64,000 bases of DNA from Limnochordaceae bacterium (GTDB lineage Bacteria > Bacillota > Limnochordia > Limnochordales > Geochordaceae): NCBI GenBank assembly GCA_014896295.1, contig JADBKR010000007.1, forward strand, positions 186,001 to 250,000, read 5' to 3'. The notes beneath the pieces were generated by a model, which was given only the letters and a program-made list of their open reading frames with translations, was not told the origin of the DNA and did no database searches. Positions 1 through 64,000 of this stretch are shown here, piece after piece. Numbering within the stretch: position 1 is the stretch's first letter; the number at the start of each line of letters is the position of its first letter. A program made the position numbers and the translations under genes.

Positions 1-769
1 TCCAGCGTTCGCCGGGCGATGCGGATGCCCGGGTAGCGCAGCGTCCGCACCCACGGCTCGGCGTGAGGTTCGATGATGATGTCCCCCCGATAGCCGTGGT
101 GGTACAGGATGGCGAGCAGCGGCCCCCAGGCGGTTACCCCCATGCCCGCCGGCGGGTCGGTGAACCGCTTGCCCCCGATGGGCAGGGAGTCCTTGGCGTG
201 GAAGTGGACGAACCGGTGCCCCCACGCAGCCGCCTCGGCCAGGTAGTCGCGACCGCCGTAGATGGCGTGAGACGGGTCGTACTTGATGCCGAGGCCGGGA
301 AGGGCGCCGTGCACCTTCTCCCACATCGACGGGCGATCCACGCAGTTGCCCCAGTCGCAGTTGTAGACCGGCGACCCGCACCCCCAGCCGGCGCCCGACC
401 TCGACCAGCCGGCCGAAGGCGTCGACGGCGCGGCGGGCGCACTCCTCCATGCTCCTGCCTGCCGCGGGCCCCGCCCCGCAGACGAACGTCGGCACCCGGT
501 GCCGCGCGCACCACTCCATGAGCGCAATCGCCGAAGCCTCTTCCCGGTTGCGCACGGCCGCGTCGTCGGAGATCCGGTCCCGCCCGAAGCGCCCGATGGC
601 GGAGAAGGCGACGCCGTACTCCTGCTCGTAGCGGCTGATCGTCTCCTCTTTCGCCGAGGAACCCGTCGATGGTCTCGTCGTTGACGTTGTACTCGACGAC
701 GAGCCCTTCGTCCGCGGCGAACCGGAAGTCCTCCTCGGACAGGTCGGTGATGAACCCCAACCGCCCCAT
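1..769 (-). CDS. Sugar phosphate isomerase/epimerase (TIM barrel), 3' partial, two frameshifts
   Basis: Xylose-isomerase-like TIM-barrel protein of the IolE/sugar phosphate isomerase type, probably converting a keto-sugar or inositol intermediate in the cytoplasm. The reading starts at ATG 769 (GGGAGGCAGGGG just upstream) with MGRLGFITDLSEED. It must change frame twice: near 662-665, where an extra base in a C run separates NDETIDG from SSAKEETISRYEQ, and near 369-372, where VRVA joins VYNCDWGN. The last part has typical metal-site motifs (YDPSHAIYGG, FVHFHAKD, HAEPWVRTLR). The 3' end lies beyond the window. It follows the GH4 gene by 61 nt on the same strand, suggesting a glycoside-utilisation operon. 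The exact substrate cannot be told. Confidence 0.7.
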
Positions 770-830
770 GCCCCTGCCTCCCATCCCTTCCGCGTGTTGC
801 CCTTCTCCCGGTGCCCTCTTCCTGCTGCGC

Positions 831-2144
831 TCAGCGACCGCCCGGCTGCCGGAACTGGGGCAGCCAGTCGCGGTGCGCCTCGAGCAGCTCGTCGACCATC
901 GCGGTGATCTCGTCGAGGGTGAGCTCGGCAGCCGTGTGGGGATCCAGCATGGCCGCGTGGACCACGTGATCCCGTTTGCCCGTGAGCGCAGCTTCGACGG
1001 CTACCGCCTGCACGTTGACGTTGGTCTGGATCAAGGCCGCCAGGTGGACCGGGAGCGCCCCGACGCGGGTGGGCTGCACCCCGGTGCGATCGACCAGGCA
1101 GGGCACCTCGACCACGCAGTCGTCCGGCAGGTTGGGGATGAGCCCCCGGTTGGGCACGTTGGCGTACACCGTCCGGGGCGTCCCCGTCTCCATGCTGTGG
1201 ATGATGAGCGGGGCGTACTCTCCGGACAGGTACACGGCCGGCAGCGTCCCGTGCTCGAGGGAGCGGCGCAGCTCCTGCCATCCGGCGATCTGCTCCTCGC
1301 AGCGGCGAGGGTACTCGTCGAGCGGGATGCGGTAGCGTTCGATGAGATCGGGCCGATCCCGGCGGATGAAGTAGGGTACGTACTCCGAGAAGTGCTCGCT
1401 CGACTCGGTGACGAAGTAGCCGAGCCGCATCATCATGTCGTAGCGGACCCGGTTCCACTCGGGCACCCGGCCTTCGTCGACGAGCCGCCGCAGCCGGGGA
1501 TAGAGGTCTTCGCCGTTGTGCTCCAGCCGCAAGTAGAAGGCCATGTGGTTGATGCCCGCGCACAGGTAGGTGAGCTCCTCGTAGGGAATGCCCAGGTCGT
1601 GCGCCAGCTGGCGAGCCGTACCCTGAACGCTGTGGCACAGGCCCACCGTCCGGACGGCAGGGACGGCGCGGCTCAAGGCCCACTGGTTCATGGCCATGGG
1701 GTTGGCGTAGTTGATGAACAGCGCCTGCGGGCAAAGCTCCTCGATGTCGCGGGCGATGTCGACGAGCACCGGGATGGTGCGAAGCGCCCGCATGATCCCG
1801 CCGATCCCCAGGGTGTCGCCAATCGTCTGGCGCAAGCCGTACTTCTTGGGGATCTCGAAGTCGATCACGGTCGCCGGCCGGTAGCCGCCCACCTGGATCA
1901 TGGAGATCACGTAGCCGGCCCCGTCGAGGGCCCGGCGGCGATCGGTCGTCGCGGTGACGGTGAGGTGCCGGCCCATCGTCTCGGCCAACCGGCGGGCCAC
2001 GGTCTCCGTCACCGCCAGGCGCTCGGGGTCGATGTCCATGAGCGAGAGCTCCAGCCCGTCCAGCTCCGGGAAGCTCAAAAGGTCGCCCATCAAGGTTTTC
2101 GCGAAGACGGTCGAGCCGGCCCCGATGAAGGTCACCTTCGCCAT
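831..2144 (-). CDS. NAD-dependent glycosidase family 4 (alpha-galactosidase/glucosidase type)
   Basis: Cytoplasmic GH4 glycosidase of 437 aa, the usual family length. GH4 enzymes cleave glycosides by an oxidation-elimination mechanism using NAD and a divalent metal (family knowledge). Visible features: N-terminal dinucleotide fold FIGAGSTVFA (residues 6-15), INYANPMAM near 144, the metal-site CHSVQG with Cys170, and GINH with His200. The CHSV form of the metal motif is the one found in MelA-like alpha-galactosidases rather than 6-phospho-glycosidases, so an unphosphorylated alpha-galactoside or glucoside is the likelier substrate. ATG start at 2144. Upstream in the likely operon of the isomerase gene; no transporter gene is adjacent. 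Confidence 0.9.
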   Translation of the reverse strand: MAKVTFIGAGSTVFAKTLMGDLLSFPELDGLELSLMDIDPERLAVTETVARRLAETMGRHLTVTATTDRRRALDGAGYVISMIQVGGYRPATVIDFEIPKKYGLRQTIGDTLGIGGIMRALRTIPVLVDIARDIEELCPQALFINYANPMAMNQWALSRAVPAVRTVGLCHSVQGTARQLAHDLGIPYEELTYLCAGINHMAFYLRLEHNGEDLYPRLRRLVDEGRVPEWNRVRYDMMMRLGYFVTESSEHFSEYVPYFIRRDRPDLIERYRIPLDEYPRRCEEQIAGWQELRRSLEHGTLPAVYLSGEYAPLIIHSMETGTPRTVYANVPNRGLIPNLPDDCVVEVPCLVDRTGVQPTRVGALPVHLAALIQTNVNVQAVAVEAALTGKRDHVVHAAMLDPHTAAELTLDEITAMVDELLEAHRDWLPQFRQPGGR

Positions 2145-2457
2145 ACCGGTGGGTCGCCCCCCTGCCTCTGTTGCCGCGGATACGCGGATACTCGGAGGCC
2201 AGCGGGGGATTCGTCCCGCCGCCGGCAGTCCCCTACGTACGCCGGGAGATCCTCGGGGAGACCCTGCGGCCTGATGGGAACGAGCGCCCCGGGTCGGCCG
2301 TGTGACCGGCAACCGTGGCAATGTCCATGCCCCGACAGGCTCCGGCGCGATCCGGTACCCTTCGCCGCCACCCGCCCGATTGCGTGCTTTTCCTGCGGAG
2401 GAAGTGTCCCCCTCTCCCGGCGTAATAGGCCCGAGGAGGCGGGAAAGGGGGACGGGC
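2145..2457. other. Divergent intergenic region, 313 nt
   Basis: Lies between the GH4 gene (minus) and the nuclease pair (plus) and should hold both promoters. No convincing -35/-10 pair was found on either strand. A short direct repeat CGGATAC occurs twice near 2186-2205. The Shine-Dalgarno for the plus gene (GGGGGA) is at its right end. No coding sequence with family similarity is seen. Confidence 0.4.
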
Positions 2458-3600
2458 ATGCTGCGCCTGCTGCACCTCGCCGATTTGCATCTCGGATGGA
2501 CGCCATCCTTCATGCCGGAGCCCCGGAGGGCGGAGCGCAAGCGGCGCCGGGACGCGTTGCTCCGGGCAGCGGTCGACTGGAGCCTGAGGCCCGAGCACCG
2601 CATCGGGATGGTCGTCATCGCGGGGGATCTCTTCGAGACCCACACCCCGGACGAGGCGCTCGCCGCGTCGGCCGTCCGGGAGCTCGGGCGCCTGGTCGAG
2701 GCCGGTATCGCGGTCGTGACGGTGCCCGGCAACCACGACGAGATCACCTACCATAACTCCATCTACCGGCGGTGGGCCGACCGGTGGCCGGGCGTCCTCG
2801 TCCAGCACCCTTTCCCCGCTCACGTCACGACCCTCACCGTGGCGGGCGTCCCGGTGCACGTCTACGGGCTCGCCTACACCGGAGGCCTCACGCCCGCCCA
2901 GCGCCCGCTCACCCAGTTTCCCAAGCCGGACGAGCCCGGGCTGCACCTGGCCGTCTTTCACGGGGTGCTCGGCGACTGGGGCGGCGAGCGCAGCCTGCCC
3001 CTCGACCCCGAGGCGCTGGGCGCGGCAGGGTACGACTACGTCGCCCTCGGCCACATCCACCAGCACCGGGAGCACCGGCTCGGCCGGACGACGGCCGTTT
3101 ACTGCGGAGCGGTCGAGAGCAAGGACTTCGAGGATCCCGGCGTCGGCCACTGGACCGTGGTCGAGCTGGACGGCGCCCCGGGCCACTTCACCGCCCGCAT
3201 CGAGCGCCCGCCCGCTCCCGCCCAGATCGCCGAGACGGTGACCGTGGACGCGGGACGTTTCGACGATCCGGCCGCCCTGGAGGCCGCTCTCCTGGGGATG
3301 GGCGGCCCGGAACGGATTCTCCGGGTGCGCCTCACGGGGGCGCTTCCCTTCGAACTCGACGTGGATGCTCTGGCCGCCTCGCTGGCCGACCGTTTCTACC
3401 ACTTGAGGATCGAGGACCAGACCGAGACCGTGTCGGACGCCCTCCTCGACCGTTGGGCAGCCCAGCCCACCATCCTCGGCACCTTCATCCGGCGCATGCG
3501 CCGCCGCCTGGAGCAGGCCACCGGCGACGAAGAGCGGCGGCTCGTCGTCAAGGCGCTGCGTCGCGGCGTCCACGCGCTGAGCGGAGGGGGTGCGCCGTGA
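2458..3600 (+). CDS. Metallophosphoesterase, SbcD/YhaO-like DNA nuclease subunit
   Basis: Calcineurin-like phosphoesterase of 380 aa expected to act with the SMC-like ATPase encoded next in DNA end processing or repair. The five phosphoesterase motifs are visible in order: LADLHLG, GDLFE, PGNHDE, VFHG and GHIHQH, which supply the two-metal site. ATG 2458 is chosen because it starts MLRLLHLADLH and has GGGGGA a few bases upstream; the open frame further upstream is not family-like. Its stop overlaps the GTG start of the ATPase gene by four bases (GTGA), so the two are translationally coupled. The pair resembles Bacillus YhaO/YhaN as much as SbcD/SbcC. Confidence 0.9.
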   Translation: MLRLLHLADLHLGWTPSFMPEPRRAERKRRRDALLRAAVDWSLRPEHRIGMVVIAGDLFETHTPDEALAASAVRELGRLVEAGIAVVTVPGNHDEITYHNSIYRRWADRWPGVLVQHPFPAHVTTLTVAGVPVHVYGLAYTGGLTPAQRPLTQFPKPDEPGLHLAVFHGVLGDWGGERSLPLDPEALGAAGYDYVALGHIHQHREHRLGRTTAVYCGAVESKDFEDPGVGHWTVVELDGAPGHFTARIERPPAPAQIAETVTVDAGRFDDPAALEAALLGMGGPERILRVRLTGALPFELDVDALAASLADRFYHLRIEDQTETVSDALLDRWAAQPTILGTFIRRMRRRLEQATGDEERRLVVKALRRGVHALSGGGAP

Positions 3601-6600
3601 ACAGCGCCCCGGCCCTGCCAGCGCCGGCGCCCGTTCGGCCGGCCTCGCCCCTGCGGTTTCACCGGATCGTCCTGCGGGGCTTCGGGCCGTTCCGGGACGG
3701 CGTCGAGGTCGAGCTCCCGGACGGTCTGGGAGTACTCGTGGCCCCCAACGAGTGGGGCAAGTCGACCATCGTGGCGGGCATCTCGGCCGTGCTGTTCGGA
3801 CTGCCGGGCTCATCCAACCCCAGGGCGTTCGGCCAGGCTCGCTACCGCAACCGCGACCACCCCTCCCGCTTCGAGGGCGTGCTCGAGTTCACCGGCGTGG
3901 ACGGCGTGCGCTACCGGCTCGTCCGCAGCTTCGACAACCACCGGGTGCGGCTGCAGCGTCTCGACGGCAAGGGGCAGGCCACCACCGAGCTCGAGACGAC
4001 CCACAACCCGGCCGGGCGCCGCCCCAACGCCCGCTTTCAGCAACGATTGCTGCAGCTGGTGGGGATGGCCTCCCGGGAGCTTTTCCTTCAGACCTTCTGC
4101 GTCCAACAGCCGCTCCCCGACCCCTCCGATCCGAAGCAGCCGGTGCTGTCGGAGGAGGTGCGGCGGCTCTTGTCCGGGGCAGGCACCGGCGCCTACGATG
4201 CGGCGCTGCAGGCGCTGCTCGGGCAACTGCGGTCCCTCACCCGGCGCAAGGCCGACCTGGGGGTCGGTGCGCAAAACGACGACAAGGACCGGGAAGTGGA
4301 GATCCTGGAGGCTCGCGCCGCCGCCCTGCAGCAGGCCCTCGAGCAGGGGCGCCGGCAGGCGGACGAGCTCCAGCAGGTCCAGCAGGAGCTTGCCCGTGCC
4401 GTCCAGGAGCGGGGCGAACTGCAGGGCGAGGCTCCAGCGGGCCGAAAAAGCCCGGCAGGCCTGGCAGGAGTGGCGCCGCCTGGCCGAAGGGTACCAGGCC
4501 CGGATCCGGGACCGCCAGGAACTGCGCAAGAACGTGGAGCAGGCTTCGCAGCTTGCGGCGGGCATCGCCGAGGCCCAACGCCAACTTCAGGAACAGTGGC
4601 CCGAGCTGGCCGGGCTCTCCGACCAGGACGCCCGGCAGATCGAGCGCCTCCATACCCTGGAGCAAGAGCTCGCCGGGCTCGGCCTCACCCTGGCCGGCCT
4701 TCGGCGCGACGTCGACCAGGCGAAGGGGCGGGCGGCGCTGGCCATCTGGCGCAGGCGCACCCTCCTGGCCGAGCGCCTGGAACAGGTCGAAAGAGAGCTT
4801 GTGTCACTGGACGCCTTCGACCGGGCCGACCCGGAGACTCTGGAGCTCGTGCGTAACCACGTGGCCGAGCGCGCCCGGTTACGCGCCCGGGTGCAGGAGG
4901 CGACTGCGGCGCTCGAGCGTGCCCGGGAGAGCATCCGGCAGGTGGAAGACCGGGCCTCCCAGATCCGGAAAGCCTTCGAGGAGGTCTCGGCGCTCGAGCC
5001 GGAGCTGGCGCCCGTCATCGAACGCAAGCTGGAGCTGAGCGACCGCCAGGAGCAGGCCCAGCGGGAGTGGTCGAAATGGGCCGCCGTCCGGGAGGCCGAG
5101 CGGCGACGCCGGCGCCGGGCGCGGCTGTTCATCGCGGCCGCCGTACTGGCCGGGCTGGGGCTAGGCTTCGCGACCGGCCGGTGGGGATTGGGCGCCGGCC
5201 CGGAGCAGTCGGCCGTGGCGGCGGCCGCCGGAGCGCTGGTCCTCGGCGTGGTCGCAGCGGTGGTCACCGGGCGACGGCCGGCCGAGAGCCGGACGGCAGG
5301 GGACCTCTCCCGCCTGCCGGTGATTGAAGAGCAACTGGCAGGCTTTTCCCGGGAAATGGGCGAGCTGGATCGGCGTCTGGGCGCCCTTGCCGGTGCGACC
5401 CGAGTCTACCTTGCCCAGGTCAGGGCGCGCTGGGGCGAATGGCAGCGGGCCCTGGCGGAGCTCGAACAGGAGCGGCGCAGGCTCCCGTCGCAGGAAGCGG
5501 TGGCCAGGCTGGAAGACGATGCAGCCCGGGCGCAAGAGGAGTGGCAAAGGTTCGAAGAGCGGTTGCGGCCCTTCACGGACCGCTTCTCCGACGTCTCGCA
5601 GGCCCTTCGCCGGTGGGAGGAGTCGCGAAAGGCCCGGGAGAGACTTGCGGCCGACCTGGATGCGCTCCACGCCGCCCACTTCTCCGCCCCTTCCGTCGGC
5701 GAAGAGAGGCCGTGCGCCGAGGCCGGCCCCCTGTGGGCCGAGCTCGAGGGCCGCCTGCGGGAAGGCGACGGGGCGGCACCGCTTACGGTGAAGGAGCTCG
5801 TCGAGCGGCTTTCCCGGCTGGAGCCGCCTTTCTGGGCCGCCCCCCAGATCGAGCGGCAACTGTGGGAGTCGGCCCCTTCGGAGCCCGGAGCGTTGCTCCA
5901 GTGGCTCGCCCGCACCCAGGAGACCGAGCTGACCCGGGCGCGCACGCTGGAAGAGCAGGTGGCGCGCTACGAGGCCGAAGCGGAGCGGCTGCGCTCAGAG
6001 AGCCTCTCCTTGCGCGAGGCGCTGAGCACGGTGCTGGCAGGCTCGGGAGGGGACGCGGCCGTCGCCTTGCAGCGCCTGCAGGCCTGCCGGGAGCACGCCC
6101 GGCAGATCGAGACCGACCGCCGCTCGCTGCAGGCCATCCTGAAGACGCGTGGGGTCGAGAGCGTCGACGAGCTATCGGCCAAACTGGACCAGGCCGACGA
6201 CGCAGCCGTGGCGACCTTGCAGGCGCTCGAAAAGCTCGTGCGAGACCACCCGGGCCTACCTTCCCCCAACTGGTCTCTGACGTGGGGGCCGCCTCGGAGA
6301 AACTGCAGGAGCTCGACCAGGAGATCGGCCAGGCCGGCGCACGGCTGCGGGAGCTCGAGGAGTCGCTGGATCGCCTGCGCACCCGCCAGGCCGAGATCAT
6401 GGGGCAACAGCCCCTCAACGTGGCGGCGGCGGAGCTGCAACTCCGGGAGCTCCACCGCCAGAAGGAGGCCCTCTGGTTGGAGGCCCGCGCCCTGGCCCTG
6501 GCCTACCAGGAGATCGAGCAGGCCGTCCAGGAGTTCCAGTCCACGCACCGGGGCCGGCTGCAGGAGGTGGCGGGCGCCTACTTCGCGGCGTTCACCGGGC

Positions 6601-6923
6601 AAGAGGGCCGCCGCGTCAAGTTGGACGAGTCGTTCGGCGTCACCGTGGTGGAGCCGGACGGCGCCGAGGTGCACCCTGCCCAGCTCAGCAAGGGGGCCCA
6701 GGATCAGCTTTACCTCGCCTTGCGCCTGGCCGTGGCAGCGCTGATGGCGTCGCAGCTCGCTCTGCCGTTCGTCTTCGACGACCCGTTCCTCAACTGCGAC
6801 GAGGAGCGCTTGCGGCACATCCGGGAGACACTCGTGTCCCTGGGCCGGGAGCGCCAGGTGCTGCTGCTCAGCCACCGGCCCGACTTCGCCGAGTGGGGTG
6901 CGCCGGTGCGGCGCTCGGCGTGA
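3597..6923 (+). CDS. SbcC/YhaN-like SMC-type ATPase, two frameshifts
   Basis: Large coiled-coil ATPase (about 1,108 aa once frames are joined), partner of the phosphoesterase before it. N-terminal Walker A NEWGKST, long Glu/Gln/Arg-rich coiled coil, two central hydrophobic segments (around 5122-5275) as in YhaN, then the C-terminal ABC part: LSKGAQDQLY signature, VFDDPFLNCDE Walker B and LLLSHRPDF switch. GTG start at 3597 overlaps the previous stop. The frame must shift near 4422-4424 (an extra G between ELQ and ARLQRAEK) and near 6253 (HPG to PTFPQLVSD). Because both flanks are family-like, sequencing or assembly error is more likely than true decay. Confidence 0.8.
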
Positions 6924-7768
6924 AGCGAGACGGCCGTGGAAAGGATCGGGATCACGCCTTGCCGGCATCACCAGGAAGGATCGAGGAAGAGCCCATCCGG
7001 ATCGTGGTGGAAGGGCAGCAGCTCATCGGAATCGTGCACCGGCCGCCGGGCGGGGCCGACGAGCGGCCGCCCGCCGTCGTGTTGTGCCACGGTTTCGGCG
7101 GCCACAAGGCCGAAAACCACCGGCTGTTCGTCAAGGCGGCACGGGCGATGGCCAGGGCGGGCATGGCGGCCCTGCGGTTCGACTTCCGGGGCTCCGGCGA
7201 CTCCGAGGGAGAGTTCGAGGAGATGACGCTGAGCGGCGAGGTCACGGACGCGCTGGCTGCCCTCGCGTACGCCCGGAGCCATGTGGGCCGGCCCGTCGCA
7301 CTGCTCGGCATGAGCATGGGCGGGGCGGTGGCCACTCTGGTGGCCGAGAGAGACGGCGACGTGGCGCGCTCGTGCTCTGGAGCGCCGTCGCCGACCCCCT
7401 GCGCATCGCCCGGCACATGGCCGCCCAGGCTCCCGACCAGCCCCGCGTCATCATGTACCGGGGCCACTACGACCGGGCGGGTAACCTGATCGGCCAGGGC
7501 TTCGTGGACGACCTCCCCCGCCACCGGCCCCTGGATGCGGCGGCCCGGTACCCCGGGCCCCGTCCTGCTGGTGCACGGCACGCGGGACGAGGCCGTACCG
7601 CCCTCCGACGCCGAGCTCTACTTCGCGGCCTTTCCCACCCGCGACAAGACCCTGCACCAGGTGGCCGGCGCCGACCACACCTATAACCGGGGCGAGTGGA
7701 CGGATCAGGTCATCGAAACGACCGTCGCCTGGCTGCGCCGGCATCTGCTGCCCGCGCCTCAGTCGTAA
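6920..7768 (+). CDS. Alpha/beta hydrolase (dienelactone-hydrolase/esterase-like), two frameshifts
   Basis: Cytoplasmic serine hydrolase of the alpha/beta fold, family usually about 250-280 aa. Visible: CHGFGGHK oxyanion-hole region, [15 protein letters not shown], nucleophile elbow GMSMGG, the acid-region strand [13 protein letters not shown] and the catalytic His in GADHTY. GTG start at 6920 overlaps the ATPase stop (GTGA). Frame changes are needed near 7366 (DVAR to [10 protein letters not shown]) and near 7548 (AARYPG to PVLLVHG). The last 11 bases overlap the convergent DUF1445 gene. Substrate unknown. Confidence 0.75.
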
Positions 7769-8560
7769 GAGAGGTCGGCGTCCTTCCGGTCGGTGATGAA
7801 CATGTGCCCGGGCGCGTGGGTGATCATCAGCGACGGCTTTGCTCTCGAGCGCCACCGCCTGCGCCGTCACCCCGCACGCCCAGAAGACGGGCATCTCCCC
7901 GTCGCGAACCGTCACCGCGTCGCCGAAGTCCGGACGCTCCAGGCGCCGGATGCCGAGGGCCGCCGGATCGCCGACGTGCACCGGCGCCCCGTGCGCCCCG
8001 GGAAAGCGCGCCGTCACCTGCACTGCCCGCGGCACGAGCTCCACCGGGATGGGGCGCATCGTCACCACCAGCGGGCCGCGGAAAACGCCGGCGGGGTCGC
8101 AGGCCCGGTTGGTCACGTACATGGGAACGTTCTTGCCCTCTTCCAAGTGGCGGACCGGTACGCCCGCCTCGAGGAGCGCCCGTTCGAACGTGAAGCTGCA
8201 CCCGAACAGAAAGGCCACCAGGTCGTCCCGCCAGAGCTCCAGGACGTCCGTGGGCTCCCCTTCGAGGCGTCCGTCACGGTAGATGCGGTACCTCGGCACG
8301 TCCGTGCGCAGATCCGCGTCCGGTGCCAGCCGCCGCGGCTCCCACGAGCCGGCGTCGGTCACCTCCAGGAGCGGGCACGGCTTGGGGTTGCGCTGGCAGA
8401 AAAGCAGGAAATCGCAGGCAAACTGGCGGGGCAGGACGACCAGGTTGGCCTGCGCGTACCCCGGGCACAGGCCTGCCGTGGGCCCTGTCCACCGCCCCTC
8501 CCGGATGGCCTGCCGGGCCTCCCGTGGCCCGCCGAACGCTTCAACGGCCCGCAGGCTCAC
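7758..8560 (-). CDS. DUF1445 putative hydro-lyase (D-glutamate cyclase-like), one frameshift
   Basis: About 266 aa, the family length. DUF1445 proteins are related to the D-glutamate cyclase domain that converts D-glutamate to 5-oxo-D-proline (family knowledge). Motifs seen: [42 protein letters not shown] and, at the end, FWACGVTAQ followed by [12 protein letters not shown]. The last two are in different frames; the shift lies near 7845, just after VALES. GTG 8560 overlaps the end of pxpA by 20 nt, so the two genes are probably translationally coupled. Together with PxpA and the Liv-type importer it suggests handling of oxoproline or D-glutamate. Confidence 0.85.
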
Positions 8561-9338
8561 GGCCTGCCACCTCCCGCAGCGGCGCGATCCGGACGCCGGC
8601 GGCCCGCAGCTCCCGGGCCATCCGCTCCACGCTGGCCGCCGCCTCGGGGTTGTCGCCGTGCACGCAGATGGAGTCGACCTGCAGCCGTACCGGCGTGCCG
8701 TCGACGGCCGCCACCCATCCTTGCGTCGCCATCTGCACTGCCCGTCGCGCCACCTCGGCCGGGTCGTGCAGCACGGCCCCGGGAAGGCGGCGGGAGACCA
8801 GCGTGCCGTCGGGGTTGTAGGCCCGATCGGCGAACACCTCTTCCGCCACGGTGAGCCCCGCTTCCCGGGCCCGCCGCGCAAAGAGCGACCCGGAACGGGC
8901 CAGCACGATCAGGCCCCAGGAGCGCAGGGCCAGCAGAGCCTCGATGACGGCCGACGCCAGGCGCTCGTCGTCGGAGGCCGCGTTGTAGAAGGCGCCATGC
9001 AGCTTCACGTGCTGGAGCGGGACGCCGGCAGCCTCACAAAAGGCCTTGAGCGCGCCCACCTGGTAGATCACGTACGCCCTCGCTTCGGCCGGGCTCAGCT
9101 GCATCTCCCTCCGGCCGAAGCCCATCAGGTCCGGGTAGCCGGGATGCGCTCCCACCGCGACGCCGTGCTGCTTGCAGCGGGCCACGGTGCGTTCCATGAC
9201 GAGGGGGTCACCGGCGTGGTAGCCGCAGGCCAGGTTGACCGAGGAGACGTGGCCAAGCACCCTCTCCCCCGGCTCGATCTGCCACGCCCCGAAGCTCTCC
9301 CCCATGTCACAGTTGAGGTCGACCAGGCTTCCGCCCAA
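8541..9338 (-). CDS. pxpA: 5-oxoprolinase subunit A, LamB/YcsF family
   Basis: 265 aa, typical for PxpA, the subunit that with PxpB and PxpC opens 5-oxoproline to glutamate at the cost of ATP. The family hallmarks [11 protein letters not shown] at the N terminus, [20 protein letters not shown] and VKLHGAFYN are all present. TTG start at 9338 with GGAGAGGGG about nine bases upstream. It is sixth in a seven-gene minus-strand run after livKHMGF and before the DUF1445 gene. No pxpB or pxpC is present in the window, so those subunits must be elsewhere or the protein works in another context. Confidence 0.93.
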
Positions 9339-9390
9339 CCCTCCTCACCCCTCTCCTCGGCCATCTATCCGGCGGAGCGCCGTCTCACGC

Positions 9391-10095
9391 TCAAACACCC
9401 AGAAAGGCACGGCGCATCGCCTCCGAGGCCAGGAGCTCCGGCCCCCTCCCCTGCACGACGGTACGCCCCGTCTGGAGCACGTATCCCCTGTCGGCCAGCT
9501 GCAGCGCCTCTCGGGCCCGTTGTTCGACGAGCAGGATGGTGAGGCCCTCGTCGCGCAACCGGGCAACGACCGCGAAGAGTTCCTCGACGAGTTTCGGCAT
9601 GAGCCCGAGCGAGGGTTCGTCGAGCATCAGCAGTTTGGGCCGGGCCATGAGCCCGCGCCCGATGGCCACCATCTGCTGTTCCCCGCCCGAGAGCGTCCCG
9701 GCCCGCTGGTGACGGCGCTCGCGAAGCCGGGGGAACAGATCGTAGACCCGTTCGAGCTGCTGCTCCGTCTCGGGCCCCCCACCCACGGAGAACGCGCCCA
9801 GGCGCAGGTTTTCCTCGACGGTCAACGGCCCGAAGACCATCCGCCCCTCCGGCACGTAGGTGATGCCCATGCGCACCACCTCGGGTGTCCCCTTGCGGGC
9901 GAGGGGAGTCCCTTCGAACCGCACCTCCCCCCTCACCGGCTGGAGCGCCCCCGCGATGGTCTTGAGGGTGGTGCTCTTCCCTGCCCCGTTGCTCCCGACC
10001 AGCGCCACGAGCTCTCCCCGGCGCACCTCCAGGGAGACGTCGTAGAGCGCCGGTACCCCGTCATACTCCACCGAGATGTGCCGGACCTCGAGCAT
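9391..10095 (-). CDS. livF: Branched-chain-type ABC transporter ATPase LivF
   Basis: 234-aa cytoplasmic ATPase that powers the adjacent LivH/LivM permease. Walker A GSNGAGKST, Q-loop region, signature LSGGEQQM, Walker B LLMLDEPSLG and switch His replaced in the usual LivF manner by LVEQ. ATG 10095 gives MLEVRHISVEY; it lies inside the 3' end of livG (35-nt overlap), indicating coupling. Homologues import branched-chain amino acids, urea, amides or aromatic acids; here the neighbours PxpA and DUF1445 suggest a cyclic amino acid such as oxoproline (inference). Confidence 0.93.
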   Translation of the reverse strand: MLEVRHISVEYDGVPALYDVSLEVRRGELVALVGSNGAGKSTTLKTIAGALQPVRGEVRFEGTPLARKGTPEVVRMGITYVPEGRMVFGPLTVEENLRLGAFSVGGGPETEQQLERVYDLFPRLRERRHQRAGTLSGGEQQMVAIGRGLMARPKLLMLDEPSLGLMPKLVEELFAVVARLRDEGLTILLVEQRAREALQLADRGYVLQTGRTVVQGRGPELLASEAMRRAFLGV

Positions 10096-10810
10096 AACTC
10101 CCCCCGAGGTAGGCTTCGACGACCTGCTCGTCTCGCGCCACCTCCTCCGGCCGCCCTTCGGCAATCTTGCGCCCGCCCGCCAGCACCACGACCCGGCCTG
10201 CCAGGCTCATCACGAAATCCATCACGTGTTCCACGACGATGAGCGTCAGGCCGAGCTCCCGGTGCAGGGCACGCAGGAGTTGCTCGAAGACCCGGATCTC
10301 CTCCGGGCTCAAGCCTGCCGCCGCCTCGTCCAGCATCAACAGCCTCGGCCGGGTGGCAAGTGCCCGCGCCAGCTCGACCCGGCGCTGCCACGCCAGAGGA
10401 ATCTCGTGGGGCTGGGCACCCCGCACCCCGGCCAGATCCAGGCGTTCGAGGAGAGCCGACGCCGCCTCTCGGGCCCGGTCCGGGTCGTCCGTACGGCAAA
10501 GGGCCCCCACCATGACGTTTTCCTCGACCGTCAAGCCTTCCATCGTGCGCAGCGACTGGAAGGTGCGGGCAATCCCCGCCCGCGCCGTCCTGTGCGGAGG
10601 CCAGCCCGTGATGTCGACCCCGGCGAAGCGGATCGTCCCACGGTCGGGCCGGTGGTAGCCGGCGATGCAGTGCATGAGGGTGGTCTTGCCCGCCCCGTTG
10701 GGGCCGATGAGCCCGACGATCTCCCCTTCCTCAATGGACAGATCCAGGTAATCGTTGGCCATGACCCCGCCGAACTGCTTCACCAGCGACTGCACCTCGA
10801 GAAGCACCAC
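10061..10810 (-). CDS. livG: Branched-chain-type ABC transporter ATPase LivG
   Basis: 249-aa ATPase. Walker A GPNGAGKTT, the long LivG insertion around RTFQSLRTMEGLTVEEN, Walker B LLMLDEAAAG and VVEHVMDFV switch. The signature region reads LAWQRRVELARAL instead of a canonical LSGGQ, which is a noticeable deviation. Start is one of two tandem GTG codons (10810 or 10807) preceded by GGAGGG. The start lies within the 3' end of livM by about 80 nt, an unusually long overlap. Confidence 0.9.
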   Translation of the reverse strand: MVLLEVQSLVKQFGGVMANDYLDLSIEEGEIVGLIGPNGAGKTTLMHCIAGYHRPDRGTIRFAGVDITGWPPHRTARAGIARTFQSLRTMEGLTVEENVMVGALCRTDDPDRAREAASALLERLDLAGVRGAQPHEIPLAWQRRVELARALATRPRLLMLDEAAAGLSPEEIRVFEQLLRALHRELGLTLIVVEHVMDFVMSLAGRVVVLAGGRKIAEGRPEEVARDEQVVEAYLGGSYARGPAHLGGV

Positions 10811-11831
10811 GGGCCCTCCGCACCTTTCCGATCGATGCGATGATCCCCCAGACGCCCTTTGGCTGGTAGGCTGCCAGGGCCATGATGACGACCGAGTAGA
10901 CGAGGAAGTCGATGCCCTGTACCCCATGCCCGCCCAGCCAGGCTCCCAGGTACCGGTCGAGCGGTACCAGGACCGCCGCGCCGATGAGCGGTCCCCACAT
11001 GGCGCCTGCCCCGCCCAGCATGGCGGTCATGGCGATCATCACCGAAAGATCCATCGGCATGACCGAGAACGGGTCGATGTATCCGAAGTAGGCGGCGTAA
11101 AAGGCCCCGCCGGCGGCATACAGGGCCGCGCTCGTGACGTACGCTTTCAACTTGGCCGCAAAGACGTCGATCCCGACGCTGGCCGCCGCCTCCTCGTTGG
11201 CACGCAGCGCCCGCAGCTGATATCCCAGTCGGGAGCGGCGGATGCCGTTGACCACCAGCAGCCCGGCCAGCAGCAGCCCCAGCGCCACGTAGTGGTACCC
11301 TACCGGGTCGAGCTGCAAGTAAGCCCAGTCGGGCGCCGGCTTGATCGGCAGGTTGATGCCCCGGGCGCCGCCCGTCCACTCCCAGAAGACGAACAGCTCC
11401 TGCCACACCAGCGCCACCGCCAGCGTCCCGATAGCGAAGTAGTGCCCCCGCAAGCGCAGCAACGCCGCCCCCACCACGAACGACTCGAGCATCGCCGCTG
11501 CCACGGCGACGGGCAGGGCCGCCCAAAAGGGTGCGTCGAGCGTGCTCGTCAAGAGCGCGACCGCGTACGCCCCGAAACCGACGCTCTTGGCCGCCCCGAG
11601 GTCGACCTGCCCGCCGAAGCCGCCGATGGCGTTCCAGCTCGTACCGTAGAGCGCGTACAGCATGAACTGCACGGCCACGGCCCGGGCGAAGCCGGCCTTC
11701 ACGACCCACGGGAAGGCGAGCATAGCGACGAGGAAAAGCCCGAAGCCGATCTGCTCGGCCCGTGGCCGGTCGCCGAGGGACCAGGCGAGCCGGAGGGTCT
11801 TGATCGGGCCGGTAGCCGCCTTGGCTCCCAT
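10731..11831 (-). CDS. livM: Branched-chain-type ABC permease LivM
   Basis: 366-aa inner-membrane permease with about eight to ten hydrophobic segments. Typical LivM stretches: WNAIGGFGGQVDLG, LRGHYFAIGTLAVAL, RALRANEEAAASVGID (the EAA-like cytoplasmic loop) and MLGGAGAMWGPLIGA. ATG 11831, five bases after the livH stop. The C-terminal tail after YQPKGVWGIIASIG is Arg/Gly-rich and overlaps livG by 80 nt; relatives normally end near YQPKGLWG, so the tail may come from a frameshift that removed the real stop. Confidence 0.88.
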   Translation of the reverse strand: MGAKAATGPIKTLRLAWSLGDRPRAEQIGFGLFLVAMLAFPWVVKAGFARAVAVQFMLYALYGTSWNAIGGFGGQVDLGAAKSVGFGAYAVALLTSTLDAPFWAALPVAVAAAMLESFVVGAALLRLRGHYFAIGTLAVALVWQELFVFWEWTGGARGINLPIKPAPDWAYLQLDPVGYHYVALGLLLAGLLVVNGIRRSRLGYQLRALRANEEAAASVGIDVFAAKLKAYVTSAALYAAGGAFYAAYFGYIDPFSVMPMDLSVMIAMTAMLGGAGAMWGPLIGAAVLVPLDRYLGAWLGGHGVQGIDFLVYSVVIMALAAYQPKGVWGIIASIGKVRRARGASRGAVAGEAVRRGHGQRLPGSVH

Positions 11832-11836
11832 GGGCG

Positions 11837-12697
11837 CTACCTCACCCCCAGCAAACCCTGGGGTCGGATCATGACCGCCAGGAAGTAGACGAGGTAGACG
11901 AAGGCCAGTTTGAGCTCCGCCGCTACATACTGGGCCGCCAGCATCTGCACGACGCCCACCAGGATGCCGGCTACGAAAGCCCCGGGAACGCTGCCGAATC
12001 CGCCCAGCGCGACCGCCGTGAACGTGATCATCGCAAACAAAGTGCCGACCGTGGGCGAGACGTAATAGAAGTTGGTGAGCAGCGCCCCGGCCATTCCCGC
12101 CGTGGCCCCGCCGATCGCCCACCCCAGGGCGTTCATGCGCTCGGTATCGATGCCCATGTACTGCGCCGCCTCCCGGTTGACCGCCGTAGCCCGCAGCGCC
12201 ACCCCCACCCGGGTGCGCTGGAGCAGCACGTACACCAGCCCGAAGAGCACGGCACTCCCGGCGGCCGCCGCCAGGCGCGTGGCATCGAGCACGATGCCCC
12301 CGAGCAGCACCCGCTTGCCCAGCAGCACCCCGTGGGTCACCGAACGCACGTTGGGCCCGAAGACGGCGAGCGCCCCGTAGCGAAGGAAGAGCATCAGGCC
12401 GAAGGTCCCGAACAGCTGCGCCACCATCGGCCCGCGCAAGAGCCGCCGCACCAGGAGAGCGTAGGCGGCCACCCCCAGGAGGGCTCCCACGGCCGCAGCG
12501 ACCGGGAGCCCCGCCAGCGGGTCGGGGAAGACGTAGGTCGCCGTGAGCCACGCCGCGTACATCCCGATCATGAGGAACTCGCCGTGCGCGAAGTTGACGG
12601 TGTCCATCACCCCGAAGATGATGGTGAGCCCGAGCGCCAGCAGCGCGTAGACGAGCCCCATGAGCACTCCCGAGACCAGCACGTCGGCCAGGACCAT
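11837..12697 (-). CDS. livH: Branched-chain-type ABC permease LivH
   Basis: 286-aa inner-membrane permease, normal LivH length. Visible: LALGLTIIFGVMDTVNFAHGEF near the N terminus (diagnostic of LivH), ATAVNREAAQYMGID cytoplasmic loop and AVALGGFGSVPGAF. ATG 12697; 43 nt after the livK stop. Forms the transmembrane channel with LivM and is fed by the LivK protein. Confidence 0.92.
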   Translation of the reverse strand: MVLADVLVSGVLMGLVYALLALGLTIIFGVMDTVNFAHGEFLMIGMYAAWLTATYVFPDPLAGLPVAAAVGALLGVAAYALLVRRLLRGPMVAQLFGTFGLMLFLRYGALAVFGPNVRSVTHGVLLGKRVLLGGIVLDATRLAAAAGSAVLFGLVYVLLQRTRVGVALRATAVNREAAQYMGIDTERMNALGWAIGGATAGMAGALLTNFYYVSPTVGTLFAMITFTAVALGGFGSVPGAFVAGILVGVVQMLAAQYVAAELKLAFVYLVYFLAVMIRPQGLLGVR

Positions 12698-12740
12698 GGA
12701 GATGACCGCCCCGCCTCTGCCAGGATGACTTCGGGCCGAC

Positions 12741-14087
12741 CTACCTCCAGCCCGGGAACGGGTAGACCACGTCGGCCGTGGCCGATTCGAACGGGTAGAC
12801 GATCTCCAGTTCGACTCGCTGGGTCTTCGGGTTCCACTGGTACTGCCCGATCATGCCGGTCGCGTGAATGTTTTGATGCGTCTCTCCCGGATAGAGGCCG
12901 CCGAATTGAATCCCCTTCCACGGCGTGATGATCTGATCGCCGGGTACGTTGAGCTCGTTGAGGGCCTTTTGCAGGGCCGCCGGCTCCGTCGACTTCGCGC
13001 GGTCCAGAGCATACGCCCAGGCGATGACCCCCAGGGTTTCTCGGGCCGACTCTTCGACCAGGTCGGCCCCGTATCGCTGGCGGTACAGGCTGTTGACGGC
13101 CGCTGCCACGGGCTTCACCTGCGTAAGCTTGCCGATGTAAAGCGAGCGCGTCAGCACACCGTGCAAGTCTTTACCGATGGCTTTCACGAAGTCGGGATTG
13201 GTGAAGCCGGCGTCCTGGCCCCAGATGAGCTTGGGAGCGGCCTGGCGCAGCCGCAGGGTGCGCATGAAGAGGATGGCGTCGGAAACGTACGAGATGAACA
13301 GGTAGGCGTCCGCGCCCGAGGATGCGAGGCGTATGGCCTCGCTGGTCAGGTCCGGGGAGTTGGCCGGGTACTTGATGTACTGCACGACCTGGTAGCCTCG
13401 CTCGGGCGCCAGCCGGCGGTCGATGTCGTCGCCCGAAGCGGTCCCGAACTCGGTGTTTTCCGCGACGATGGCGAGCTTCGTGATGGCATCCTTCGGGACG
13501 GCGGGTACGCCCCGCACCTTTCCTCCCTTGAGCCCGTCGAGGAAGTTGAACAGGTCCTCGTCGAAGATTTGATCGTGCGGCGTCACCCGCCAGAACCACC
13601 GGTAGCCCATTTGGGTGAGCGACGGCGACGACGAGTCGGCGTTGACGAACGGGATGCCGTAGCGCTCGGTGACGCCCGCGACGGCCTTGGTCACCGCACT
13701 CTGGTAAGCCCCCATGAGCCCCACGACGTTTTGCTCGAGGATGAGGCGCCTCGCCAGGTCGGCCCCCACCGCCGGATCGCCGCGGGAGTCGGCGAAGACG
13801 GGTTCGAGCCGGGCGCCACCCAGCCCGGGAATGCCTTCCCACTTCGCGACCTCCAGGCCCTTTCCGGCCAGTTCGGGGTAGGCGTTGTTGACGATGTCGA
13901 CCATGAGCTCGATGCCCTGACGCAGCTCTCGCCCGGTCGGAGCCAGCGGCCCCGAGAGGGGCAAGATGACGCCGATTTTGACGGTACGGGTAGCCGCCAT
14001 CGCCGGTACGGAGCCGAGCAAGAGCAGTACGATCCCGGCAACGGCCCATGCAAAGCTCGACTTCTTCCACGACCCGACACGCAGCAT
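12741..14087 (-). CDS. livK: Periplasmic substrate-binding protein, LivJ/LivK type
   Basis: 448-aa type I periplasmic binding protein. Signal peptide from ATG 14087: KKSSF, a hydrophobic core AVAGIVLLLLG and a cleavage site after AMA. There is no lipobox cysteine. Mature part begins TRTVKIGVILPLSGPLAPTG, typical of Peripla_BP_6, with LMGAYQSAVT and FWRVTPHDQIF. Start choice: ATG 14087 has AGGGGGG nine bases upstream; ATG 14105 or GTG 14132 are possible. First gene of the liv-pxpA-DUF1445 run. The ligand is inferred from that context only. Confidence 0.88.
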   Translation of the reverse strand: MLRVGSWKKSSFAWAVAGIVLLLLGSVPAMAATRTVKIGVILPLSGPLAPTGRELRQGIELMVDIVNNAYPELAGKGLEVAKWEGIPGLGGARLEPVFADSRGDPAVGADLARRLILEQNVVGLMGAYQSAVTKAVAGVTERYGIPFVNADSSSPSLTQMGYRWFWRVTPHDQIFDEDLFNFLDGLKGGKVRGVPAVPKDAITKLAIVAENTEFGTASGDDIDRRLAPERGYQVVQYIKYPANSPDLTSEAIRLASSGADAYLFISYVSDAILFMRTLRLRQAAPKLIWGQDAGFTNPDFVKAIGKDLHGVLTRSLYIGKLTQVKPVAAAVNSLYRQRYGADLVEESARETLGVIAWAYALDRAKSTEPAALQKALNELNVPGDQIITPWKGIQFGGLYPGETHQNIHATGMIGQYQWNPKTQRVELEIVYPFESATADVVYPFPGWR

Positions 14088-14230
14088 GGCCCCAGCCCCC
14101 CTCATCCTGGACAGCCTTGTGACGTCTTTCACGCATGTACCCTCGCGGCGTATTGGGAGTGGGGTACGAGCCGCGCCGTCAGATTCCTTTACAACTTTCT
14201 CACCCTCAGCACCGTTGCGGCGCAACACGA

Positions 14231-14263
14231 AGGGAGGGCCACCGCGTCGCGGTCGCCCTCCCT
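14231..14263 (-). terminator. Hairpin terminator after gerW
   Basis: A 9-bp perfect stem AGGGAGGGC/GCCCTCCCT encloses a further 6-bp GC stem, giving a very stable hairpin 48 nt downstream of the gerW stop on the minus strand. The following bases are not a clear T run, so it may act as a weak or Rho-aided terminator. Confidence 0.55.
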
Positions 14264-14311
14264 CCCCCGCACCCGGTCACGAGGTCGATGCCGGCATCGC
14301 GTAGCCGAGCG

Positions 14312-14716
14312 CTAGGCCCCCGTGGAGCCCTGCTTTTGCTCGCCCGCCGCCTTCTTGCCTGCCCCGACCTTCTGGACGAGGTCCGGCACCAGGTCCAGGA
14401 GCTTCTCCAGTGCTCCCCGGCCGCCCAGGGAGTAGACCCGGAGCTCGCCGTCCACGATGGCCGCCAGGGCGGTCGGAACGAGCCGCATCCCGAGGCCGCC
14501 GCCGGCCCCGCCGCCTTCGCCCGTGGTCTTGCCTTCGCTCTCCGGCCCCTTGCCGCTCCCCCCGCCGGCCCCCACGCCCACCGTTGCGGTCATGATGGGG
14601 ATGAGCGTGACGTTGCCCACCTGGAACGGCTCCCCGATCACGCGCCGCGTACTCACCATGCGTTCCGTATTGGCCATCAGGTTGTCGATCACGGCGTTGA
14701 GGTCCATGTCCACCAT
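14312..14716 (-). CDS. gerW: GerW-family spore protein (YtfJ)
   Basis: 134-aa protein of the GerW/YtfJ family, found in endospores and needed for normal germination in Bacillus. N-terminal helix LNAVIDNLMANTERM, then IGEPFQVGNVTLIPIMT, a Gly-rich loop around residues 50-75, GLGMRLVPTALAAIVDGELRV and a short helical tail. ATG 14716 overlaps the DUF2953 stop by one base (TGATG) with AGGAGGAGAGG upstream. Its presence is the best evidence that the organism sporulates. It is last in an operon headed by an ECF sigma factor, which is unusual because spore genes normally use sporulation sigma factors. Confidence 0.93.
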   Translation of the reverse strand: MVDMDLNAVIDNLMANTERMVSTRRVIGEPFQVGNVTLIPIMTATVGVGAGGGSGKGPESEGKTTGEGGGAGGGLGMRLVPTALAAIVDGELRVYSLGGRGALEKLLDLVPDLVQKVGAGKKAAGEQKQGSTGA

Positions 14717-15455
14717 CAAACCTCTCCTCCTACCCGGGCCGTTCGCCGCGCCCGGCTGGCTTCATCAAGCCTTCGTCGTGCCCACACCCGGGACCACCAG
14801 GCCCGCAGCGCTCGTCTGGCATACCGCCGGGCCGGCTGGCTGGCCAGCAGCGCCACGCCCGCCCCCAGGAGGCGCCCAGGCCAGATCCGGAAGCTGCCCT
14901 GCCACTCCACCTCGAAGTCCTGGCCCGTCACCTCCTCTCCCGGCTCCACCGCCGCCATCACGTCGACGGTACCGACTCGCACCGGGATCCCCAGACCCCG
15001 GGCCGCTCCGGCGGCGCCCAGCGCCCACCCCGCCTGGGCCGGGTCGGAGACCGCCAGTCGCCGGATCTCCAGCGCCCGCACCTCGACGGCCCGCGACAGC
15101 CGCCGCACGAAGTGCGGCACCTCCGGCAGCCATTGCGCCGCCAGTTCGAGCCACCCGGCGACGCTGGGCCCCTCGCCGGCATGGCCCCCGTACCGCTCGA
15201 ACCAGCGCCGGGAGCGGCGGAGGGCTTTCGCCGTGCTCCTGCCGGGACGCCGGCACGCCTCGTGCCTTTCGTGGGTGCCCTCCTGCGCCGGCGTACGGGG
15301 GGCTTGAGGTGGATACCCCCGAGCACCGTCGCCTCCCACCGGTGGGTCCACCTCCTGCCGCTCCGCTCGCCGCCCACGGCCAGATCCACGGGGGAGAGCA
15401 CGACCGCCGCCCCGGCCCCGACGACCAGCGCCAGGATGGAAAGCTCGAGCGTCAC
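14716..15455 (-). CDS. DUF2953 protein (YtfI-like), one frameshift
   Basis: Small predicted membrane-anchored protein that in many spore formers precedes gerW. N-terminal hydrophobic segment LELSILALVVGAGAAVVLSP, then a basic linker; C-terminal part has VRALEIRRLAVSDPAQAGWALGAAG, like the DUF2953 core, followed by a hydrophobic stretch and a basic tail. N and C parts are in different frames; the shift is near 15220-15245. GTG 15455 overlaps the anti-sigma stop as GTGA; another GTG at 15467 with GGAGGAG upstream is possible. Function unknown; likely tied to the spore or forespore membrane by its link to GerW. Confidence 0.7.
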
Positions 15456-16029
15456 GCCGGCGCCCACTGGCGCGCTCCTCCTCCCCGCCGCTGGCCCAAC
15501 CAACCGGCAGCACGCCGGACGAGGCCCCACACCCCGGGACCCGGGCACGCCCGGACGGAAGACGCCGGATCCGGACGACCCACCCTCCGGCCTTCGCCGC
15601 GGCCCGCACCGTCCCGCTCATCAGCGCCCAGGAGCCGCCCATCGCGCGCCGGGCGAGTCGCCCACGCAACGCCCGCGCCGCAAGCCGCCTCATCCCCGCA
15701 AGCGCCGTACCGCCCACGAGCGGCGACCTTCCTTCCGTCCTCGTGCCCTTCTCCCGTCGCTCGAGGGTCTCGCGTTGCTCGAGGGCACGCCGGACGGCCT
15801 CCTCCACGGCTACCCGGCCGGCGACCGCGGCGGCGGTGCGTCGCTCCTTGTCCATCTCCAGCCGGGCTCGCGCCTCCACCCACCGGGCGACGGCCACGTG
15901 CTGGCCCACCCGCATCTGGCACGCCGGGCATCCCCTGAGATGCTCGATGACCAGGAGGGTCGGCAGCTCCTCGAGGGTGCCGTCCACCATCTCCATCAAG
16001 AGGTCCTCAGACGGGCACGCCGTACCCAT
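15452..16029 (-). CDS. Zinc-finger anti-sigma factor, probable frameshift near the 3' end
   Basis: N-terminal putative zinc-finger (zf-HC2 type): Cys5 then HLRGCPAC about 27 residues later, the usual C-x(n)-H-x3-C-x2-C pattern of anti-sigma factors encoded beside ECF sigma genes. A charged helical middle follows. ATG 16029 lies within the end of the sigma gene (23-nt overlap). The same frame has no stop and would run into DUF2953; a shift near 15560-15600 brings it to a TGA at 15452-15454 that overlaps the DUF2953 start as GTGA, which is why that end is chosen. No obvious transmembrane segment is seen. Confidence 0.65.
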
Positions 16030-16645
16030 GGCTGCTGCCCCCACTCCCTCGCTTCGCCACCGCCGGCGCATCCTCGAAGAGGGCCTGGCGCAGGGCCTGC
16101 CTGGCCCGGAAAACGTACGTCTTCGCCGTGCCCTCGGGCCATGCCCCGGCCGCCGCTATCTCCCCGTACGAGAGCCCTTCGACCGCGCGCAGCCAGAGCG
16201 CAGTGCGCCACTCTTCGGGCAGGGCGGCCCACGCCTCTCCCACGGCCCGCAGCCCCTCCTGGAGCACGAGCCGTTCTTCGACGGTGCCGTCGCCTCCGCC
16301 GGCCGGATGCTCGGGCGCCTGGCCCGCGGCGGCCAGTTGTTCCAGGGATGTTTCCCACTCCGCCCTGCGGCGAGTCTGCTGGCGGCGGTTGCGGCACACG
16401 TTGAGGACGACCTGGCGCAGCCACGGCTTGAAGGGCCTCGTCCGGTCGAAGCGACCGAGGTGGAGCGCTACGGCCAGCAAAGCGTCCTGGCTCCATTCCT
16501 CGGCCTCCCGGCGGTCGCCCGCCATGAGCGAGCACAACTTGAGGACGTAGGGGTAGTACGCCTCGAGCAGCCGCCCCAGGGAGTCCCGGCTGCCGGCCAG
16601 CCATTCCCGCACGAGCCGGGCTTCGGTCGCTTCGCGGGCCGCCAC
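16007..16645 (-). CDS. ECF-type RNA polymerase sigma factor
   Basis: 212-aa sigma-70 factor with only regions 2 and 4. Region 2: YYPYVLKLCSLMAGDRREAEEW, DALLAVALHLGRFD and PFKPWLRQVVLNVCRN; region 4: LPEEWRTALWLRAVEGLSYGEIA followed by the helix-turn-helix tail GTAKTYVFRARQALR. GTG start 16645 with AGGGGTGG upstream. First gene of a four-gene coupled operon with its anti-sigma factor, DUF2953 and gerW. It probably autoregulates this operon (family habit). Confidence 0.92.
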   Translation of the reverse strand: MAAREATEARLVREWLAGSRDSLGRLLEAYYPYVLKLCSLMAGDRREAEEWSQDALLAVALHLGRFDRTRPFKPWLRQVVLNVCRNRRQQTRRRAEWETSLEQLAAAGQAPEHPAGGGDGTVEERLVLQEGLRAVGEAWAALPEEWRTALWLRAVEGLSYGEIAAAGAWPEGTAKTYVFRARQALRQALFEDAPAVAKRGSGGSSHGYGVPV

Positions 16646-16692
16646 CGGGTTACCACCCCTCTTGCGCCTTCCGTCTGTCTGTACAAAGAAGA

Positions 16693-16718
16693 GGCCCCTC
16701 CGGTTTCACGGAGGGGCC
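16693..16718 (-). terminator. Intrinsic terminator of the HAD gene
   Basis: Perfect 10-bp stem GGCCCCTCCG/CGGAGGGGCC with a 6-nt loop, 25 nt past the HAD stop on the minus strand and followed by TCTTCTTTG. It separates the HAD gene from the sigma operon. Confidence 0.8.
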
Positions 16719-16742
16719 CGCAATCACGGGGAAAACTTTCGG

Positions 16743-17399
16743 CTATCCCAGCATCTCGAGGAGATCCGCCGCTCTCAGCCCGAGGAAATCGGGCACGACC
16801 CGCCGCGCCCCCGCCTCCCGCAGCCGCTCGGCCGGCTCCGTGGTGGTCACCGCCAGGCAGACCCCGCCCGCCGCTACCGCCGCCCGCACCCCGGCGATGG
16901 AGTCCTCGACGATGACGGCCTGCGCCGGAGCGACCCCGAGCGCCCGGGCGGCCTTGAGAAAGATGGCGGGGTCGGGCTTGGCCGCCTCCACGTCCTGCCC
17001 GGTGATCACCGCGTCGAACGCCCCGTCGATGCCCAGGTGCCGCACGATGGCCGCCGCGTTCTCCGGCGGCCCCGAGGTCGCCAGCGCCAGCGGCACCCGG
17101 TGGCGGCGCAGGTCACGTACCAGGGCCTGCACGCCGGGTACGGGCTCGAGGGTGGCCACGAAACGTTCCCGGAAGAGGGCTTCCTTGCGCCGGGAGAGCG
17201 ACGCCTTCTCCTCCGGGGTGAAGCGCCCGGGGAACAGCGCCTCGAGGGCCTCTTCGTTCTTCCGGCCCGTGAACTCCCGGTGGAACATCTCCGCGGTGAT
17301 CACGACGCCGCTTTCCTCGCTGAACTCCTGCCATGCCCGGAAGTGGGCGGGGTTGCTGACGACCAGCACCCCGTCCATGTCGAAGATGACTGCTGGCAC
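16743..17399 (-). CDS. HAD-superfamily phosphatase (beta-phosphoglucomutase-like)
   Basis: 218-aa cytoplasmic haloacid-dehalogenase-type hydrolase. Motif I FDMDGVLV (catalytic Asp pair), motif II ATSGPP, motif III Lys in AAKPDPAIF and motif IV VEDSIAGVRAA are all intact. The cap-domain position after motif I puts it in the subfamily with beta-phosphoglucomutase and small sugar-phosphate phosphatases. GTG 17399 (GGAAAGGCGG upstream) is chosen since it begins VPAVIFDMDG. Single gene, closed by the terminator at 16693-16718. The sugar phosphate used cannot be predicted. Confidence 0.9.
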   Translation of the reverse strand: MPAVIFDMDGVLVVSNPAHFRAWQEFSEESGVVITAEMFHREFTGRKNEEALEALFPGRFTPEEKASLSRRKEALFRERFVATLEPVPGVQALVRDLRRHRVPLALATSGPPENAAAIVRHLGIDGAFDAVITGQDVEAAKPDPAIFLKAARALGVAPAQAVIVEDSIAGVRAAVAAGGVCLAVTTTEPAERLREAGARRVVPDFLGLRAADLLEMLG

Positions 17400-17494
17400 G
17401 CACGGGCCGCCTTTCCAAGGGACTTCGCCTGCATTGAACCACAACCGGCGGGTCGACGCCAAGGGCGGGAAGGGCTCCCTTCAGGAGAAGGGAA

Positions 17495-17544
17495 GGCGCG
17501 ACGGGCGGCATCCCCGTGGAAGGGATGTCGCCGCCCGCCGCGCC
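17495..17544 (-). terminator. Hairpin terminator after the LysM gene
   Basis: Long GC-rich inverted repeat (GGCGCG...GCGGCATCCC pairing with GGGATG...CGCGCC) starting 21 nt past the LysM stop; on the minus strand it is followed by a pyrimidine-rich CTTCCCTTCTCC stretch. Confidence 0.65.
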
Positions 17545-17565
17545 GCGATGCCGGGGACGATCGCC

Positions 17566-18119
17566 TCAGCGGCTCGGTACGCAGATGACCTGCCCGGGGA
17601 AGATGAGGTCCGGGTTGGTGATCTGCGGGTTGAGGGCCAGGATCGCGGTGACCGTCGTGCCGAAGCGTTGCGCGATGAAAAACAGCGTATCGCCGGGCTG
17701 CACCGTGTAAGCCGTGGATCCGGGCGGGCATATGCCGGGCGGCAGGCGCCGACGGCACACAGATCACCTGGCCCGGGAAAATGAGGCTGGGGTTGGTGAT
17801 CTGAGGGTTGAGGGCCAGGATGGCGTTGACCGTCGTGCCGAAGCGCTGCGCGATGAAGAAGCAGCGTATCGCCGGGCTGCACCGTGTAAGCCGTGGATCC
17901 GGGCGGGCATATGCCGGGCGGCGCCGCCGACGGCACACAGATCACCTGGCCCGGGAAAATGAGGCTGGGGTTGGTGATCTGAGGGTTGAGGGCCAGGATG
18001 GCGTTGACCGTCGTGCCGAAGCGCTGCGCGATGAAGAACAGCGTGTCCCCCGGCTGGACCGTGTACGGGGTGGAGCCCGCCGGGCAGATCGAGGAGAAGG
18101 CGATGGGCTGTCCTGACAA
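17566..18119 (-). CDS. Three-repeat LysM protein, two frameshifts
   Basis: Protein made of an N-terminal MSGQPIAF and three almost identical 59-residue LysM units, each YTVQPGDTLFFIAQRFGT then ILALNPQITNP and FPGQVICVPS, joined by CPPGSTA linkers. LysM binds peptidoglycan or chitin-like glycans; in spore formers such proteins also sit in the spore coat or cortex (family knowledge). TTG 18119 has AAGGGAG ten bases upstream. No signal peptide is seen, which favours a spore-associated rather than secreted role. Each inter-unit distance is 178 nt instead of 177, so one extra base occurs in each of two units (near 17861 and 17744), breaking the frame. Confidence 0.8.
17583..18085. repeat. Three tandem 177-bp LysM-coding repeats
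   Basis: Units begin at about 17583, 17761 and 17939. The two on the right are nearly base-identical and the left one differs at only a few positions, so the duplication is recent or kept uniform by recombination. Two 1-nt insertions distinguish copies. Confidence 0.85.
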
Positions 18120-18248
18120 GCCGTGTCGCTCCCTTCCCACGAGGGTTCAGCAGCGTGGTCAGGGTATGACGCGCGTCCCTGATGCGTGCCGCAAGGATGC
18201 GTCCGGCGACCCCGTTCCTGGGGAAGGCCAGCCGCCCGGTCGCTGCCC

Positions 18249-18278
18249 TTGACGCCGGGGGTGCCGGCCCCCGATACT
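18249..18278 (+). promoter_or_regulatory. Promoter of the thiamine operon
   Basis: -35 TTGACG (18249-18254), 18-nt spacer, -10 GATACT (18273-18278). The predicted start of transcription near 18285 falls just before the riboswitch. The spacer contains a GC-rich inverted repeat (GCCGGGGGTGCCGGC). Confidence 0.6.
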
Positions 18279-18295
18279 TTCAGCGGGATGACGTG

Positions 18296-18388
18296 GCCCT
18301 GGGGGAGTCCCTTCGGGGACTGAGAGGACGGCCCCGTCGCCGTCGACCCCTCGAACCTGATCTGGGTCATACCAGCGAAGGGAAGGGC
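18296..18388 (+). promoter_or_regulatory. TPP riboswitch (THI element)
   Basis: Contains the conserved THI-box blocks in order: GGGGGAGTCC, GGACTGAGAGG, ACCCCTCGAACCTGATCTGG and GTCATACCAGCGAAGGGAA. The 5' GCCCT (18296-18300) can pair with AGGGC (18384-18388) as helix P1. The Shine-Dalgarno GGGAAGGG of the following gene (ATG 18393) is inside the 3' strand of P1, so TPP binding should hide it: translational repression. This puts the three genes downstream under thiamine control. Confidence 0.95.
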
Positions 18389-18392
18389 TCTC

Positions 18393-19115
18393 ATGAGCGA
18401 ACGGCATCTGCTGGCCCCGCCCGCCGCCTCGAGGCCGGCGCGCCCCTGGTACACCCGCCCCGAGCTCGTCGAACGCTACGAGTCGTGGTACGAAGGCCCC
18501 ACCGGCATCCGCATGGACCGCCAGGAAAAGGCGGTGCTCCGCCGGATGCTGGACGAGGCAGGCTGGCTCGGGCCACGAGCCCGCCTCCTGGAAGTGGGAG
18601 CCGGCACGGGGCACTTCACCCGCTGGCTGAAGGGGCTGGCCGGCCGGGTCGTCGGGGTCGACCTGTCGCCCCTCATGCTCCGCAAGGCCCGGGAGCTCGG
18701 CACGACCGGCCTGGTCGGGGGCGACGCCGCGAGGCTTCCTTTTGCGAGCGGCTCGTTCGACGCCGCCGTCCTCGTCGCCTGCTTCGAGTACATGCCGCAT
18801 CCGGTCCGGGTGCTGCAGGAAGTGGCCCGGGTGGCCCGCTGCGGCCTCGTCCTCGGCCTGATGAACCGCCGCAGCGTCGCCGGCGTCCGGCGGCGCCTCC
18901 AGGTCGCCCTGGGCCGCAACGACTTTTTCGAAGGCGCGCACCTGTACACACTCGGAGAGATCCGCCGGTTGGCCCGGGAGGCGTTCGGGGGGCACGCCCG
19001 GCTCGCCTGGCGCTTCACCCTCTATCCCCCCGGCATTCCGGTCGCTTCGTCGCCGGTGGGCGGCGGCTCGTTTCTCGCCGTCCGCGTCGAGTTGCCCGGC
19101 AGCTCCAGGAGGTGA
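18393..19115 (+). CDS. Class I SAM-dependent methyltransferase in the TPP-riboswitch operon
   Basis: 240-aa cytoplasmic methyltransferase of the Methyltransf_11 type. Motif I LLEVGAGTGHFTRWL, motif II VGVDLSPLMLRKAREL, motif III GGDAARLPFASGSFDAAVLV; C-terminal part variable. ATG 18393 is four bases beyond the riboswitch. It is the first gene of a thiamine-controlled operon (next: AIR-synthase-like, then thiE), so a role in thiamine or precursor metabolism, or in modifying a thiamine-pathway compound, is suggested but not shown by the sequence. Confidence 0.9.
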   Translation: MSERHLLAPPAASRPARPWYTRPELVERYESWYEGPTGIRMDRQEKAVLRRMLDEAGWLGPRARLLEVGAGTGHFTRWLKGLAGRVVGVDLSPLMLRKARELGTTGLVGGDAARLPFASGSFDAAVLVACFEYMPHPVRVLQEVARVARCGLVLGLMNRRSVAGVRRRLQVALGRNDFFEGAHLYTLGEIRRLAREAFGGHARLAWRFTLYPPGIPVASSPVGGGSFLAVRVELPGSSRR

Positions 19116-19120
19116 AGGCC

Positions 19121-20188
19121 GTGGCCGCTCCGCCTCTCGGCAAGCTCAGCCGCCAGGCTTTTGACGCGCTCATCGCCCCTCACCTCGGCGCCGCTCGCCC
19201 CGGCCAGGTGCTGGTGGGGCCGCGCCACGGGGTGGACGTGGCCATCCTGCGAACCGCGCCCGGGCAGGTCATGGCCGTGACCGCCGACCCGCTCTCCCTC
19301 ATCCCCGAACTCGGCGTGGAGGCGTCCGCGTGGCTGTCGGCGCAGCTGCTTGCCTCGGACGTGGCGACGAGCGGGCTCGAGCCCGCCTTCGCGGTCGTCG
19401 ACTACAACCTGCCCCCGCAGATGGACGACGAGACCCTCGCGCGCTACCAACAGGCGCTCCACCGGGCGCTGGCCGACCTCGGGGTGGCCGTGGTGGGCGG
19501 CCACACCGGGCGCTACCCGGGGTGCGACTACACCATCATCGGCGCCGGCGTGATGATGGCCACGGGGCCGGAGGACCGGTGGGTCTGCTCGGCGACCGCG
19601 CGCCCGGGCGACGCCTGTGTGGTCACGAAGGGAGCGGCAGTGGCCGCCACCGGCATCCTGGCCCGCGTCTTTCCGGAGACCGCCCGGCGGGTCCTGGGCG
19701 ACGAGGGCGCGCGGGAGGCGGCCGCGGTCTTCGGGCAGTTCGGCGTGGTCAAGGAGGCTCGCCTTGCCGCCGCTCTTGGAGTGCGAAGCGGCGGCGTCTC
19801 GGCCATGCACGACGCGACGGAGGGCGGCGTATTGGGTGCCATCGCCGAGATGGCCGAGGCCTCCGGGCTCGGGGCCGTCGTCGAGCGCGAGGCCATTCCT
19901 GTGAGCCCCGTCACCCGGGAGCTGTGCCGCGCCTTTTTCGGGATGGATCCCTACACGGCGCTGGGAGAAGGGGCACTCGTGCTGGCCGTCGACCCGGCCC
20001 GGGCTGCCGAGCTGCAGGCGCGCCTCGGAGCCGAAGGGATCAGGGCGGCCATCGTCGGGCGGTTCGAGGCGCCCGGGCACGGCCGTTGGGTCGTCGAGCC
20101 GGACGGGCGCAAGACGCTCCTGGCCCCGCCTGCCGCTGACCCCTATTGGGCGGCGTACGCCCGCGCCCGGGAGAGTGGTTGGCGTTGA
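19121..20188 (+). CDS. AIR-synthase-superfamily protein (ThiL/HypE-like)
   Basis: 355-aa member of the PurM/AIRS superfamily, the ATP-binding fold of ThiL, HypE, PurM and SelD. Features: GPRHGVDVAILR near the N terminus, TADPLSLIP (in place of the ThiL KTDxxVE), LLASDVATSGLEP, AVVGGHTGRYPG and SAMHDATEGGVLGAI. These resemble the HypE-like branch more than canonical ThiL. GTG 19121 has AGGAGG seven bases upstream within the end of the methyltransferase gene. Because thiE follows, it may take the place of thiamine-monophosphate kinase; a kinase on another substrate is the alternative. Confidence 0.8.
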   Translation: MAAPPLGKLSRQAFDALIAPHLGAARPGQVLVGPRHGVDVAILRTAPGQVMAVTADPLSLIPELGVEASAWLSAQLLASDVATSGLEPAFAVVDYNLPPQMDDETLARYQQALHRALADLGVAVVGGHTGRYPGCDYTIIGAGVMMATGPEDRWVCSATARPGDACVVTKGAAVAATGILARVFPETARRVLGDEGAREAAAVFGQFGVVKEARLAAALGVRSGGVSAMHDATEGGVLGAIAEMAEASGLGAVVEREAIPVSPVTRELCRAFFGMDPYTALGEGALVLAVDPARAAELQARLGAEGIRAAIVGRFEAPGHGRWVVEPDGRKTLLAPPAADPYWAAYARARESGWR

Positions 20189-20898
20189 CCCGCCTCGGAG
20201 GGCTGTATCTCGTCGTCGACCCGGGCCTCGCCGCCGGCCCGTGGGGCGTGGAGGGAGTGCTGCAACGAGTCGGCCGGGCGCTGGCAGGGGGCGTCGACCT
20301 CGTCCAGTTGTGGGCGCCGTCGTCCGAAAACGCGGCGGCATCCCTCTCGCCGGAGCAGGCCCTGCGCCTCGCCACGGGCTTGCGGGCTCTCACCCTCGAG
20401 GCCGGGGTGCCGCTGCTCATCGGGGAGGACGTGCGGCTCGCCGCCCGCCTCGGTGCCGACGGCGTGCACCTGGAGGGCAACGCGCCTGCGCCGGCAGAGG
20501 TGCGGTCTGCCTTCGCTCCCCGGCTCGCCCGCCTCCAGGGCCGTGGGGCCCTGGTCGGTTACACGTGCGGCAACGACCTCGAGAAAGTGCGATGGGCTTC
20601 CAGGGCCGGTGCGGACTACGTCTCGTTCTGCTCGGTGTTTCCCACGACGTCGGCCGTGTCGTGCGAGCTCGTTCCCCTGGCCTCGGTGCGGGCGGCGAGG
20701 GCGCTCGAGCCCGATCTCGTGCTGTTCGCCTCGGGAGGCATCACGCCCGGCAACGCAGGGGACGTCCTGGACGCCGGTGCCGACGGGATCGCCGTGGTTT
20801 CGGCGGTGCTCAAGGCGCCCGACCCGCAGCAGGCGGCCCGGGACTTCCAGGAGCTGCTGCGACGCCGGGGGCGACACCGCTCGGGTTGCGCCGTCTGA
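20185..20898 (+). CDS. thiE: Thiamine-phosphate synthase
   Basis: 237-aa TIM-barrel enzyme joining HMP-PP and thiazole phosphate to thiamine phosphate. Motifs: GLYLVVDPGL, LALAGGVDLVQLWAPSSE (normally VQLR-K), PLLIGEDVRLAARLGADGVHLEG, GYTCGNDLEKVRWASRAGADYVSF and FASGGITPGNAGDVLDAGADGIAVVSAVL. TTG 20185 overlaps the previous stop as TTGA with GGGAGAG nine bases before. The substrate-loop R/K of QLR is W here (VQLW), a deviation worth noting. Last gene of the TPP operon; no thiC, thiD or thiM follows. Confidence 0.88.
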   Translation: MTRLGGLYLVVDPGLAAGPWGVEGVLQRVGRALAGGVDLVQLWAPSSENAAASLSPEQALRLATGLRALTLEAGVPLLIGEDVRLAARLGADGVHLEGNAPAPAEVRSAFAPRLARLQGRGALVGYTCGNDLEKVRWASRAGADYVSFCSVFPTTSAVSCELVPLASVRAARALEPDLVLFASGGITPGNAGDVLDAGADGIAVVSAVLKAPDPQQAARDFQELLRRRGRHRSGCAV

Positions 20899-20931
20899 CC
20901 GCCGGTGCCGGCCCCGGCCCATGGATGCATC

Positions 20932-21979
20932 CTACGGCGTCTCGCCCTCTACGCCCGCCGCTTCCACCACCACGGCGGGGCAATCGCCGTCCACCGTGAC
21001 GGGAACGCCGAGCGGCAGGGTCAGCCGGGCAGGGCCATGCCCGGCGGCGAGCCCGTATACCGCCGGCTTGCCCCGAGGGAGCAGGATGTCGTCGAGCACC
21101 TCTCTGACCGTGAGCGTGGGGCGCTCCGGTTCGGGCGGCAGGCAGTCGACGCACTCGGCGACGACGAACCCTGCCGCCTCGTCGAGCTTGCCCGCCAGAG
21201 CCAGGTGCGTGAGCATGCGGTCGAGCCGGTACGGCGCCTCCCCCACGTCCTCCAGAAGCAAGATGCGGCCCCTGGTGTCGATCTCGTAGGGCGTTCCGAG
21301 CGTGGAGACCAACAACGACAGATTGCCGCCGACCAGCAAGCCCGTCGCCCGCCCGGGATGGAGGGTCTCGAGCGCGGGCCCACCCGCCGGGTTGACCAGC
21401 CGGCCCAGGGGCTCGGGGCGGGTGACGGCCCGCAGGAACGCACTCCAGGTGAACGCCACCCCCGCGTCCTGGATCGCTCCCGGGTGCGGCGTCTCCCCCA
21501 GGCCATGCCTCTCCCCCTGGCCGGATGTCTCCCCCGTAGATGGGCGCTGCACGGCGAAGTCCCGGGCGAGCGCCCCGTGGAACGTCACCAACCCCGCCAG
21601 CTTGCCGATGGCGACGTGAAGCGCCGTGATATCACTGTATCCCACGAAGACCTTGGGGTGGGAGGCAATGGCCCCGTAGTCCAGCAGCCGGAGGATGCGA
21701 AGCGCCCCGTAGCCGCCTCCGATGCACACGATCCCCTGAACGTGCGGATTGGTGAAGGCGTCCATCAGGTCGGCCGCCCGGTCGGCATCGTTGCCGGCGA
21801 GGTAACCCCGGGCGTCCAGGGCGTGGCGCCCCACGACGGTGCGGAAGCCCGCGCCCTCGAGCCACGCCCGGGCTCGTTCCACGGTTTCGGGCGAAAGCAC
21901 GTTGTCCTTGTAAGGGGGCGACGCGGGCGCAGATCAGAGCCACCGTATCACCGGCGGCCAGGGCTCTGGGACGGCGCAT
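20932..21979 (-). CDS. S66-family LD-carboxypeptidase (LdcA-like), one frameshift
   Basis: Peptidase of family S66, which cleaves the terminal D-Ala from murein tetrapeptides during wall recycling in the cytoplasm or immunity-type substrates. Visible: GGGYGALRILRLLDY, catalytic-Ser region VGYSDITALHVA, GGNLSLLVSTLGTP, LLLEDVGEAPYRLDRML (catalytic Glu) and C-terminal AGHGPARLTLPLGVP (catalytic His). The N-terminal MRRPRALAAGDTVALI is in another frame; the shift is near 21915-21925 before YKDNVLSPETVERAR. ATG 21979 with GGAGCGG upstream. Convergent with thiE. Confidence 0.85.
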
Positions 21980-21989
21980 GGACACCGCT

Positions 21990-22047
21990 CCTTTACACAC
22001 CGTTTACAGTGTAGCCGTTGCGCACCAGGCAAGACCTATGGTACGCT
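21990..22047. promoter_or_regulatory. Divergent promoter region with TTTACA direct repeats
   Basis: On the plus strand a -35 TTGCGC (22018-22023), 18-nt spacer and -10 TACGCT (22042-22047) can serve the small gene at 22142. Just left, TTTACA occurs twice, 11 bp apart (about 21992 and 22003), and TACAC/GTGTA form an inverted repeat, giving a possible operator in front of the minus-strand S66 gene. Confidence 0.4.
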
Positions 22048-22141
22048 CTCGTCCGCCGGCACGGTGGCCAGCCGGGCCGGCAAACTGGCTCGACGCCGCA
22101 AGCCGGCTCGAGGCCGTGCGGAGGACGGAGGTGGCAGCGTG

Positions 22142-22294
22142 ATGCGGGTACTGGCCGTAACCCCGTACAGGGCAGTTTGCCCGGCAGGGTGGGGGACCGG
22201 ACTCGTCGTCGTGCCGTTCGCCGGCATTCGTTTGCTCGATGGGCTGCCCATCTCCGGCGCTGAGGTGATACGGGCAGGGGGGCCGACGCCCTAG
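22142..22294 (+). CDS. Small hypothetical protein, 50 aa
   Basis: Short frame MRVLAVTPYRAVC to a TAG at 22294, preceded by GGAGGTGG ten bases upstream and by a plausible promoter at 22018-22047, and closed by an intrinsic terminator at 22331-22379. This complete transcription unit is the reason to accept it. Sequence is hydrophobic in the middle (GTGLVVVPFAGIRLL). No family recognised. Confidence 0.45.
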   Translation: MRVLAVTPYRAVCPAGWGTGLVVVPFAGIRLLDGLPISGAEVIRAGGPTP

Positions 22295-22330
22295 AGGGGC
22301 AAGAGGGCTCCCTCCAAACGCCGCAGACGC

Positions 22331-22379
22331 CGGCCGTGGGCACCGAAACCGAAACAGGGTCCCACGGCCGTACTGTTTT
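22331..22379 (+). terminator. Intrinsic terminator
   Basis: 9-bp perfect stem GGCCGTGGG/CCCACGGCC with a 20-nt A-rich loop, followed by GTACTGTTTTC. Lies 37 nt after the 50-aa gene. Confidence 0.7.
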
Positions 22380-22440
22380 CGTGGAGGACATGGCCGTGGG
22401 CAACCCATGGGAAGCGACGTGGGGAAAGGAGACCCGAGCC

Positions 22441-22644
22441 ATGTACCCCTTCTTCGACCTGGCGCTGGCCCACGCCATCATGCAGGAGCGCCTGCGTCAG
22501 GCCGAGCTCGACGCCGTCGACCGCTGGGCCCGCAGCCAGCAGCGAAGCCGCCAGGCCGGGTTCGCCCGGCAGCGGCGGGACGGCCGGTTGGCAAGAGCCG
22601 CCCGAGCGCTGCGTGCGGCGCTGGCACGCAGGCCCGTCCTGTAA
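22441..22644 (+). CDS. Small basic helical protein, 67 aa
   Basis: MYPFFDLALAHAIM start with AAAGGAG at ideal spacing, TAA at 22644 and a terminator right after. The protein is almost wholly helical and strongly basic in its second half (RWARSQQRSRQAGFARQRR), with an aromatic/hydrophobic N terminus; it could bind nucleic acid or the inner membrane surface. No family recognised. Located between two terminators, so it is its own unit. Confidence 0.6.
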   Translation: MYPFFDLALAHAIMQERLRQAELDAVDRWARSQQRSRQAGFARQRRDGRLARAARALRAALARRPVL

Positions 22645-22656
22645 AGCCACCCCGTA

Positions 22657-22693
22657 CCCCAGGGCCGGGGGCGCCTTCTCGGCCCTGGGGTTT
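22657..22693 (+). terminator. Intrinsic terminator after the 67-aa gene
   Basis: Perfect 11-bp stem CCCCAGGGCCG/CGGCCCTGGGG, 12-nt loop, followed by TTTC. May also serve the minus-strand gene ending at 22703. Confidence 0.75.
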
Positions 22694-22702
22694 CAATGTG
22701 GA

Positions 22703-23464
22703 TCAGGGCCCACGGCGGCCACGAAAGGCCCAGGTCGCGTAGCCCACGTAGTCGACCGCCGCCGTGACGGCCAGGCCGACCGGCCGGGCCAAGAATGGCC
22801 ACGACATGCCCGGCTGCACGCCGGGTTGCCACCCTTCGGGCAGGCGCCCGCCGCAGCCCAGGGCCGTCACTCCCGCCCCCAGCGCGGCCCCGAGGAGGCT
22901 CACCACCACGAAGCGCGCCGCGCTCCCCGGCCTCCGGAAGACCCACCGCCGTTGGAGATCATAGCTTTGCGCCATGCCCAGGCCGGCGGCCACCATGGCC
23001 ACGGCCCCCACTTCCCACGGCGCACGCGGGCGCAGCAGCAACACGCCCAGGGTAAACGCGCGCAGTCCACGTCCCGCACCCGCACGCCGAGCAGGACGCG
23101 CACGAGCCAGTTCCACCCGGCGGCGTTGATCCGCCGCACGAGCGGGTCACGCCGCGGCGCCCGGTAGCCGATGACCAGGGCATGCCACCCACTCGCCCCT
23201 CGCCGCTGCGAAGGCCGTCCGCAGCGCCGCGCCGTACCCCCGGTTGGCAGGATGGCGAACCAGGCGTACCGCCGGATGGCGCCCGGCCACCCGGGCCACG
23301 ACGGAGGCGGTGGCGTCCTCGCTGCCGTCGTCTACCACGACGACCTCGTGAGAGAGCCCTCTTTCCCGCAGGAACCGGAGAACCGCCTCGATCGTCGCCC
23401 CGACGCTGGCCTCCTCGTTGTAGGCCGGCAGAACCACCGTGAGGTGAGGTTGCGAGGCGTCCAC
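22703..23464 (-). pseudogene. Broken GT2 glycosyltransferase-GtrA fusion gene
   Basis: Remnants of a dolichol-phosphate-mannosyltransferase-like GT2 domain fused to a GtrA membrane domain. From GTG 23464 (GGGGGAGG upstream) the N part reads TVVLPAYNEEASVGATIE, VVVDDGSEDATASV and NRGYGAALRTAFAAARGEW, then stops. A second piece in another frame, LVIGYRAPRRDPLVRRIN to VRVRDVDC, is the late GT2 region; a third frame gives GtrA helices with LQRRWVFRRPGSAARFVVVS and YVGYATWAFRGR. The piece with the catalytic DxD motif and about 100 residues between RDVDC and GtrA are missing. Intact relatives are roughly 350 aa or more. Deletions plus frameshifts make a functional product unlikely unless assembly is faulty. 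Confidence 0.75.
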
Positions 23465-23659
23465 GGCCGAGTTCCTCCCCCGGCAGCGGGGCATGGAAGC
23501 GTCCTTGCTGCCGTCCGGGCCGTAGTCTGCCCGGCCGCCGCCCGCGCCTGCCCGCCGGGACGATCCAGCGATCCTGCATACATGCCAGGCGTGGCAGGAC
23601 AAGCCGCGAAGGCCAGAGAACACCAGGGGCTAACACCGAGGGGAGCTGGTGAAACGTCC

Positions 23660-25210
23660 ATGGCCGCGCAACGAAGCAGGCCTAAACTGAAGGGGTTATC
23701 GTTCCTCCTGGCCATCGTGGCTACGCTCACAGTCGCAGGGTGGGGGGCGGCCTCGCCCGCCACGGTCACGGTCGCGGTCGGTGCGGACGCAGTCCGGCTG
23801 GATCCGCCGGACATGACGGACAACCCGTCGGAGACCGTGCTCCGCCACATCATGGACGGGCTCGTCGAGTTCGACGAGCAACTGCAGATCCGCCCCGCCC
23901 TGGCGGAGCGGTGGGAGTTCCAAAACGGTGGGAAGGACGTCGTGTTCTATCTGCGTAAAGGCGTTCGGTTCCACGACGGCACGCCGTTCGATGCCGCCGC
24001 GGTCAAGGCCAACTTCGACCGGATCCTGGCGGGAGGGCTCCGGCGGACGTCGCTGTACGAACCGTACATACAGAGCGTAGAGGCGAAGGACACGTATACC
24101 GTCGTCTTCCATCTCAAGTTTCCGTTCGGGGCGTTCCTGCACCACCTCGCTCATGGGGCCGGCCTCATCCAGTCCCCGTCCAACATCCGGCGCTGGGGCG
24201 ACAAGGTCGGCCAGCACCCGGTCGGCACCGGGCCGTTCAAGTTCGTCGAATGGGTGCCCGGCGACCACATCACGCTGGAGGCCAACAAGCAGTACTGGAA
24301 GGGCGCTCCCAAGTTCGACCGGCTCGTCTTCCGGGTCGTGCCGGAGGATGCCACCCGGGTCTTCCAGCTGGAGACCGGAGAGGCCGACGTCATCACCTTC
24401 CTGCCGCCGAGCGAGGTACCCCGCCTGCGCGCCAACCGGGACCTCGACATCCGGGTGGCCGACAGCCTCCGGGTCATCTACGTCGGCTTCAACGTGTTGC
24501 GCAAGCCGTTCGACGACGTGCGGGTGCGCCAGGCGGTCAACTACGCCATCGACAAAGAGCTCATCGTCTCGCAGGTGCTGGGCGGCATGGCCTCCGTCTC
24601 CGACTCACCCATGGCGCCGGGCGTCAACGGGTACTGCAAGACCGGCGGATACCCGTACGACCCGGAGCGGGCGCGCCAGCTGCTCAAGGAGGCCGGCTAC
24701 CCCCAGGGCCTGGAGGTCAGCCTCTGGGCTCCGCAGGGGCGGTACCTCAAAGACTACGAGACGGCGATCGCCATCCAGGCCATGCTCCAGCAGGTGGGGA
24801 TTCGCGTCCGGCTCCAAACGATGGAATGGGCGACTTACTTGCGCAACATCTTCGACGTCCCCAAGGAGCAGGCCCAGTACCAGATGTACATGCTCGGATG
24901 GGCTCCCTCCACGGGCGACGCGGACTGGGTCATGCGGCCGCTCCTTTCGTCCCAGTCCTTCCCGCCCGGGGACAACGCCAGTTACTACGGCAACCCCAAG
25001 GTGGATCAGCTCATTCAAGAGGGGATGCGCACGAGCGATCCCGACGCGAGGGCCCGGATTTACTGCGAGGCGCAGAAGCAGGTCGTGGCGGACGCGCCGT
25101 GGGCCTTTCTCCACGTGGTCAAGCAGGTCGTCGGGGTGCGCGCCTCTTTGCAGGGCGTGAAGGTACTCCCCATCGAGATCGTACTGGTGAAGGACGCGTC
25201 GAAGAAGTAA
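23660..25210 (+). CDS. Peptide/opine ABC substrate-binding protein (SBP family 5)
   Basis: 516-aa extracytoplasmic binding protein of the DppA/OppA family. N-terminal signal KLKGLSFLLAIVATLTVAG with a site near AASPA and no lipobox cysteine. Family marks: LDPPDMTDNPSETVLRHIMDGL, WEFQNGGKDVVFYLRKGVRFHDGTPF, GTGPFKFVEWVPGDHI and VRQAVNYAIDKELIV. ATG 23660. Leads the operon with DppB/DppC-type permeases and an isoaspartyl dipeptidase; the ligand is therefore likely a short (perhaps isoaspartyl) peptide. Confidence 0.92.
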   Translation: MAAQRSRPKLKGLSFLLAIVATLTVAGWGAASPATVTVAVGADAVRLDPPDMTDNPSETVLRHIMDGLVEFDEQLQIRPALAERWEFQNGGKDVVFYLRKGVRFHDGTPFDAAAVKANFDRILAGGLRRTSLYEPYIQSVEAKDTYTVVFHLKFPFGAFLHHLAHGAGLIQSPSNIRRWGDKVGQHPVGTGPFKFVEWVPGDHITLEANKQYWKGAPKFDRLVFRVVPEDATRVFQLETGEADVITFLPPSEVPRLRANRDLDIRVADSLRVIYVGFNVLRKPFDDVRVRQAVNYAIDKELIVSQVLGGMASVSDSPMAPGVNGYCKTGGYPYDPERARQLLKEAGYPQGLEVSLWAPQGRYLKDYETAIAIQAMLQQVGIRVRLQTMEWATYLRNIFDVPKEQAQYQMYMLGWAPSTGDADWVMRPLLSSQSFPPGDNASYYGNPKVDQLIQEGMRTSDPDARARIYCEAQKQVVADAPWAFLHVVKQVVGVRASLQGVKVLPIEIVLVKDASKK

Positions 25211-25214
25211 GGCC

Positions 25215-26136
25215 ATGACGCGCTATCTGGTGCGGCGCACCGGCGTGTTGCTCGTCGTGCTGCTCGGCATCGTCGCCGTGACGTTCGGCCTGTTGCGGGT
25301 GGCTCCGGGGGACCCGGCCCGGCTCATCGCCGGGCCGGACGCTCCTCCCGAAACAGTGATGGCGCCTTCGACACGAGCTCGGGCTCGACCGGCCCATGGC
25401 GGAGCAGTTCGTGCTGTTCGTGGGGCAGGTCGTGCGCGGCGACCTCGGGCAATCTTTCCAAACGGGGCGACCCGTACTGGAGGAGATCGGCTGGCGGTAC
25501 GTCAATACCGGTATCCTGGCGCTCACGGCCGTCGGGCTGGCAAGCCTGGCGGGTATCGCCGCGGGGATGCTGGCGGCCCGCTACCCGTACAGCGCGGTCG
25601 ACAGCGCCATCATGTCCGGAGCGCTGGCCGGAGTGTCGGCGCCGGTCTTCTGGCTCGGCTTGCTGTTGATGTGGCTGTTCGCGGTCAAGCTGAGGTGGCT
25701 ACCGACCAGCGGGGCAGGCAGCCTGCGGCACCTGATCCTGCCGGCCATCACGCTCGGGGCGGCGCTGACGGCCACCATCGCGCGGATGACCCGATCGAGC
25801 CTGCTCGAAGTCATCGAGGAGGATTACATCCGCACCGCACGGGCGTACGGCGTGGCCGAGAGGTCTATCCTGCTACGGCATGCGCTGCGTAACGCCTTCC
25901 TCCCCATCCTCACCGTCATCGGGCTGCAGCTGGGGTACTCACTGGCCGGCGCAGTGCTGACGGAGTCGGTCTTCGCCTGGCCGGGCATGGGGCGGCTGAT
26001 CGCCGGCGCCATCTTCACCCGGGACTACCCGGTGGTGCAGGCCGGGCTGCTGGTCGTGGCCGTGACGTTCGCCGCCATCAACTTCGCGGTGGACGTCCTG
26101 TACGCCTGGCTCGACCCACGGATTCGCTACGACTGA
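25215..26136 (+). CDS. Peptide ABC permease, DppB type, one frameshift
   Basis: Inner-membrane permease with N-terminal MTRYLVRRTGVLLVVLLGI and LRVAPGDPARL, and C-terminal EAA-loop EEDYIRTARAYGVAERSILLRHALRNAFLPIL, AVLTESVFAWPGMGRL and DPRIRYD. The frame shifts near 25355-25364, between PPETV and LRHELGLDRPMAEQF; both sides match the family so an indel error is likely. Four bases after the binding-protein stop. Joined length about 306 aa, as usual. Confidence 0.85.
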
Positions 26137-26180
26137 CGAGGAGAGCGGGGTAGGTCATTCTGCAAGCTGCGTCCGCCGAG

Positions 26181-27053
26181 GTGCTGCGGGAAGGGACAGG
26201 CGCCCGGAGCCCCGCATGGCGGGTATGGCTCCGGACACCGGCGGCACGTGTGGGGGCCGTGGGAGTCGCGGTGTTCGTGGGCATGGCGTTGTTCGCGCCG
26301 TGGCTCGCCCCCTACGACCCCAACCGCATCGACCTCACGCGCATCCTGCAGCCGCCCTCTGCCGGGCACTGGCTCGGCACCGACCAGTTCGGCCGGGACA
26401 TCCTGTCGCGGATCGTGTGGGGCGCACGCATCTCGCTCACGGTGGCGGTCGCCTCCCTGGGGTTGGCGGCCGTGGCAGGGATCCTGCTCGGCGCCGTCGC
26501 AGGTTACCGGGGCGGCTGGATCGACGAGGCCGTCATGCGCCTGACGGACGTGCTCCTCTCTTTCCCGGACATCATGCTCGCCATCGCGGTGACCGCCGTC
26601 CTGCCGCCGGGGCTCCCCAGCGTGATCCTGGCCATCGGGGTGTACAACCTGCCCCAGGTGACGCGGGTGGCGCGGGGCGCCGTCCTCAGCATCCGGGCCA
26701 ACCTGTACGTGGAAGCGGCCCGCGCCGTCGGCCAGCGCGACGGCGCCATCATCCTGCGCTACGTGATCCCCAACGCTCTCCCGCCCGTAGTCGTGTTGCT
26801 GACCCTGCGGACGGCGGCATCGATTCTGACGGCGGCCGGGCTCAGTTTCCTCGGGATGGGCATCCAGCCGCCCACGCCGGAGTGGGGGGCCATGATCAGC
26901 GAGGCCCGGGTCTACCTCGTGACCGCCCCGCATTTGAGCCTGGTGCCCGGTATGGCGATAGCGGGGACCGTGCTCGCCTTCAACTTGCTGGGCGATGCCC
27001 TCAACGACGCGTTGAACCCTCGTGCCCGAAAAGCGCTGGGAAGAGGACGCTGA
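26181..27053 (+). CDS. Peptide ABC permease, DppC type
   Basis: 290-aa permease: YDPNRIDLTRILQPPS, WLGTDQFGRDILSRIVWGARISL, EAA-loop YVEAARAVGQRDGAIILRYVIPNALP and FLGMGIQPPTPEWGAMI. An in-frame TAG at 26151 limits the start; GTG 26181 is used, though ATT or CTG codons near 26157 lie closer to the GAGGAG at 26139. Pairs with the DppB-type subunit. No ATPase gene follows, so DppD/DppF-type subunits must be shared or encoded elsewhere. Confidence 0.9.
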   Translation: MLREGTGARSPAWRVWLRTPAARVGAVGVAVFVGMALFAPWLAPYDPNRIDLTRILQPPSAGHWLGTDQFGRDILSRIVWGARISLTVAVASLGLAAVAGILLGAVAGYRGGWIDEAVMRLTDVLLSFPDIMLAIAVTAVLPPGLPSVILAIGVYNLPQVTRVARGAVLSIRANLYVEAARAVGQRDGAIILRYVIPNALPPVVVLLTLRTAASILTAAGLSFLGMGIQPPTPEWGAMISEARVYLVTAPHLSLVPGMAIAGTVLAFNLLGDALNDALNPRARKALGRGR

Positions 27054-27058
27054 GAAAC

Positions 27059-28267
27059 GTGCCTGCGCGACGAAGCACCGGTGACCCCTCGTCTCTCCTG
27101 ACCCTCGTTCGTTGCCGCCAGGTCTGGGGGCCGGCCCCCACCGGCGCCGACACGTTGCTGCTCGCGGGCGGGAAGGTCGCCTTCGTGGGGCGCGACCTGC
27201 GACCGCCCGAAGGGTGGCCCGTTACCGTCGTCGAGGAAGTGGACGCCGACGCCGTGCCGGGGTTCATCGACGGGCACGTGCACCTGACCGGGGGAGGCGG
27301 CGAGGGCGGGTTTGCCACCCGCTGCCCTGAGATGACCCTGGAGCAGATCACGGCCGCGGGGGTCACCACGGTGGTCGGGCTGCTGGGCACCGACGACGTG
27401 ACCCGCCACCCCGACTCGCTGCTCGCCAAGGTGCGGGCCCTCGAAGCACAAGGGATTTCGGCCTACATGTACGTCGGGGCCTACGCCGTGCCCCCGGTGA
27501 CCCTGACCGGGAGCGTCAAGCGGGATCTGGTGCTGATCGACGAGGTCGTCGGGGTCGGAGAGATCGCCATCTCGGACCACCGCTCCTCCCAACCGACGAT
27601 GGAGGAGCTGAAGCGCCTGGTGGCCCTCGCCCGGGTGGGAGGCATGCTGAGCGGTAAACGAGGGATCGTCCACTTCCACGTGGGAGATGGCAAAGAAGGA
27701 CTGCGGCCGCTGTTGCGCATCGCCGAGGAGACGGAGATCCCCATCGGCCAGATGGTGCCGACCCACGTCAACCGCAACGGGCGCTTGCTGGACCAGGCCG
27801 TGACCTACGCCCTTCGCGGCGGCACGGTGGACGTCACGGCCTTCGAGTTTCCATCAGGAGAGTCGGTCAGCGCGCCCGAAGCCATCCTGTACATGGTCGG
27901 CAAAGGCGTGCCGTGGAGCCGGATCACGCTCAGCTCGGACAGTAACGGCAGCTTGCCGGAGTTCGACCCGTCGGGGCGCCTGGTCGGCATGCGGGTTGCC
28001 AGCATCGACGCGCTGTTCGCCGACTGGAAGCGCCTGGCATCCTCTCCCGGCGTGAGCCTGGAAGATGCGCTGGGCGTGGTGGGGGCCAACGTGGCCCGGG
28101 TCCTGGGGCTCGAGGGCAAGGGGGGCATCGCGCCGGGCATGGACGCGGACTTCCTCCTGTTGAATCCCGACCGCACGATCCGCCAGGTGTGGGCGCGGGG
28201 CCGGCCGCTTCGAGGCAACCTCCCGCCTGCCGCAACCGGCAGCCAGTCGCCTGCTCGTGGCAGGTAG
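27059..28267 (+). CDS. iadA: Isoaspartyl dipeptidase (beta-aspartyl peptidase)
   Basis: 402-aa amidohydrolase-superfamily zinc enzyme that cleaves beta-aspartyl (isoaspartyl) dipeptides formed by protein ageing. Metal-site HVHLTGGGGEGGF, TTVVGLLGTDDVTRHP, AYMYVGAYAVPPVTLTGS, EIAISDHRSSQP, VHFHVGDG, PTHVNRN and LSSDSNGSLPEFD follow the IadA pattern closely. GTG 27059 lies six bases after the permease stop, with AAGAGG upstream. Joining it to a peptide importer suggests uptake and breakdown of isoaspartyl peptides. No signal peptide: cytoplasmic. Confidence 0.92.
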   Translation: MPARRSTGDPSSLLTLVRCRQVWGPAPTGADTLLLAGGKVAFVGRDLRPPEGWPVTVVEEVDADAVPGFIDGHVHLTGGGGEGGFATRCPEMTLEQITAAGVTTVVGLLGTDDVTRHPDSLLAKVRALEAQGISAYMYVGAYAVPPVTLTGSVKRDLVLIDEVVGVGEIAISDHRSSQPTMEELKRLVALARVGGMLSGKRGIVHFHVGDGKEGLRPLLRIAEETEIPIGQMVPTHVNRNGRLLDQAVTYALRGGTVDVTAFEFPSGESVSAPEAILYMVGKGVPWSRITLSSDSNGSLPEFDPSGRLVGMRVASIDALFADWKRLASSPGVSLEDALGVVGANVARVLGLEGKGGIAPGMDADFLLLNPDRTIRQVWARGRPLRGNLPPAATGSQSPARGR

Positions 28268-28334
28268 CCCGCCTGCCGGCACGGGCGGCCAACGGCCCGG
28301 CGGATGCGGCGGCGGCCGTGCGCCGAAGCGTGCC

Positions 28335-28364
28335 TTGACATCTTTGGGGACGAGCACCTAGCCT
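28335..28364 (+). promoter_or_regulatory. Promoter of the envelope-protein gene
   Basis: -35 TTGACA (28335-28340), 18-nt spacer, -10 TAGCCT (28359-28364). The gene starts at 28402 after GGGAGGA. Confidence 0.55.
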
Positions 28365-28401
28365 GGGGGACGGATGACTGGAGAGGGAGGACCTGTAATC
28401 C

Positions 28402-31305
28402 ATGCCGCGCCTGTCCCGTTCCGTCCTCTTCGCTCGTCTCGCCCTGTCGATGGTTATCCTTGCTGTGACGATGGCAGCTCCGTTCGCCGGCCCGGCGCAA
28501 GCCGGCGAGCGTTGGTGGACTCTGGAAACTCCCCACTTCCTGATCCACTTCCCCGACGGGTACGAGCCCCTGGCGCGCCAGGTGGCCGAGGTGGCCGAAC
28601 GGGTGCACCCCGTGGTCTCGGCCCGGGTCGGCCACACGTTGGCTGCCAAGACGCACGTCGTGCTGCAGGACGTGCTCGACGGAGCCAACGCCTTCACGCA
28701 GCCCGCTTTGTACAACCAGATCAGCCTGTTCACCGTGCCGCCGCTGGGACTGGCCTATCAGGCGGGCATGCCGCCGACCATGAACGACTGGCTCGAGCTC
28801 CTCTTCACTCACGAGTACGTCCACGCGGTGCACCTCGACATGGCCGACGGTCTTTACGCGGGGCTGCGCCGCATCTTCGGCCACGTGCCCACATTGTCGA
28901 CGCCCAACGCCAGCGAAAACTACGCGTTCATCGAGGGGTACGCGTCGTACGAGGAGACGCTGCTCGACGACGGGCGCGGGGCTGCGTCGTACTGGGACAT
29001 GTTCCTGCGAACGGCCTTCCTGGAACAGGCCGTGCCGGCGCCCGACCAGGTGGCAGGCCTCTACGATCTCGGCCAGTGGAACCCTGCCGGCGGCGTCTAC
29101 CTGTACGGCTACTCCTGGCAGGCGTACCTCGCCGAGCGGTTCGGGGATCCGGTGGTCAGCCGGGTGCACCAGCTCAACGCGAGCCTGGGGTCCCTGGGGC
29201 GGAGCGTCACGGCCGCCACCAAGGAGGGCCTGGGCGAGCTTTACGACGGATGGCGGCGTTCGCTGCAAGAGCGTTACGCTGCCCAGGAGCGGGACGTGGA
29301 GGCCCGGGGCCTGACGGCTTTCGAGCTGCTTCCCGGCGAGGGGTGGGTGGTGGAGCAGCCGCGGTTTTCTCCGGACGGCAAGTCGCTCGCCTACCTGGCG
29401 GCAGGGGGTACCGTCAACGCCTCGATCCGCATCCGGGATCTGGCGACCGGCAAGGAAAGGGCGCTGGCGGAAGGGGCCACCGGGGGATTCGACTGGACTC
29501 CGGACGGCCGTTACCTGGTCTACGCCGCGCTCGCGCCGGTGGAGGGAGGCCGGCGCCAGCTATCCGACCTGTTCGCAGTCGAGGTGAGCACCGCCAAGAG
29601 CTACCGGCTGTCGACGGGGCTGCGCGCCTTCTCGCCGGCCATCTCCTCGGATGGGCGCAGCGTCGCCTTCGTGCAGGTAGACGGCACCTCGTTCGGCGCG
29701 CACGTGGCGGTGGCGGACCTGTCGGTCGAAGGCGACCGGCCGGTCATCGGCCCCGCGGAGCGATGGTACACGGGACGAGACGGGACCTTCGCGATGAGCG
29801 TCGCCTGGCAGCCGGGGTCAAGGCGGCTGGCGGTGGGTTGGGCAGGCCGTGGCCGCAACGGCATCAGCCTGCTCGAGGGCCCGGGCGACACGCCGCTGTC
29901 CCTCGTCGAGGAGAAAGGGCCGGTCGCGGTCGCCAACCCGTCGTTCACCCCGGATGGGCGCTACCTCCTGTACGAGTCGGACCGGACGGGGGTCACCAAC
30001 CTCTACGCGCAGGACCTGGGCAGCGGCCGCACCTACCAGCTCACCAACGTGCTCACCGGCGCCTTCTTCCCGGCGGCCTCGCCCGATGGCCGGCGTCTCG
30101 CCTTCGCCGCGTACACGGCCGGGGGCTACCGCGTCGCCGCCATGCCGCTCGACCGCTCGGCGTGGCGGGAGCCCGATCCCCCCTTCGAGGGACCGCACTG
30201 GGAGCGCGCGGCGTGGCGCAAGAGCGTCGAAGCGGGCGCCAACGAAGGCGGTCAAGCAGACCCGTCCACCTACACGCTGCGCCCGTACTCCCCGTGGCCC
30301 AGCCTCGCCCCGACATGGTGGCTGCCCTTCGCCGGCGCGGACGGCGCGGGATGGTCCCTGGTCACCATGACCGGTGGGTGGGACGCTCGCATGCAGCACA
30401 TCTATAGCGCCGTGTTGACTTACGGGTTCTCGAGCCGGTTGGTCGGGGGCGCGCTCTCGTACCGGTGGCTCTCGGATCCGTTGTTCAACACGGGATGGTC
30501 GGTGAGCGCCCTGGTGTCGAAGGGGCAAGACGTGAAGAAGCCGGAAGAGGGACAGGCCGGCGCTCCCACCACGGTCTACCCCCGGTGGGATGCGTCGGTG
30601 TCGGTAGGCTACACGCTCGACCGCAGCATGACCTTCGCCAGCCCGGTCCGCGACACGTTTTACGCGGGGCTCGAGGGCAGCCGGCGCGAGGGCCCGCAAA
30701 CCTCCTCCGACGCCATGGCGTTGGGCGGCTGGACCCGGACCTCCGCCTGGGGCCCCGGCCGGGCGCAGCGCTCTCGTACCCTCGGCCTGGAGGCCGGATC
30801 CCCGCTCGCCGGCGACGATCGCCCGTACGCGCTCGCCCGGTGGGAAGAGGGCCTGGACTGGCGGCTCGGCGGATCGGTCGCCATGCGGATGGCTGCCGCC
30901 GTGAGCGACGGCGGGTCCGTCATCACCCTGAGCCAGGGTCACCCCCTGGAGCTGCGCGGCCTGCAGGGGGACGAGGGGAAGCCCCCGGCGCCTGGCACGT
31001 CGGCTTACAAGCTCACCCTGGAAGGCCGTGCTCCCCTGGCCCGCATCAACCGGGGGCCGGGCCTGTGGCCGGTCTTCCTGGGTGAGGTCGCGCTCGTGCC
31101 GTTCCTCGACGCGGGAGTGGTCGCCGGCGTGCGCAACCGGCCCGACCGGCCGTTCGTCGCGGCCTCCGTGGGCGCCCAGGTGCAGCTGGACGTCTACCTC
31201 TCCTACGGGTCGGTGCGGCTGCGTCCTGCCCTCGGAGCCGCTTACGTCTTCGGAGAGGCCGTCGACCGACCGCAGTGGCGTCTCGTCGGAAGCGTGAGCT
31301 TTTGA
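28402..31305 (+). CDS. Secreted metallopeptidase / beta-propeller / predicted outer-membrane barrel protein
   Basis: 967-aa exported protein with three parts. Residues 1-35: signal peptide (hydrophobic LALSMVILAVTMAA, site after AQA). About 36-310: peptidase-MA-like domain with zinc motif HEYVH (137-141) and downstream IEGYASYEE glutamates. About 315-610: TolB-like propeller blades, each with SPDG/TPDG followed by R-x-L-x-Y/F (FSPDGKSLAYL, WTPDGRYLVYA, FTPDGRYLLYESDRTG, ASPDGRRLAFA). About 640-967: alternating hydrophobic/polar strands rich in aromatic and Gly residues, ending VGSVSF; a C-terminal Phe is the outer-membrane barrel signature. ATG 28402. The barrel is an inference; propeller and peptidase motif are seen directly. 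Confidence 0.8.
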   Translation: MPRLSRSVLFARLALSMVILAVTMAAPFAGPAQAGERWWTLETPHFLIHFPDGYEPLARQVAEVAERVHPVVSARVGHTLAAKTHVVLQDVLDGANAFTQPALYNQISLFTVPPLGLAYQAGMPPTMNDWLELLFTHEYVHAVHLDMADGLYAGLRRIFGHVPTLSTPNASENYAFIEGYASYEETLLDDGRGAASYWDMFLRTAFLEQAVPAPDQVAGLYDLGQWNPAGGVYLYGYSWQAYLAERFGDPVVSRVHQLNASLGSLGRSVTAATKEGLGELYDGWRRSLQERYAAQERDVEARGLTAFELLPGEGWVVEQPRFSPDGKSLAYLAAGGTVNASIRIRDLATGKERALAEGATGGFDWTPDGRYLVYAALAPVEGGRRQLSDLFAVEVSTAKSYRLSTGLRAFSPAISSDGRSVAFVQVDGTSFGAHVAVADLSVEGDRPVIGPAERWYTGRDGTFAMSVAWQPGSRRLAVGWAGRGRNGISLLEGPGDTPLSLVEEKGPVAVANPSFTPDGRYLLYESDRTGVTNLYAQDLGSGRTYQLTNVLTGAFFPAASPDGRRLAFAAYTAGGYRVAAMPLDRSAWREPDPPFEGPHWERAAWRKSVEAGANEGGQADPSTYTLRPYSPWPSLAPTWWLPFAGADGAGWSLVTMTGGWDARMQHIYSAVLTYGFSSRLVGGALSYRWLSDPLFNTGWSVSALVSKGQDVKKPEEGQAGAPTTVYPRWDASVSVGYTLDRSMTFASPVRDTFYAGLEGSRREGPQTSSDAMALGGWTRTSAWGPGRAQRSRTLGLEAGSPLAGDDRPYALARWEEGLDWRLGGSVAMRMAAAVSDGGSVITLSQGHPLELRGLQGDEGKPPAPGTSAYKLTLEGRAPLARINRGPGLWPVFLGEVALVPFLDAGVVAGVRNRPDRPFVAASVGAQVQLDVYLSYGSVRLRPALGAAYVFGEAVDRPQWRLVGSVSF

Positions 31306-32495
31306 ACGCCGCGGCCGGGGCCAACGCCCCGGCCCGCCAGGGCGAGTGGGCCGTCAGGCCCGCCGTCGCCACCGACCGGGCGGCGCTCGGCCGGGTGGCG
31401 CGGCGGGCGTTCGCGTCCGCGTTCTGGGCGTTCCTGCTTCCCATGCTCTCCAAAGATACGCTGGTGGCCACCGACGCGGCGGGGCGGATCGCCGGCGGAG
31501 CGGTGCTACGGACCTTCCGGGTGGGAGCGGAGCGCTTCGGCGTCGTGTACTGGATCTTCTCCGACCCGGAGGTGCAGGGGGCCGGCGCGGGCAAGGCCCT
31601 GCTGGATGCGGCCCTGGAGTGGATGCGCAGGCGTGGCTGCTCCCGGGCAGTCGCCTCGGTCGACGGCTACAACTCCCGCTCGTGGAACCTCTTCCACGGG
31701 CGCGGTTTTCGCTTCTGGCCCGCCCGCCGCCAGTGGGCCCAGCTCGGCCGGTCGTGGCCGGCCCTCTGGTGGGGCAGCTTCCACCTCCTCGACGTGGGCA
31801 ACTTCCTGCTCGAGCGCAAGCTGGCCAACGGCCCCTGTCCCGCCGCCGATGCCCACGCGCGCGGGCCGCTCGCCGTCTCCACGATGGATGCCGGGTACGC
31901 GATCGCGGGCACCGTGCTCCCCTTCTGGTTGGTGCTGTGGCTGAGAGGCCTGCCCGGGGTGGAGGCGCTGGGGGACATGTCTCTGGCAGGCCCTGCTTAC
32001 GCGCTGGCGGCAGCAGTCGTGGCCACGGCCTATCTCGTGGCGGGTCTCGCAGCACAGGCAGCGGCAGCCGGGCCCGGCGGGCGGCGCCCGCTCCTCTTCC
32101 GGGCGTGGGACACCGGGCCGCTCTTGGCCACCCTCGTGGCCGTGGCCTTCGGAGGTTTCCTGCCCGCACCCGGAGGGTGGTACGACGGCGCCTCCGCCAC
32201 CCCTCGTTACACCACGCCTCAGGCCCGTGAGCTGCTGGGGCGCATGGGCCTGGCGGGGGCGGCGATCACGTTGCTCCTTTGGGCTGTGTCGATCCTCGGG
32301 CGGCAAAGCGGGACGAGCCTCTGGTCGCTCCTCGGGCGGCTCGGGACCGTGGCGGGCCCGGGGTTCGCCCTGTTTTACGTGCTCCTCTTCTTCCCGCCGT
32401 TTCAAGCCATGCCGGCCGCCCACCTCGCCCGCTGGAAACCCGGAGCCTGGGCGCTCGTGGTGGTGGCCGCCATCGCCCTCGCATGGGTGGCGTGA
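31302..32495 (+). CDS. GNAT acetyltransferase fused to a six-helix membrane domain
   Basis: 397 aa. Residues about 15-150 are a GNAT N-acetyltransferase: AVRPAVATDRAALGRVARRAF, WIFSDPEVQGAGAGKALLDAAL (acetyl-CoA pyrophosphate loop) and YNSRSWNLFHGRGFRFW. The rest has about six hydrophobic segments and ends FFPPFQAMPAAHLARWKPGAW, which recalls the late part of site-2-protease-like (M50) folds, but no HExxH is present, so this likeness is weak. TTG 31302 overlaps the previous stop (TTGA), so it is coupled to the envelope-protein gene. Acceptor substrate unknown, probably at the inner membrane. Confidence 0.75.
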   Translation: MNAAAGANAPARQGEWAVRPAVATDRAALGRVARRAFASAFWAFLLPMLSKDTLVATDAAGRIAGGAVLRTFRVGAERFGVVYWIFSDPEVQGAGAGKALLDAALEWMRRRGCSRAVASVDGYNSRSWNLFHGRGFRFWPARRQWAQLGRSWPALWWGSFHLLDVGNFLLERKLANGPCPAADAHARGPLAVSTMDAGYAIAGTVLPFWLVLWLRGLPGVEALGDMSLAGPAYALAAAVVATAYLVAGLAAQAAAAGPGGRRPLLFRAWDTGPLLATLVAVAFGGFLPAPGGWYDGASATPRYTTPQARELLGRMGLAGAAITLLLWAVSILGRQSGTSLWSLLGRLGTVAGPGFALFYVLLFFPPFQAMPAAHLARWKPGAWALVVVAAIALAWVA

Positions 32496-32501
32496 GGGAC
32501 C

Positions 32502-32541
32502 GCTGGTTGGCGCCGGGGACGGCTGGTCGGCGCCGGGGACG
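32502..32541. repeat. Two 20-bp tandem repeats
   Basis: Unit GCTGGTTGGCGCCGGGGACG followed directly by the same sequence with one T to C change. It fills the short gap between two convergent genes. Confidence 0.8.
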
Positions 32542-32563
32542 GCGGCAGGTCTTGCCCGGCCGG

Positions 32564-33268
32564 TCACCCGCCGAGATAGAGCCGGCCGAGCTCCCGGTCG
32601 CCCAGCAGCGCCCGGGCCGGGCCCTCCCAGCGGTTACGCCCTCCCACCAGCACGTAGGCCCTGTCGGCCGTCTCGAGGGCCCGCCGCGCGTTTTGCTCCA
32701 CCATGACGACGGCGACCCCCGTCCGGTGGATGGCCCGGATCTGTTCGAACACCGTGTCCACCATGCGAGGAGCCAGCCCCGCCGACGGCTCGTCGAGCAG
32801 GAGCAGCGACGGGGCCTGCATCAAGGCCCGCCCCATGGCCACCATCTGGCGCTCGCCGCCCGACATGCGGCCGACCCGCTGGTGCCGTCGCTCGGCGAGG
32901 AGGGGGAAGAGCCGGTAGACGCGGGCCTTGCGCTCCCGCAGATCGCCCCCGGTCACGAAGCCGCCCATCTCGAGGTTCTCTTCCACGGTCAGCGTGGGAA
33001 AGACGTTGTCGACTTGGGGGACGTAGGAGAGGCCCAGCCGCACCAGGCGCTCCGGGGCGAAGCCCGTGACGTCCGTCCCCTGGAAGAAGATACGGCCGCC
33101 GGAGGGCCGCAGCAGGCCAAACAGCGCCTTCATCAGGGTGGATTTGCCGGCCCCGTTGGGGCCGACGATGGCGATCATCTCGCCCCGCCCCACCGAAAGC
33201 GACACCCCCTGCAGCACGGGCAGCTCCCCGTACCCGGCCTGCAGGCCCTCGGCCTGGAGCAGCGTCAC
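32564..33268 (-). CDS. livF: Branched-chain-type ABC transporter ATPase LivF (second system)
   Basis: 234-aa ATPase: GPNGAGKST Walker A, YVPQVDNVFPTLTVEENL, signature MSGGERQM, Walker B LLLLDEPSAGL and VMVEQNARRAL. GTG 33268 overlaps the livG stop as GTGA. With the adjacent livG it powers the permeases encoded at 35602-37771. VPQ-DN-VFP is typical of urea/amide or branched-chain systems and does not decide the ligand. Confidence 0.92.
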   Translation of the reverse strand: MTLLQAEGLQAGYGELPVLQGVSLSVGRGEMIAIVGPNGAGKSTLMKALFGLLRPSGGRIFFQGTDVTGFAPERLVRLGLSYVPQVDNVFPTLTVEENLEMGGFVTGGDLRERKARVYRLFPLLAERRHQRVGRMSGGERQMVAMGRALMQAPSLLLLDEPSAGLAPRMVDTVFEQIRAIHRTGVAVVMVEQNARRALETADRAYVLVGGRNRWEGPARALLGDRELGRLYLGG

Positions 33269-34143
33269 GTCTCCACCCCCACCGTGGCCCGGGGAGCCCC
33301 GAGATACGCCTCCACCACCGCCGGATCCTTTCGGACGGCGTCTGGCGGCCCCGCGGTGAGCTTGCGGCCCTCGCTCACCACCACGACCTCGTCGCACAAC
33401 CGGGCCACGAGCTCCATGTCGTGCTCGATCACGAGAAACGTGACACCGCGCTCTTCGCGCAGGCGCTCGATGGCAGCCGCCAGGGTCCGCATGAGGGTGG
33501 GGTTGACGCCGGCGCCCGGTTCGTCCAGCAAGACGAGCGCCGGGTCGGCCATCATGACCCGGCCGAGCTCCAGGAGCTTGCGCTGCCCGCCCGACAGATG
33601 CTCCGCAGGCTCGTGGGCGAGGCGGGTGAGCTCGAGCAGATCGAGCACCTCCAGCGCTCGCCGCCGGATGGCCTCCTCCTGCCGGCGGACGGCGCCCGGA
33701 CGCAGCCACGGGCCGGCGAGGCGCTCCCCGAGCTGGCCCGGCGGCACCAGCATGAGGTTTTCGAGCACGCTGAGGCGGCGGTGAAGGCGCGGGATCTGGA
33801 ACGTCCGGCTGATCCCCCGGGCGAACACCTCGTGGGGAGCCATACCCGTGATATCCTCGCCGTCGAGCAGCACCTGCCCGCCGTCGGGCACGGTAAAGCC
33901 CGTGATGCAGTCGAACAGCGTGGACTTGCCGGCGCCGTTGGGGCCGATGAGCCCCGTGATCGTGCCGCGCCTCACCTCCAGCTCGAGCCCGTCCAGCGCC
34001 CGCAGGCCTCCGAAGCGCTTGACGAGCCCCCGGATCTCCAGGCACCGCCCGCCAGGCGGGGCATGGAGATGGCGGCCGTTCAGGTGAGACAGCCGCGCGC
34101 GTTCGAAAGGGAACGGCGGTAGGGAACGCAAGTGCCACCGCAT
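33265..34143 (-). CDS. livG: Branched-chain-type ABC transporter ATPase LivG (second system)
   Basis: About 292 aa. GPNGAGKST, RTFQIPRLHRRLSVLENL, signature LSGGQRKLLELGRVM, Walker B LVLLDEPGAGV and VIEHDMELV. The first 35 or so residues from ATG 34143 (MRWHLRSLPPFPFERARL) are not conserved, so a later start close to LEIRGLVKRFGG is possible. A TATAAT hexamer lies at 34213-34218 on this strand. Confidence 0.88.
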   Translation of the reverse strand: MRWHLRSLPPFPFERARLSHLNGRHLHAPPGGRCLEIRGLVKRFGGLRALDGLELEVRRGTITGLIGPNGAGKSTLFDCITGFTVPDGGQVLLDGEDITGMAPHEVFARGISRTFQIPRLHRRLSVLENLMLVPPGQLGERLAGPWLRPGAVRRQEEAIRRRALEVLDLLELTRLAHEPAEHLSGGQRKLLELGRVMMADPALVLLDEPGAGVNPTLMRTLAAAIERLREERGVTFLVIEHDMELVARLCDEVVVVSEGRKLTAGPPDAVRKDPAVVEAYLGAPRATVGVET

Positions 34144-34212
34144 CTCGTCTCGCCTGGTCTCCTCTCTGCTCGCTCCCAGCGCTCTCCTCGTCTCGTCCGG
34201 CACTGCGGCTTC

Positions 34213-34250
34213 GATTATACACCCGGCCCTTGACAAACCTCCAGGCTTGG
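34213..34250. promoter_or_regulatory. Divergent promoter region of the second Liv system
   Basis: On the minus strand a perfect -10 TATAAT (34213-34218) precedes livG. On the plus strand TTGACA (34231-34236) followed 15 nt later by TACACC could drive the binding-protein gene; the spacer is short. The two promoters overlap, allowing joint control. Confidence 0.45.
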
Positions 34251-34325
34251 TACACCCTGGAAGCAACGCCAGGCGGTGAGCCCGCAGAGAGGTTCACGAG
34301 ACAGACGAGAGGAGATGAGCCGAGC

Positions 34326-35624
34326 GTGCATCACCTTCGCCGGCGTGCTTTCCTCCGGTATCTGGCCGTCGCGGCGGCAGGGGCCTACGCGGGGCGCGCG
34401 TTGGCCGCAGCGTCACGGCCGCCCCAGCCTGTCAAAGTGGGAGTGCTCCTGGACTTCACGGGCCCCCTGGGGGAGTTCGGCCCCCATCACCGCAACGCCA
34501 TCGAGCTGGCGGCGCGCCAGCTCAACGACGCCGCCCGGGAGGTGCTGGGCGGCCCCATCGTTCAGATGGTGTACGAGGACGCCTCCACGACGCCTTCCAT
34601 CGGCGTCGATCGCGCCCGCAAGCTGGTCGAGGTCGACCGGGTGCCCGTGCTCATCGGAGCGCTGGCGACGGGAGTCACGGTGCCCGTGGCCGAGTCGGTG
34701 ACCATCCCGTCGGGGGTGCTCCAGATCACCCAGTCCGGCAGCTCCCCCTTGCTCAGCGTGCTTCCCGCCGATCGGGACAAGGACCTCCTTTTCCGTACCG
34801 TGGCCTCCGACGCCCTGCAGGCCGTCGTCGCGGCGCAGCTGGCCGCCGGGGAGCTCGTCAAGGGCTACCACTTGGGCAAGGCGGCCGTCATCTACGTCAA
34901 CAACCCGTACGGCCAGGGGCTCGCCGACGTCTTCGCCCGCGCCTTCGAGCGCCGGGGCGGCCGGGTGACGGCGAGCGTGGCCGTCCCCGAGGAGCCCAGA
35001 CCCACGTACACCGCCGAGTTGCGGGCGGCCCTGCGAGGGCAGCCCGACGTGCTCGTCGCCGCCACGTATCCGGGCCAGGCCACCGTCTACTTGCGGGAGG
35101 CGGTGGACGTCTTCGGCTTCAAGCGCTTCCAGTTCACCGACGGCACCAAGTCGCTGGAGATCGTGAAGGCCCTCGGAGCCGAGTTGGTCGAAGGCCAGCT
35201 CGGCACCACCCCGGCGTCCGATCCCCAGTGGGAGGGGTGGCGCACCTTCGCCGCCGCTTACGAGAAGGCCTACGGAGCGGCTCCCAATCTGCCGTACATG
35301 GACACCGCCTACGACGCGACGGCCGTGGCGGGGCTCGCCATCGCCCGGTGCCTGATGGACGGCGTCCCGGTGACCGGCGTCAACGTCCGGGATCGGCTGC
35401 GCCTGGTCTCCAACCCTCCGGGCCAGAAGGTGGGCGTCGGCGACTTCCGGCGAGCGCTCGAGCTCATCAAGAGCCGCCAGGACGTCGACTACACCGGCGC
35501 CGCCGGCGAGGTGGACTTCGACGAGAGCGGCGACGTCATCACACCCGTCGAGATCTGGCGGTACTCCGGCGGCGCGATCCAAACCGTGATGATCCGGCGC
35601 CCTAACGAGATCCCCCGGCAGTAG
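34326..35624 (+). CDS. livK: Branched-chain-type ABC substrate-binding protein with Tat signal (second system)
   Basis: 432-aa binding protein. N terminus HHLRRRAFLRYLAVAAAGAYAG carries a twin-arginine export motif (RRRAFLR) and no lipobox cysteine, so it is a soluble, pre-folded exported protein. Mature part: VKVGVLLDFTGPLGEFGPHHRNAIELA, IVQMVYEDASTTPS, VIYVNNPYGQGLADVF, FTDGTKS. GTG 34326 follows GAGGAG. It is on the opposite strand to all other genes of its transporter and overlaps the end of livM by 23 nt, convergently. Confidence 0.9.
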   Translation: MHHLRRRAFLRYLAVAAAGAYAGRALAAASRPPQPVKVGVLLDFTGPLGEFGPHHRNAIELAARQLNDAAREVLGGPIVQMVYEDASTTPSIGVDRARKLVEVDRVPVLIGALATGVTVPVAESVTIPSGVLQITQSGSSPLLSVLPADRDKDLLFRTVASDALQAVVAAQLAAGELVKGYHLGKAAVIYVNNPYGQGLADVFARAFERRGGRVTASVAVPEEPRPTYTAELRAALRGQPDVLVAATYPGQATVYLREAVDVFGFKRFQFTDGTKSLEIVKALGAELVEGQLGTTPASDPQWEGWRTFAAAYEKAYGAAPNLPYMDTAYDATAVAGLAIARCLMDGVPVTGVNVRDRLRLVSNPPGQKVGVGDFRRALELIKSRQDVDYTGAAGEVDFDESGDVITPVEIWRYSGGAIQTVMIRRPNEIPRQ

Positions 35625-36855
35625 GGACGGCCCCGCGCCCGGGCGCACGGGCAGGCGTCCCCATCTCCAGGAAGATCGACACGTGGCGCTCCTCGCCCAG
35701 CAGGCCCTGCGGGCGCCAGAGCAAGACGGCCTCCAGCAGGAGCGCCACCGCCAGGTAGCGCAGGTACGGCGCCCGGGCCGGGAGCTCCGGAGCGATGGCC
35801 CCCAGCGCGGGCGCCACCCAGTCCGCGAGGAAGGCCGTCCCCGCCCACACTCCCCAGACCACGAACGCGCCCAGGATGGCCCCCCGGTTGTTACCCGACC
35901 CGCCCAGCATGACCATGACCCAGATGAGGAAAGTGCCGTACAGCGGCGTGAAGTGCCCGTAGTCGATGGAGCTCATGTAGTGGGCGTACAGCGCGCCGCC
36001 TGCGCCCATGATGCCGGCCCCGACCACCAGCGCTTGCATCTTGAAACGCCGCACGTCCTTGCCGCTCATGGCGGCGGCGGCCTCCTCGTCGCGGATGGCG
36101 CGCAGCACCCTCCCCCACGGCGAGCGGATGGCCCGTTCGACGGCGACGTAGGCGGCTGCGACGAAGAGGGTCACGATCAGCAAATAGACGTAAGGGTAGT
36201 CGCGGGGTTCGAGCGCCTGCACCAGCCGGGCCATCCCTGCCGGGAGCCACGGGCACGTGGGCTCTTCGACCAGGCAATGAAGCGGCCGCGGGATGCCCCG
36301 CAACGGCTGCGGCCCGTTGGCCAGCCATCGCTCGTTCTGGAAGACGAGACGGACCACTTCGGCCATCCCGATGGACGCCACCGCGAAGTACTCGTCCTTC
36401 AGGCGAAGGGTCGGCAGCCCCACCAGGTACGCCACGCATCCACAGACCACGACCGCGGCGACGACCCCGCCGACAAACGGCCACTCCAGCCCGAAGGCCT
36501 GCCGGCTGTAAAGCGCCAGCGGGCCTGCGGGCATGGCCGTCGTGAACAGGGCCGAACTGAACGCACCCACGGCAAAAAACCCGGCAACCCCGACGTTGAA
36601 CAACCCGGTGTAGCCCCAGTGCACGTTGAGCCCCAGAGCGAGCAGGGCGAAGATGCCCCCCGAGACGGCAAAGGAGACCAGATACGCCAGGATGCCCTCC
36701 GGTACCGCCATCGCCAGGACGGCGGCCGCCCCCGCTCCCGCGACCGCGCCCAAAAGCCGCGCCCGGCGCCTTCTGCCGGCCCCGGGCAGGGGCAGCCCGA
36801 TCCAGGCGCCCACGAGGGCCAGCGGCACCGCCAGCAGCGCGAGGCGCAGCACCAT
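35602..36855 (-). CDS. livM: Branched-chain-type ABC permease LivM (second system)
   Basis: 417-aa permease with about ten hydrophobic segments: LLALGLNVHWGYTGLFNVGVAG (the conserved N-terminal LivM motif), LPTLRLKDEYFAVASIGMAEVV, RAIRDEEAAAAMSGKDVRRFK and MLGGSGNNRGAILGA. A 30-residue Pro/Ala/Gly tail follows the normal C-terminal WRPQGLLGEERH. ATG 36855 is one base after the livH stop. Confidence 0.92.
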   Translation of the reverse strand: MVLRLALLAVPLALVGAWIGLPLPGAGRRRRARLLGAVAGAGAAAVLAMAVPEGILAYLVSFAVSGGIFALLALGLNVHWGYTGLFNVGVAGFFAVGAFSSALFTTAMPAGPLALYSRQAFGLEWPFVGGVVAAVVVCGCVAYLVGLPTLRLKDEYFAVASIGMAEVVRLVFQNERWLANGPQPLRGIPRPLHCLVEEPTCPWLPAGMARLVQALEPRDYPYVYLLIVTLFVAAAYVAVERAIRSPWGRVLRAIRDEEAAAAMSGKDVRRFKMQALVVGAGIMGAGGALYAHYMSSIDYGHFTPLYGTFLIWVMVMLGGSGNNRGAILGAFVVWGVWAGTAFLADWVAPALGAIAPELPARAPYLRYLAVALLLEAVLLWRPQGLLGEERHVSIFLEMGTPARAPGRGAVPTAGGSR

Positions 36856-36856
36856 C

Positions 36857-37771
36857 TCAGCGCATGCCCCTTCCTCCCAGCAGTCCCTCGGGCTTGAAGA
36901 CCAGAAGGGCCGCCAGCACCACGAAACCGACCGCCGGCCCGTAGGCCGGGTTGAGGAAAGCGGTGGCCACCTGCTGGACGACGCCCATCACCAGGCCGCC
37001 GGCGAGGGCGGCGTACACCTTGCCGAGCCCGCCCAGCACCACCGCCGCGAACAACGAGAGCAGCAAGAACCATCCCATCTCCGGGCGGAGCTGCGAGTCG
37101 AGCGCCAGCATGGCGCCGGCCGCCGCCGCCAGCGCCCCGGACACGAGCCACGTCCAGGCGGCGACTCGCTCCGTATCGATGCCGCTCACCCGTGCGAGCG
37201 ACGGGTTGTCGGCCGTGGCCCGCATCGCCTTGCCCGCCCGGGTCCGCTCGAGGAGCAGGTACATCAGCACGACCAGCACGACCGTGACGCCCAGGATGAA
37301 CAACTGGTCGGGACGCAGCCGCACTCCCAGAGGCAAGAGCACGGACGGCCTCGCCCGGCCCGGGTAGTAAAACCGGAAGTCGGCGCCCCAGCCCAGGTAG
37401 ACCAGGCTCCTCAGCAAGAAAGCGACCCCCAGGGAGGCCATCGCCAGGATGAGGGGGGAGGCCTGCCGCCGGCGAAGCGGCCGGTAGAACGCCCGGTCCA
37501 TGGCCAGGGCCACGATCCCCGTGAGCGGCATCGCCAGCGCCAGCGCCACGAGGAACTCCCACCCGAAGGAGAAGGGGCCCACCCTCCCCATCGGCGGAAG
37601 CGCCGGCAGGATGGTGGCCACGAGGTAAGCCCCGACCGTCATCAGATCTCCATGGGCGAAGGTGGCAAACCGCAACACCCCGTAGACCAGGGAGAGCCCT
37701 ACCCCGCCCAGCGCCAGGATCCCTCCGAGCATGACACCCCAGGCGAGAAGGGATGCCACGGGCCTGTCCAT
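36857..37771 (-). CDS. livH: Branched-chain-type ABC permease LivH (second system)
   Basis: 304-aa permease: LALGGVGLSLVYGVLRFATFAHGD near the N terminus, RATADNPSLARVSGIDTERVAAW loop, AVVLGGLGKVYAALAGG and the C-terminal FKPEGLLGGRGMR. ATG 37771 directly follows GGGGAGGGAG, a strong but close Shine-Dalgarno. The frame is open for 120 codons upstream but that part is Pro/Arg-rich and not LivH-like. Confidence 0.92.
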   Translation of the reverse strand: MDRPVASLLAWGVMLGGILALGGVGLSLVYGVLRFATFAHGDLMTVGAYLVATILPALPPMGRVGPFSFGWEFLVALALAMPLTGIVALAMDRAFYRPLRRRQASPLILAMASLGVAFLLRSLVYLGWGADFRFYYPGRARPSVLLPLGVRLRPDQLFILGVTVVLVVLMYLLLERTRAGKAMRATADNPSLARVSGIDTERVAAWTWLVSGALAAAAGAMLALDSQLRPEMGWFLLLSLFAAVVLGGLGKVYAALAGGLVMGVVQQVATAFLNPAYGPAVGFVVLAALLVFKPEGLLGGRGMR

Positions 37772-37882
37772 CTCCCTCCCCAGGCTCGCTCTCGTCCCGA
37801 CACGAAGCGCCCGGGCCTCGCCCGGGCCCGGGGTACGCCGGGTGGTTTCCCTCCGTGCACCGGCCGTTCCTGCCGCCGAAAA

Positions 37883-37931
37883 GCGGGGGCCCGGGCCGCC
37901 GCCGTACAACGCCCGCGGCCCGGGCCCCCGC
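37883..37931 (-). terminator. Terminator of the chemoreceptor gene
   Basis: A perfect 17-bp inverted repeat (GCGGGGGCCCGGGCCGC and its complement) with a 15-nt loop, 42 nt past the chemoreceptor stop; on the minus strand it is followed by TTTTCGG. Confidence 0.8.
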
Positions 37932-37973
37932 CCTTTCGAGGGAGCGTGCCACCTGTCTTTGCAGCCTCGGCCC

Positions 37974-39974
37974 CTACACCTTGAACACGCCCACCGCCTT
38001 GAGCAAGGACTCGGCCATCCGGGCGAGCCCTCCGGCCGAGCGGGCGATCTCCTCCACCGCGGAGGATTGCTCTTCGGTGCTGGAGGCGACCTCTTGGGCG
38101 CCGGCGGCGTTTTGCTGGGTGATGGCGGCAATCTCGTCCACCGCCCGCACCGCTTGCTCGCTGGCGGCCGCCATCTCCTGCGCCGCCGCGTGCACTTCCT
38201 GGATCTGCTGGACCATCTGCTCCACGGAGCGGCTGATGGTTTCGAAGCTCTGGCCGGAGCCGGCCACCGCCTTGACCCCTTCGCTCACCGCCGCCCGGGC
38301 CGTCTCCGTGTTGCGGACGGCCTGCTCGACCTCCTGGCGGATCTCGTCGATGAGGGCGGCGATCTCCGAAGCCGCCTGCCGGGACTGCTCGGCCAGGCGG
38401 CGAACCTCCTCCGCGACCACGGCGAAGCCCCGCCCCTGCTCGCCTGCCCGGGCCGCCTCGATGGCCGCGTTGAGGGCGAGGAGGTTGGTCTTCTCAGTGA
38501 TGCCGGTGATCACGTCCACGATCTGCCCGATCCGCTGGGAGCGCTGCCCCAGGGACTGGACCACGCTGCTCGAGGCCCCGACCGCCTGCTCGATCTGCGA
38601 CATGCGATCGGCGGTCGCTCCCAGCGCCGTACGCCCGTCCACCGCGATCCGGGCGACCTCCTGGCTGCCCTGGGCGATGCGCTGGATGGCCTCGGTCACC
38701 CGCCTCACCATCTCGCCCACGTGGCGGGAGCTCTCGGAGGCGGTGGAGGCGGCGGCCGACTGCCGCTCGGCTCCCCTGGCCATCTGGTCGACCGTGGCGG
38801 CCACCTGCTGGGCCGCTTTACCCACCTGTTCCGAAGCGCCGGCCAGCTCCCGGCTGGAGGCGGCGACCTGCTCGGCACTCGCGCGCACCTGGGTCACGAC
38901 CTCCCGCAGACGCCCGGACGTGGAGTTGAACGCCTCGGCCAGCCGGGCCACCTCGTTGCGCCCTCGCACCGACGTCTTGCGCGTCAGGTCGCCCTCCGAC
39001 AGGTGAGCCATGGCGGCGGACACCTCGATGACGCCCCGGGAGGTGGCCCGGCCCACGAAGTAGGCGGCGACCAGCGCGACGGCGATCATGACGATCCCGA
39101 TGGAGAGCGCGCGCTGCTGCATCTGGGCAATGACCCCGGTAAGCTCGGCCCGGGGCACGGTCATCAGCAGGACCCAGTCGGTCTGCTCGACCGGGTGGGC
39201 CGCGATCAGGCGCTCCCGGCCGTCAAGACGGGCCGTCACCAGCGTCGCCTTGGAGGCGCCGAGCAGGCCCTCGTAGACGCTCCGCTCCGAGGGCGTGGCC
39301 GCTTGCTGCAAGACGTTGAGGGTGAGCACCTGGGAAGCGTCGGGGTGAGCGAGCACGAGCCCGCTTCTGGCCACCAACATGCCGAAGCCGGTGCTCCCCA
39401 GCTTGAGCGAGGCGACCTGGTTCACGAGCTCCGCGGCCGGCACGACTCCGGCCACGGCCCCGCGGACCTTCCCGCTCGTATCCATGAGGGGAACGGCGAT
39501 CCGAACGGCCAGCGTCTGGCCGGTCCCGTACCGGAAGGGCTGGCCGAACATCGTCTTGCCCGAGAAGGCGCCCTGGAAAACCGGATCCTTCGCGACGTCG
39601 GCCGGATTGACGCCACCGTTGTTGTCCAGGGACATGCCCCGCCCGTTGGTGCCCGACACGGTGACCTCGAGCACTTCCTTGCTGCCGGTGACGTCGGAAT
39701 AGAGGGTCCCGGCGTAGGAGCCCAGGTCCTCGGACGTGACCGTGCTCGTCTGTTGAGCGAACTTCGAGGCGAGCTGGTTGACCTGGCCAAGGACCCTCGC
39801 CCGCCACTCGCCGATGAGGCGGGTGTTGAGCTGCAGCTCGGACTTGACCTGGCTTTCGAGCTGGCTCTGCAAGAGGGTGCTCGCCGAGGTGACGAGCAAC
39901 ACGGAGACCGCCGCGACGGAGACGGCCGCGATGAGCGCCATCGGCACCATGAGTTGTTGCGTGAAACTTCGCAT
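37974..39974 (-). CDS. Methyl-accepting chemotaxis protein with dCache-like sensor
   Basis: 666-aa transmembrane receptor. First helix [19 protein letters not shown], extracytoplasmic sensor about residues 35-280 with Cache-like features ([34 protein letters not shown]), second helix [23 protein letters not shown], then coiled coil with the highly conserved tip [20 protein letters not shown] and [21 protein letters not shown] 39974 chosen; GTG 39980 is possible. It signals to CheA/CheW, which are not encoded here. A Cache sensor usually detects small organic acids or amino acids. Confidence 0.93.
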
Positions 39975-40048
39975 CGGCACCGCCCGGGGGCGTCCACTCC
40001 TTCCCTGGGGGCCAACCCCCTCCTCTTGTTTCGGTACCCCGTGGCCGG

Positions 40049-40077
40049 TTCTGGAGCCCGCACCGGTGTGCTATACT
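40049..40077 (+). promoter_or_regulatory. Promoter of the DHA2 exporter gene
   Basis: -35 TTCTGG (40049-40054), 17-nt spacer, -10 TATACT (40072-40077) preceded by TGC, an extended -10. The gene starts at 40112. Confidence 0.6.
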
Positions 40078-40111
40078 GCCGCAGTGCGGGCAGGGGGGCA
40101 CCGGGCAGGCA

Positions 40112-41728
40112 ATGGCACGCGACAGGCGGCTGCAGGTCGTGGTTTCGGTCATGCTGGCCACGTTCCTCACCGCCGTCGACGCGACCATCGTCGACACGGC
40201 CATGCCCCGCATCGTGGGTGCCCTCGGGGGCTTCTCCCTGCTGACCTGGCTCGTGAGCGCCTACCTGCTCACGTCAACGGCCACCGTGCCCGTGTACGGC
40301 AAGCTGGCCGACGTGATCGGGCGCAAGCGCACCTTTACCCTGGGAGCGGCGGTCTTTCTCGCCGGATCGGCGCTTTGCGGGCAGGCCCGTAGCATGGAGG
40401 AGCTCATCGCCTTCCGAGCGCTGCAGGGGCTGGGCGCCGGGGCCGTTCAACCGGTCGTGCAGACGATCATCGGGGACATCTTCTCGCCGGCCGAACGGGC
40501 CCGCATGCAGGCGTGGTTTTCGTCGGTGTGGGGCATCTCGGCCCTCATCGGGCCGCTGGCGGGCGGCTTCATCGTCGACCACTTCTCGTGGCGGTGGCTG
40601 TTTTACGTCAACCTGCCTCTCGGCGCGCTCGCCATCGCCATGCTCCTGCGCAACCTCGAGGAGCACGTGCAGCCGAGGCGGCTTCCCATCGACGTTGCCG
40701 GCTCGGTGCTGCTCACGGTGGGCGCGTCCGCCTTGCTCCTGGCGCTTCTGGAAGGCGGGATACGCCAGCCGTGGAACTCCCCCGCGATCCTGGGGATGCT
40801 GGGCGGGGCCGCAGTCACGCTGGCTCTCTTCGTCGTCCAGGAGCGCCGCCACCCCGACCCCATGCTTCCCCTCGACCTCTTTCGCGATCCCACCATCGCC
40901 GTCGCCAACCTGGCCTCCCTCATGATCGGCGGCGTCTTCTACGGGACCACCGTCTACCTGCCCCTCTGGGCGCAGGGCGTGCAGGGCTTTTCGGCGACCC
41001 GCTCGGGGGCGTCGCTGTTGTGGCTGTCCATCGGGTGGCCGCTCGCCTCCATGTACGGGGGGCGCTATATCCTCAAGGTGGGCCAGCGCCCGGCCGCCCT
41101 CCTCGGCCTGGCGCTCGACGCGGCCGCCGCCTCGGGGCTGCTCGTGCTCGACCGGCTTCCCGGCGGCATCCCCGAGGTCGGGCTGGCGGCCGTCACCTTC
41201 GTCATCGGGGCCGGCATGGGCTTTTCGACCCTGGCGTTCATCCTGGGGGTGCAAGGCGCCGTTGGCTGGGAACGGCGCGGCGTGGCGACTGCGTCCTTGC
41301 AGTTCGTGCGCACTCTGGGCGGGCTGGTCTGGGTCTCCCTCATGGGAGCGGTGATGAATCTCGGCCTGGCGGCGCGCCTGCGCCACATCCCCGAGCTCGG
41401 CGTGCGCACCATGCTGGACGCGGCGGCCTTGGGCAGCGACCTGCTCGACCCGGCGAAGGGGGCCCGGCTCGGGCCCCGGGCCCTGGCCGTCGCCCGTGAG
41501 GCTCTCGGGGAGGCGCTCAGAGGCGTGCATGGGCTCGTGCTCGCCGCGGCGATCGGAGCGTTTCTGCTCGCGCTCTTCTTCCCCAACCGGCGCTTCCAAG
41601 AAGCCCCGCCCGGCGCGGCGCAGGCGCCCGGACGGGGCGCCCCGTCCCGCCGGTTGGCAACCTCAGCCGCCCCGTGGCACGATGATGCGGCCGCGGCGCT
41701 CCCAGGCGGGGCTGAGCGGGATCCCTGA
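40112..41728 (+). CDS. MFS drug exporter, DHA2 (14-helix) family
   Basis: 538-aa proton-driven exporter. Typical N terminus LQVVVSVMLATFLTAVDATIVDTAMPRIVG (motif D1/C region), motif A GKLADVIGRKRTF, FRALQGLGAGAVQPVVQTIIGD, GPLAGGFIVDHFSWRWLFYVNLPLG. About fourteen hydrophobic segments. The last about 35 residues (APPGAAQAPGRGAPSRR...) are low complexity and overlap the convergent gene by 66 nt. Substrate unknown; neighbours do not help. Confidence 0.92.
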   Translation: MARDRRLQVVVSVMLATFLTAVDATIVDTAMPRIVGALGGFSLLTWLVSAYLLTSTATVPVYGKLADVIGRKRTFTLGAAVFLAGSALCGQARSMEELIAFRALQGLGAGAVQPVVQTIIGDIFSPAERARMQAWFSSVWGISALIGPLAGGFIVDHFSWRWLFYVNLPLGALAIAMLLRNLEEHVQPRRLPIDVAGSVLLTVGASALLLALLEGGIRQPWNSPAILGMLGGAAVTLALFVVQERRHPDPMLPLDLFRDPTIAVANLASLMIGGVFYGTTVYLPLWAQGVQGFSATRSGASLLWLSIGWPLASMYGGRYILKVGQRPAALLGLALDAAAASGLLVLDRLPGGIPEVGLAAVTFVIGAGMGFSTLAFILGVQGAVGWERRGVATASLQFVRTLGGLVWVSLMGAVMNLGLAARLRHIPELGVRTMLDAAALGSDLLDPAKGARLGPRALAVAREALGEALRGVHGLVLAAAIGAFLLALFFPNRRFQEAPPGAAQAPGRGAPSRRLATSAAPWHDDAAAALPGGAERDP

Positions 41729-43006
41729 GGCGTCCGAGCCCCCGGATGCGGGACTGCTTTCCTCGTCGTCCTCGTCTTCCGGCGCCGCCTGTCCTGCCGG
41801 CGAGAAGGGCGTCCACAACATGGACGGCGACCTCGCCTCCGGCCCCGGCTTGACCCGCCGCCGGGCTTCCCGCCCGGCGGGACGGCCGGGCTCTTCGGCC
41901 ACGCCGCGCCGGCCCTCCTGTGCCCGGGCGCGGTCCAACTCCCCTGCGATGGCCGCCTCCACCAGCATGCGCAGCAGCCGGACGTCGCCCGGCGAGCGGT
42001 CGGGGTCCTCCAGCGCCAGGCCGGCCGCAGCCGCCGCCAGGGCGTCGTGCTTCCGCTGCGCGATCCACAGGGCGTAGGCGAGCTCGAAAAACCGCTCGGC
42101 GTACCGCTCCCGGGCAGGAGGCTCTCCGTAGAGCCGGCCGGCCCCCCGCCGGGCCACCTGTTCGACCCAGCCCGCTCCCGCAGCGAGCGCCAGGCGGCCC
42201 TCTTCGACGGCCCGGACCAGGGCCACCTCGGGGCCCACCTGCCCGCCGGGCACCCACGTCCAGATCTCGGGCAGCTGCTCCAGGGCCTCGTAGGCGAGGA
42301 GCTCGTCCAGACGCTCTCGGGCCTGCTCGAGTACGCCCGGCGCCTGCTCCCAGAGGATGGGGCGCTCGAAGCGGCGTGCAGGAGGCGGCACGAAAGACGC
42401 CACGTCGGCTGCCGCCTTACGGGCCTCGGCGCTCGGGAGTGCCCCGGTTCGCTCCGCTCCTCGGTGCACCAGGAAACGCCCGTACTCCAGGGGCACCGCC
42501 CGCAACCGCTCGAAAGGTCTGTGCTCGGGCGCTTCATGCAGCCGCAGGAACTCCTTCTTGGTCGCCCCTTCCTCGAGCCGGGTCCAGGCCAGCGCTCCAC
42601 CGTCGTCGAGCGCCGCCCACAGCAGGGCCATCCCTCGCCCGGGCGGGTGCACCGCCAGGACGACCACCCGCAAGCCGCGGCCGTCGTAGAGGCTCACCAG
42701 GGCATGGCTCTCCGGGCTCACCCGTTCGGCCCGGCCGGGGCCCTCGGTCTGCAGGCGTACGCCCCGGGCGGCCAGCACCCCGAGGCTCTGCCCGGCCAGC
42801 TGGCGCAGCCGCTTGACGCCTGAGCGCTCCCGATACGCCTGGATGGCCCGGGCCGCCTCCACCGAGCCGGCGCGTACCAGGTCCTCGAGCGCCCTTCGCA
42901 CCTGGTCAGGGTCGGACCGCTCCCGCGCGGCGAGGGCGCTTGCCACCGCCTCCCAACCGGAGGCGGCGAGCTCGTCGCTCCAGGATGCCGGAGCTCGCTC
43001 GTCCAA
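41663..43006 (-). CDS. Hypothetical protein with acidic C-terminal tail, 447 aa
   Basis: Not recognised. TTG 43006 follows the ADP-ribosylglycohydrolase stop by five bases with GGGAGG nine bases upstream, so it belongs to the BMP-transporter operon. N-terminal third is helical and charged (EAVASALAARERSDPDQVRRALEDL), a middle part is more beta-like (ALVSLYDGRGLRVVVLAVHPPGRG, LLWAALDDGGALAWTRLEEG), then another helical region (ERYAERFFELAYALWIAQRKHDALAAAAAG, TPR-like in feel). The tail contains APEDEDDEESSPASGG. No signal peptide or membrane segment. Cytoplasmic helper of the adjacent enzyme is a guess only. Confidence 0.7.
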   Translation of the reverse strand: MDERAPASWSDELAASGWEAVASALAARERSDPDQVRRALEDLVRAGSVEAARAIQAYRERSGVKRLRQLAGQSLGVLAARGVRLQTEGPGRAERVSPESHALVSLYDGRGLRVVVLAVHPPGRGMALLWAALDDGGALAWTRLEEGATKKEFLRLHEAPEHRPFERLRAVPLEYGRFLVHRGAERTGALPSAEARKAAADVASFVPPPARRFERPILWEQAPGVLEQARERLDELLAYEALEQLPEIWTWVPGGQVGPEVALVRAVEEGRLALAAGAGWVEQVARRGAGRLYGEPPARERYAERFFELAYALWIAQRKHDALAAAAAGLALEDPDRSPGDVRLLRMLVEAAIAGELDRARAQEGRRGVAEEPGRPAGREARRRVKPGPEARSPSMLWTPFSPAGQAAPEDEDDEESSPASGGSDASGIPLSPAWERRGRIIVPRGG

Positions 43007-43011
43007 CGACG

Positions 43012-44463
43012 CTACCTCCCCGAGCCGAGGCCGGCGGCGAGACGGGCCGTCCACCGGGCCAGCTCCGAGATCCGCATGCGCTCGAAGCCTTTCACGTAGG
43101 TCTCGAGGGTATCCTCGAGCGGTGCGCTCCAGGCAGCCGGGATGGCGGCCGTCCCCTTCGCTGCCCCGAGGATGGCTCCCGCCTGGCCCGCGTTGCAGTC
43201 GACGTCCAGCCCGCACATGGCCACGACGTGCAGCGTCTCGTCGAAGTCCCCCTGGCCCCACCAGAGGCCCACGATCACCGCCGCCGCGTTGGGATACGCG
43301 TGAATCCAGTGGTACGCCTCGAAAGCCGCCTCCGCTCGGGCCCACGCCTCCTGCCAGCTCGCCGCCTGGCGGCACCACCCGAGGGTGCGGCGCACCACGT
43401 CGGCGAACTCGCTGGCCTGCGGCACGTAGGCGAGGGCCTGCTCGAGCAGGGCCCGCACGTCGGGCTGGACGAAGGCGAGGCTCACCAGCGCCGCGTTGTA
43501 CATCTCGGCGTACACGCCGTTCTTCTCGTGGGAGACGATCCCGTCGATCCAGGCCCACCGCACGGCCTCCATCGGGCGGCCCGGCGCCACGAGCCCGCAT
43601 ACCTCCCCCCGCATCTGCGCGCCGATCCACTCCGAGTACGGGTTGAGGTAACGGCCCGAGACCGGCGGCATGAGGCCCCGCCGCAGGTTGTCGAGCGCGA
43701 CCAGTTCGGCGCTCCAGCCCATGGGGATGAGATCGAGCCACCGCAGGGCCAGCTCTTGCGAGTCGAGCGCCGCTCCATGCGATTCCAACGCGCTCAAGAA
43801 GGCGATCTCGTAGGTGATGTCGTCGTTGAGCGTGGAGGGCGGGCGGACGTAGCCGCGCACCTCGCCCCACGCCTCGCGGATGGCCCGGCCGGTGTAGCCC
43901 TCGAGGGGCGTCCCCAGGGCGCCACCGATGTTCTTGCCGAGCCACGCCGCATGCACCCGGTCGAGATACGCCCCGGAGCCCAGATACGAGGCCCGATCCG
44001 GGCCTCCGCCCGGCAGGCCCGACCCCGCGCCCCCCGCCTCCTCTCGAGCGCCGGGCAGGCTCGCTCTCACGTCCTCCCAGGTGTCGGGATGGACGAAGCG
44101 ATGATAGGGGTGGTCCGCCACCAGGGGTGCCTGCCACAGCTCCCGGTAGATCTCGGCCACCACCCGGCTCAGGGTGAGGTCGTCGTTTCGCTCGAAAGCC
44201 TCCTGCGCCGCCGGGATGAGGGCCTCGGCCCGGGTGACGTCCCGCCCCCGGTTGGCCACCGACTGGATGGCTCCCACGATCAGCCGATCGGGCGCCCCAG
44301 AGGCCGGCACCTCGCTCTCCCACAACACCCGAGCCAATCGCACCGGGGCGCTGAGGGCGTCGACCGCCTGCTTCCAGCGCAGGGCGTCGTGCGCGACGCC
44401 CTCCCGGGGCGGCCGGGCCTGCCGCCTCAAGTCTCGTTCCATCTCCCAAGCCCTGGAAGCCAT
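43012..44463 (-). CDS. ADP-ribosylglycohydrolase-family protein
   Basis: 483-aa cytoplasmic hydrolase of the ADP-ribosylglycohydrolase superfamily, which removes ADP-ribose from proteins or cleaves related N-glycosides with two Mg ions. Catalytic half: WLGKNIGGALGTPLEGYTG, metal-site LNDDITYE (about 207-213; the family usually has TDD) and DVDCNAGQAGAILGAAKG (about 420). A 150-residue N-terminal helical extension is extra. ATG 44463 overlaps the permease stop (TGATG) with AAGGAG ten bases upstream. Being in an operon with a nucleoside-type importer, it may process an imported N-ribosyl compound rather than modified proteins. Confidence 0.88.
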   Translation of the reverse strand: MASRAWEMERDLRRQARPPREGVAHDALRWKQAVDALSAPVRLARVLWESEVPASGAPDRLIVGAIQSVANRGRDVTRAEALIPAAQEAFERNDDLTLSRVVAEIYRELWQAPLVADHPYHRFVHPDTWEDVRASLPGAREEAGGAGSGLPGGGPDRASYLGSGAYLDRVHAAWLGKNIGGALGTPLEGYTGRAIREAWGEVRGYVRPPSTLNDDITYEIAFLSALESHGAALDSQELALRWLDLIPMGWSAELVALDNLRRGLMPPVSGRYLNPYSEWIGAQMRGEVCGLVAPGRPMEAVRWAWIDGIVSHEKNGVYAEMYNAALVSLAFVQPDVRALLEQALAYVPQASEFADVVRRTLGWCRQAASWQEAWARAEAAFEAYHWIHAYPNAAAVIVGLWWGQGDFDETLHVVAMCGLDVDCNAGQAGAILGAAKGTAAIPAAWSAPLEDTLETYVKGFERMRISELARWTARLAAGLGSGR

Positions 44464-45374
44464 CAAGACGTCACTCCTTCTGCCAGCCGGCGTCGCCGTG
44501 CCGTGCGGGCGTACGAGTACAGGGCCAGCAGCGTGGCAAGGTAGGGGAGCATGTGGGTCAGCTGGGCCGGAAACTTGGCCCCCTGCAGCGCCATGCCCAT
44601 GCCGTCGAAGAAGCCGAACAGCAGCGAGATGAGCAGCATCGGCACGGGCCGGGCGCGCACCAGGATGATGGCGGCCAGGGCGATCCAGCCCCGCCCGTTG
44701 GACATGTTTTCGGTGAAGAGGCTCACGTATCCGAGCGACAGATAGGCGCCCGCCAGGCCGCTCAACAGCCCCGACAGCAGGGCCGCCCAGTACTTGTAAC
44801 GGCTCGGGCTCACCCCCAGCGATGCCGCCGCGTCGGGCGACTCGCCGCTCGCCCTCAGCCGTAACCCGAAGCGGGTGGAGAAGATGACCCAGTGGACCGC
44901 CGCGACGGCAGCCCAGGTCACGTAGACGAGGAAGGCGTGGCCGCTCAGGACGTCTCCCAAGAACGGCACCTGCTCGAGCCCCGGGATGTGCCAGCGGGGC
45001 AGGGCGGCGATCCGGGGCGAGACCAGCGCTCCTTTCACGTTGAACCACAGCCGCAGCAGGAACGTGGTGCCTCCCAGCGCCAGCATGTTGATGGCGATCC
45101 CGGTGACGAACTCGTCGCAGCGCAGCCCGATGGCCACCAGCGCGAACAGCGCCGCCAGCAACAACCCGGCTCCTACCGCCGCCGCCACGCCGGCCGCCCA
45201 GCTCCCCGTCAGGTAGCTGGCGGCCACGGCGAAGAAGGCGCCGGCGAGCATCATGCCTTCCATGGCGATGTTGAACGTGTTGGCGTGGTAAGTGAAGATG
45301 CCGCCCAGCGACGCGAGGGCGATGGGCGTGGCCGCGCTAAGCGCCGCCGCCAGCAGCCCCGTGACCAGCTCCAG
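44463..45374 (-). CDS. BMP-family (nucleoside-type) ABC permease 2
   Basis: About 303-aa permease of the YufQ/NupQ type: IAMEGMMLAGAFFAV, GLRCDEFVTGIAINMLALG, ASGESPDAAASLGVSPSRYKY, SNGRGWIALAAIILVRARP. The normal N terminus LVTGLLAAALSAATPIALASLGGIF lies upstream of the first ATG, so a start at CTG 45374 (AAGGAGG nine bases upstream) is inferred; it overlaps the preceding permease gene by 38 nt. Works with permease 1, the double ATPase and the BMP-type binding protein. Confidence 0.85.
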   Translation of the reverse strand: MELVTGLLAAALSAATPIALASLGGIFTYHANTFNIAMEGMMLAGAFFAVAASYLTGSWAAGVAAAVGAGLLLAALFALVAIGLRCDEFVTGIAINMLALGGTTFLLRLWFNVKGALVSPRIAALPRWHIPGLEQVPFLGDVLSGHAFLVYVTWAAVAAVHWVIFSTRFGLRLRASGESPDAAASLGVSPSRYKYWAALLSGLLSGLAGAYLSLGYVSLFTENMSNGRGWIALAAIILVRARPVPMLLISLLFGFFDGMGMALQGAKFPAQLTHMLPYLATLLALYSYARTARRRRLAEGVTS

Positions 45375-46431
45375 GGGAGACGACCTCCTTCTCCACCCGG
45401 CGAAGCGCCCACCGGGTCAGGGTGCGATCCAACAGGAGCGGACCCGCCACGGCGAAGACCACCACCAGCGCCTGCACCACCATGCTGAACTCCGAGGGGA
45501 CGCCCACCTCGAACTCCATGCCGAGCGAACCCGTCTGCAGGGCGCCGAAGAAGAGCGCGTACAGGGTGGTAGCCACGACCCCGTTCTGGCCGATGATGGC
45601 CACCATGATGCCGTCCCAGGCGTAGTTGGCCGCCATGCCGTCGACGAACCGGTGCTGCACGCCTCCCATGACCAAGAGCGCGCCGGCCAGCCCCGAAAGA
45701 GCGCCCCCCACCCACAGGGCCAGGGAGACGTTACGGGCCGTATCGATCCCGGCCAGCTTCGCCGCCAGCGCGTTGAGGCCCATCATGCGCCACTCGTACC
45801 CGAGCGGGGTATACCGGGCCGCCAGCGCCATGGCCAGCACCGCCGCACCGGCGAGGAGCACCCCGGCGTCGAGCTCGGCGCTTGCCGAAAGCCGCGGAAG
45901 CCAGTACGCCGGCAACACCTGGACGGTCATGGGCGTGTACGCCGTCGGGTCCATCAGCGGGTACGTGACGAGGTAGCCCGTCGCGTAAACGGCCACGAAG
46001 TTGAGCATCAGGGTCGTGATGAACTCGTCCATGCCGAGCCGGTGGCGCATCCAGGCTGCGAGCGCCCCCCACAGCGCCCCGGCCAGCATCCCGGCGGCGA
46101 TCCCCACCGCGAGGGCCGGCGCCCGGGGCAGCGGGAGCGCCACCCCCACGAGGGCGGTCGCCAGCGCGCCCACAAGCAGCTGGCCCTGCTGGCCCAGGTT
46201 GACGACCCCCGCACCGAAGCCCACCGCTGCTGCCAGCCCCGTGAGGATGAGCGGCACCGCGTTGTGGAGGCTGTTGGAGAGGTCGTACCAGGAACCGGCC
46301 GCGTAGCGGAAGAGCACCCGGTACACATCGAGGGGGGCCTGGCCCCGGGCTGCCAGGGCCACCGCTCCGGCCGCCAGGGCGAGCACGATACCGGCCAGCC
46401 CCAGGGCGAGCTGGCGCAATGTCTCCCTCAT
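45337..46431 (-). CDS. BMP-family (nucleoside-type) ABC permease 1
   Basis: 364-aa permease of the YufP/NupP type with about ten membrane segments: NSLHNAVPLILTGLAAAVGFGAGVVNLGQQGQL, LGMDEFITTLMLNFVAVY, GYEWRMMGLNALAAKLAGID, FVDGMAANYAWDGIMVAIIGQN. ATG 46431 overlaps the ATPase stop (ATGA). Relatives import guanosine and other nucleosides. Confidence 0.92.
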   Translation of the reverse strand: MRETLRQLALGLAGIVLALAAGAVALAARGQAPLDVYRVLFRYAAGSWYDLSNSLHNAVPLILTGLAAAVGFGAGVVNLGQQGQLLVGALATALVGVALPLPRAPALAVGIAAGMLAGALWGALAAWMRHRLGMDEFITTLMLNFVAVYATGYLVTYPLMDPTAYTPMTVQVLPAYWLPRLSASAELDAGVLLAGAAVLAMALAARYTPLGYEWRMMGLNALAAKLAGIDTARNVSLALWVGGALSGLAGALLVMGGVQHRFVDGMAANYAWDGIMVAIIGQNGVVATTLYALFFGALQTGSLGMEFEVGVPSEFSMVVQALVVVFAVAGPLLLDRTLTRWALRRVEKEVVSPGAGHGAAGGGA

Positions 46432-47999
46432 GCCGGCATCCTTCCCCCGAGCATCCACTCGCCGGCCTGCTCCCGGGTGGCCACGCCGGGATCGAGCTCG
46501 GCGACCACTTGCCCGCCGAACATGACGAGCAGGCGGTCGGCCAGAGCGAACAGCTCGTCCAGGTCCGCCGAAACCACGAGGATCGCCTTGGCGCGCGCCC
46601 GCAGCTCCTGCAGTGTCTCGTGGACGAAGTGGGTGGATGCGACGTCGAGACCCCGCGTAGGCTGGTCCAGCACCAGCACGGGGCTATCGAAGGCCAGCTC
46701 CCGGCCCAGGATCAGCTTTTGCTGGTTACCCCCCGAAAGCGACCGGAAAGGGGCCCGGGGCCCGGCCGCCGCCACCCGGTGCTTTCGGAGGATATCGACG
46801 GTCAGCTCCAGCATCGCCCGCCGGTCGAGCAGCCGCCCGCGCCAGCGGGTGAGGCGCTCGCGGCGGTGGTGCCCCAGGGCCGCGTTCTCGACCAGGGTAC
46901 CCGCCGGAGCTGCTCCCGCCCCTTTCCGGTCCTGCGGCACGAAACTGAGCCCGCTTTGCCGGCGCTGCTCAATGGAGTGGGCCGTCACGTCGCGCCCGCC
47001 CACCAGCACCTGGCCGGCCTGCGGCCTGCGCAGTCCCACGATCACCTGCACCAGCTCCGCCTGGCCGTTGCCCTCGACGCCGGCGATCCCCACGATCTCC
47101 CCCGGCCAGACCGCCAGCGACACGTCCTGCAACGCAGGCCGCCCTCCCCGGCCCGGCAGGGTCACGTGCCGCACCTCCAGCGCCGGTCCCCCTCCACGGC
47201 GGCCATCGCCGGCCACGACCCGGCCATGGTCCCCGGCCTGCGGTCTCCTCTCTGCCTTGCTGTCCCGGGTGAAGGGAGCGAGCTCGCCGCCTACCATGAG
47301 GTGGGCCAGCTCCCGCGCGCTCACCCCCTGGTTGTCCAGCGTGCGGACGAGCCTGCCCTGGCGCATCACGGAAATGCGGTCCGAGATGGCCAGCACCTCA
47401 TCGAGCTTGTGGCTGATGAAGACGACGGTACGGCCCTCGCGCCGGAACTCTCGCAGGCGCTCGAACAGCTCCCGGGTCTCCTGGGGCGTCAGGACGGCGG
47501 TGGGCTCGTCCAGGATCAGGACGCGCGCGTTGCGGTAGAGGATTTTGAGGATCTCCACCTTTTGTTGCGCAGCGACCGACAGGCGCTCCACGCGTTGGTG
47601 GAGATCGATGCCGGCCCGTAGCTGCCGGGCCAGCTCGTCGACTCGCCTTTTCGCCGCCTCCCAGTCGATTCGCCCGAACCGGCGGACCGGTTCGCTGCCG
47701 AGCACGACGTTTTCGTACACCGGCAGGGACGGCACCAGCATGAACTCCTGGTGCACCATGCCGATGCCGGCAGCCATGGCCTCCGTGGGCGAGCCGAAGC
47801 TCACCCGCCGCCCATCGATGCGGATCTCCCCGCCGTCCGGGCGTAGCATCCCGTACAGGATCCGCATCAGGGTCGACTTGCCGGCGCCGTTCTCCCCGAC
47901 CAGCGCGTGGATCTCGCCGTCCCGGACGGCGAGCGACACGTCACGCACCGCCACCGTCCGGGGCGGAAAGATCTTGTAGAGATGGCGAAGTTCGATCAT
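46428..47999 (-). CDS. BMP-family ABC transporter double ATPase (NupO/YufO type)
   Basis: 523-aa protein with two ABC domains in tandem, as in sugar and nucleoside importers. Domain 1: GENGAGKST, LSVAAQQKVEIL, ARVLILDEPTAVLTP. Domain 2 (from about 270): GVEGNGQAELVQ in place of Walker A, FVPQDRKGAG, LSGGNQQKLILGREL, LVLDQPTRGLDV. Only the first site has a full GKST; the second is degenerate, as in all such proteins. ATG 47999, seven bases after the binding-protein stop. Confidence 0.93.
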   Translation of the reverse strand: MIELRHLYKIFPPRTVAVRDVSLAVRDGEIHALVGENGAGKSTLMRILYGMLRPDGGEIRIDGRRVSFGSPTEAMAAGIGMVHQEFMLVPSLPVYENVVLGSEPVRRFGRIDWEAAKRRVDELARQLRAGIDLHQRVERLSVAAQQKVEILKILYRNARVLILDEPTAVLTPQETRELFERLREFRREGRTVVFISHKLDEVLAISDRISVMRQGRLVRTLDNQGVSARELAHLMVGGELAPFTRDSKAERRPQAGDHGRVVAGDGRRGGGPALEVRHVTLPGRGGRPALQDVSLAVWPGEIVGIAGVEGNGQAELVQVIVGLRRPQAGQVLVGGRDVTAHSIEQRRQSGLSFVPQDRKGAGAAPAGTLVENAALGHHRRERLTRWRGRLLDRRAMLELTVDILRKHRVAAAGPRAPFRSLSGGNQQKLILGRELAFDSPVLVLDQPTRGLDVASTHFVHETLQELRARAKAILVVSADLDELFALADRLLVMFGGQVVAELDPGVATREQAGEWMLGGRMPA

Positions 48000-48006
48000 C
48001 GGACGC

Positions 48007-49047
48007 TCACGGCCGGTACGGCTTGACCTCGATTTCCCCGGAAATGACCTTCTGGCGGATGGTCTCGATCCGCTGGAGGTAGCCGGCGGGGATCAGCTGG
48101 CGGGAGTGGTCGTCGATGGCCAAGCCGACGGCCCGCTCCTTCAGACCGAAACTGTAGACCGTCCCCGGCTTGTACGTCCCGTCCAGAATCATCCGGAAGA
48201 CCTGGTACATGGACCCGCCGACGTCCTTGATGTCCGAAGTGAGGACGTGGCCCGGCTCCAGCCCGTTTTGGTTGGTGTCGACCCCGATGGCGTACTTGCC
48301 GGCTTCGCGCGCCGCCTGCAGCACCCCGACGCCGGTGAGCGCCGCGATGTTGAAGACCACGTCGGCCCCCTGGGCAAACAGCTGCAGGGCCGCCTGCTTG
48401 CCTTTCACCGGGTCGTCCCAGCTGCCGACGTACACCGTCTGGACTTTCACTTCCGGGTCGACGTAGTGCGCCCCTTGCTCGTACCCGTACACGAAGTCGC
48501 GGATCACCGGGTCGTCGTCGCCGCCCACCGCACCGATCACCTTCTGAGGGTTGATGCCGGGGAGTTTGGTATAGGTCGTCATCATCGCCGCCACGACCCC
48601 GGCCATGAACGCGCCCTCGCTCTCCCGGAAGTCGATGCTCGAGATGGTCTTCTTCGCATTGGTGACCACGGTGTCCACGTTGACGAAGACCTTATGGGGA
48701 TTTTGATCGGCTATCTGTTGCAGCTGGTCTTCCATCCCGTACGAGATGACGAAGACGACGTCCGCCCAGCGGGCAGCCTGCTGGAGCGACGGATAGTAGA
48801 GCGACGGCGTGAACTTCGCCTCGACCACCCGGGTCTCGACCCCGAACTCCTTCTCGATCCGCTTGAGCCCTTCGTAGCCGGAGTCGTAGAACGACTGGTC
48901 CCCCAACGAACCGTTGATGACGTATGCGACCCGCTTGGGGGCCGCGGCCGTGGCACCCGGCGCAGTCCCAGCCGTTACCAGCGCCAGCGCCAGCAGCCCC
49001 AGCCCCGCCATCCTCGTCCACCTCGACCGCCACTCGGACACGCGCAT
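48007..49047 (-). CDS. BMP-family periplasmic binding protein (PnrA/Med type)
   Basis: 346-aa binding protein of the basic-membrane-protein family, which includes nucleoside receptors. Signal peptide MAGLGLLALALVTAGTAPGATAAA without a lipobox cysteine, unlike PnrA lipoproteins of monoderm bacteria. Mature: KRVAYVINGSLGDQSFYDSGYEGLKRIEKE, VFVISYGMEDQLQQIA, SIDFRESEGAFMAGVVAAMM, GAVGGDDDPVIRDFVYGYEQGA, IGVDTNQNG. ATG 49047 with GGGGAGGG upstream. First gene of a six-gene minus-strand operon ending at 41663. Confidence 0.92.
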   Translation of the reverse strand: MRVSEWRSRWTRMAGLGLLALALVTAGTAPGATAAAPKRVAYVINGSLGDQSFYDSGYEGLKRIEKEFGVETRVVEAKFTPSLYYPSLQQAARWADVVFVISYGMEDQLQQIADQNPHKVFVNVDTVVTNAKKTISSIDFRESEGAFMAGVVAAMMTTYTKLPGINPQKVIGAVGGDDDPVIRDFVYGYEQGAHYVDPEVKVQTVYVGSWDDPVKGKQAALQLFAQGADVVFNIAALTGVGVLQAAREAGKYAIGVDTNQNGLEPGHVLTSDIKDVGGSMYQVFRMILDGTYKPGTVYSFGLKERAVGLAIDDHSRQLIPAGYLQRIETIRQKVISGEIEVKPYRP

Positions 49048-49227
49048 CGTCCCTCCCCGCTTTCCGGCCATCACTTTCCGGCCACCTTGCATGCTTGCGC
49101 CCGGGGCCTTCTCCGGGAATTCGAGGGCGTATCGACCCCACTCCTGCACTTGCGCGGCGCCTTTCGGGCAGGTTATGCAATGCCAGAAGCATCCTAGCCG
49201 GAACCGTCGAGGAGGGCTCGGTTCACG

Positions 49228-49716
49228 ATGGCGCTGGATCCCCAGGTCAAGAAGCAGGTGTTGCGCAAACTGACCTACGGCCTTTACGTCGTGTCGGCCG
49301 CGCAGGGAGGCGAGCTGGCGGCGGGCACGGTCAACTGGCTGTCCCAGGCCTCGTTCACGCCCCCTCTGGTCATGGTGGGCCTCAAAGTCGACAGCCTGCT
49401 GCACGCGGTGGTCGATCGGGCTCGTGCTTTCGCCGTCAACGTCCTCTCGGCCGATCAGAAGGACGTGGCCCAGGCGTTTTTCCGCTCGACGGAGGTGCGC
49501 GACGGGCGGGTCAACGGCTACGCGTTCGAGCCGGGGGCCACGACGGGAGCGCCGGTGTTGGCCGTCGTGCCGGCGTGGTTCGAGGCGAGAGTCACCGATG
49601 CCGTGAAGCGGGGAGACCACACGGTCTACGTCGCCGAGGTCGTGCACGCAGGCTTGCGCGACCCGCAGGCCCGTCCGCTCGACATGTGGGAGACCGGGTG
49701 GTTCTACGGAGGTTGA
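49228..49716 (+). CDS. Flavin-reductase-like FMN-binding protein
   Basis: 162-aa small flavoprotein of the flavin reductase (split barrel) family. LRKLTYGLYVVSAAQGGELAAGTVNWLSQASFTPPLVMVGLKVDS is the FMN-binding signature; AFAVNVLSADQKDVAQAFF and HTVYVAEVVHAG follow. ATG 49228 has GAGGAGGG upstream. Reduces flavin with NAD(P)H or serves as a small flavin oxidoreductase; the partner is unknown. Divergent from the BMP operon over a 180-bp gap that has no clear promoter on either strand. Confidence 0.92.
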   Translation: MALDPQVKKQVLRKLTYGLYVVSAAQGGELAAGTVNWLSQASFTPPLVMVGLKVDSLLHAVVDRARAFAVNVLSADQKDVAQAFFRSTEVRDGRVNGYAFEPGATTGAPVLAVVPAWFEARVTDAVKRGDHTVYVAEVVHAGLRDPQARPLDMWETGWFYGG

Positions 49717-49850
49717 GCGCTCCCGAAGGGCACAGCGCTCCAAGAGACCGCTTTCCATGCCGATGGAAGGACTGACCAGGGCTTGCGGCGCCCGGGAGCT
49801 GGCGCCGCTCCTTTCCGGCGGTTGGCGGCGTATCGCCGAAGGGGGCTCCC

Positions 49851-50914
49851 ATGGACGGGGAGAGCGGGCGAAGGGACCGAGGGTGTGCGGACGGGCCAGG
49901 CTCGCGCATCCTTGCCCGCCTTGCCGGGGAGTTGGGCGAGGCCACGCAAGCAGAGCAAGTCTGGGCGGCCCTCGCCCGCGCCGCGCACGAGGCGTGCGGC
50001 TGCTTTCTCCTGGAAGTCTGGGTGGCGAGGCCTCCTCAGCCGGCGGAAGGCCCGCTCGACGCCGAACGGGAGAACCACCTCGTGTACACCTGGACGGCTC
50101 CCGCCGGGCGGGGCGCCGCGGTAGAGGCGAAGCTGCCCCTGCGCGCGAAAGGGGAGCGCCTCGGACACGTGCGCGTGGCGCTTGCATCCGCCGAGCCGGG
50201 CGCCTTCTCGCCCGTGCCGGCACCGCCTCCCGTCGCCCACGACTGGACTCTGTTGCAGGCGCTCGTCGCCTTTGCGGCCCAGGCCTGGGCGCATCTCGAC
50301 AAGGCGCGGCGGCTACACCTGACGCTGCGGCAGGCGGTGGAGGCGCTGGCAGCTCTCGCCGAGGCCCGCGACGCGGGCTCCCCGCATGCCGCAGCGGACC
50401 CCGACCACGGTCACGAAATGGCGCACCTCGCGGTTGCCGTCGGCAGGGAGCTGGGGATCGCACAGGATCGCCTGCAGCAGCTCGCCTACGCGGCGATGCT
50501 CCACGACATCGGGAAACTGGCCATTCCCGACCACGTCTTGCAGAAGCGAGGGCACCTGACCCAGGGGGAGTGGGCCGCCGTTCGCCGTCACCCCGCCGTC
50601 GGCCGGGCCATCGTCCAACGGATCGAGAGCCTGGATCTGGCCGCCCGGATCATTCACCAGCACCACGAGCACTTCGACGGCACGGGCTACCCCCAGGGGC
50701 TGGCCGGGGAAGCCATCCTGCTCGAGGCCCGCATCGTGGCCGTGATCGACGCCTTCACCGCCATGACGACCCCTCGAGCCTACCGGGAAGCCCGCACCGC
50801 GCGCAGGCCCTGGCGGAGCTGCGCCGCTACGCAGGGACCCAGTTCGACCCTCGGGTCGTGGAGGCCCTGGGCCGGATCGTAGAAGCGCCTGTCGAGCAGC
50901 GTCCCGCCTCGTGA
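49851..50914 (+). CDS. GAF-like/HD-GYP-type phosphohydrolase, one frameshift
   Basis: About 354 aa. N-terminal 160 residues look like a GAF-type sensor (ATQAEQVWAALARAAHEACGCFLLEVW). C-terminal HD domain: AAMLHDIGKLAIPDHVLQKRG, RHPAVGRAIVQRI, IIHQHHEHFDGTGYPQGLAGEAI, ARIVAVIDAFTAMTTPRAYR, all matching the HD-GYP family that degrades cyclic-di-GMP. A shift near 50801 moves from YREARTA to QALAELRRYAGTQFDPRVVEAL, both family-like. ATG 49851 with GAAGGGGG upstream. Likely a signalling enzyme. Confidence 0.85.
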
Positions 50915-50987
50915 CCCGGCGCGAAGCCCGGCCCCCGGCGTGGGAACGCCGGTGCTCCACCCGCAGGCCGCCGCCTTGCGCTTCGGG

Positions 50988-52235
50988 TCAACGCTCGGCC
51001 TGCGGCCGCACGGCACCGGGCGCCACGGCCGCCGGCGTCACCGCCCCCGCGAGCGCACGCCGGTTGGGTATCAGCAAGACGTAGGCCAGCGCCAGGCCGG
51101 CACCCATGGCCACCATGGTCGCGCCGAGCTGCCCGGTCCACTGGGCGGCGGCACCGGTCAGGGCGGGCAGGGTCATCGACCCGAGCGTGGACGACAGCAC
51201 CATGACCGCCGTCACCGCGCCGCTCTCCTGGGCGGGCGCGTCCCGGCTGGCAAGGGCGACCAGCGTCGGGAACATCACGGAGAAGACGAGCCCTACCACC
51301 CCGAGCAGGACCAGCGCCACCACCGGCCCGACGGGCAGCAGCGCCATGGCCGCGAGCACCGCACCCCCTCCGATCGCCGTGAGCCGCAGCGTCGGCTCGT
51401 AGCCCAGGGCCTCGACGGCCGCCCCGAGCAGGAGCCTCCCCGCCGCAAGCCCGGCCCAGAAGACCGAGACCGCGGCGCCGGCCAGCTCCGCAGAGGCCGC
51501 CTTCTCCCACCGCAAGTAGGCGAAGGCCCACCCGGTGACGGCCACCTCGACGCCGACGTAGAGCAGCATGGCCACCGCCGGGCGCCACAGCCGCCGCAGC
51601 AAGGGGAGCGACCACGATCCCCTGCCTGAGCCTCCATCTCGCTCGCCTGCGTGCACGGCCGGGGTCAGGCCCCGGCACGTCATGAGGATGGCCAGGCTCC
51701 CCGCGGCGGAGGCGGCGCCGATGGCCACGAAGATCGCCCGCCAGCTGGTTACCCGGAGAAGGACGGGAAGCAGCGCCGGCGCCGCCGTGGCTCCCACCGC
51801 GAAGAAGAGGTGCACGAGGTTGAGCGCCAGGGCCCGGCGGTGAGGGAAGATCACCACGTAGAGGTTGTTGATACCGAGATCCACCGCCGCAAATCCGATC
51901 CCGACCACCCCGAAGGTCGCCAGCAGCAGGCTCGCCCGACCGGCCCCTGCAGCCAGCGCCAGCCCAACGCCCACCAGGAGCGCGCCTGCCGAGAGCAGCG
52001 CCTGCAACCCCCATCGGGCCACGAGCCCGGGATAAGCCAGCGTCATGGCCACCGAGCCCAGGGAGGACGCGGTGAACAGGGTCCCCATGGCCGCCGCTCC
52101 CACCTCGAACTCGCGCATCCACCCCTCGATGAGCGGCCCGATGGCCGCCATCTCGGCGCCCAGGATCACGTACGCGTACGCGGCGGCTGCGGCCGCTCCC
52201 AGCCTGCTCGCCGGACCAGGACCGTGCCCACTCAC
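50988..52235 (-). CDS. MFS transporter
   Basis: 415 aa, about twelve hydrophobic segments. Begins AAAAAAYAYVILGAEMAAIGPLIEGWMREFEVGAAAMGTLFTASSLGS, typical of sugar/FucP-like or YfkF-like carriers, with a middle cytoplasmic loop rich in Gly/Ser and AALLPVGPVVALVLLGVVGLVFSVMFPTL. GTG 52235. Lies 84 nt after the ECF-type gene on the same strand; two 10-bp palindromes occupy that gap. Substrate unknown. Confidence 0.85.
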   Translation of the reverse strand: MSGHGPGPASRLGAAAAAAYAYVILGAEMAAIGPLIEGWMREFEVGAAAMGTLFTASSLGSVAMTLAYPGLVARWGLQALLSAGALLVGVGLALAAGAGRASLLLATFGVVGIGFAAVDLGINNLYVVIFPHRRALALNLVHLFFAVGATAAPALLPVLLRVTSWRAIFVAIGAASAAGSLAILMTCRGLTPAVHAGERDGGSGRGSWSLPLLRRLWRPAVAMLLYVGVEVAVTGWAFAYLRWEKAASAELAGAAVSVFWAGLAAGRLLLGAAVEALGYEPTLRLTAIGGGAVLAAMALLPVGPVVALVLLGVVGLVFSVMFPTLVALASRDAPAQESGAVTAVMVLSSTLGSMTLPALTGAAAQWTGQLGATMVAMGAGLALAYVLLIPNRRALAGAVTPAAVAPGAVRPQAER

Positions 52236-52257
52236 ACCGCTTCGCCTCTCGTCTCGA

Positions 52258-52295
52258 CCCGCGCGGGCGGCAGCCCCGGGTTGGACCCGCGCGGG
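52258..52295. promoter_or_regulatory. Twin palindromes CCCGCGCGGG
   Basis: The perfect 10-bp palindrome CCCGCGCGGG occurs at 52258-52267 and again at 52286-52295, each within GACCCGCGCGGG, 28 bp apart and 23 bp upstream of the MFS start. Could be a paired operator or two small hairpins. Confidence 0.4.
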
Positions 52296-52319
52296 CTCGG
52301 GTGCCGCACGGCTGGCAGT

Positions 52320-52832
52320 CTACCACATCCGGTAGGAGGCGGGTAGAGCCTTCCAGACGAGCCACGCCAGAAGGCCGCCCAGGATGGCCGTGTACAGCTG
52401 CGGCCACTGCATGGCCACGGCGATGGGAGCCGGCACCGAGACCAGGGCCCGCACCGCAGTCGCCAACAGGGCGAATTTGGCGACCGCCGCCACGGCGATG
52501 GCCACGCTCAGGTGCACGCGCCGCAGGTAGTACGCGATGACCACGAGCACGCCGTTACCCACGGCGATGAACGGCACCATCGGCGCCAGAGGCGCCGCCA
52601 GGATGCCCCTCCAAAGCGCCACCACCGGCGTCAACAGCCCGATGGCTGCCCCGAACAGCGGCCCCACCGTCCACGCCGCCAGGAACAGCGTGGCGTTGAC
52701 CACCGGGCCGGTCGCCAGCTGGGGCAGTCCCAGGGCCTGGAACCCCGTCACGAACGCCAGCAGGATGGCCGCCGCCACCACCCGGCGAGTGAGCGCCTGA
52801 GCGCCGGGCTGCAGAGCTCCGCTTTGCCGCAT
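52320..52832 (-). CDS. ECF-transporter S-component-like membrane protein
   Basis: 170-aa membrane protein with about five or six helices: RRVVAAAILLAFVTGFQALGLPQLATGPVVNATLFLAAWTVGP resembles substrate-capture (S) components of energy-coupling-factor vitamin transporters, with GLLTPVVALWRGILAAPLAPMVPFIAVGNGVLV. Such proteins share a common ATPase module encoded elsewhere. ATG 52832 with AAAGGGGTGG upstream. The vitamin cannot be told; no riboswitch was seen in front. Confidence 0.75.
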   Translation of the reverse strand: MRQSGALQPGAQALTRRVVAAAILLAFVTGFQALGLPQLATGPVVNATLFLAAWTVGPLFGAAIGLLTPVVALWRGILAAPLAPMVPFIAVGNGVLVVIAYYLRRVHLSVAIAVAAVAKFALLATAVRALVSVPAPIAVAMQWPQLYTAILGGLLAWLVWKALPASYRMW

Positions 52833-53100
52833 GATGCCACCCCTTTGTGAACGTCCTCACGAACCCTCCCCATTCTGACACGCTTCGCCCCGTTTGACCA
52901 CGGACCAGGGTCCATCGGCCCGAGGATTTCCATCCCCGTCCCGCTCCCGCCGTCTCCTTCGCCCGGCGCCGGAGCTTCGCCCGGCGGCCGGAAGATGGGC
53001 TCCCGGGTCCCGTACCCCTCCGGCACGCCGCCCCATAGACCGGATCTGTCGCAACCTCGGCCGGCTTCTCCCTTGCCGGCTTGAAGAGGTGGGCTTGTGT

Positions 53101-54447
53101 GTGTCGATGAGCGTTTCAGGTCTGGAGTGGGTACGAAACCATGCCCACCGGATGGACGCCGAACTGCGCCGCGCCCTGGTGGCCCTCCACCGCCCGTCCC
53201 GCTTCTTCCCGTGCGCCGCGGCCCGCGCCTTCACCTGGTGGGCGTACCGGCGCCGCCGGCTGCCGGTCTTGCTCTTCCCCGGATCGAGGGAGCGGGATCG
53301 TGGACTCGAGTCCGCCAGAACGCGTCTCGAGCGGGCCGGGTGCCGGCGCTGTCGCCCGCTCCCCTCCATCGGAGCGCTGGCCACGGAGGTAACCCCTGAA
53401 ACCCTGCGCACCCTGCTCGAGCAGGAGGTCGTGGCAAGAGCCGCTTACGATCGCGAGATTCGCGCCTTCCTCGACGTCGCCGCCCCCACGATCGGCGTGC
53501 CGGCCGCCTGGGAGCAGGGCCTGACCGGCCGAGGCATCACCATCGGGGTGCTCGACACCGGCATTTACCCGCACCCTGACCTGGAGGGCCGCCTCGTAGC
53601 CTTCCAGGACTTCGTCGGAGGGCGCGGCGCACCATACGACGACAACGGCCACGGCACGCACGTGGCCGGGATCCTCGCCGCCAGCGGCGCGACCAGCTCC
53701 GGGCGTTACCGGGGCATCGCGCCCGAAGCCGGGCTCGTGGGCATCAAGGTGCTCGACAGGAGGGGGGCCGGCCGCCTCTCGCAGCTGGTCGCCGGCATCG
53801 AGTGGGCCGTTTCCCAGGCCGGCCGCCTCGGGATCCGCATCCTCAACGCGTCGCTCGGCGCACCTGCCTACGAACCGTGCGACGACGACGTCCTGTGCCA
53901 GGCAGCCGGCTGGGCGTGGAGCCGGGGTGTCGTGGTGGTCGCCGCTGCGGGCAACGAGGGGCCGTCGCCCGACACCATCAGCACCCCCGGCATCAACCCC
54001 TCCATCATCACCGTGGGAGCCGACGACGACAGGGAGACGCCCGACCCGGCAGACGACCGGATCCCTCCGTACTCGGGCCGGGGCCCTACGCCGGACGGCG
54101 TGTCGAAGCCCGACCTGGTGGCACCGGGCACCGGCATCGTCTCGCTCCGAGTGCCCGGCTCTTTCATCGACCGCACCGACCCGGCCAGCCGGGTCGATCC
54201 GTGGCACACCCGGCTCTCCGGCACCTCCATGGCCTGCCCGATGGTGGCCGGCGCTTGCGCGCTGGTGCTGCAGGCCGAGCCCGGGCTCACGCCCGGTGAG
54301 GTGAAACGACGCCTCGTGCAGTCCGCCCGTCCCGTCGACCGCGCTCCCCAGACGGCGCAGGGAGCCGGGCTCGTGCGAGTCGACCGGGCGCTCGGGCCGA
54401 GCCCGGCTCCGGCCGTCTCCGCCTCTCGCTCCGGCGCCGCCGCCTGA
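53101..54447 (+). CDS. aprX: Intracellular subtilisin-like serine protease AprX
   Basis: 448-aa S8 peptidase. No signal peptide; N terminus VSGLEWVRNHAHRMDAELRRALVALHRP matches the start of Bacillus AprX, followed by a propeptide-like domain ending TLLEQEVVARAAYDREIRAFLD. Catalytic triad: Asp in VLDTGIYPHPD (about 151), His in DDNGHGTHVAG (about 187), Ser in SGTSMACPMVAG (about 376); oxyanion Asn in VAAAGNEGP. GTG 53101 (AGAGGTGGG upstream) preferred; ATG 53107 is possible. Monocistronic. AprX is a late-growth cytoplasmic protease in Bacillus. Confidence 0.93.
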   Translation: MSMSVSGLEWVRNHAHRMDAELRRALVALHRPSRFFPCAAARAFTWWAYRRRRLPVLLFPGSRERDRGLESARTRLERAGCRRCRPLPSIGALATEVTPETLRTLLEQEVVARAAYDREIRAFLDVAAPTIGVPAAWEQGLTGRGITIGVLDTGIYPHPDLEGRLVAFQDFVGGRGAPYDDNGHGTHVAGILAASGATSSGRYRGIAPEAGLVGIKVLDRRGAGRLSQLVAGIEWAVSQAGRLGIRILNASLGAPAYEPCDDDVLCQAAGWAWSRGVVVVAAAGNEGPSPDTISTPGINPSIITVGADDDRETPDPADDRIPPYSGRGPTPDGVSKPDLVAPGTGIVSLRVPGSFIDRTDPASRVDPWHTRLSGTSMACPMVAGACALVLQAEPGLTPGEVKRRLVQSARPVDRAPQTAQGAGLVRVDRALGPSPAPAVSASRSGAAA

Positions 54448-54495
54448 GCGCGGCACAGCCGCTTGCGCCCTCGGCTCGAGCCTTGGGCCGTCCGC

Positions 54496-54548
54496 GCACA
54501 CGATTACACAACCGGCGATGACATCGGTTTCCACGCGGTGACCGTGGA
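54496..54548. promoter_or_regulatory. Candidate operators in front of the lacI-type gene
   Basis: Three symmetric elements in a row. GCACACGATTAC (54496-54507) is, on the minus strand, GTAATCGTGTGC, close to the LacI-family pattern G-N-A-A-N-C-G-N-T-T-N-C. CGATGACATCG (54516-54526) is a perfect 11-nt palindrome. TCCACGCGGTGACCGTGGA (54530-54548) has a 6-bp inverted repeat. Suggests autoregulation. Confidence 0.45.
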
Positions 54549-54615
54549 GTGAGCAGGATTCGCAAGGCCACGCGTCAAAGAAGATGAGCACCCGGAAAGG
54601 GAGACATGTGCAGAC

Positions 54616-55665
54616 GTGTACACCGACCGTCGCTCCCTGCGAAGGCACCCGAGCCTCAAAGACGTCGCCCGAGCGGCACGCGTCTCCCATGCCACGGTTT
54701 CCCGCGCGCTGCGCAACGTGGGCCGGGTGGCGCCCCAGACTCGAGCGGCCGTGCTCGCGGCGGCCGATCGGCTGGGGTACACCCCCAACCTGATCGCCCG
54801 AGGGCTCAAAAACGGTGCGACCGGCATGCTCTCCGCCCTGGTGCCCGGCCTGTCCGGGCCACCCGTCTCCGACATGATGAGCGTGGTCAACGAGGAGCTG
54901 GAGCGGGCCGGCATCGCCCTGCAGATTCATACCTCGTCCGAGGACGCCGAGCGGCAGCTGGAAAAGCTCCGGTTGATCCGCGGCAGTTCGGACGGGGTCT
55001 TCTTCGTGCCGACCAGCGACCTCCTCGTTCGGGGACGGGACGACCTGGTGCAGGCGACCACGCGCCAGGTGCAGGAGATGGGAGTGCCGGTGGTCTTCGT
55101 CGACCGCTACCTGGAGGTGCCGGGAGCCGGGGTCGTCTGCACCGACAACGAGACGGCGGCCTACGAGGTGGCCATGTACCTGATCTCTCTGGGCCACCGG
55201 AGCATCGGGTACCTGACGGGCCCGGCCGTCTCCTCGGTGAGGGAGCGCCTGCAGGGCTTCCGCCGGGCGATGGCCGAGGCCGGGCTCGCCTACGACGAGC
55301 GCCATCTCGAAAGCCTCGTCGCCGACAGCTACGAGGCGGGCGCCGAGGCTGCGCTGCGCCTCTTGCGCCGCGCTCAGGCGATCACCGCTCTCGTGACTTA
55401 CAACCACAACGCCACGGTCGGAACGGTGGTCGCCGCACGCCGCTTGGGGTTGGAGATCCCCGGGGACCTCTCCCTCGTCGCCTTCGACGACGTGCGGGAG
55501 GTCTCCGCGATCCAGGTGCCCCTCACCTACGTCGAGCAAGACGTGGTGAGCATCGGGCGCCACGCAGCCCAACTCATGCTGGACATGCTCCGGGGCGGGC
55601 CGCCCCGGCAAATCCGGGTGCCGGCGCGCTTGGTCGTTCGCCAGTCGGCAGCAGCCGTGCGATGA
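54616..55665 (+). CDS. LacI-family transcriptional regulator
   Basis: 349 aa. N-terminal helix-turn-helix and hinge: PSLKDVARAARVSHATVSRALRN, then VAPQTRAAVLAAADRLGYTPNLIARGLKNGATG; C-terminal sugar-binding core with FVPTSDLL, VPVVFVDRYL, NETAAYEVAMYLISLGHRSIGYLTGP, RLQGFRRAMAEAG, SLVAFDDVREVSAIQVPLTYVEQD. GTG 54616 with GGAAAGGGAGAC upstream. Probably controls the GH38 and sugar-ABC genes that follow, with a mannoside or its product as inducer. Confidence 0.93.
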   Translation: MYTDRRSLRRHPSLKDVARAARVSHATVSRALRNVGRVAPQTRAAVLAAADRLGYTPNLIARGLKNGATGMLSALVPGLSGPPVSDMMSVVNEELERAGIALQIHTSSEDAERQLEKLRLIRGSSDGVFFVPTSDLLVRGRDDLVQATTRQVQEMGVPVVFVDRYLEVPGAGVVCTDNETAAYEVAMYLISLGHRSIGYLTGPAVSSVRERLQGFRRAMAEAGLAYDERHLESLVADSYEAGAEAALRLLRRAQAITALVTYNHNATVGTVVAARRLGLEIPGDLSLVAFDDVREVSAIQVPLTYVEQDVVSIGRHAAQLMLDMLRGGPPRQIRVPARLVVRQSAAAVR

Positions 55666-55698
55666 GCGTGCAGGGAGAGCAAGGGAGGGGAGCTTCCG

Positions 55699-58419
55699 TT
55701 GGCGCCGAGCCAGACTCGCGTGTTCATCGTCTCGACGACCCATTGGGATCGCGCCTGGTACGTGCCGTTCCAGGAGTTCCGCTGGTCGTTGGTGGAGCTG
55801 GTCGATCAGGTCCTGGACCTGCTCGAGCACCGGCCGGGTTACGAGGCGTTCATGCTCGACGGGCAGAGCGTCACCCTGGAGGACTACCTGGAGATCCGGC
55901 CGGAGCGGGAGGCGGACGTCCGGCGGCTGGTAGAGAGCGGCCGGCTCCAGGTGGGGCCGTGGTACGTGTTGCCCGACGAGTACCTGGTGAGCCCGGAGGC
56001 GCTGGTGCGCAACCTGCTCATCGGCACCCGGCTCGCCCGGCAGCTGGGCGGGCGGGCCATGCTCCACGGGTACAACCCTGACTCCTTCGGCCACATCGGC
56101 CAGCTGCCCCAGATCCTGCGGGGCTTCGGGATCGAGACGACCCTGTTCTGGCGGGGGTTCGGCGACGAGGGGGAGCGCATCCCCAACGAGTTTTGGTGGG
56201 AGGCGCCGGACGGATCCCGGGTGCTGGCGTCGTTCTTGCGCCTGGGCTACGGCAACGCCTCGCAGATCGGCTACCCCATGCGCTGGGGCGAGGTGCGGCC
56301 GCTGCGCTTCGACCCGGAGCTCGCGGTACGCCAGGCCGTCGAGGTGATCGAGGCGCTGCGGCGACACGCAGCGGCCGACGCCGTGCTGCTGCTCAACGGC
56401 ACCGACCACACCCTCCCGCAGCCGGAGATCCCGGAGGTGGTGGAGCGGCTGCGGGCGCAGGGGTACGATGCGCGTCACGCCACCATCGAGGAGTACTTCG
56501 CGGCGGTGCGGGAGCGGCGGCCGGAGCTTCCCACGCTCCGAGGCGAGTTCAACCGGGGGCGGTACAGTCCCATCCTGCAAAGCGTCTATTCGAGCCGCAT
56601 GCCGCTCAAGCAGCGCAACTGGGCGGTGCAGCAGCTGCTGGAGCGCCTGGCCGAGCCGGCCGCGTCGATGGCGTGGCTGTACGGGAGCGCTTACCCCGCG
56701 AGGGCGCTCGAGGTGGCGTGGCGCTGGCTGCTCAAGAACCACCCCCACGACGACATCTGCGGGTCGAGCGTCGACCAGGTCCACCGGGAGATGGTCTATC
56801 GCTTCGACCAGGCCGAGCAGATCGGCCGCATCGTGGCCCGTGAGTCGCTGCGAGCGATCGCGGAGCGGGTGCGGCTCGAGCGCCCGGGGCCGGCGCTGGT
56901 CGTCTTCAACCCGTCGCTCGTCGAGCGCCGTGAGGTGCTGGTGGCGGCGGTGCCGTTCGCCTCCGGCCCCGACGGAGAAGCCGGCACCCTCCGCCCGCCC
57001 TCGGTCGTGGACGCACAGGGGCGGCGCCAGGAGGTCCAGGTGCTGGCCGAGCGGGAGGAGTACTGGGCGGAGCCCCGGCGCACCCGCCCCCGCCGTGTGC
57101 TCGACGTGGCCTTCCAGGTGGAGGTGCCGGCCGGCGGGTTCGCCACGTACTACCTCGAGCCGGGGGCCACCGCCGCCGTGGCGGGCGCCGAGGGCTCCGT
57201 GCGGGTCACGGGCGACCGCCAGATGGAGAACGACCGGATACGCCTGCGAGTCGAGCGAGACGGCACGCTCTTCCTGGAGGAGAAAGGGTCGGGGAGGCGC
57301 TATGGCCCGCTCCACTTCTTCGAGGACACCGAAGACGCCGGCGACGAGTACGACTTCTCTCCGGCGGCCCACAGCACCACGGTCTGGTCGCTGGGCCTGG
57401 TGCCCTCGTTCCGGTGGGTCGAGCAAGGGCCGATGCGGGCGACCATGGAGCTCCGGTGGGAGCTCGAGCTCCCGGCCGGCCTTGCCCCCCACGGGCGCAG
57501 CCGCTCGGAGGAGCGGGTGACGTGCCCGGTCGTCACCCGGGTCTCGCTGAAGGCCGGAGAACGGCGGGCGGAGTTCGTCACCGACCTCGACAACCGGGCC
57601 CGGGACCACCGCCTGCGGGCCTGGTTCGAAACGGGCATCCAGAGCTCCGAGGTGCTGGTCGACGGGCACTTCGAGGTGCTGCGGCGGCCGGCCAGGATCA
57701 TACCCCATCCCGACTGGCACCAGCCGCCGGTGCCGACGGGCCTGGCCCGGCGGTGGGTGGCGGTGGCCCGCACGGACGGCAGCGGGCTGGCGGTGCTCTC
57801 CAGGGGGCTGCCCGAGTACGAGCCGGTGCCGGGAAAGAGCGGCGTCACCCTGGCGCTCACGTTGCTGCGGTCGGTCGGGTACCTTTCGCGGGAGGGCCTG
57901 CTGACCCGGCCTCACGGGGCCGGCCCATCGATGGCCGCGCCGGAGGCGCAGCTCATCGGGCACCACCGCCTGGAGTACGCCGTCCAGCTCTTCACGGACC
58001 TGGCCGACCTCCAGCAGGCGGCCGAGGCTTACCACCACCCGCTCGTGGCCGTACGGGCCGACACCCGGCTCGGGATGTTGCCCGAGGAGGTGCGCGCCAT
58101 CGCCGGCGATCCCGCCCTGCTGCGGCCGGAGCGGCGGGACCTGCCCGACCGCGTGGAAGGGCTCCGGGTGGAGCCGGCCAGCATCTACGTCTCGGCCGTG
58201 AAACGCTCTGAGGACGGCCAGGCGCTGGTCGTGCGGCTGGCCAACATCCTCGACACCCCTTCGGAGGTGAGCGTGGTCGCGGGCTTCCCCCTGAAGGAGG
58301 CGTGGAAGGCCCGCCTCGACGAGACGCCCGAGGAGGCCCTCGAGACGAGGGGCGACGGCGTGAAACTCACGGTGAAGGCCGGGCAGGTGGTGACCATCCG
58401 GCTCGTCCCGGTGCGCTGA
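55699..58419 (+). CDS. Glycoside hydrolase family 38 alpha-mannosidase
   Basis: 906-aa zinc enzyme hydrolysing alpha-mannosides; no signal peptide, hence cytoplasmic. Catalytic domain: FIVSTTHWDRAWY (zinc ligands His/Asp at 15-17), GYNPDSFGHIGQLPQIL (Asp128, the expected nucleophile), FWRGFGDEG, LLLNGTDHT, HPHDDICGSSVDQVHREM. A central helical part and two C-terminal beta-sandwich regions follow. The length and motif spelling fit bacterial GH38 such as mannosylglycerate hydrolase or alpha-mannosidase. TTG 55699 with GGAGGGGAG upstream, 34 nt past lacI. Confidence 0.94.
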   Translation: MAPSQTRVFIVSTTHWDRAWYVPFQEFRWSLVELVDQVLDLLEHRPGYEAFMLDGQSVTLEDYLEIRPEREADVRRLVESGRLQVGPWYVLPDEYLVSPEALVRNLLIGTRLARQLGGRAMLHGYNPDSFGHIGQLPQILRGFGIETTLFWRGFGDEGERIPNEFWWEAPDGSRVLASFLRLGYGNASQIGYPMRWGEVRPLRFDPELAVRQAVEVIEALRRHAAADAVLLLNGTDHTLPQPEIPEVVERLRAQGYDARHATIEEYFAAVRERRPELPTLRGEFNRGRYSPILQSVYSSRMPLKQRNWAVQQLLERLAEPAASMAWLYGSAYPARALEVAWRWLLKNHPHDDICGSSVDQVHREMVYRFDQAEQIGRIVARESLRAIAERVRLERPGPALVVFNPSLVERREVLVAAVPFASGPDGEAGTLRPPSVVDAQGRRQEVQVLAEREEYWAEPRRTRPRRVLDVAFQVEVPAGGFATYYLEPGATAAVAGAEGSVRVTGDRQMENDRIRLRVERDGTLFLEEKGSGRRYGPLHFFEDTEDAGDEYDFSPAAHSTTVWSLGLVPSFRWVEQGPMRATMELRWELELPAGLAPHGRSRSEERVTCPVVTRVSLKAGERRAEFVTDLDNRARDHRLRAWFETGIQSSEVLVDGHFEVLRRPARIIPHPDWHQPPVPTGLARRWVAVARTDGSGLAVLSRGLPEYEPVPGKSGVTLALTLLRSVGYLSREGLLTRPHGAGPSMAAPEAQLIGHHRLEYAVQLFTDLADLQQAAEAYHHPLVAVRADTRLGMLPEEVRAIAGDPALLRPERRDLPDRVEGLRVEPASIYVSAVKRSEDGQALVVRLANILDTPSEVSVVAGFPLKEAWKARLDETPEEALETRGDGVKLTVKAGQVVTIRLVPVR

Positions 58420-58486
58420 CACAAGGCTCCCGTTTTGAAGGCCCCCGGGGGGTCGCCGGGCCCTCCGGGTATCACAGCAACTTCTT

Positions 58487-58498
58487 GCAATCGCTTAC
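58487..58498 (+). promoter_or_regulatory. LacI-type operator candidate
   Basis: GCAATCGCTTAC fits the LacI-family half-symmetric pattern (8 of 12 positions agree with its own reverse complement) and shares AATCGCT with a second site at 62670-62681. It lies 84 bp upstream of the sugar-binding-protein gene. Confidence 0.5.
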
Positions 58499-58581
58499 TA
58501 ACGTCGCAGCCATGGCCTGTATCGTCTCCCGGATCACGCGAGCGCCGCCCCCGATGGGCGAGCAGGAAAGGAGAGGGTCCG

Positions 58582-59868
58582 ATGCTTCGCTGGTACAGAT
58601 GGGCAGTCGTGGTGGCAGCCCTCCTGGTGATGGCCCTGGCAGCCGGGGCGTCGGCAGCTCGTACCAGGGTGGTCTTCTGGACGAGTCACACGGCGGCGAC
58701 TGACCGGGCCGGCATCGAGAAGATCGTGAAGGCGTTCAACGAGAGCCAGGACCAGTACGAGGCCGTCGTCCAGTTCGTGCCCGGCGCCGAGACCGACGTG
58801 GCCCGGCTCATGACCGCGGTGGCAGGGGGCACGGGACCTGACGCGTACCTGCTCGACCGCTTCACCGTCGCGCAGCGGGCCGCCGCCGGGGTGCTCACCG
58901 ACCTCACGCCGTTCATCAAAGAGGCGGGCTGGGACGCCGAGAAGGACTACCTGCCCTTCGCCTGGGCCGAAGTGCTCTGGAACGGCAGAGTCTGGGGGTT
59001 GCCCTTCGACACCGATGCCCGCGCGCTTTGGTACCGGAAAGACCATTTCGCTCAGGCCGGACTCGACGCGGAGCACCCGCCCCAGACCATCGCACAGCTC
59101 GACCAGGCCGTGGAAAAGCTCACGCAGCGGCGAGGGCCGCGTATCATCCGTCTGGGGCTGCTGCCCTGGGCGTTCCAGGGCTGGCACTACACCTGGGGCT
59201 GGGCCTTCGGCGGCGAGTTCTACGACGCTGAAAGCCGGAAGCTGACCGTCAACGACCCGCGGATCGTCGAGTCGTTCGCCTGGCAGAAGAGCTATGCGGA
59301 CAAGTACGGCGTTCAGGCGCTTCAGAGCTTCTCCTCGGCCTTCGGGCAGGAAGCTCAGGATCCGTTCATTGCCGGCCAGCTCTCGATGGCTGTGGATGGG
59401 GACTGGCGTATCGCCGTCATCCGCACGTTCGCTCCCAATCTTTCGTACGGCATCGGGCGGATACCCACCAAGGAAGGCGTCGCCCCGGTCACCTGGGCCG
59501 GTGGCTGGAGCATCGTGGTGCCCAAGGGCGCCAAGAACCCGAAGGGCGGATTCGCCTTCGCCCGGTTCTTTACCGGGCCTGAGGGACAGCGCATCTACAC
59601 CGTGGATACTGCGCACATGCCCACTCACGTGGCACTGCAGAAGCTTCCCGAGATGCTCGCGGACAAGGATCATGCCTTCTTCGCCAACCTGTTGCCCACT
59701 GCCAAGTCCCGCCCGCCCCTTCCCGTCGGCGGGCTGTTGTGGGACGAGTTGACGGCGGCCCGTGACTACGTCATCAACGGCCAGAAGCTCCCCAAACAGG
59801 CGCTCGATGACGTGATCAAGCGGGTCCAGCCAGAACTTGACAAAGCGTTCCAGCAAGCAGGCAAGTAA
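58582..59868 (+). CDS. Sugar ABC substrate-binding protein (SBP family 1)
   Basis: 428-aa exported binding protein for a mono- or oligosaccharide. Signal WAVVVAALLVMALAAGASA with no lipobox cysteine. Mature: RTRVVFWTSHTAATDRAGIEKIVKAFNES, GTGPDAYLLDRFTVAQRAAAGVL, VWGLPFDTDARALWYRKDHF, MAVDGDWRIAVI, GGWSIVVPKGAKNPKGGFAFARFFTGPEG. ATG 58582 with AAAGGAGAGGG upstream. Start of a transporter operon following the GH38 gene; ligand is probably a mannose-containing sugar. Confidence 0.93.
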   Translation: MLRWYRWAVVVAALLVMALAAGASAARTRVVFWTSHTAATDRAGIEKIVKAFNESQDQYEAVVQFVPGAETDVARLMTAVAGGTGPDAYLLDRFTVAQRAAAGVLTDLTPFIKEAGWDAEKDYLPFAWAEVLWNGRVWGLPFDTDARALWYRKDHFAQAGLDAEHPPQTIAQLDQAVEKLTQRRGPRIIRLGLLPWAFQGWHYTWGWAFGGEFYDAESRKLTVNDPRIVESFAWQKSYADKYGVQALQSFSSAFGQEAQDPFIAGQLSMAVDGDWRIAVIRTFAPNLSYGIGRIPTKEGVAPVTWAGGWSIVVPKGAKNPKGGFAFARFFTGPEGQRIYTVDTAHMPTHVALQKLPEMLADKDHAFFANLLPTAKSRPPLPVGGLLWDELTAARDYVINGQKLPKQALDDVIKRVQPELDKAFQQAGK

Positions 59869-59961
59869 ACCGGTGCGGGAGGCGGCCGGCTCCGCCTGAA
59901 CGTGACCGCTCGGGGCGCGGGGCCGGCGCCTCCCGCCTGCGACGACCGGGGTGAGATGCCT

Positions 59962-60885
59962 ATGCGAGCAGCGGCGACGGCGACGGTACCGTGGTACCGG
60001 CAGCCGTATCACCGGGCCAGGCTGAAGGGGCTCGCTTTCACGAGCCCATGGCTCCTGGGCTTCCTGCTCTTCACCGTCTACCCGGTGGGAGCGTCGCTTT
60101 ACTACAGCTTCACGGAGTTCACCGGCATCGGCACGGCCCGGTGGGTCGGGTTTGCCAACTACGTGACGATGGTGGCCCGCGACGAGGTCTTCTGGCTCTC
60201 GTTCTACAACACCATGTACTACCTCTCGCTGGCGGTGCCCATCGGCTTCGTCATCGGGCTGGGGTTGGCGCTTCTGCTCAACACCCGGCTTCGAGAGGTC
60301 TCGGTCTACCGCACCGCCGTCTACCTGCCGTACATCATCCCGGCCTTTGCGGCGTCGTTCATCTGGCTGTGGGTGCTCAACCCGCAGTTCGGTCTGCTCA
60401 ACTTGCTGCTCGATCGGCTGGGGATCTTCGGGCCGGGATGGATCGCCGACCCGGTCTGGTCGAAGCCGTCCATCGTCATGATGGCCCAGTGGGGTGCCGG
60501 AGGCTCGGCGGTCATCTTCCTGGCGGCGCTGCAGGACGTACCCCGGGACCTGTACGAGGCGGCGGAGCTGGACGGCGCCACGCCCTGGCATCAGTTCCGG
60601 GCGGTCACCCTGCCCATGATCAGCCCGGTGATCCTGTTTCACATCATCATGGCGCTGTTCCAGGGCTTCCAGGTCTTCACACCGGCCTACATCATGACCA
60701 GCGGCGGGCCGGCCAACTCGACGCTGTTTTACGTGCTGTACCTGTACCGCAACGCCTTCCAGTACGGGAAGATGGGCTACGCCTCGGCCATGGCCTGGGT
60801 GCTCTTTTTGGTGGCGCTGGTGGCGGCGCTGGCGGTGCTGCGGACCTCGGCCCGGTGGGTCTACTACCAGGGAGAGCAGAGGTGA
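59962..60885 (+). CDS. Sugar ABC permease, MalF type
   Basis: 307-aa permease: RLKGLAFTSPWLLGFLLFTVYPVGASLYYSFTEF, VYRTAVYLPYIIPAFAASFIW, LQDVPRDLYEAAELDGATPWHQFRAVTLPMISPV (the EAA loop), ALFQGFQVFTPAYIMTSGGP. ATG 59962 has GGTGAG six bases upstream; ATG 59956 is an alternative. Six membrane segments. Partner of the next gene. Confidence 0.93.
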   Translation: MRAAATATVPWYRQPYHRARLKGLAFTSPWLLGFLLFTVYPVGASLYYSFTEFTGIGTARWVGFANYVTMVARDEVFWLSFYNTMYYLSLAVPIGFVIGLGLALLLNTRLREVSVYRTAVYLPYIIPAFAASFIWLWVLNPQFGLLNLLLDRLGIFGPGWIADPVWSKPSIVMMAQWGAGGSAVIFLAALQDVPRDLYEAAELDGATPWHQFRAVTLPMISPVILFHIIMALFQGFQVFTPAYIMTSGGPANSTLFYVLYLYRNAFQYGKMGYASAMAWVLFLVALVAALAVLRTSARWVYYQGEQR

Positions 60886-60895
60886 GAGGCGAGCG

Positions 60896-61793
60896 ATGGG
60901 ACGCACGACGCTGCGCATGGAAAGGGAGGCGGCGCCGGCTCCGCCGGCCATCGCCGTGCACCGGCCAAAGGTGGCGTGGCGGACCCAGGTGGGGGCCCGG
61001 GCCCTACTCGTGGTCGTGAGCCTGGCTTACCTGCTGCCCTTCTTGTGGATGGTGACGACGTCGCTCAAGCCGACGGAGCTGGTCATGGCCTACCCACCGG
61101 TCTGGTGGCCACCGCAACCCCGGTGGGACAACTACGTGAAGGCCGTGCAGGCGGTCCCCTTCTTCCGCTACTTCGTCAACACCCTCATCTACGGGCTTGG
61201 CAGCACGCTGGGGGTGCTGGTGAGCAGCCCGCTCGTGGCGTACGGCCTCGCCAAGGTGCCGTGGAAGGAGCGCAACGCCTTGCTGGTGGTCATCCTGGCC
61301 ACGATGCTGGATCCCCTTCCCGGTCACCATGGTGCCGCTGTACGTCACCTTCGCCCGCCTGGGCTGGATCAACACCTTCTTGCCGCTGATCGTGCCGGCT
61401 TTCTTGGGCAACGCCTTTTTCATCTTCCTGCTGCGCCAGTTCTTCCTGACCATTCCGCAGGAGCTGTCCGATGCAGCGCGGATCGACGGGGCGTCGGAGC
61501 TGCAGATCCTCGCCCGAGTCATCTTCCCGCTGGCCAAGCCGGTGCTGACGGTGGTGGCGCTGTTCCAGTTCCTCAATGCGTGGAACGACTTTCTCGGCCC
61601 CCTCATCTATTTGCAGGACGGCAACAAGTTTACGCTGGCGGTGGGCTTGCAGATGTACCGGGGCACCAATTACGTCCAGTGGGATCTCTTGATGGCCGCG
61701 TCGACGTTGGTCGTGCTGCCCACCCTCCTCCTGTTCTTCTTCACGCAGAAGACGTTCATCGAAGGAATCACCCTCACAGGGTTGAAGGGGTGA
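60896..61793 (+). CDS. Sugar ABC permease, MalG type, one frameshift
   Basis: About 299 aa when joined. N part: ALLVVVSLAYLLPFLWMVTTSLKP, YFVNTLIYGLGSTLGVLVSSPLVAYGLAKV; C part: VPLYVTFARLGWINTFLPLIVPAFLGNAFFIFLLRQFF, IPQELSDAARIDGASELQILARVIFPLAKPV, FLNAWNDFLGPLIYL, GITLTGLKG. Removing one G from CTGGATCCCC at 61309-61310 restores TMLIPFPVTMVPLYV, exactly the family sequence. This makes an error or single mutation the likely cause. No ATPase gene: a shared MsmK/MalK-type subunit is expected. Confidence 0.88.
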
Positions 61794-61824
61794 CAGCGTT
61801 CGAGAAGGGGCGACCGCGGGTACC

Positions 61825-62640
61825 GTGAAGCGGCGGGCCAACGACCTCGATGGCCGGACGTGGCAGCGCTACTCCATCAGCATCTGGAGCGACGTCAAGA
61901 AGACGCCCGAAGAGATGCGCCTGGGCCACCCGGCCATGTTCCCCGTGCAGCTCGTGCAGCGGCTCATCGAAGCGTTCACCACCCGGGAAGATCGGGTGGT
62001 GTTGGATCCGTTCGCCGGCACGGGCGCTACGTGCGTGGCGGCAGAGGCGTTGGGCAAGGTCGGGGTCGGCATCGAGCTGTCGCCGCAGTACTGCGCCGTG
62101 GCCAGGCAGCGGCCGCCGTGCGCGCAGCCCCCCAGCGGAGAGCGGCGCATCCACTGCGACGACGCTCGCCACCTGCTGCGCTACGTCGCCCACGAAAGCG
62201 TGGACCTGGTGGTCACCTCCCCGCCTTACTGGGACATCCTGCTGCAGCGGCGCACGGCCGACGGGAAGGCGATCCGCCACTACGGCGCGGCGGAGGCGGA
62301 CCTCGGCAAGATCCGGGAGTATGACGCCTTCCTGGGCGCGCTCCGGGAGGTCTTCTCGGCCGTCTACGCTGCGCTCAAGGCCGGGCGCTACTGCATCGTC
62401 GTGGTCATGGACCTGCGCAAGAAAGACCGCTTCTACCCCCTGCACGCCGACCTCGCCCGTGTGATGGAGTCCATCGGTTTCATCTGGGACGACCTGATCG
62501 TCTGGGACCGTCGCCACGAGTACAACCACATGCGGCCCCTGGGATATCCGTGGCGCTTCCGGGTCAACAAGGCCCACGAGTTCGTCCTCATCTTCCAAAA
62601 GCCGCCCCGGCGAACCGCCGGGGACGAACGGTCGGCCTGA
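61825..62640 (+). CDS. DNA methyltransferase (N4-cytosine/N6-adenine type), orphan
   Basis: 271-aa SAM-dependent DNA methylase. Motif I LDPFAGTGATCVAAEALGK with VGVGIELSPQYCAVAR, motif IV TSPPYWDIL; TSPPYW is most common in N4-cytosine enzymes of the beta class, where motif IV precedes motif I, but here motif I comes first (near 62000) and motif IV later (near 62220). A tail with VNKAHEFVLIFQKP follows. GTG 61825, 31 nt past the sugar permease stop. No restriction enzyme gene is adjacent. Recognition sequence unknown. Confidence 0.9.
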   Translation: MKRRANDLDGRTWQRYSISIWSDVKKTPEEMRLGHPAMFPVQLVQRLIEAFTTREDRVVLDPFAGTGATCVAAEALGKVGVGIELSPQYCAVARQRPPCAQPPSGERRIHCDDARHLLRYVAHESVDLVVTSPPYWDILLQRRTADGKAIRHYGAAEADLGKIREYDAFLGALREVFSAVYAALKAGRYCIVVVMDLRKKDRFYPLHADLARVMESIGFIWDDLIVWDRRHEYNHMRPLGYPWRFRVNKAHEFVLIFQKPPRRTAGDERSA

Positions 62641-62663
62641 CGTTCGCCGATCCAGCCCTTTCC

Positions 62664-62692
62664 TTGACCGTAATCGCTATCATCGCTACTAT
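62664..62692 (+). promoter_or_regulatory. Promoter with embedded LacI-type operator candidate
   Basis: -35 TTGACC (62664-62669), 17-nt spacer, -10 TACTAT (62687-62692). The spacer contains GTAATCGCTATC (62670-62681), nearly the same as GCAATCGCTTAC at 58487. A repressor bound there would block RNA polymerase. Confidence 0.65.
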
Positions 62693-62724
62693 GGAGAAAA
62701 ACGGCAGGGAGGGCGGGATCGAGC

Positions 62725-64000
62725 ATGGACCCCAAGGATACCAGTCCGGCCTTTTTCGCGTCCGATCGGGCCTCCGGCGGGCTCACCCGGCGCACGTTGA
62801 TCACCCGGGCGGCCGCCGGCGCGCTGGCTTCGGCGGCGGCCGGGCCGTTCGTCTTCGTGCGCCGTGCGAGCGCCCAGGCAGCGCGCAGCCTCAAGATCCT
62901 TCAGTGGAGCCATTTCGTGCCGGCCTACGACGCCTGGTTCGACCGGTGGGCCAGGGAATGGGGCCAAAAGCACGACCCGCCGGTCGACGTCACCGTCGAC
63001 CACATCTCCTTCGCCGACCTGGTGCCCAGGGCCAACGCCGAGGTAGCCGCCCAGCAGGGCCATGACCTTTTCATGTTCATTTCCCCGCCGGCCGCCTTCG
63101 AGCCCGAGGTCGTGGACATGGCGGACCTCGTCCGGGAAGCCGAGAAGCGCCACGGACCCATCCTGGACCTCGCCAAGCGCAGCACGTACAACCCGGTGAC
63201 GGGCAAGTGGTTCGGCTTTTCGGACAACTACGTGCCGGATCCCGGCAACTACCTCAAGTCGGTCTGGCAGGCCATCGGCATGCCCGACGGCCCGGACCGC
63301 TGGGAACAGCTCATCGAAGCGGGCCGGGCGATCCGGCAGAAGTTTCCCAACATCCAGATCCCCATCGGGATCGGCCTTTCCCAGGACATCGACTCCAACA
63401 TGGCCACCCGGGCCATCATGTGGTCGTTCGGCGCCTCGGTCCAGGACAAGGACGGCAAGGTGGTGCTCGATTCCCCCGAGACCGTACAGGCGGTCGCATT
63501 CGGCGTCCGCCTCTTCCGGGAGGCCATGAGCCCGGCCGTGCTGAGCTGGAACGCCTCGTCCAACAACCAGGCGTTCAACGCCGGCCAGACGGCCTACATC
63601 CTCAACTCCATCTCCGCGTACCGTACCGCCCAGGACAACAAGCTGCCCGTCGCCGACGACACGTTCTTCGTCGACGCCCTCAAGGGGCCTACCGGGCTGC
63701 AATGGGCGAGCGAGCACGTGATGGGCGTCTACGTCGTCTGGAAGTTCTCCAGGGCCCAGGAGCTGGCCAAGGAGTTCTTGCTCGCGCTGGTCGACAACTA
63801 TCGCGACGCCGTCATGGCGAGCAAGCTCTATAACTTCCCCTCCTTCCCCGGAAGCGTCGCCGACCCGGGCACGCCCGTGGCACAAAAGCCGGCGGCCGGC
63901 CAGCGGTGGATCGAGTCGGTCTGCGACAACGACCCGTTCGGGTCGAAGCCGGCCAACAAGCTCGCTCCCATCAAGACGGCCCTGAAGTGGTCCACCAACG
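62725..64000 (+). CDS. Sugar ABC substrate-binding protein with Tat signal, 3' partial
   Basis: At least 425 aa; runs off the right edge. N terminus has TRRTLITRAAAGALASAAAG, a twin-arginine signal, cleavage near ASAQA, no lipobox cysteine. Mature: SLKILQWSHFVPAYDAWFDRWAREW, AQQGHDLFMFISPPAAFEP, YNPVTGKWFGFSDNYVPDPGNYLKSVW, FNAGQTAYILNSISAYRTAQ, QWASEHVMGVYVVWKFSRAQ, all SBP family 1. ATG 62725 with GGGAGGGCGGG upstream. Own promoter at 62664; probably starts a second sugar importer continuing beyond the window. Confidence 0.9.
   Translation, partial: MDPKDTSPAFFASDRASGGLTRRTLITRAAAGALASAAAGPFVFVRRASAQAARSLKILQWSHFVPAYDAWFDRWAREWGQKHDPPVDVTVDHISFADLVPRANAEVAAQQGHDLFMFISPPAAFEPEVVDMADLVREAEKRHGPILDLAKRSTYNPVTGKWFGFSDNYVPDPGNYLKSVWQAIGMPDGPDRWEQLIEAGRAIRQKFPNIQIPIGIGLSQDIDSNMATRAIMWSFGASVQDKDGKVVLDSPETVQAVAFGVRLFREAMSPAVLSWNASSNNQAFNAGQTAYILNSISAYRTAQDNKLPVADDTFFVDALKGPTGLQWASEHVMGVYVVWKFSRAQELAKEFLLALVDNYRDAVMASKLYNFPSFPGSVADPGTPVAQKPAAGQRWIESVCDNDPFGSKPANKLAPIKTALKWSTN

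Follow-up and report, generated by a model that had tools for sequence, protein, structure and literature searches.

The window, as we call the whole 64-kb stretch of DNA analysed here, contains a single Rfam match, a TPP riboswitch aptamer whose score exceeds the RF00059 gathering score of 54.3 (Table 1). Behind it, three genes are packed as a single operon. The first encodes a class I SAM methyltransferase (MT), the second a member of the PurM superfamily (AIRS), and the third a divergent homologue of the thiamine-phosphate synthase ThiE, referred to as ThiE*. AIRS starts either at GTG 19112, which overlaps the MT stop, or at GTG 19121, and the TTG start of ThiE* overlaps the AIRS stop. In the cmscan alignment, the P1 helix of the riboswitch pairs GCCCU (18296–18300) with AGGGC, and folding the single sequence reproduces this helix, with a total energy in the ordinary range (z −0.51). 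The 3' strand of P1 overlaps the likely Shine-Dalgarno sequence, which is purine-rich, and the MT start codon ATG lies four bases past this strand. P1 would hence mask the ribosome site of MT, as judged from the nucleotide sequence. MT has the SAM-binding glycine motif LEVGAGTG and scores above the PF08241 cut-off of 21.2, and its match to the DVU_1556 methyltransferase model NF045667 stays below cut-off (56.5 vs 155). None of the three operon proteins matches PF02110 (ThiM).

The preliminary description had called the riboswitch unmistakable, placed the Shine-Dalgarno sequence in the P1 strand with the ATG four bases on, assigned the first gene to the class I methyltransferases and the second to the PurM superfamily, and listed thiC, thiD, and thiM as absent. 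These readings held up, the last one for the locus and, at the thresholds used, for the window genome, but not for its species. A complete genome of the same species (G240) has the same riboswitch ahead of the same three genes (77.7 bits), as well as thiC and a ThiD-ThiM-ThiE fusion that have riboswitches of their own. The 10 kb with thiC and the fusion are missing from the window genome, perhaps owing to an assembly gap. As G240 has these genes, the trio in this species supplements them and does not take their place.

Table 1. Features of the riboswitch-led operon in the window
Feature	Position	Strand	Evidence
TPP riboswitch aptamer RF00059	18291..18400	+	cmscan 78.4 bits, E 8.7e-14
P1 3' strand AGGGC	18384..18388	+	overlaps likely Shine-Dalgarno AAGGG 18383–18387; cmscan alignment, fold, sequence
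Class I SAM methyltransferase (MT), 240 aa	18393..19115	+	PF08241 74.3 bits, 1.2e-20
PurM-superfamily protein (AIRS), proposed kinase	19112..20188	+	PF02769 1.7e-21, PF00586 1.1e-10; model pLDDT 95.2; family context
Divergent thiamine-phosphate-synthase homologue ThiE*	20185..20898	+	PF02581 118.9 bits, 2e-34; model pLDDT 90.2
Trp43 codon, replaces canonical diphosphate-site Arg (Arg59)	20311..20313	+	W in 12/12 ThiE*, R in 12/12 canonical
Cys128 codon	20566..20568	+	C in 11/12 ThiE* (V in L076), 0/12 canonical
Cys149 codon, barrel-strand end	20629..20631	+	C in 12/12 ThiE*, 0/12 canonical; model strand E145–149
Ala157 codon, replaces ordinary ThiE Lys159	20653..20655	+	V or A in 12/12 ThiE*, K in 12/12 canonical
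Cys160 codon	20662..20664	+	C in 12/12 ThiE*, 0/12 canonical

The MT/ThiE* pair

The order MT-AIRS-ThiE is repeated at 11 further loci from Bipolaricaulota, Kryptonia, Bacteroidota, and one gammaproteobacterial bin. When 81 loci were searched with an MT ortholog profile (E up to 1e-3), matches occurred at the 12 trio loci only, and loci with canonical ThiE had none. MT and ThiE* co-occur at all 12 loci across five phyla, neither without the other. None of the nine other trio genomes tested has ThiD, which is present in 19 of 24 AIRS genomes that have an ordinary ThiE (Fisher p 5e-5, uncorrected for kinship). Rfam found a riboswitch above cut-off upstream of the trio in seven of the eight other trio loci searched with it, L022 being the miss. 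By pattern, riboswitches were found at trio loci L025 and L027, with none at L024; pattern counts miss some riboswitches, as the one at L071 was recovered by Rfam. The Kryptonium genome has the trio without a riboswitch, and also has TPK. A Trm112-like protein follows the trio in four loci; known relatives of this protein partner RNA and protein methyltransferases.

We then compared 12 ThiE* sequences with 12 canonical ThiE sequences. The diphosphate-site Arg and Lys159, the position of which was fixed through the K159A PDB entry 3o16, are absent from all 12 ThiE* proteins (substitutions in Table 1). The thiazole-phosphate side, comprising GGI and Ser206, which we take to be the residues binding thiazole phosphate in ThiE, is kept in all 12. 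By this residue comparison, ThiE* is a distinct ThiE subfamily with a rebuilt active site. One further candidate ThiE homologue, L075:2041, looks like a spurious frame and was set aside. Since the ThiE* site retains its thiazole-phosphate end but not its diphosphate end, the MT/ThiE* pair would couple a donor that is not a diphosphate, a role that we consider possible but doubtful.

It is likewise possible, though not probable, that ThiE* represents a relic, either TenI-like or regulatory, and that the target of MT is unrelated, be it RNA, protein, or lipid, and came under TPP control by chance. The Trm112-like protein would suit this reading, and so would the score of ThiE*, which at 120.8 bits is under the TIGR00693 (ThiE) cut-off of 145.1, as is the case for most trio members. 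The strict MT/ThiE* pairing over five phyla argues against it. The new ThiE* residues are also invariant, which speaks against decay. With respect to TenI, ThiE* scores 57.6 on model PRK07695 (cut-off 251), and the best PDB matches of its structure model are ThiE, TenI being weaker in both structure and sequence.

The AIRS family and its genomic context

The AIRS family is broad, with bacterial and archaeal members. A thiamine link, namely an upstream riboswitch, an adjoining ThiE, ThiN, or ThiD, or the thiamine transporter ThiT directly upstream, is present in 57 of 80 AIRS loci, and is lacking within the stretch examined in the other 23. The statement of the preliminary description that the AIRS gene is not standard in thiamine operons is thus wrong. 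A same-strand riboswitch was found upstream by pattern in 34 of the 80 loci, with matches elsewhere in three, and ThiE adjoins AIRS in 34. In L034 and L039, the gene immediately preceding AIRS is ThiT (PF09515, 2e-45); in L091, an AIRS-ThiN fusion lies behind a riboswitch. In Bathyarchaeota, AIRS is accompanied by a riboswitch and a membrane protein resembling an ECF S component; the gene preceding AIRS there, considered as a divergent methyltransferase or ThiE, is this membrane protein. The window genome encodes AIRS a second time, at a locus where no riboswitch or thiamine neighbour was recognised. Among titles and abstract openings, with the subscription literature partly covered, no paper was found linking the family with thiamine.

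We also inspected thiamine genes genome-wide, mostly in draft or metagenome assemblies. The window genome has a canonical thiL at C8:698056–699038, read in two frames and over cut-off (189 bits for the first part). Of 50 other AIRS genomes, 40 have canonical ThiL over cut-off, among them eight of the nine other trio genomes, the ninth having ThiL in two pieces. ThiM occurs in two of 51 AIRS genomes, compared with seven of 14 controls. ThiC occurs in only 11 of the 51, and a role of AIRS as a PurM feeding ThiC was therefore rejected. Two genomes, G007 and G035, have both ThiL and AIRS, and none of the enzymes searched for besides these, ThiE, ThiN, ThiD, ThiC, ThiG, ThiM, and TPK, at the thresholds used. 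As these AIRS- and ThiL-bearing genomes lack the tested TMP-forming enzymes and TPK, we infer that AIRS is a kinase acting on thiamine or hydroxyethylthiazole. In the window genome, a weak riboswitch precedes ThiT, and there is no full-length match to TPK; given ThiT and ThiL, imported thiamine would thus need a kinase.

A proposed salvage route and its relation to known systems

The operon very probably serves thiamine salvage. Gene content predicts AIRS to be a kinase of thiamine or hydroxyethylthiazole, a role that we rate at even chances. The whole explanation, in which TPP represses an operon for vitamin B1 salvage with an AIRS kinase and an MT/ThiE* pair, is offered tentatively, at slightly under an even chance. 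As its anatomy suggests, at low TPP the riboswitch would expose the ribosome site of MT, and the three coupled genes would be made. AIRS, with its ThiL/HypE/SelD/PurM fold, would act as an ATP-dependent kinase that turns thiamine into TMP by adding the first phosphate to the thiamine hydroxyethyl group, and possibly also to that of hydroxyethylthiazole. The separate canonical ThiL, the gene of which is present, would then convert TMP to TPP. MT and ThiE* may act as an obligate pair that yields TMP using a pyrimidine donor activated otherwise than as the diphosphate. For genomes having ThiL and a thiamine transporter but no TPK, AIRS, conserved across bacteria and archaea, is a concrete candidate for the thiamine-to-TMP step. 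In ThiE*, the active site of a textbook enzyme appears rebuilt alongside an obligate methyltransferase partner, and the pair provides a direct test case for other ways of activating the pyrimidine.

It is unlikely that AIRS acts on hydroxyethylthiazole only, replacing ThiM and feeding ThiE or ThiN. The scarcity of ThiM in AIRS genomes, the ThiE or ThiN adjoining AIRS in many loci, and the thiazole-phosphate side kept in ThiE* would fit such an enzyme. However, it would have no use in G007 and G035, both devoid of ThiE and ThiN, ThiT directly adjoins AIRS, and G240 has both ThiM and the trio.

Rather improbable is a ThiD-independent synthesis of thiamine phosphate, in which methylation substitutes for diphosphorylation in pyrimidine activation. 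MT would methylate a pyrimidine donor, e.g. an aminomethyl or thioether form, thereby creating an onium cation as leaving group. ThiE*, with its positively charged diphosphate pocket turned into Trp, Asp/Glu, and Cys, would couple this donor to thiazole phosphate from the AIRS kinase. Replacement of ThiD by MT was rejected for the window's own species, where G240 carries the ThiD fusion, and was kept for the other trio genomes only.

The preliminary description had proposed a variant thiamine-phosphate activation or salvage route, to be given up if a normal thiL lay elsewhere and the gene order was not conserved. The former is the case and the latter is not, given the 11 further loci; the salvage part is borne out by context, and the activation part is weakened by the canonical thiL. 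AIRS as a thiamine-phosphate kinase substituting for ThiL, rejected as the main reading, is very unlikely because canonical ThiL is so widespread among AIRS genomes and AIRS scores far below the ThiL cut-off, even though ThiL is the best NCBIfam model for AIRS and ThiL complexes are among its fold relatives. Equally remote is the idea, drawn by analogy from the PurM-superfamily fold, that AIRS closes the ring of opened or damaged thiamine (formyl-thiol form) with MT and ThiE* as other repair steps, which would fit a TPP-repressed operon but leaves the ThiT-AIRS operons and their thiamine-to-TMP step unexplained.

AIRS resembles several known proteins. It shares superfamily and overall fold with ThiL, but scores 83.6 bits on TIGR01379 against a cut-off of 184.15, coexists with canonical ThiL, and reads GGHTGRY and AMHDATEGG at the places taken by GGN and AMLDVSDGL in the ThiL of a relative. 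HypE is the top match among solved structures for a 60-sequence AIRS profile (109.7 over 56.3 for ThiL against PDB sequences), and ThiL and HypE structures interleave in the fold search. With the NCBIfam models favouring ThiL, these comparisons do not agree on the placement of AIRS nearer to HypE that the preliminary description had given. AIRS nevertheless scores only 56.3 bits on TIGR02124 (HypE; cut-off 251.6) and lacks a C-terminal Cys, ending in ESGWR, whereas a separate HypE-like protein of the window genome ends in PRIC. The proposed AIRS reaction, the first phosphate onto the hydroxyethyl group, is that of ThiK and ThiM. The folds of ThiK, TPK, and ThiM are unrelated to that of AIRS, which matches neither PF04263 nor PF02110. 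The haloarchaeal "AIR synthase family protein" is 34–38% identical to AIRS among the matches listed. On a Haloarcula plasmid it adjoins thiamine-binding and thiamine ABC transporter genes, with no MT or ThiE* annotated at the locus, and on a Halobacterium plasmid it has no thiamine neighbours. ThiE* has the same barrel as ThiE of the B. subtilis 1g4s/2tps family (TMq 0.80, 29% identity) and retains Gln41, His95, GGI, and Ser206. It differs from ThiE in the Arg-to-Trp, Lys159-to-Val/Ala, and Gly97-to-Asp/Glu substitutions, the loss of the Pro following Lys159, the gain of Cys128, Cys149, and Cys160, and its score under the family cut-off.

The riboswitch-led operon and the thiamine genes of its genome

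The TPP riboswitch is the sole Rfam match within the 64-kb window. The 3′ strand of its P1 stem overlaps the AAGGG ahead of an ATG four bases further on. Three closely packed genes lie downstream. They encode, in order, a class I SAM methyltransferase (MT), a member of the PurM superfamily (AIRS), and a homologue of ThiE; the TTG start of this last gene overlaps the stop codon of AIRS. The preliminary description had outlined this anatomy correctly. In a complete genome of the same species (G240), the riboswitch, AIRS, and this divergent ThiE homologue (ThiE*) occur in identical order.

The window's genome (G000; 2.89 Mb, 97% complete) has three TPP riboswitches above cut-off and a weak one with a large extra stem. 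One lies 3′ of thiL and 5′ of ABC permease and ATPase genes resembling those in Bipolaricaulota operons with MT, AIRS, and ThiE* (trio operons); another precedes an NMT1-type binding protein. The canonical thiL, which had been suggested as a search target, was found above cut-off, but split over two frames. The adjoining ABC ATPase gene is likewise in two frames; in both genes, this may reflect a sequencing error or a genuine frame change. At the cut-offs used, the genome search revealed no ThiC, ThiM, ThiG, or ThiN in G000, ThiD gave just one 47.5-bit match, far below cut-off, and the sole match to thiamine pyrophosphokinase (TPK) is a 34-position piece inside a 401-aa frame. By contrast, G240 carries riboswitch-ThiC and riboswitch-ThiD-ThiM-ThiE. 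In G000, the only matches to the 10 kb with these genes are three to riboswitches and one of 37 bases; this stretch may have been lost from G000 or be missing from its assembly.

Positions of features in the window, in G000, and in a Bacillota bin
Feature	Position	Strand	Remarks
TPP riboswitch	window 18291-18400		78.4 bits
P1 3′ strand	window 18384-18388
MT start codon	window 18393		ATG
LysM-repeat coding region	window 17300-18140	minus	near-identical repeats in two or more frames; shortly before the riboswitch, opposite strand
Weak TPP riboswitch	G000:C7:133720-133832 (L015)		37.6 bits, below Rfam cut-off; directly 5′ of ThiT, the thiamine transporter (PF09515, 3e-45)
raiA RNA (RF03072)	L015:1698-1966	minus	G000; 113.9 bits
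thiL	G000:C8:698056-699038 (L013)
Second AIRS-family gene	G000:C6:234404-235249 (L018:7291-8310)	minus	no riboswitch; beside alpha-glucan phosphorylase-like gene (by eye)
AIRS-ThiN-isochorismatase-like fusion	L091:375-2838		Bacillota bin; 3′ of TPP riboswitch

Genomic context of the AIRS family

Scanning the contigs of 84,980 genomes yielded 488 AIRS relatives. Among the best 80 of these 488, a riboswitch pattern is upstream on the same strand in 34 loci and elsewhere in three, and ThiE adjoins AIRS in 34. Any thiamine link was seen in 57 of the 80, including L071, whose riboswitch was found by Rfam, and not in the other 23. ThiT is directly upstream of AIRS in two archaeal loci, and Bathyarchaeota have the arrangement riboswitch, membrane protein, AIRS. 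Haloarchaea have a second AIRS gene 5′ of AIRS and ThiD-ThiN 3′ of it (read in L087); two adjacent AIRS-like genes occur in six haloarchaeal loci (L083, L086, L087, L090, L093, and L101; second gene by tblastn). Downstream of AIRS or the trio, five loci carry a small Trm112-like zinc protein (L034 and L072 by Pfam; L068, L071, and L076 by tblastn). A quick tree of 60 family sequences and five other PurM-superfamily proteins, with long outgroup branches, places trio and transporter-linked AIRS in one 24-row group (SH-aLRT 99), separate from AIRS beside ordinary ThiE.

Gene content was compared in 50 other AIRS genomes, chosen for diversity out of 68, and G000. ThiL exceeds the cut-off in 40 of the 50; among the remaining ten, it is in two pieces in G036, 4 bits short in G047, fragmentary in G012, G017, and G019, and was not found in G022, G025, G026, G034, and G037. 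Across all 51 genomes, ThiD (above cut-off) occurs in 30, ThiC in 11, ThiM in two, ThiN in 17, and ThiE-like proteins in 34 (25 above cut-off). ThiG matched in 13, of which ten were counted and three of ca. 35 bits dropped; TPK matched in seven, of which two were counted as real, the other five (including G000) covering only ca. 35 of 113 positions. Of the routes to TMP or TPP that were tested, ThiL alone was found in G007 and G035, which yielded neither ThiE nor ThiN. G030 resembles them but has a weak ThiM match, and the sole ThiN of G006, G008, and G023 sits in 318-350 aa frames, which resemble the archaeal regulator ThiR. The gene content tested in these draft genomes suggests AIRS as the natural candidate for converting thiamine to TMP. 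The broad thiamine-linked AIRS family described here is new as a candidate thiamine kinase.

The MT/ThiE* pair

The ThiE* model outscores the ordinary ThiE model in 12 loci (the window, L022-L028, L068, L071, L072, and L076), and the reverse holds in 23. MT is present in exactly those 12 loci, which span five phyla, and the gene order is conserved. For the diphosphate-binding site of ordinary ThiE, where Lys159 was positioned via the K159A entry (PDB 3o16), the comparison covered 12 ThiE* sequences and 12 from the ordinary set of 23. The diphosphate-site Arg and Lys159 are present in 12/12 ordinary and 0/12 ThiE* sequences, and Trp takes the place of the Arg in 12/12 ThiE*. Cys149 and Cys160 (12/12) and Cys128 (11/12) occur in ThiE* and in none of the 12 ordinary sequences, and Gly97 is changed to Asp/Glu. 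On the opposite side of the site, GGI and Ser206 are the same in both. The ThiE* structure model has high confidence (pLDDT 90.2), and its closest solved structures are ThiE. As the residues are invariant in five phyla, the site looks rebuilt rather than decayed. In a 398-genome sample from the phylum of the window, ThiE* scores are reached by G000 (268 bits) and G240 (265 bits) alone (next, 149.5), hence the trio operon is rare there.

In the nine other trio genomes tested, with Nafulsella turpanensis and Paraflavitalea pollutisoli among them as named isolates, no ThiD above cut-off, ThiC, or ThiM was found and no ThiG was counted; TPK is in one. ThiD is present in 19/24 AIRS genomes with ordinary ThiE versus 0/9 trio genomes (Fisher p 5e-5, uncorrected for kinship; L024 left out, L027 in the same assembly as L023). 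In Bipolaricaulota, the first genes of the trio operon encode an ABC importer with an NMT1/THI5-like binding protein. Since a pyrimidine importer, MT, AIRS, ThiE*, and ThiL appear sufficient without ThiD, we hypothesize that MT and ThiE* perform coupling with a pyrimidine activated by methylation. Should thiamine be imported as such, ThiL together with AIRS would be enough, and the pair would need another role. The salvage route proposed earlier is supported, and the MT/ThiE* pair is new here.

AIRS and its known relatives

AIRS falls below the curated cut-offs for both ThiL and HypE. Its initial placement closer to HypE than to ThiL agrees with profile comparison with the PDB, which favours HypE, and disagrees with NCBIfam, which favours ThiL. 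G000 holds a ThiL separate from AIRS, which, with the canonical ThiL of 40 of the 50 other AIRS genomes, makes the suggested thiamine-phosphate kinase activity of AIRS unlikely, as well as a separate HypE-like protein ending in PRIC and a third AIRS relative with SelD-like motifs (by eye).

Follow-up and report, generated by a model that had tools for sequence, protein, structure and literature searches.

A Limnochordia protein with a peptidase-MA-like domain, a TolB-like propeller, and a predicted Omp85-type barrel

In a 64,000-nucleotide stretch of the genome of a Limnochordaceae bacterium (contig JADBKR010000007.1 of GenBank assembly GCA_014896295.1, positions 186,001 to 250,000; hereafter, the window), one long open reading frame had been predicted, from the sequence alone, to encode a secreted metallopeptidase-propeller protein that ends in an outer-membrane barrel. 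Is this a real gene, how would its product be placed in the envelope of a spore-forming member of the Bacillota, and what might it do there?

First, we considered whether the frame is a gene. The host genome is 70% GC, and long frames often arise by chance in such a genome, so we gave less weight to the length of the frame than to three other observations. GC content at the first, second, and third codon positions of 28402-31305 is 0.70, 0.54, and 0.88; a second genome of this species has a copy with 16 synonymous and 12 non-synonymous codon differences (dN/dS of 0.27); and another genus of the same family contains a near-full-length relative with 56% identity. We conclude that 28402-31305 is a real gene. 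All of the sequence features that were originally reported for it are present, including HEYVH at residues 137-141, the SPDG/TPDG blades, and the final VGSVSF (Table 1). There is no lipobox cysteine in the signal peptide region.

Table 1. Features of the gene and of the encoded protein, with positions in the window
Feature	Positions	Strand	Basis
Shine-Dalgarno-like purine-rich stretch GGAGAGGGAGGA	28380..28391	+	10 bases before ATG; read from the sequence
Whole gene, 967 aa, ATG start	28402..31305	+	signal peptide, peptidase-MA-like domain, TolB-like propeller, Omp85-type barrel
Probable Sec signal peptide, residues 1-34	28402..28503	+	helix 6-28 in the model; AQA before GE; cleavage site inferred
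Peptidase-MA-like (gluzincin) domain, residues 36-301	28507..29304	+	PF13485 in relatives; model
HEYVH 137-141; probable zinc ligands H137 and H141, probable general base E138	28810..28824	+	invariant in 64/64 family members
E178-G179, probable third zinc ligand	28933..28938	+	invariant in 64/64; ligand role inferred from the gluzincin pattern
TolB-like beta-propeller, residues ~304-590	29311..30171	+	PF07676 (PD40), Pfam E 6e-24; structural matches
Omp85-type outer-membrane barrel (predicted), residues ~636-967	30307..31302	+	~16 model strands; hhalign to BamA barrels
RGL 852-854, counterpart of Omp85 loop-6 (V)RGF/Y	30955..30963	+	aligned with BamA RGY; between strands 825-835 and 867-884
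FLDAG 901-905, counterpart of Omp85 strand-13 FxDxG	31102..31116	+	alignment with BamA barrels
C-terminal Phe 967, beta-signal end	31300..31302	+	chain ends GSVSF

Domains of the protein

An AlphaFold2 model built from an alignment of 64 sequences had a mean pLDDT of 85.8 and a pTM of 0.88. In this model, a signal helix (residues 6-28) is followed by an alpha/beta domain (36-301), a propeller that extends to about residue 590, a linker helix (599-613), and then a series of strands. (A model from the single sequence had a pLDDT of 33 and was unusable.)

The alpha/beta domain carries the gluzincin signature, which is HExxH plus a downstream glutamate, and it is the best conserved of the three domains across the family. 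The family was searched for with the pattern T[LM][EV]T[PE]H[FL]x[IV]H, which is located away from H137, E138, H141, and E178. Although these four residues lie outside the search pattern, they are invariant in all 64 members, which is a strong sign that an enzyme has been kept. PF13485 (Peptidase_MA_2) matched 13 of 46 relatives, with a best E value of 2.9e-9. On its own, the window protein scores below the Pfam cut-offs for PF13485 and, in its C-terminal domain, for PF01103 (Omp85), so both assignments rest on relatives and on profiles. A search of PDB sequences with a profile of the peptidase domain gave no significant match. Overall, the invariance of the HExxH motif and E178, along with the PF13485 matches in relatives, supports the peptidase-MA-like domain that was first proposed.

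The propeller was also supported, both by PD40 repeats and by its fold. When we searched the PDB with the whole model, the search was filled by the propeller and propellers alone were among the matches; the top matches were to TolB, with Z scores of up to 26.2 over 240 residues (rmsd of 2.3). The protein does not reach the cut-off for the TolB equivalog in NCBIfam (TIGR02800; 90.7 bits, versus a cut-off of 343).

The C-terminal domain is, as judged from profile comparisons, homologous to the barrels of BamA and a member of the Omp85 superfamily. When a profile of nine C-terminal domains was compared to 18 BamA barrels with hhalign, they aligned across 258 columns (98.0%, E = 2.3e-13); as a negative control, a profile of the peptidase domain was compared to BamA barrels and gave 0.15% (E = 0.4). 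The model contains about 16 strands by DSSP, from residue 639 to 964, and the count varies with a low-confidence hairpin at 714-728. In Omp85 proteins such as BamA, an RGY motif lies in loop 6 and an FxDxG motif lies in strand 13. The model has the same layout: counting strands back from the C terminus, RGL sits in the long loop that joins strand 11 to strand 12, and FLDAG is part of strand 13. Across the 60 relatives with residues at the loop-6 motif, R is found in 53, G in 58, and Y or F in 55; the third position is L in the window protein. Near-complete relatives usually end with phenylalanine (49 of 70) or another aromatic residue (51 of 70 in all). PF01103 matched 16 of 46 relatives, and the list of families for these 46 includes no POTRA. 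Given the homology to BamA barrels, we describe this domain as an Omp85 barrel, with no POTRA domain detected. A search of PDB sequences with the barrel profile gave one weak match (E = 0.016), to a POTRA domain-containing protein (9ccg). So, of the BAM-type barrel that was originally proposed, the terminal phenylalanine is observed, a relationship to BamA is indicated by the profiles, and about 16 strands are predicted by the model.

Relatives and the host's envelope

A first scan of named genomes, with a single protein as the query, found no relatives. When the query was an alignment of N-terminal domains instead, the scan of named genomes confirmed 121 relatives, and 80 were kept. They are from the Bacillota, the Nitrospirota, the Myxococcota and other former Deltaproteobacteria, the Pseudomonadota, the Gemmatimonadota, the Bipolaricaulota (Acetothermia), the Margulisiibacteriota, the Poribacteria, the Neomarinimicrobiota, and others. 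The family thus spans about 10 phyla, many of them two-membraned, and includes further relatives within the same class as the host. A tree built from the peptidase domain unites the Bacillota sequences in one group (87/94) and places the window protein within a 98/96 group, and thus gives no sign that the gene was transferred into this lineage recently.

In a sample of 299 genomes of the host's phylum, relatives were found in a minority of genomes. Omp85 is present in all 26 genomes with a match that includes some of the peptidase part, as compared to 77 of the 299 genomes overall (P = 1e-17, hypergeometric test, uncorrected for kinship). Matches to the propeller only do not track Omp85 (8 of 43).

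The host genome contains a full-length paralog with 38% identity (G000:C8:433110-435962; L032/L123), which is syntenic with a 53%-identical copy (L174) from a different genus of the host's bacterial family. Four shorter and more distant proteins from the same phylum (L014, L019, L021, and L026) keep the peptidase part, but their C-terminal regions are divergent, with no clear RG[FY]. Also, a very long frame in the host genome (about 1,600 amino acids) has similarity to TolB-like propellers (L033, at G000:C8:323943-324380).

Does the host have an outer membrane into which a barrel could be inserted? On contig C8, we found a cluster that encodes BamA with POTRA domains, TamB, LpxC, LpxA, LpxD, LpxI, LptF/G, and an SLH protein, and Spo0A is encoded on contig C5. 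These findings support a diderm host with spore genes. The BamA, TamB, Lpx, and LptF/G genes and the predicted strands, about 16 in number, mean that neither of the results that would have spoken against the original prediction was obtained. A search of the genome for LptD (PF04453) gave no match. An 833-amino-acid protein without a Pfam match adjoins LptF/G and may be a divergent LptD, so we do not claim that LptD is absent. The region from 340000 to 377000 of contig C8 (G000; L121 and L122) is in itself a near-complete outer-membrane and lipopolysaccharide cluster in a Spo0A-bearing genome from the Bacillota.

The original prediction described the protein as unusual for such a lineage, which does not fit with these results. 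Diderm Limnochordia have been published, including a described Gram-negative spore-former (PMC11456536, citing Taib 2020 and Watanabe 2016). As the family is spread across many two-membraned phyla, its presence in two-membraned spore-forming Bacillota is expected.

The canonical BamA, which adjoins TamB, counts against one explanation of the protein's role: that it is a factor for barrel assembly or a scaffold, in which the propeller and the barrel form a platform like BamA and BamB, and the peptidase-like domain is secondary. Such a platform was proposed for the WD40-Omp85 subfamily by Heinz and Lithgow in 2014 (PMC4104836), and the motifs of the Omp85 barrel are kept. However, no POTRA domain was detected, and nothing in the family is conserved more strictly than the catalytic residues, which a scaffold would not need. 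We consider a scaffold to be an unlikely explanation.

Gene neighborhood and possible roles

Upstream of the gene and on the same strand (23171-28267 in the window) are genes for a family-5 peptide-binding protein, two permeases, and beta-aspartyl-peptidase (IadA; 451 bits for TIGR01975, versus a cut-off of 331). This block ends 135 bases before the gene, and a GNAT protein is encoded downstream. Further away, 6.5 kb upstream, is an LD-carboxypeptidase (S66), which is a murein-peptide recycling enzyme (20935-21900, - strand). The peptide-transporter neighborhood would fit with peptide scavenging, but different genes flank the 56%-identical relative, and the peptide-transport genes are not kept there. 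We therefore dropped the neighborhood as the main evidence and give it little weight. Among the relatives from across the phyla, we did not find a conserved gene neighborhood or operon.

Transporter and peptidase genes next door would suit a protease that the barrel exports to or displays on the cell surface, whether for feeding or for surface remodeling, as in the original prediction and in the type Vd model; and some relatives in the Omp85 superfamily can translocate proteins. We doubt this explanation, both because these neighbors are absent at the 56%-identical relative and because of PlpD, which is the archetype of the type Vd model and the best-studied fusion of an enzyme to Omp85. The enzyme domain of PlpD was long thought to be secreted but was shown to be periplasmic (PMC11116518), which argues against a cell-surface location here. 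By analogy to PlpD, and given the apparently even number of strands, the enzyme domain of our protein is probably periplasmic.

Another explanation is that the peptidase-like domain lacks protease activity or acts on the peptides of peptidoglycan, so that the protein helps to tether the envelope. TolB-like propellers bind Pal-type partners in the Tol-Pal system, and the LD-carboxypeptidase gene is nearby. This seems quite improbable to us, as HExxH and the distal glutamate are completely invariant and no peptidoglycan-binding domain was found in the family listing for 46 relatives.

The domain order, the family, the pattern of catalytic residues, and the outer membrane of the host are all either demonstrated or well predicted. 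As to function, we lean modestly toward a putative periplasmic metallopeptidase that is anchored in the outer membrane, has its POTRA domains replaced, and takes part in quality control or processing of envelope proteins. In place of the usual POTRA arms, such an Omp85 protein would carry a TolB-like propeller and, at its N terminus, a zinc-peptidase-like domain. The chain would be exported by Sec, and BAM would fold the barrel into the outer membrane, with the propeller and the peptidase hanging into the periplasm. The propeller might recruit or present partners, and the peptidase might cleave, in a zinc-dependent manner, proteins or peptides of the envelope near the membrane, as BepA does.

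More broadly, and more tentatively, the family may be an unrecognized class of zinc peptidases, found from the Myxococcota to diderm spore-forming Bacillota, which are anchored in the outer membrane, face the periplasm, and act in quality control or processing, with the Omp85 barrel as the anchor and a possible docking site. The strictly conserved peptidase active site turns an orphan family of WD40-Omp85 barrels into a testable enzyme family. Within the Bacillota, the tie to outer-membrane genes makes the family a possible marker of a diderm envelope in spore-formers.

Comparison with known systems

The closest kind of protein to have been described is the WD40-Omp85 subfamily of Heinz and Lithgow 2014, which has a propeller and an Omp85 barrel without POTRA domains (PMC4104836). 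Our protein is similar in that it has an N-terminal TolB-like propeller, a C-terminal Omp85 barrel, no POTRA domain, and relatives that are scattered over diderm phyla, with the 2014 members compared by their description only. The text of that article gives an N-terminal propeller alone and does not contain the word "peptidase" (PMC4104836); in contrast, a peptidase-MA-like domain precedes the propeller in our protein. It also does so in every relative in our set, but we had used this domain to search for them. In the literature that we searched, the name WD40-Omp85 is used by one paper, and "peptidase MA" joined with "Omp85" was not found, which is weak evidence of absence. It seems that the architecture is known, as WD40-Omp85, and that its catalytic domain was not pointed out before. 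Heinz and Lithgow also describe a "Metallo" subfamily, which they define by PF00149 (PMC4104836). PF00149 is the family of calcineurin-like phosphoesterases, and the "Metallo" subfamily is a different protein.

The protein resembles BamA and BamB in the homology and motifs of its barrel and in having a propeller alongside an Omp85 barrel. It differs in that it has no POTRA array and has an extra peptidase, and a BamB-type propeller is a separate lipoprotein. It resembles TolB in its propeller fold and PD40 repeats, but with a membrane barrel and a peptidase attached, and its score for TIGR02800 is far below the cut-off. Like PlpD and other patatin-like Omp85 proteins, it has an enzyme domain N-terminal to an Omp85 barrel; however, PlpD is a lipase rather than a peptidase, has a POTRA domain, and lacks a propeller. 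Finally, BepA is described as a periplasmic M48 metallopeptidase of outer-membrane quality control (PMC8423444). BepA belongs to another peptidase family, has TPRs instead of a propeller, and has no barrel as a membrane anchor; the likeness, which is by analogy only, is to a proposed zinc peptidase that would work where the outer membrane is assembled.
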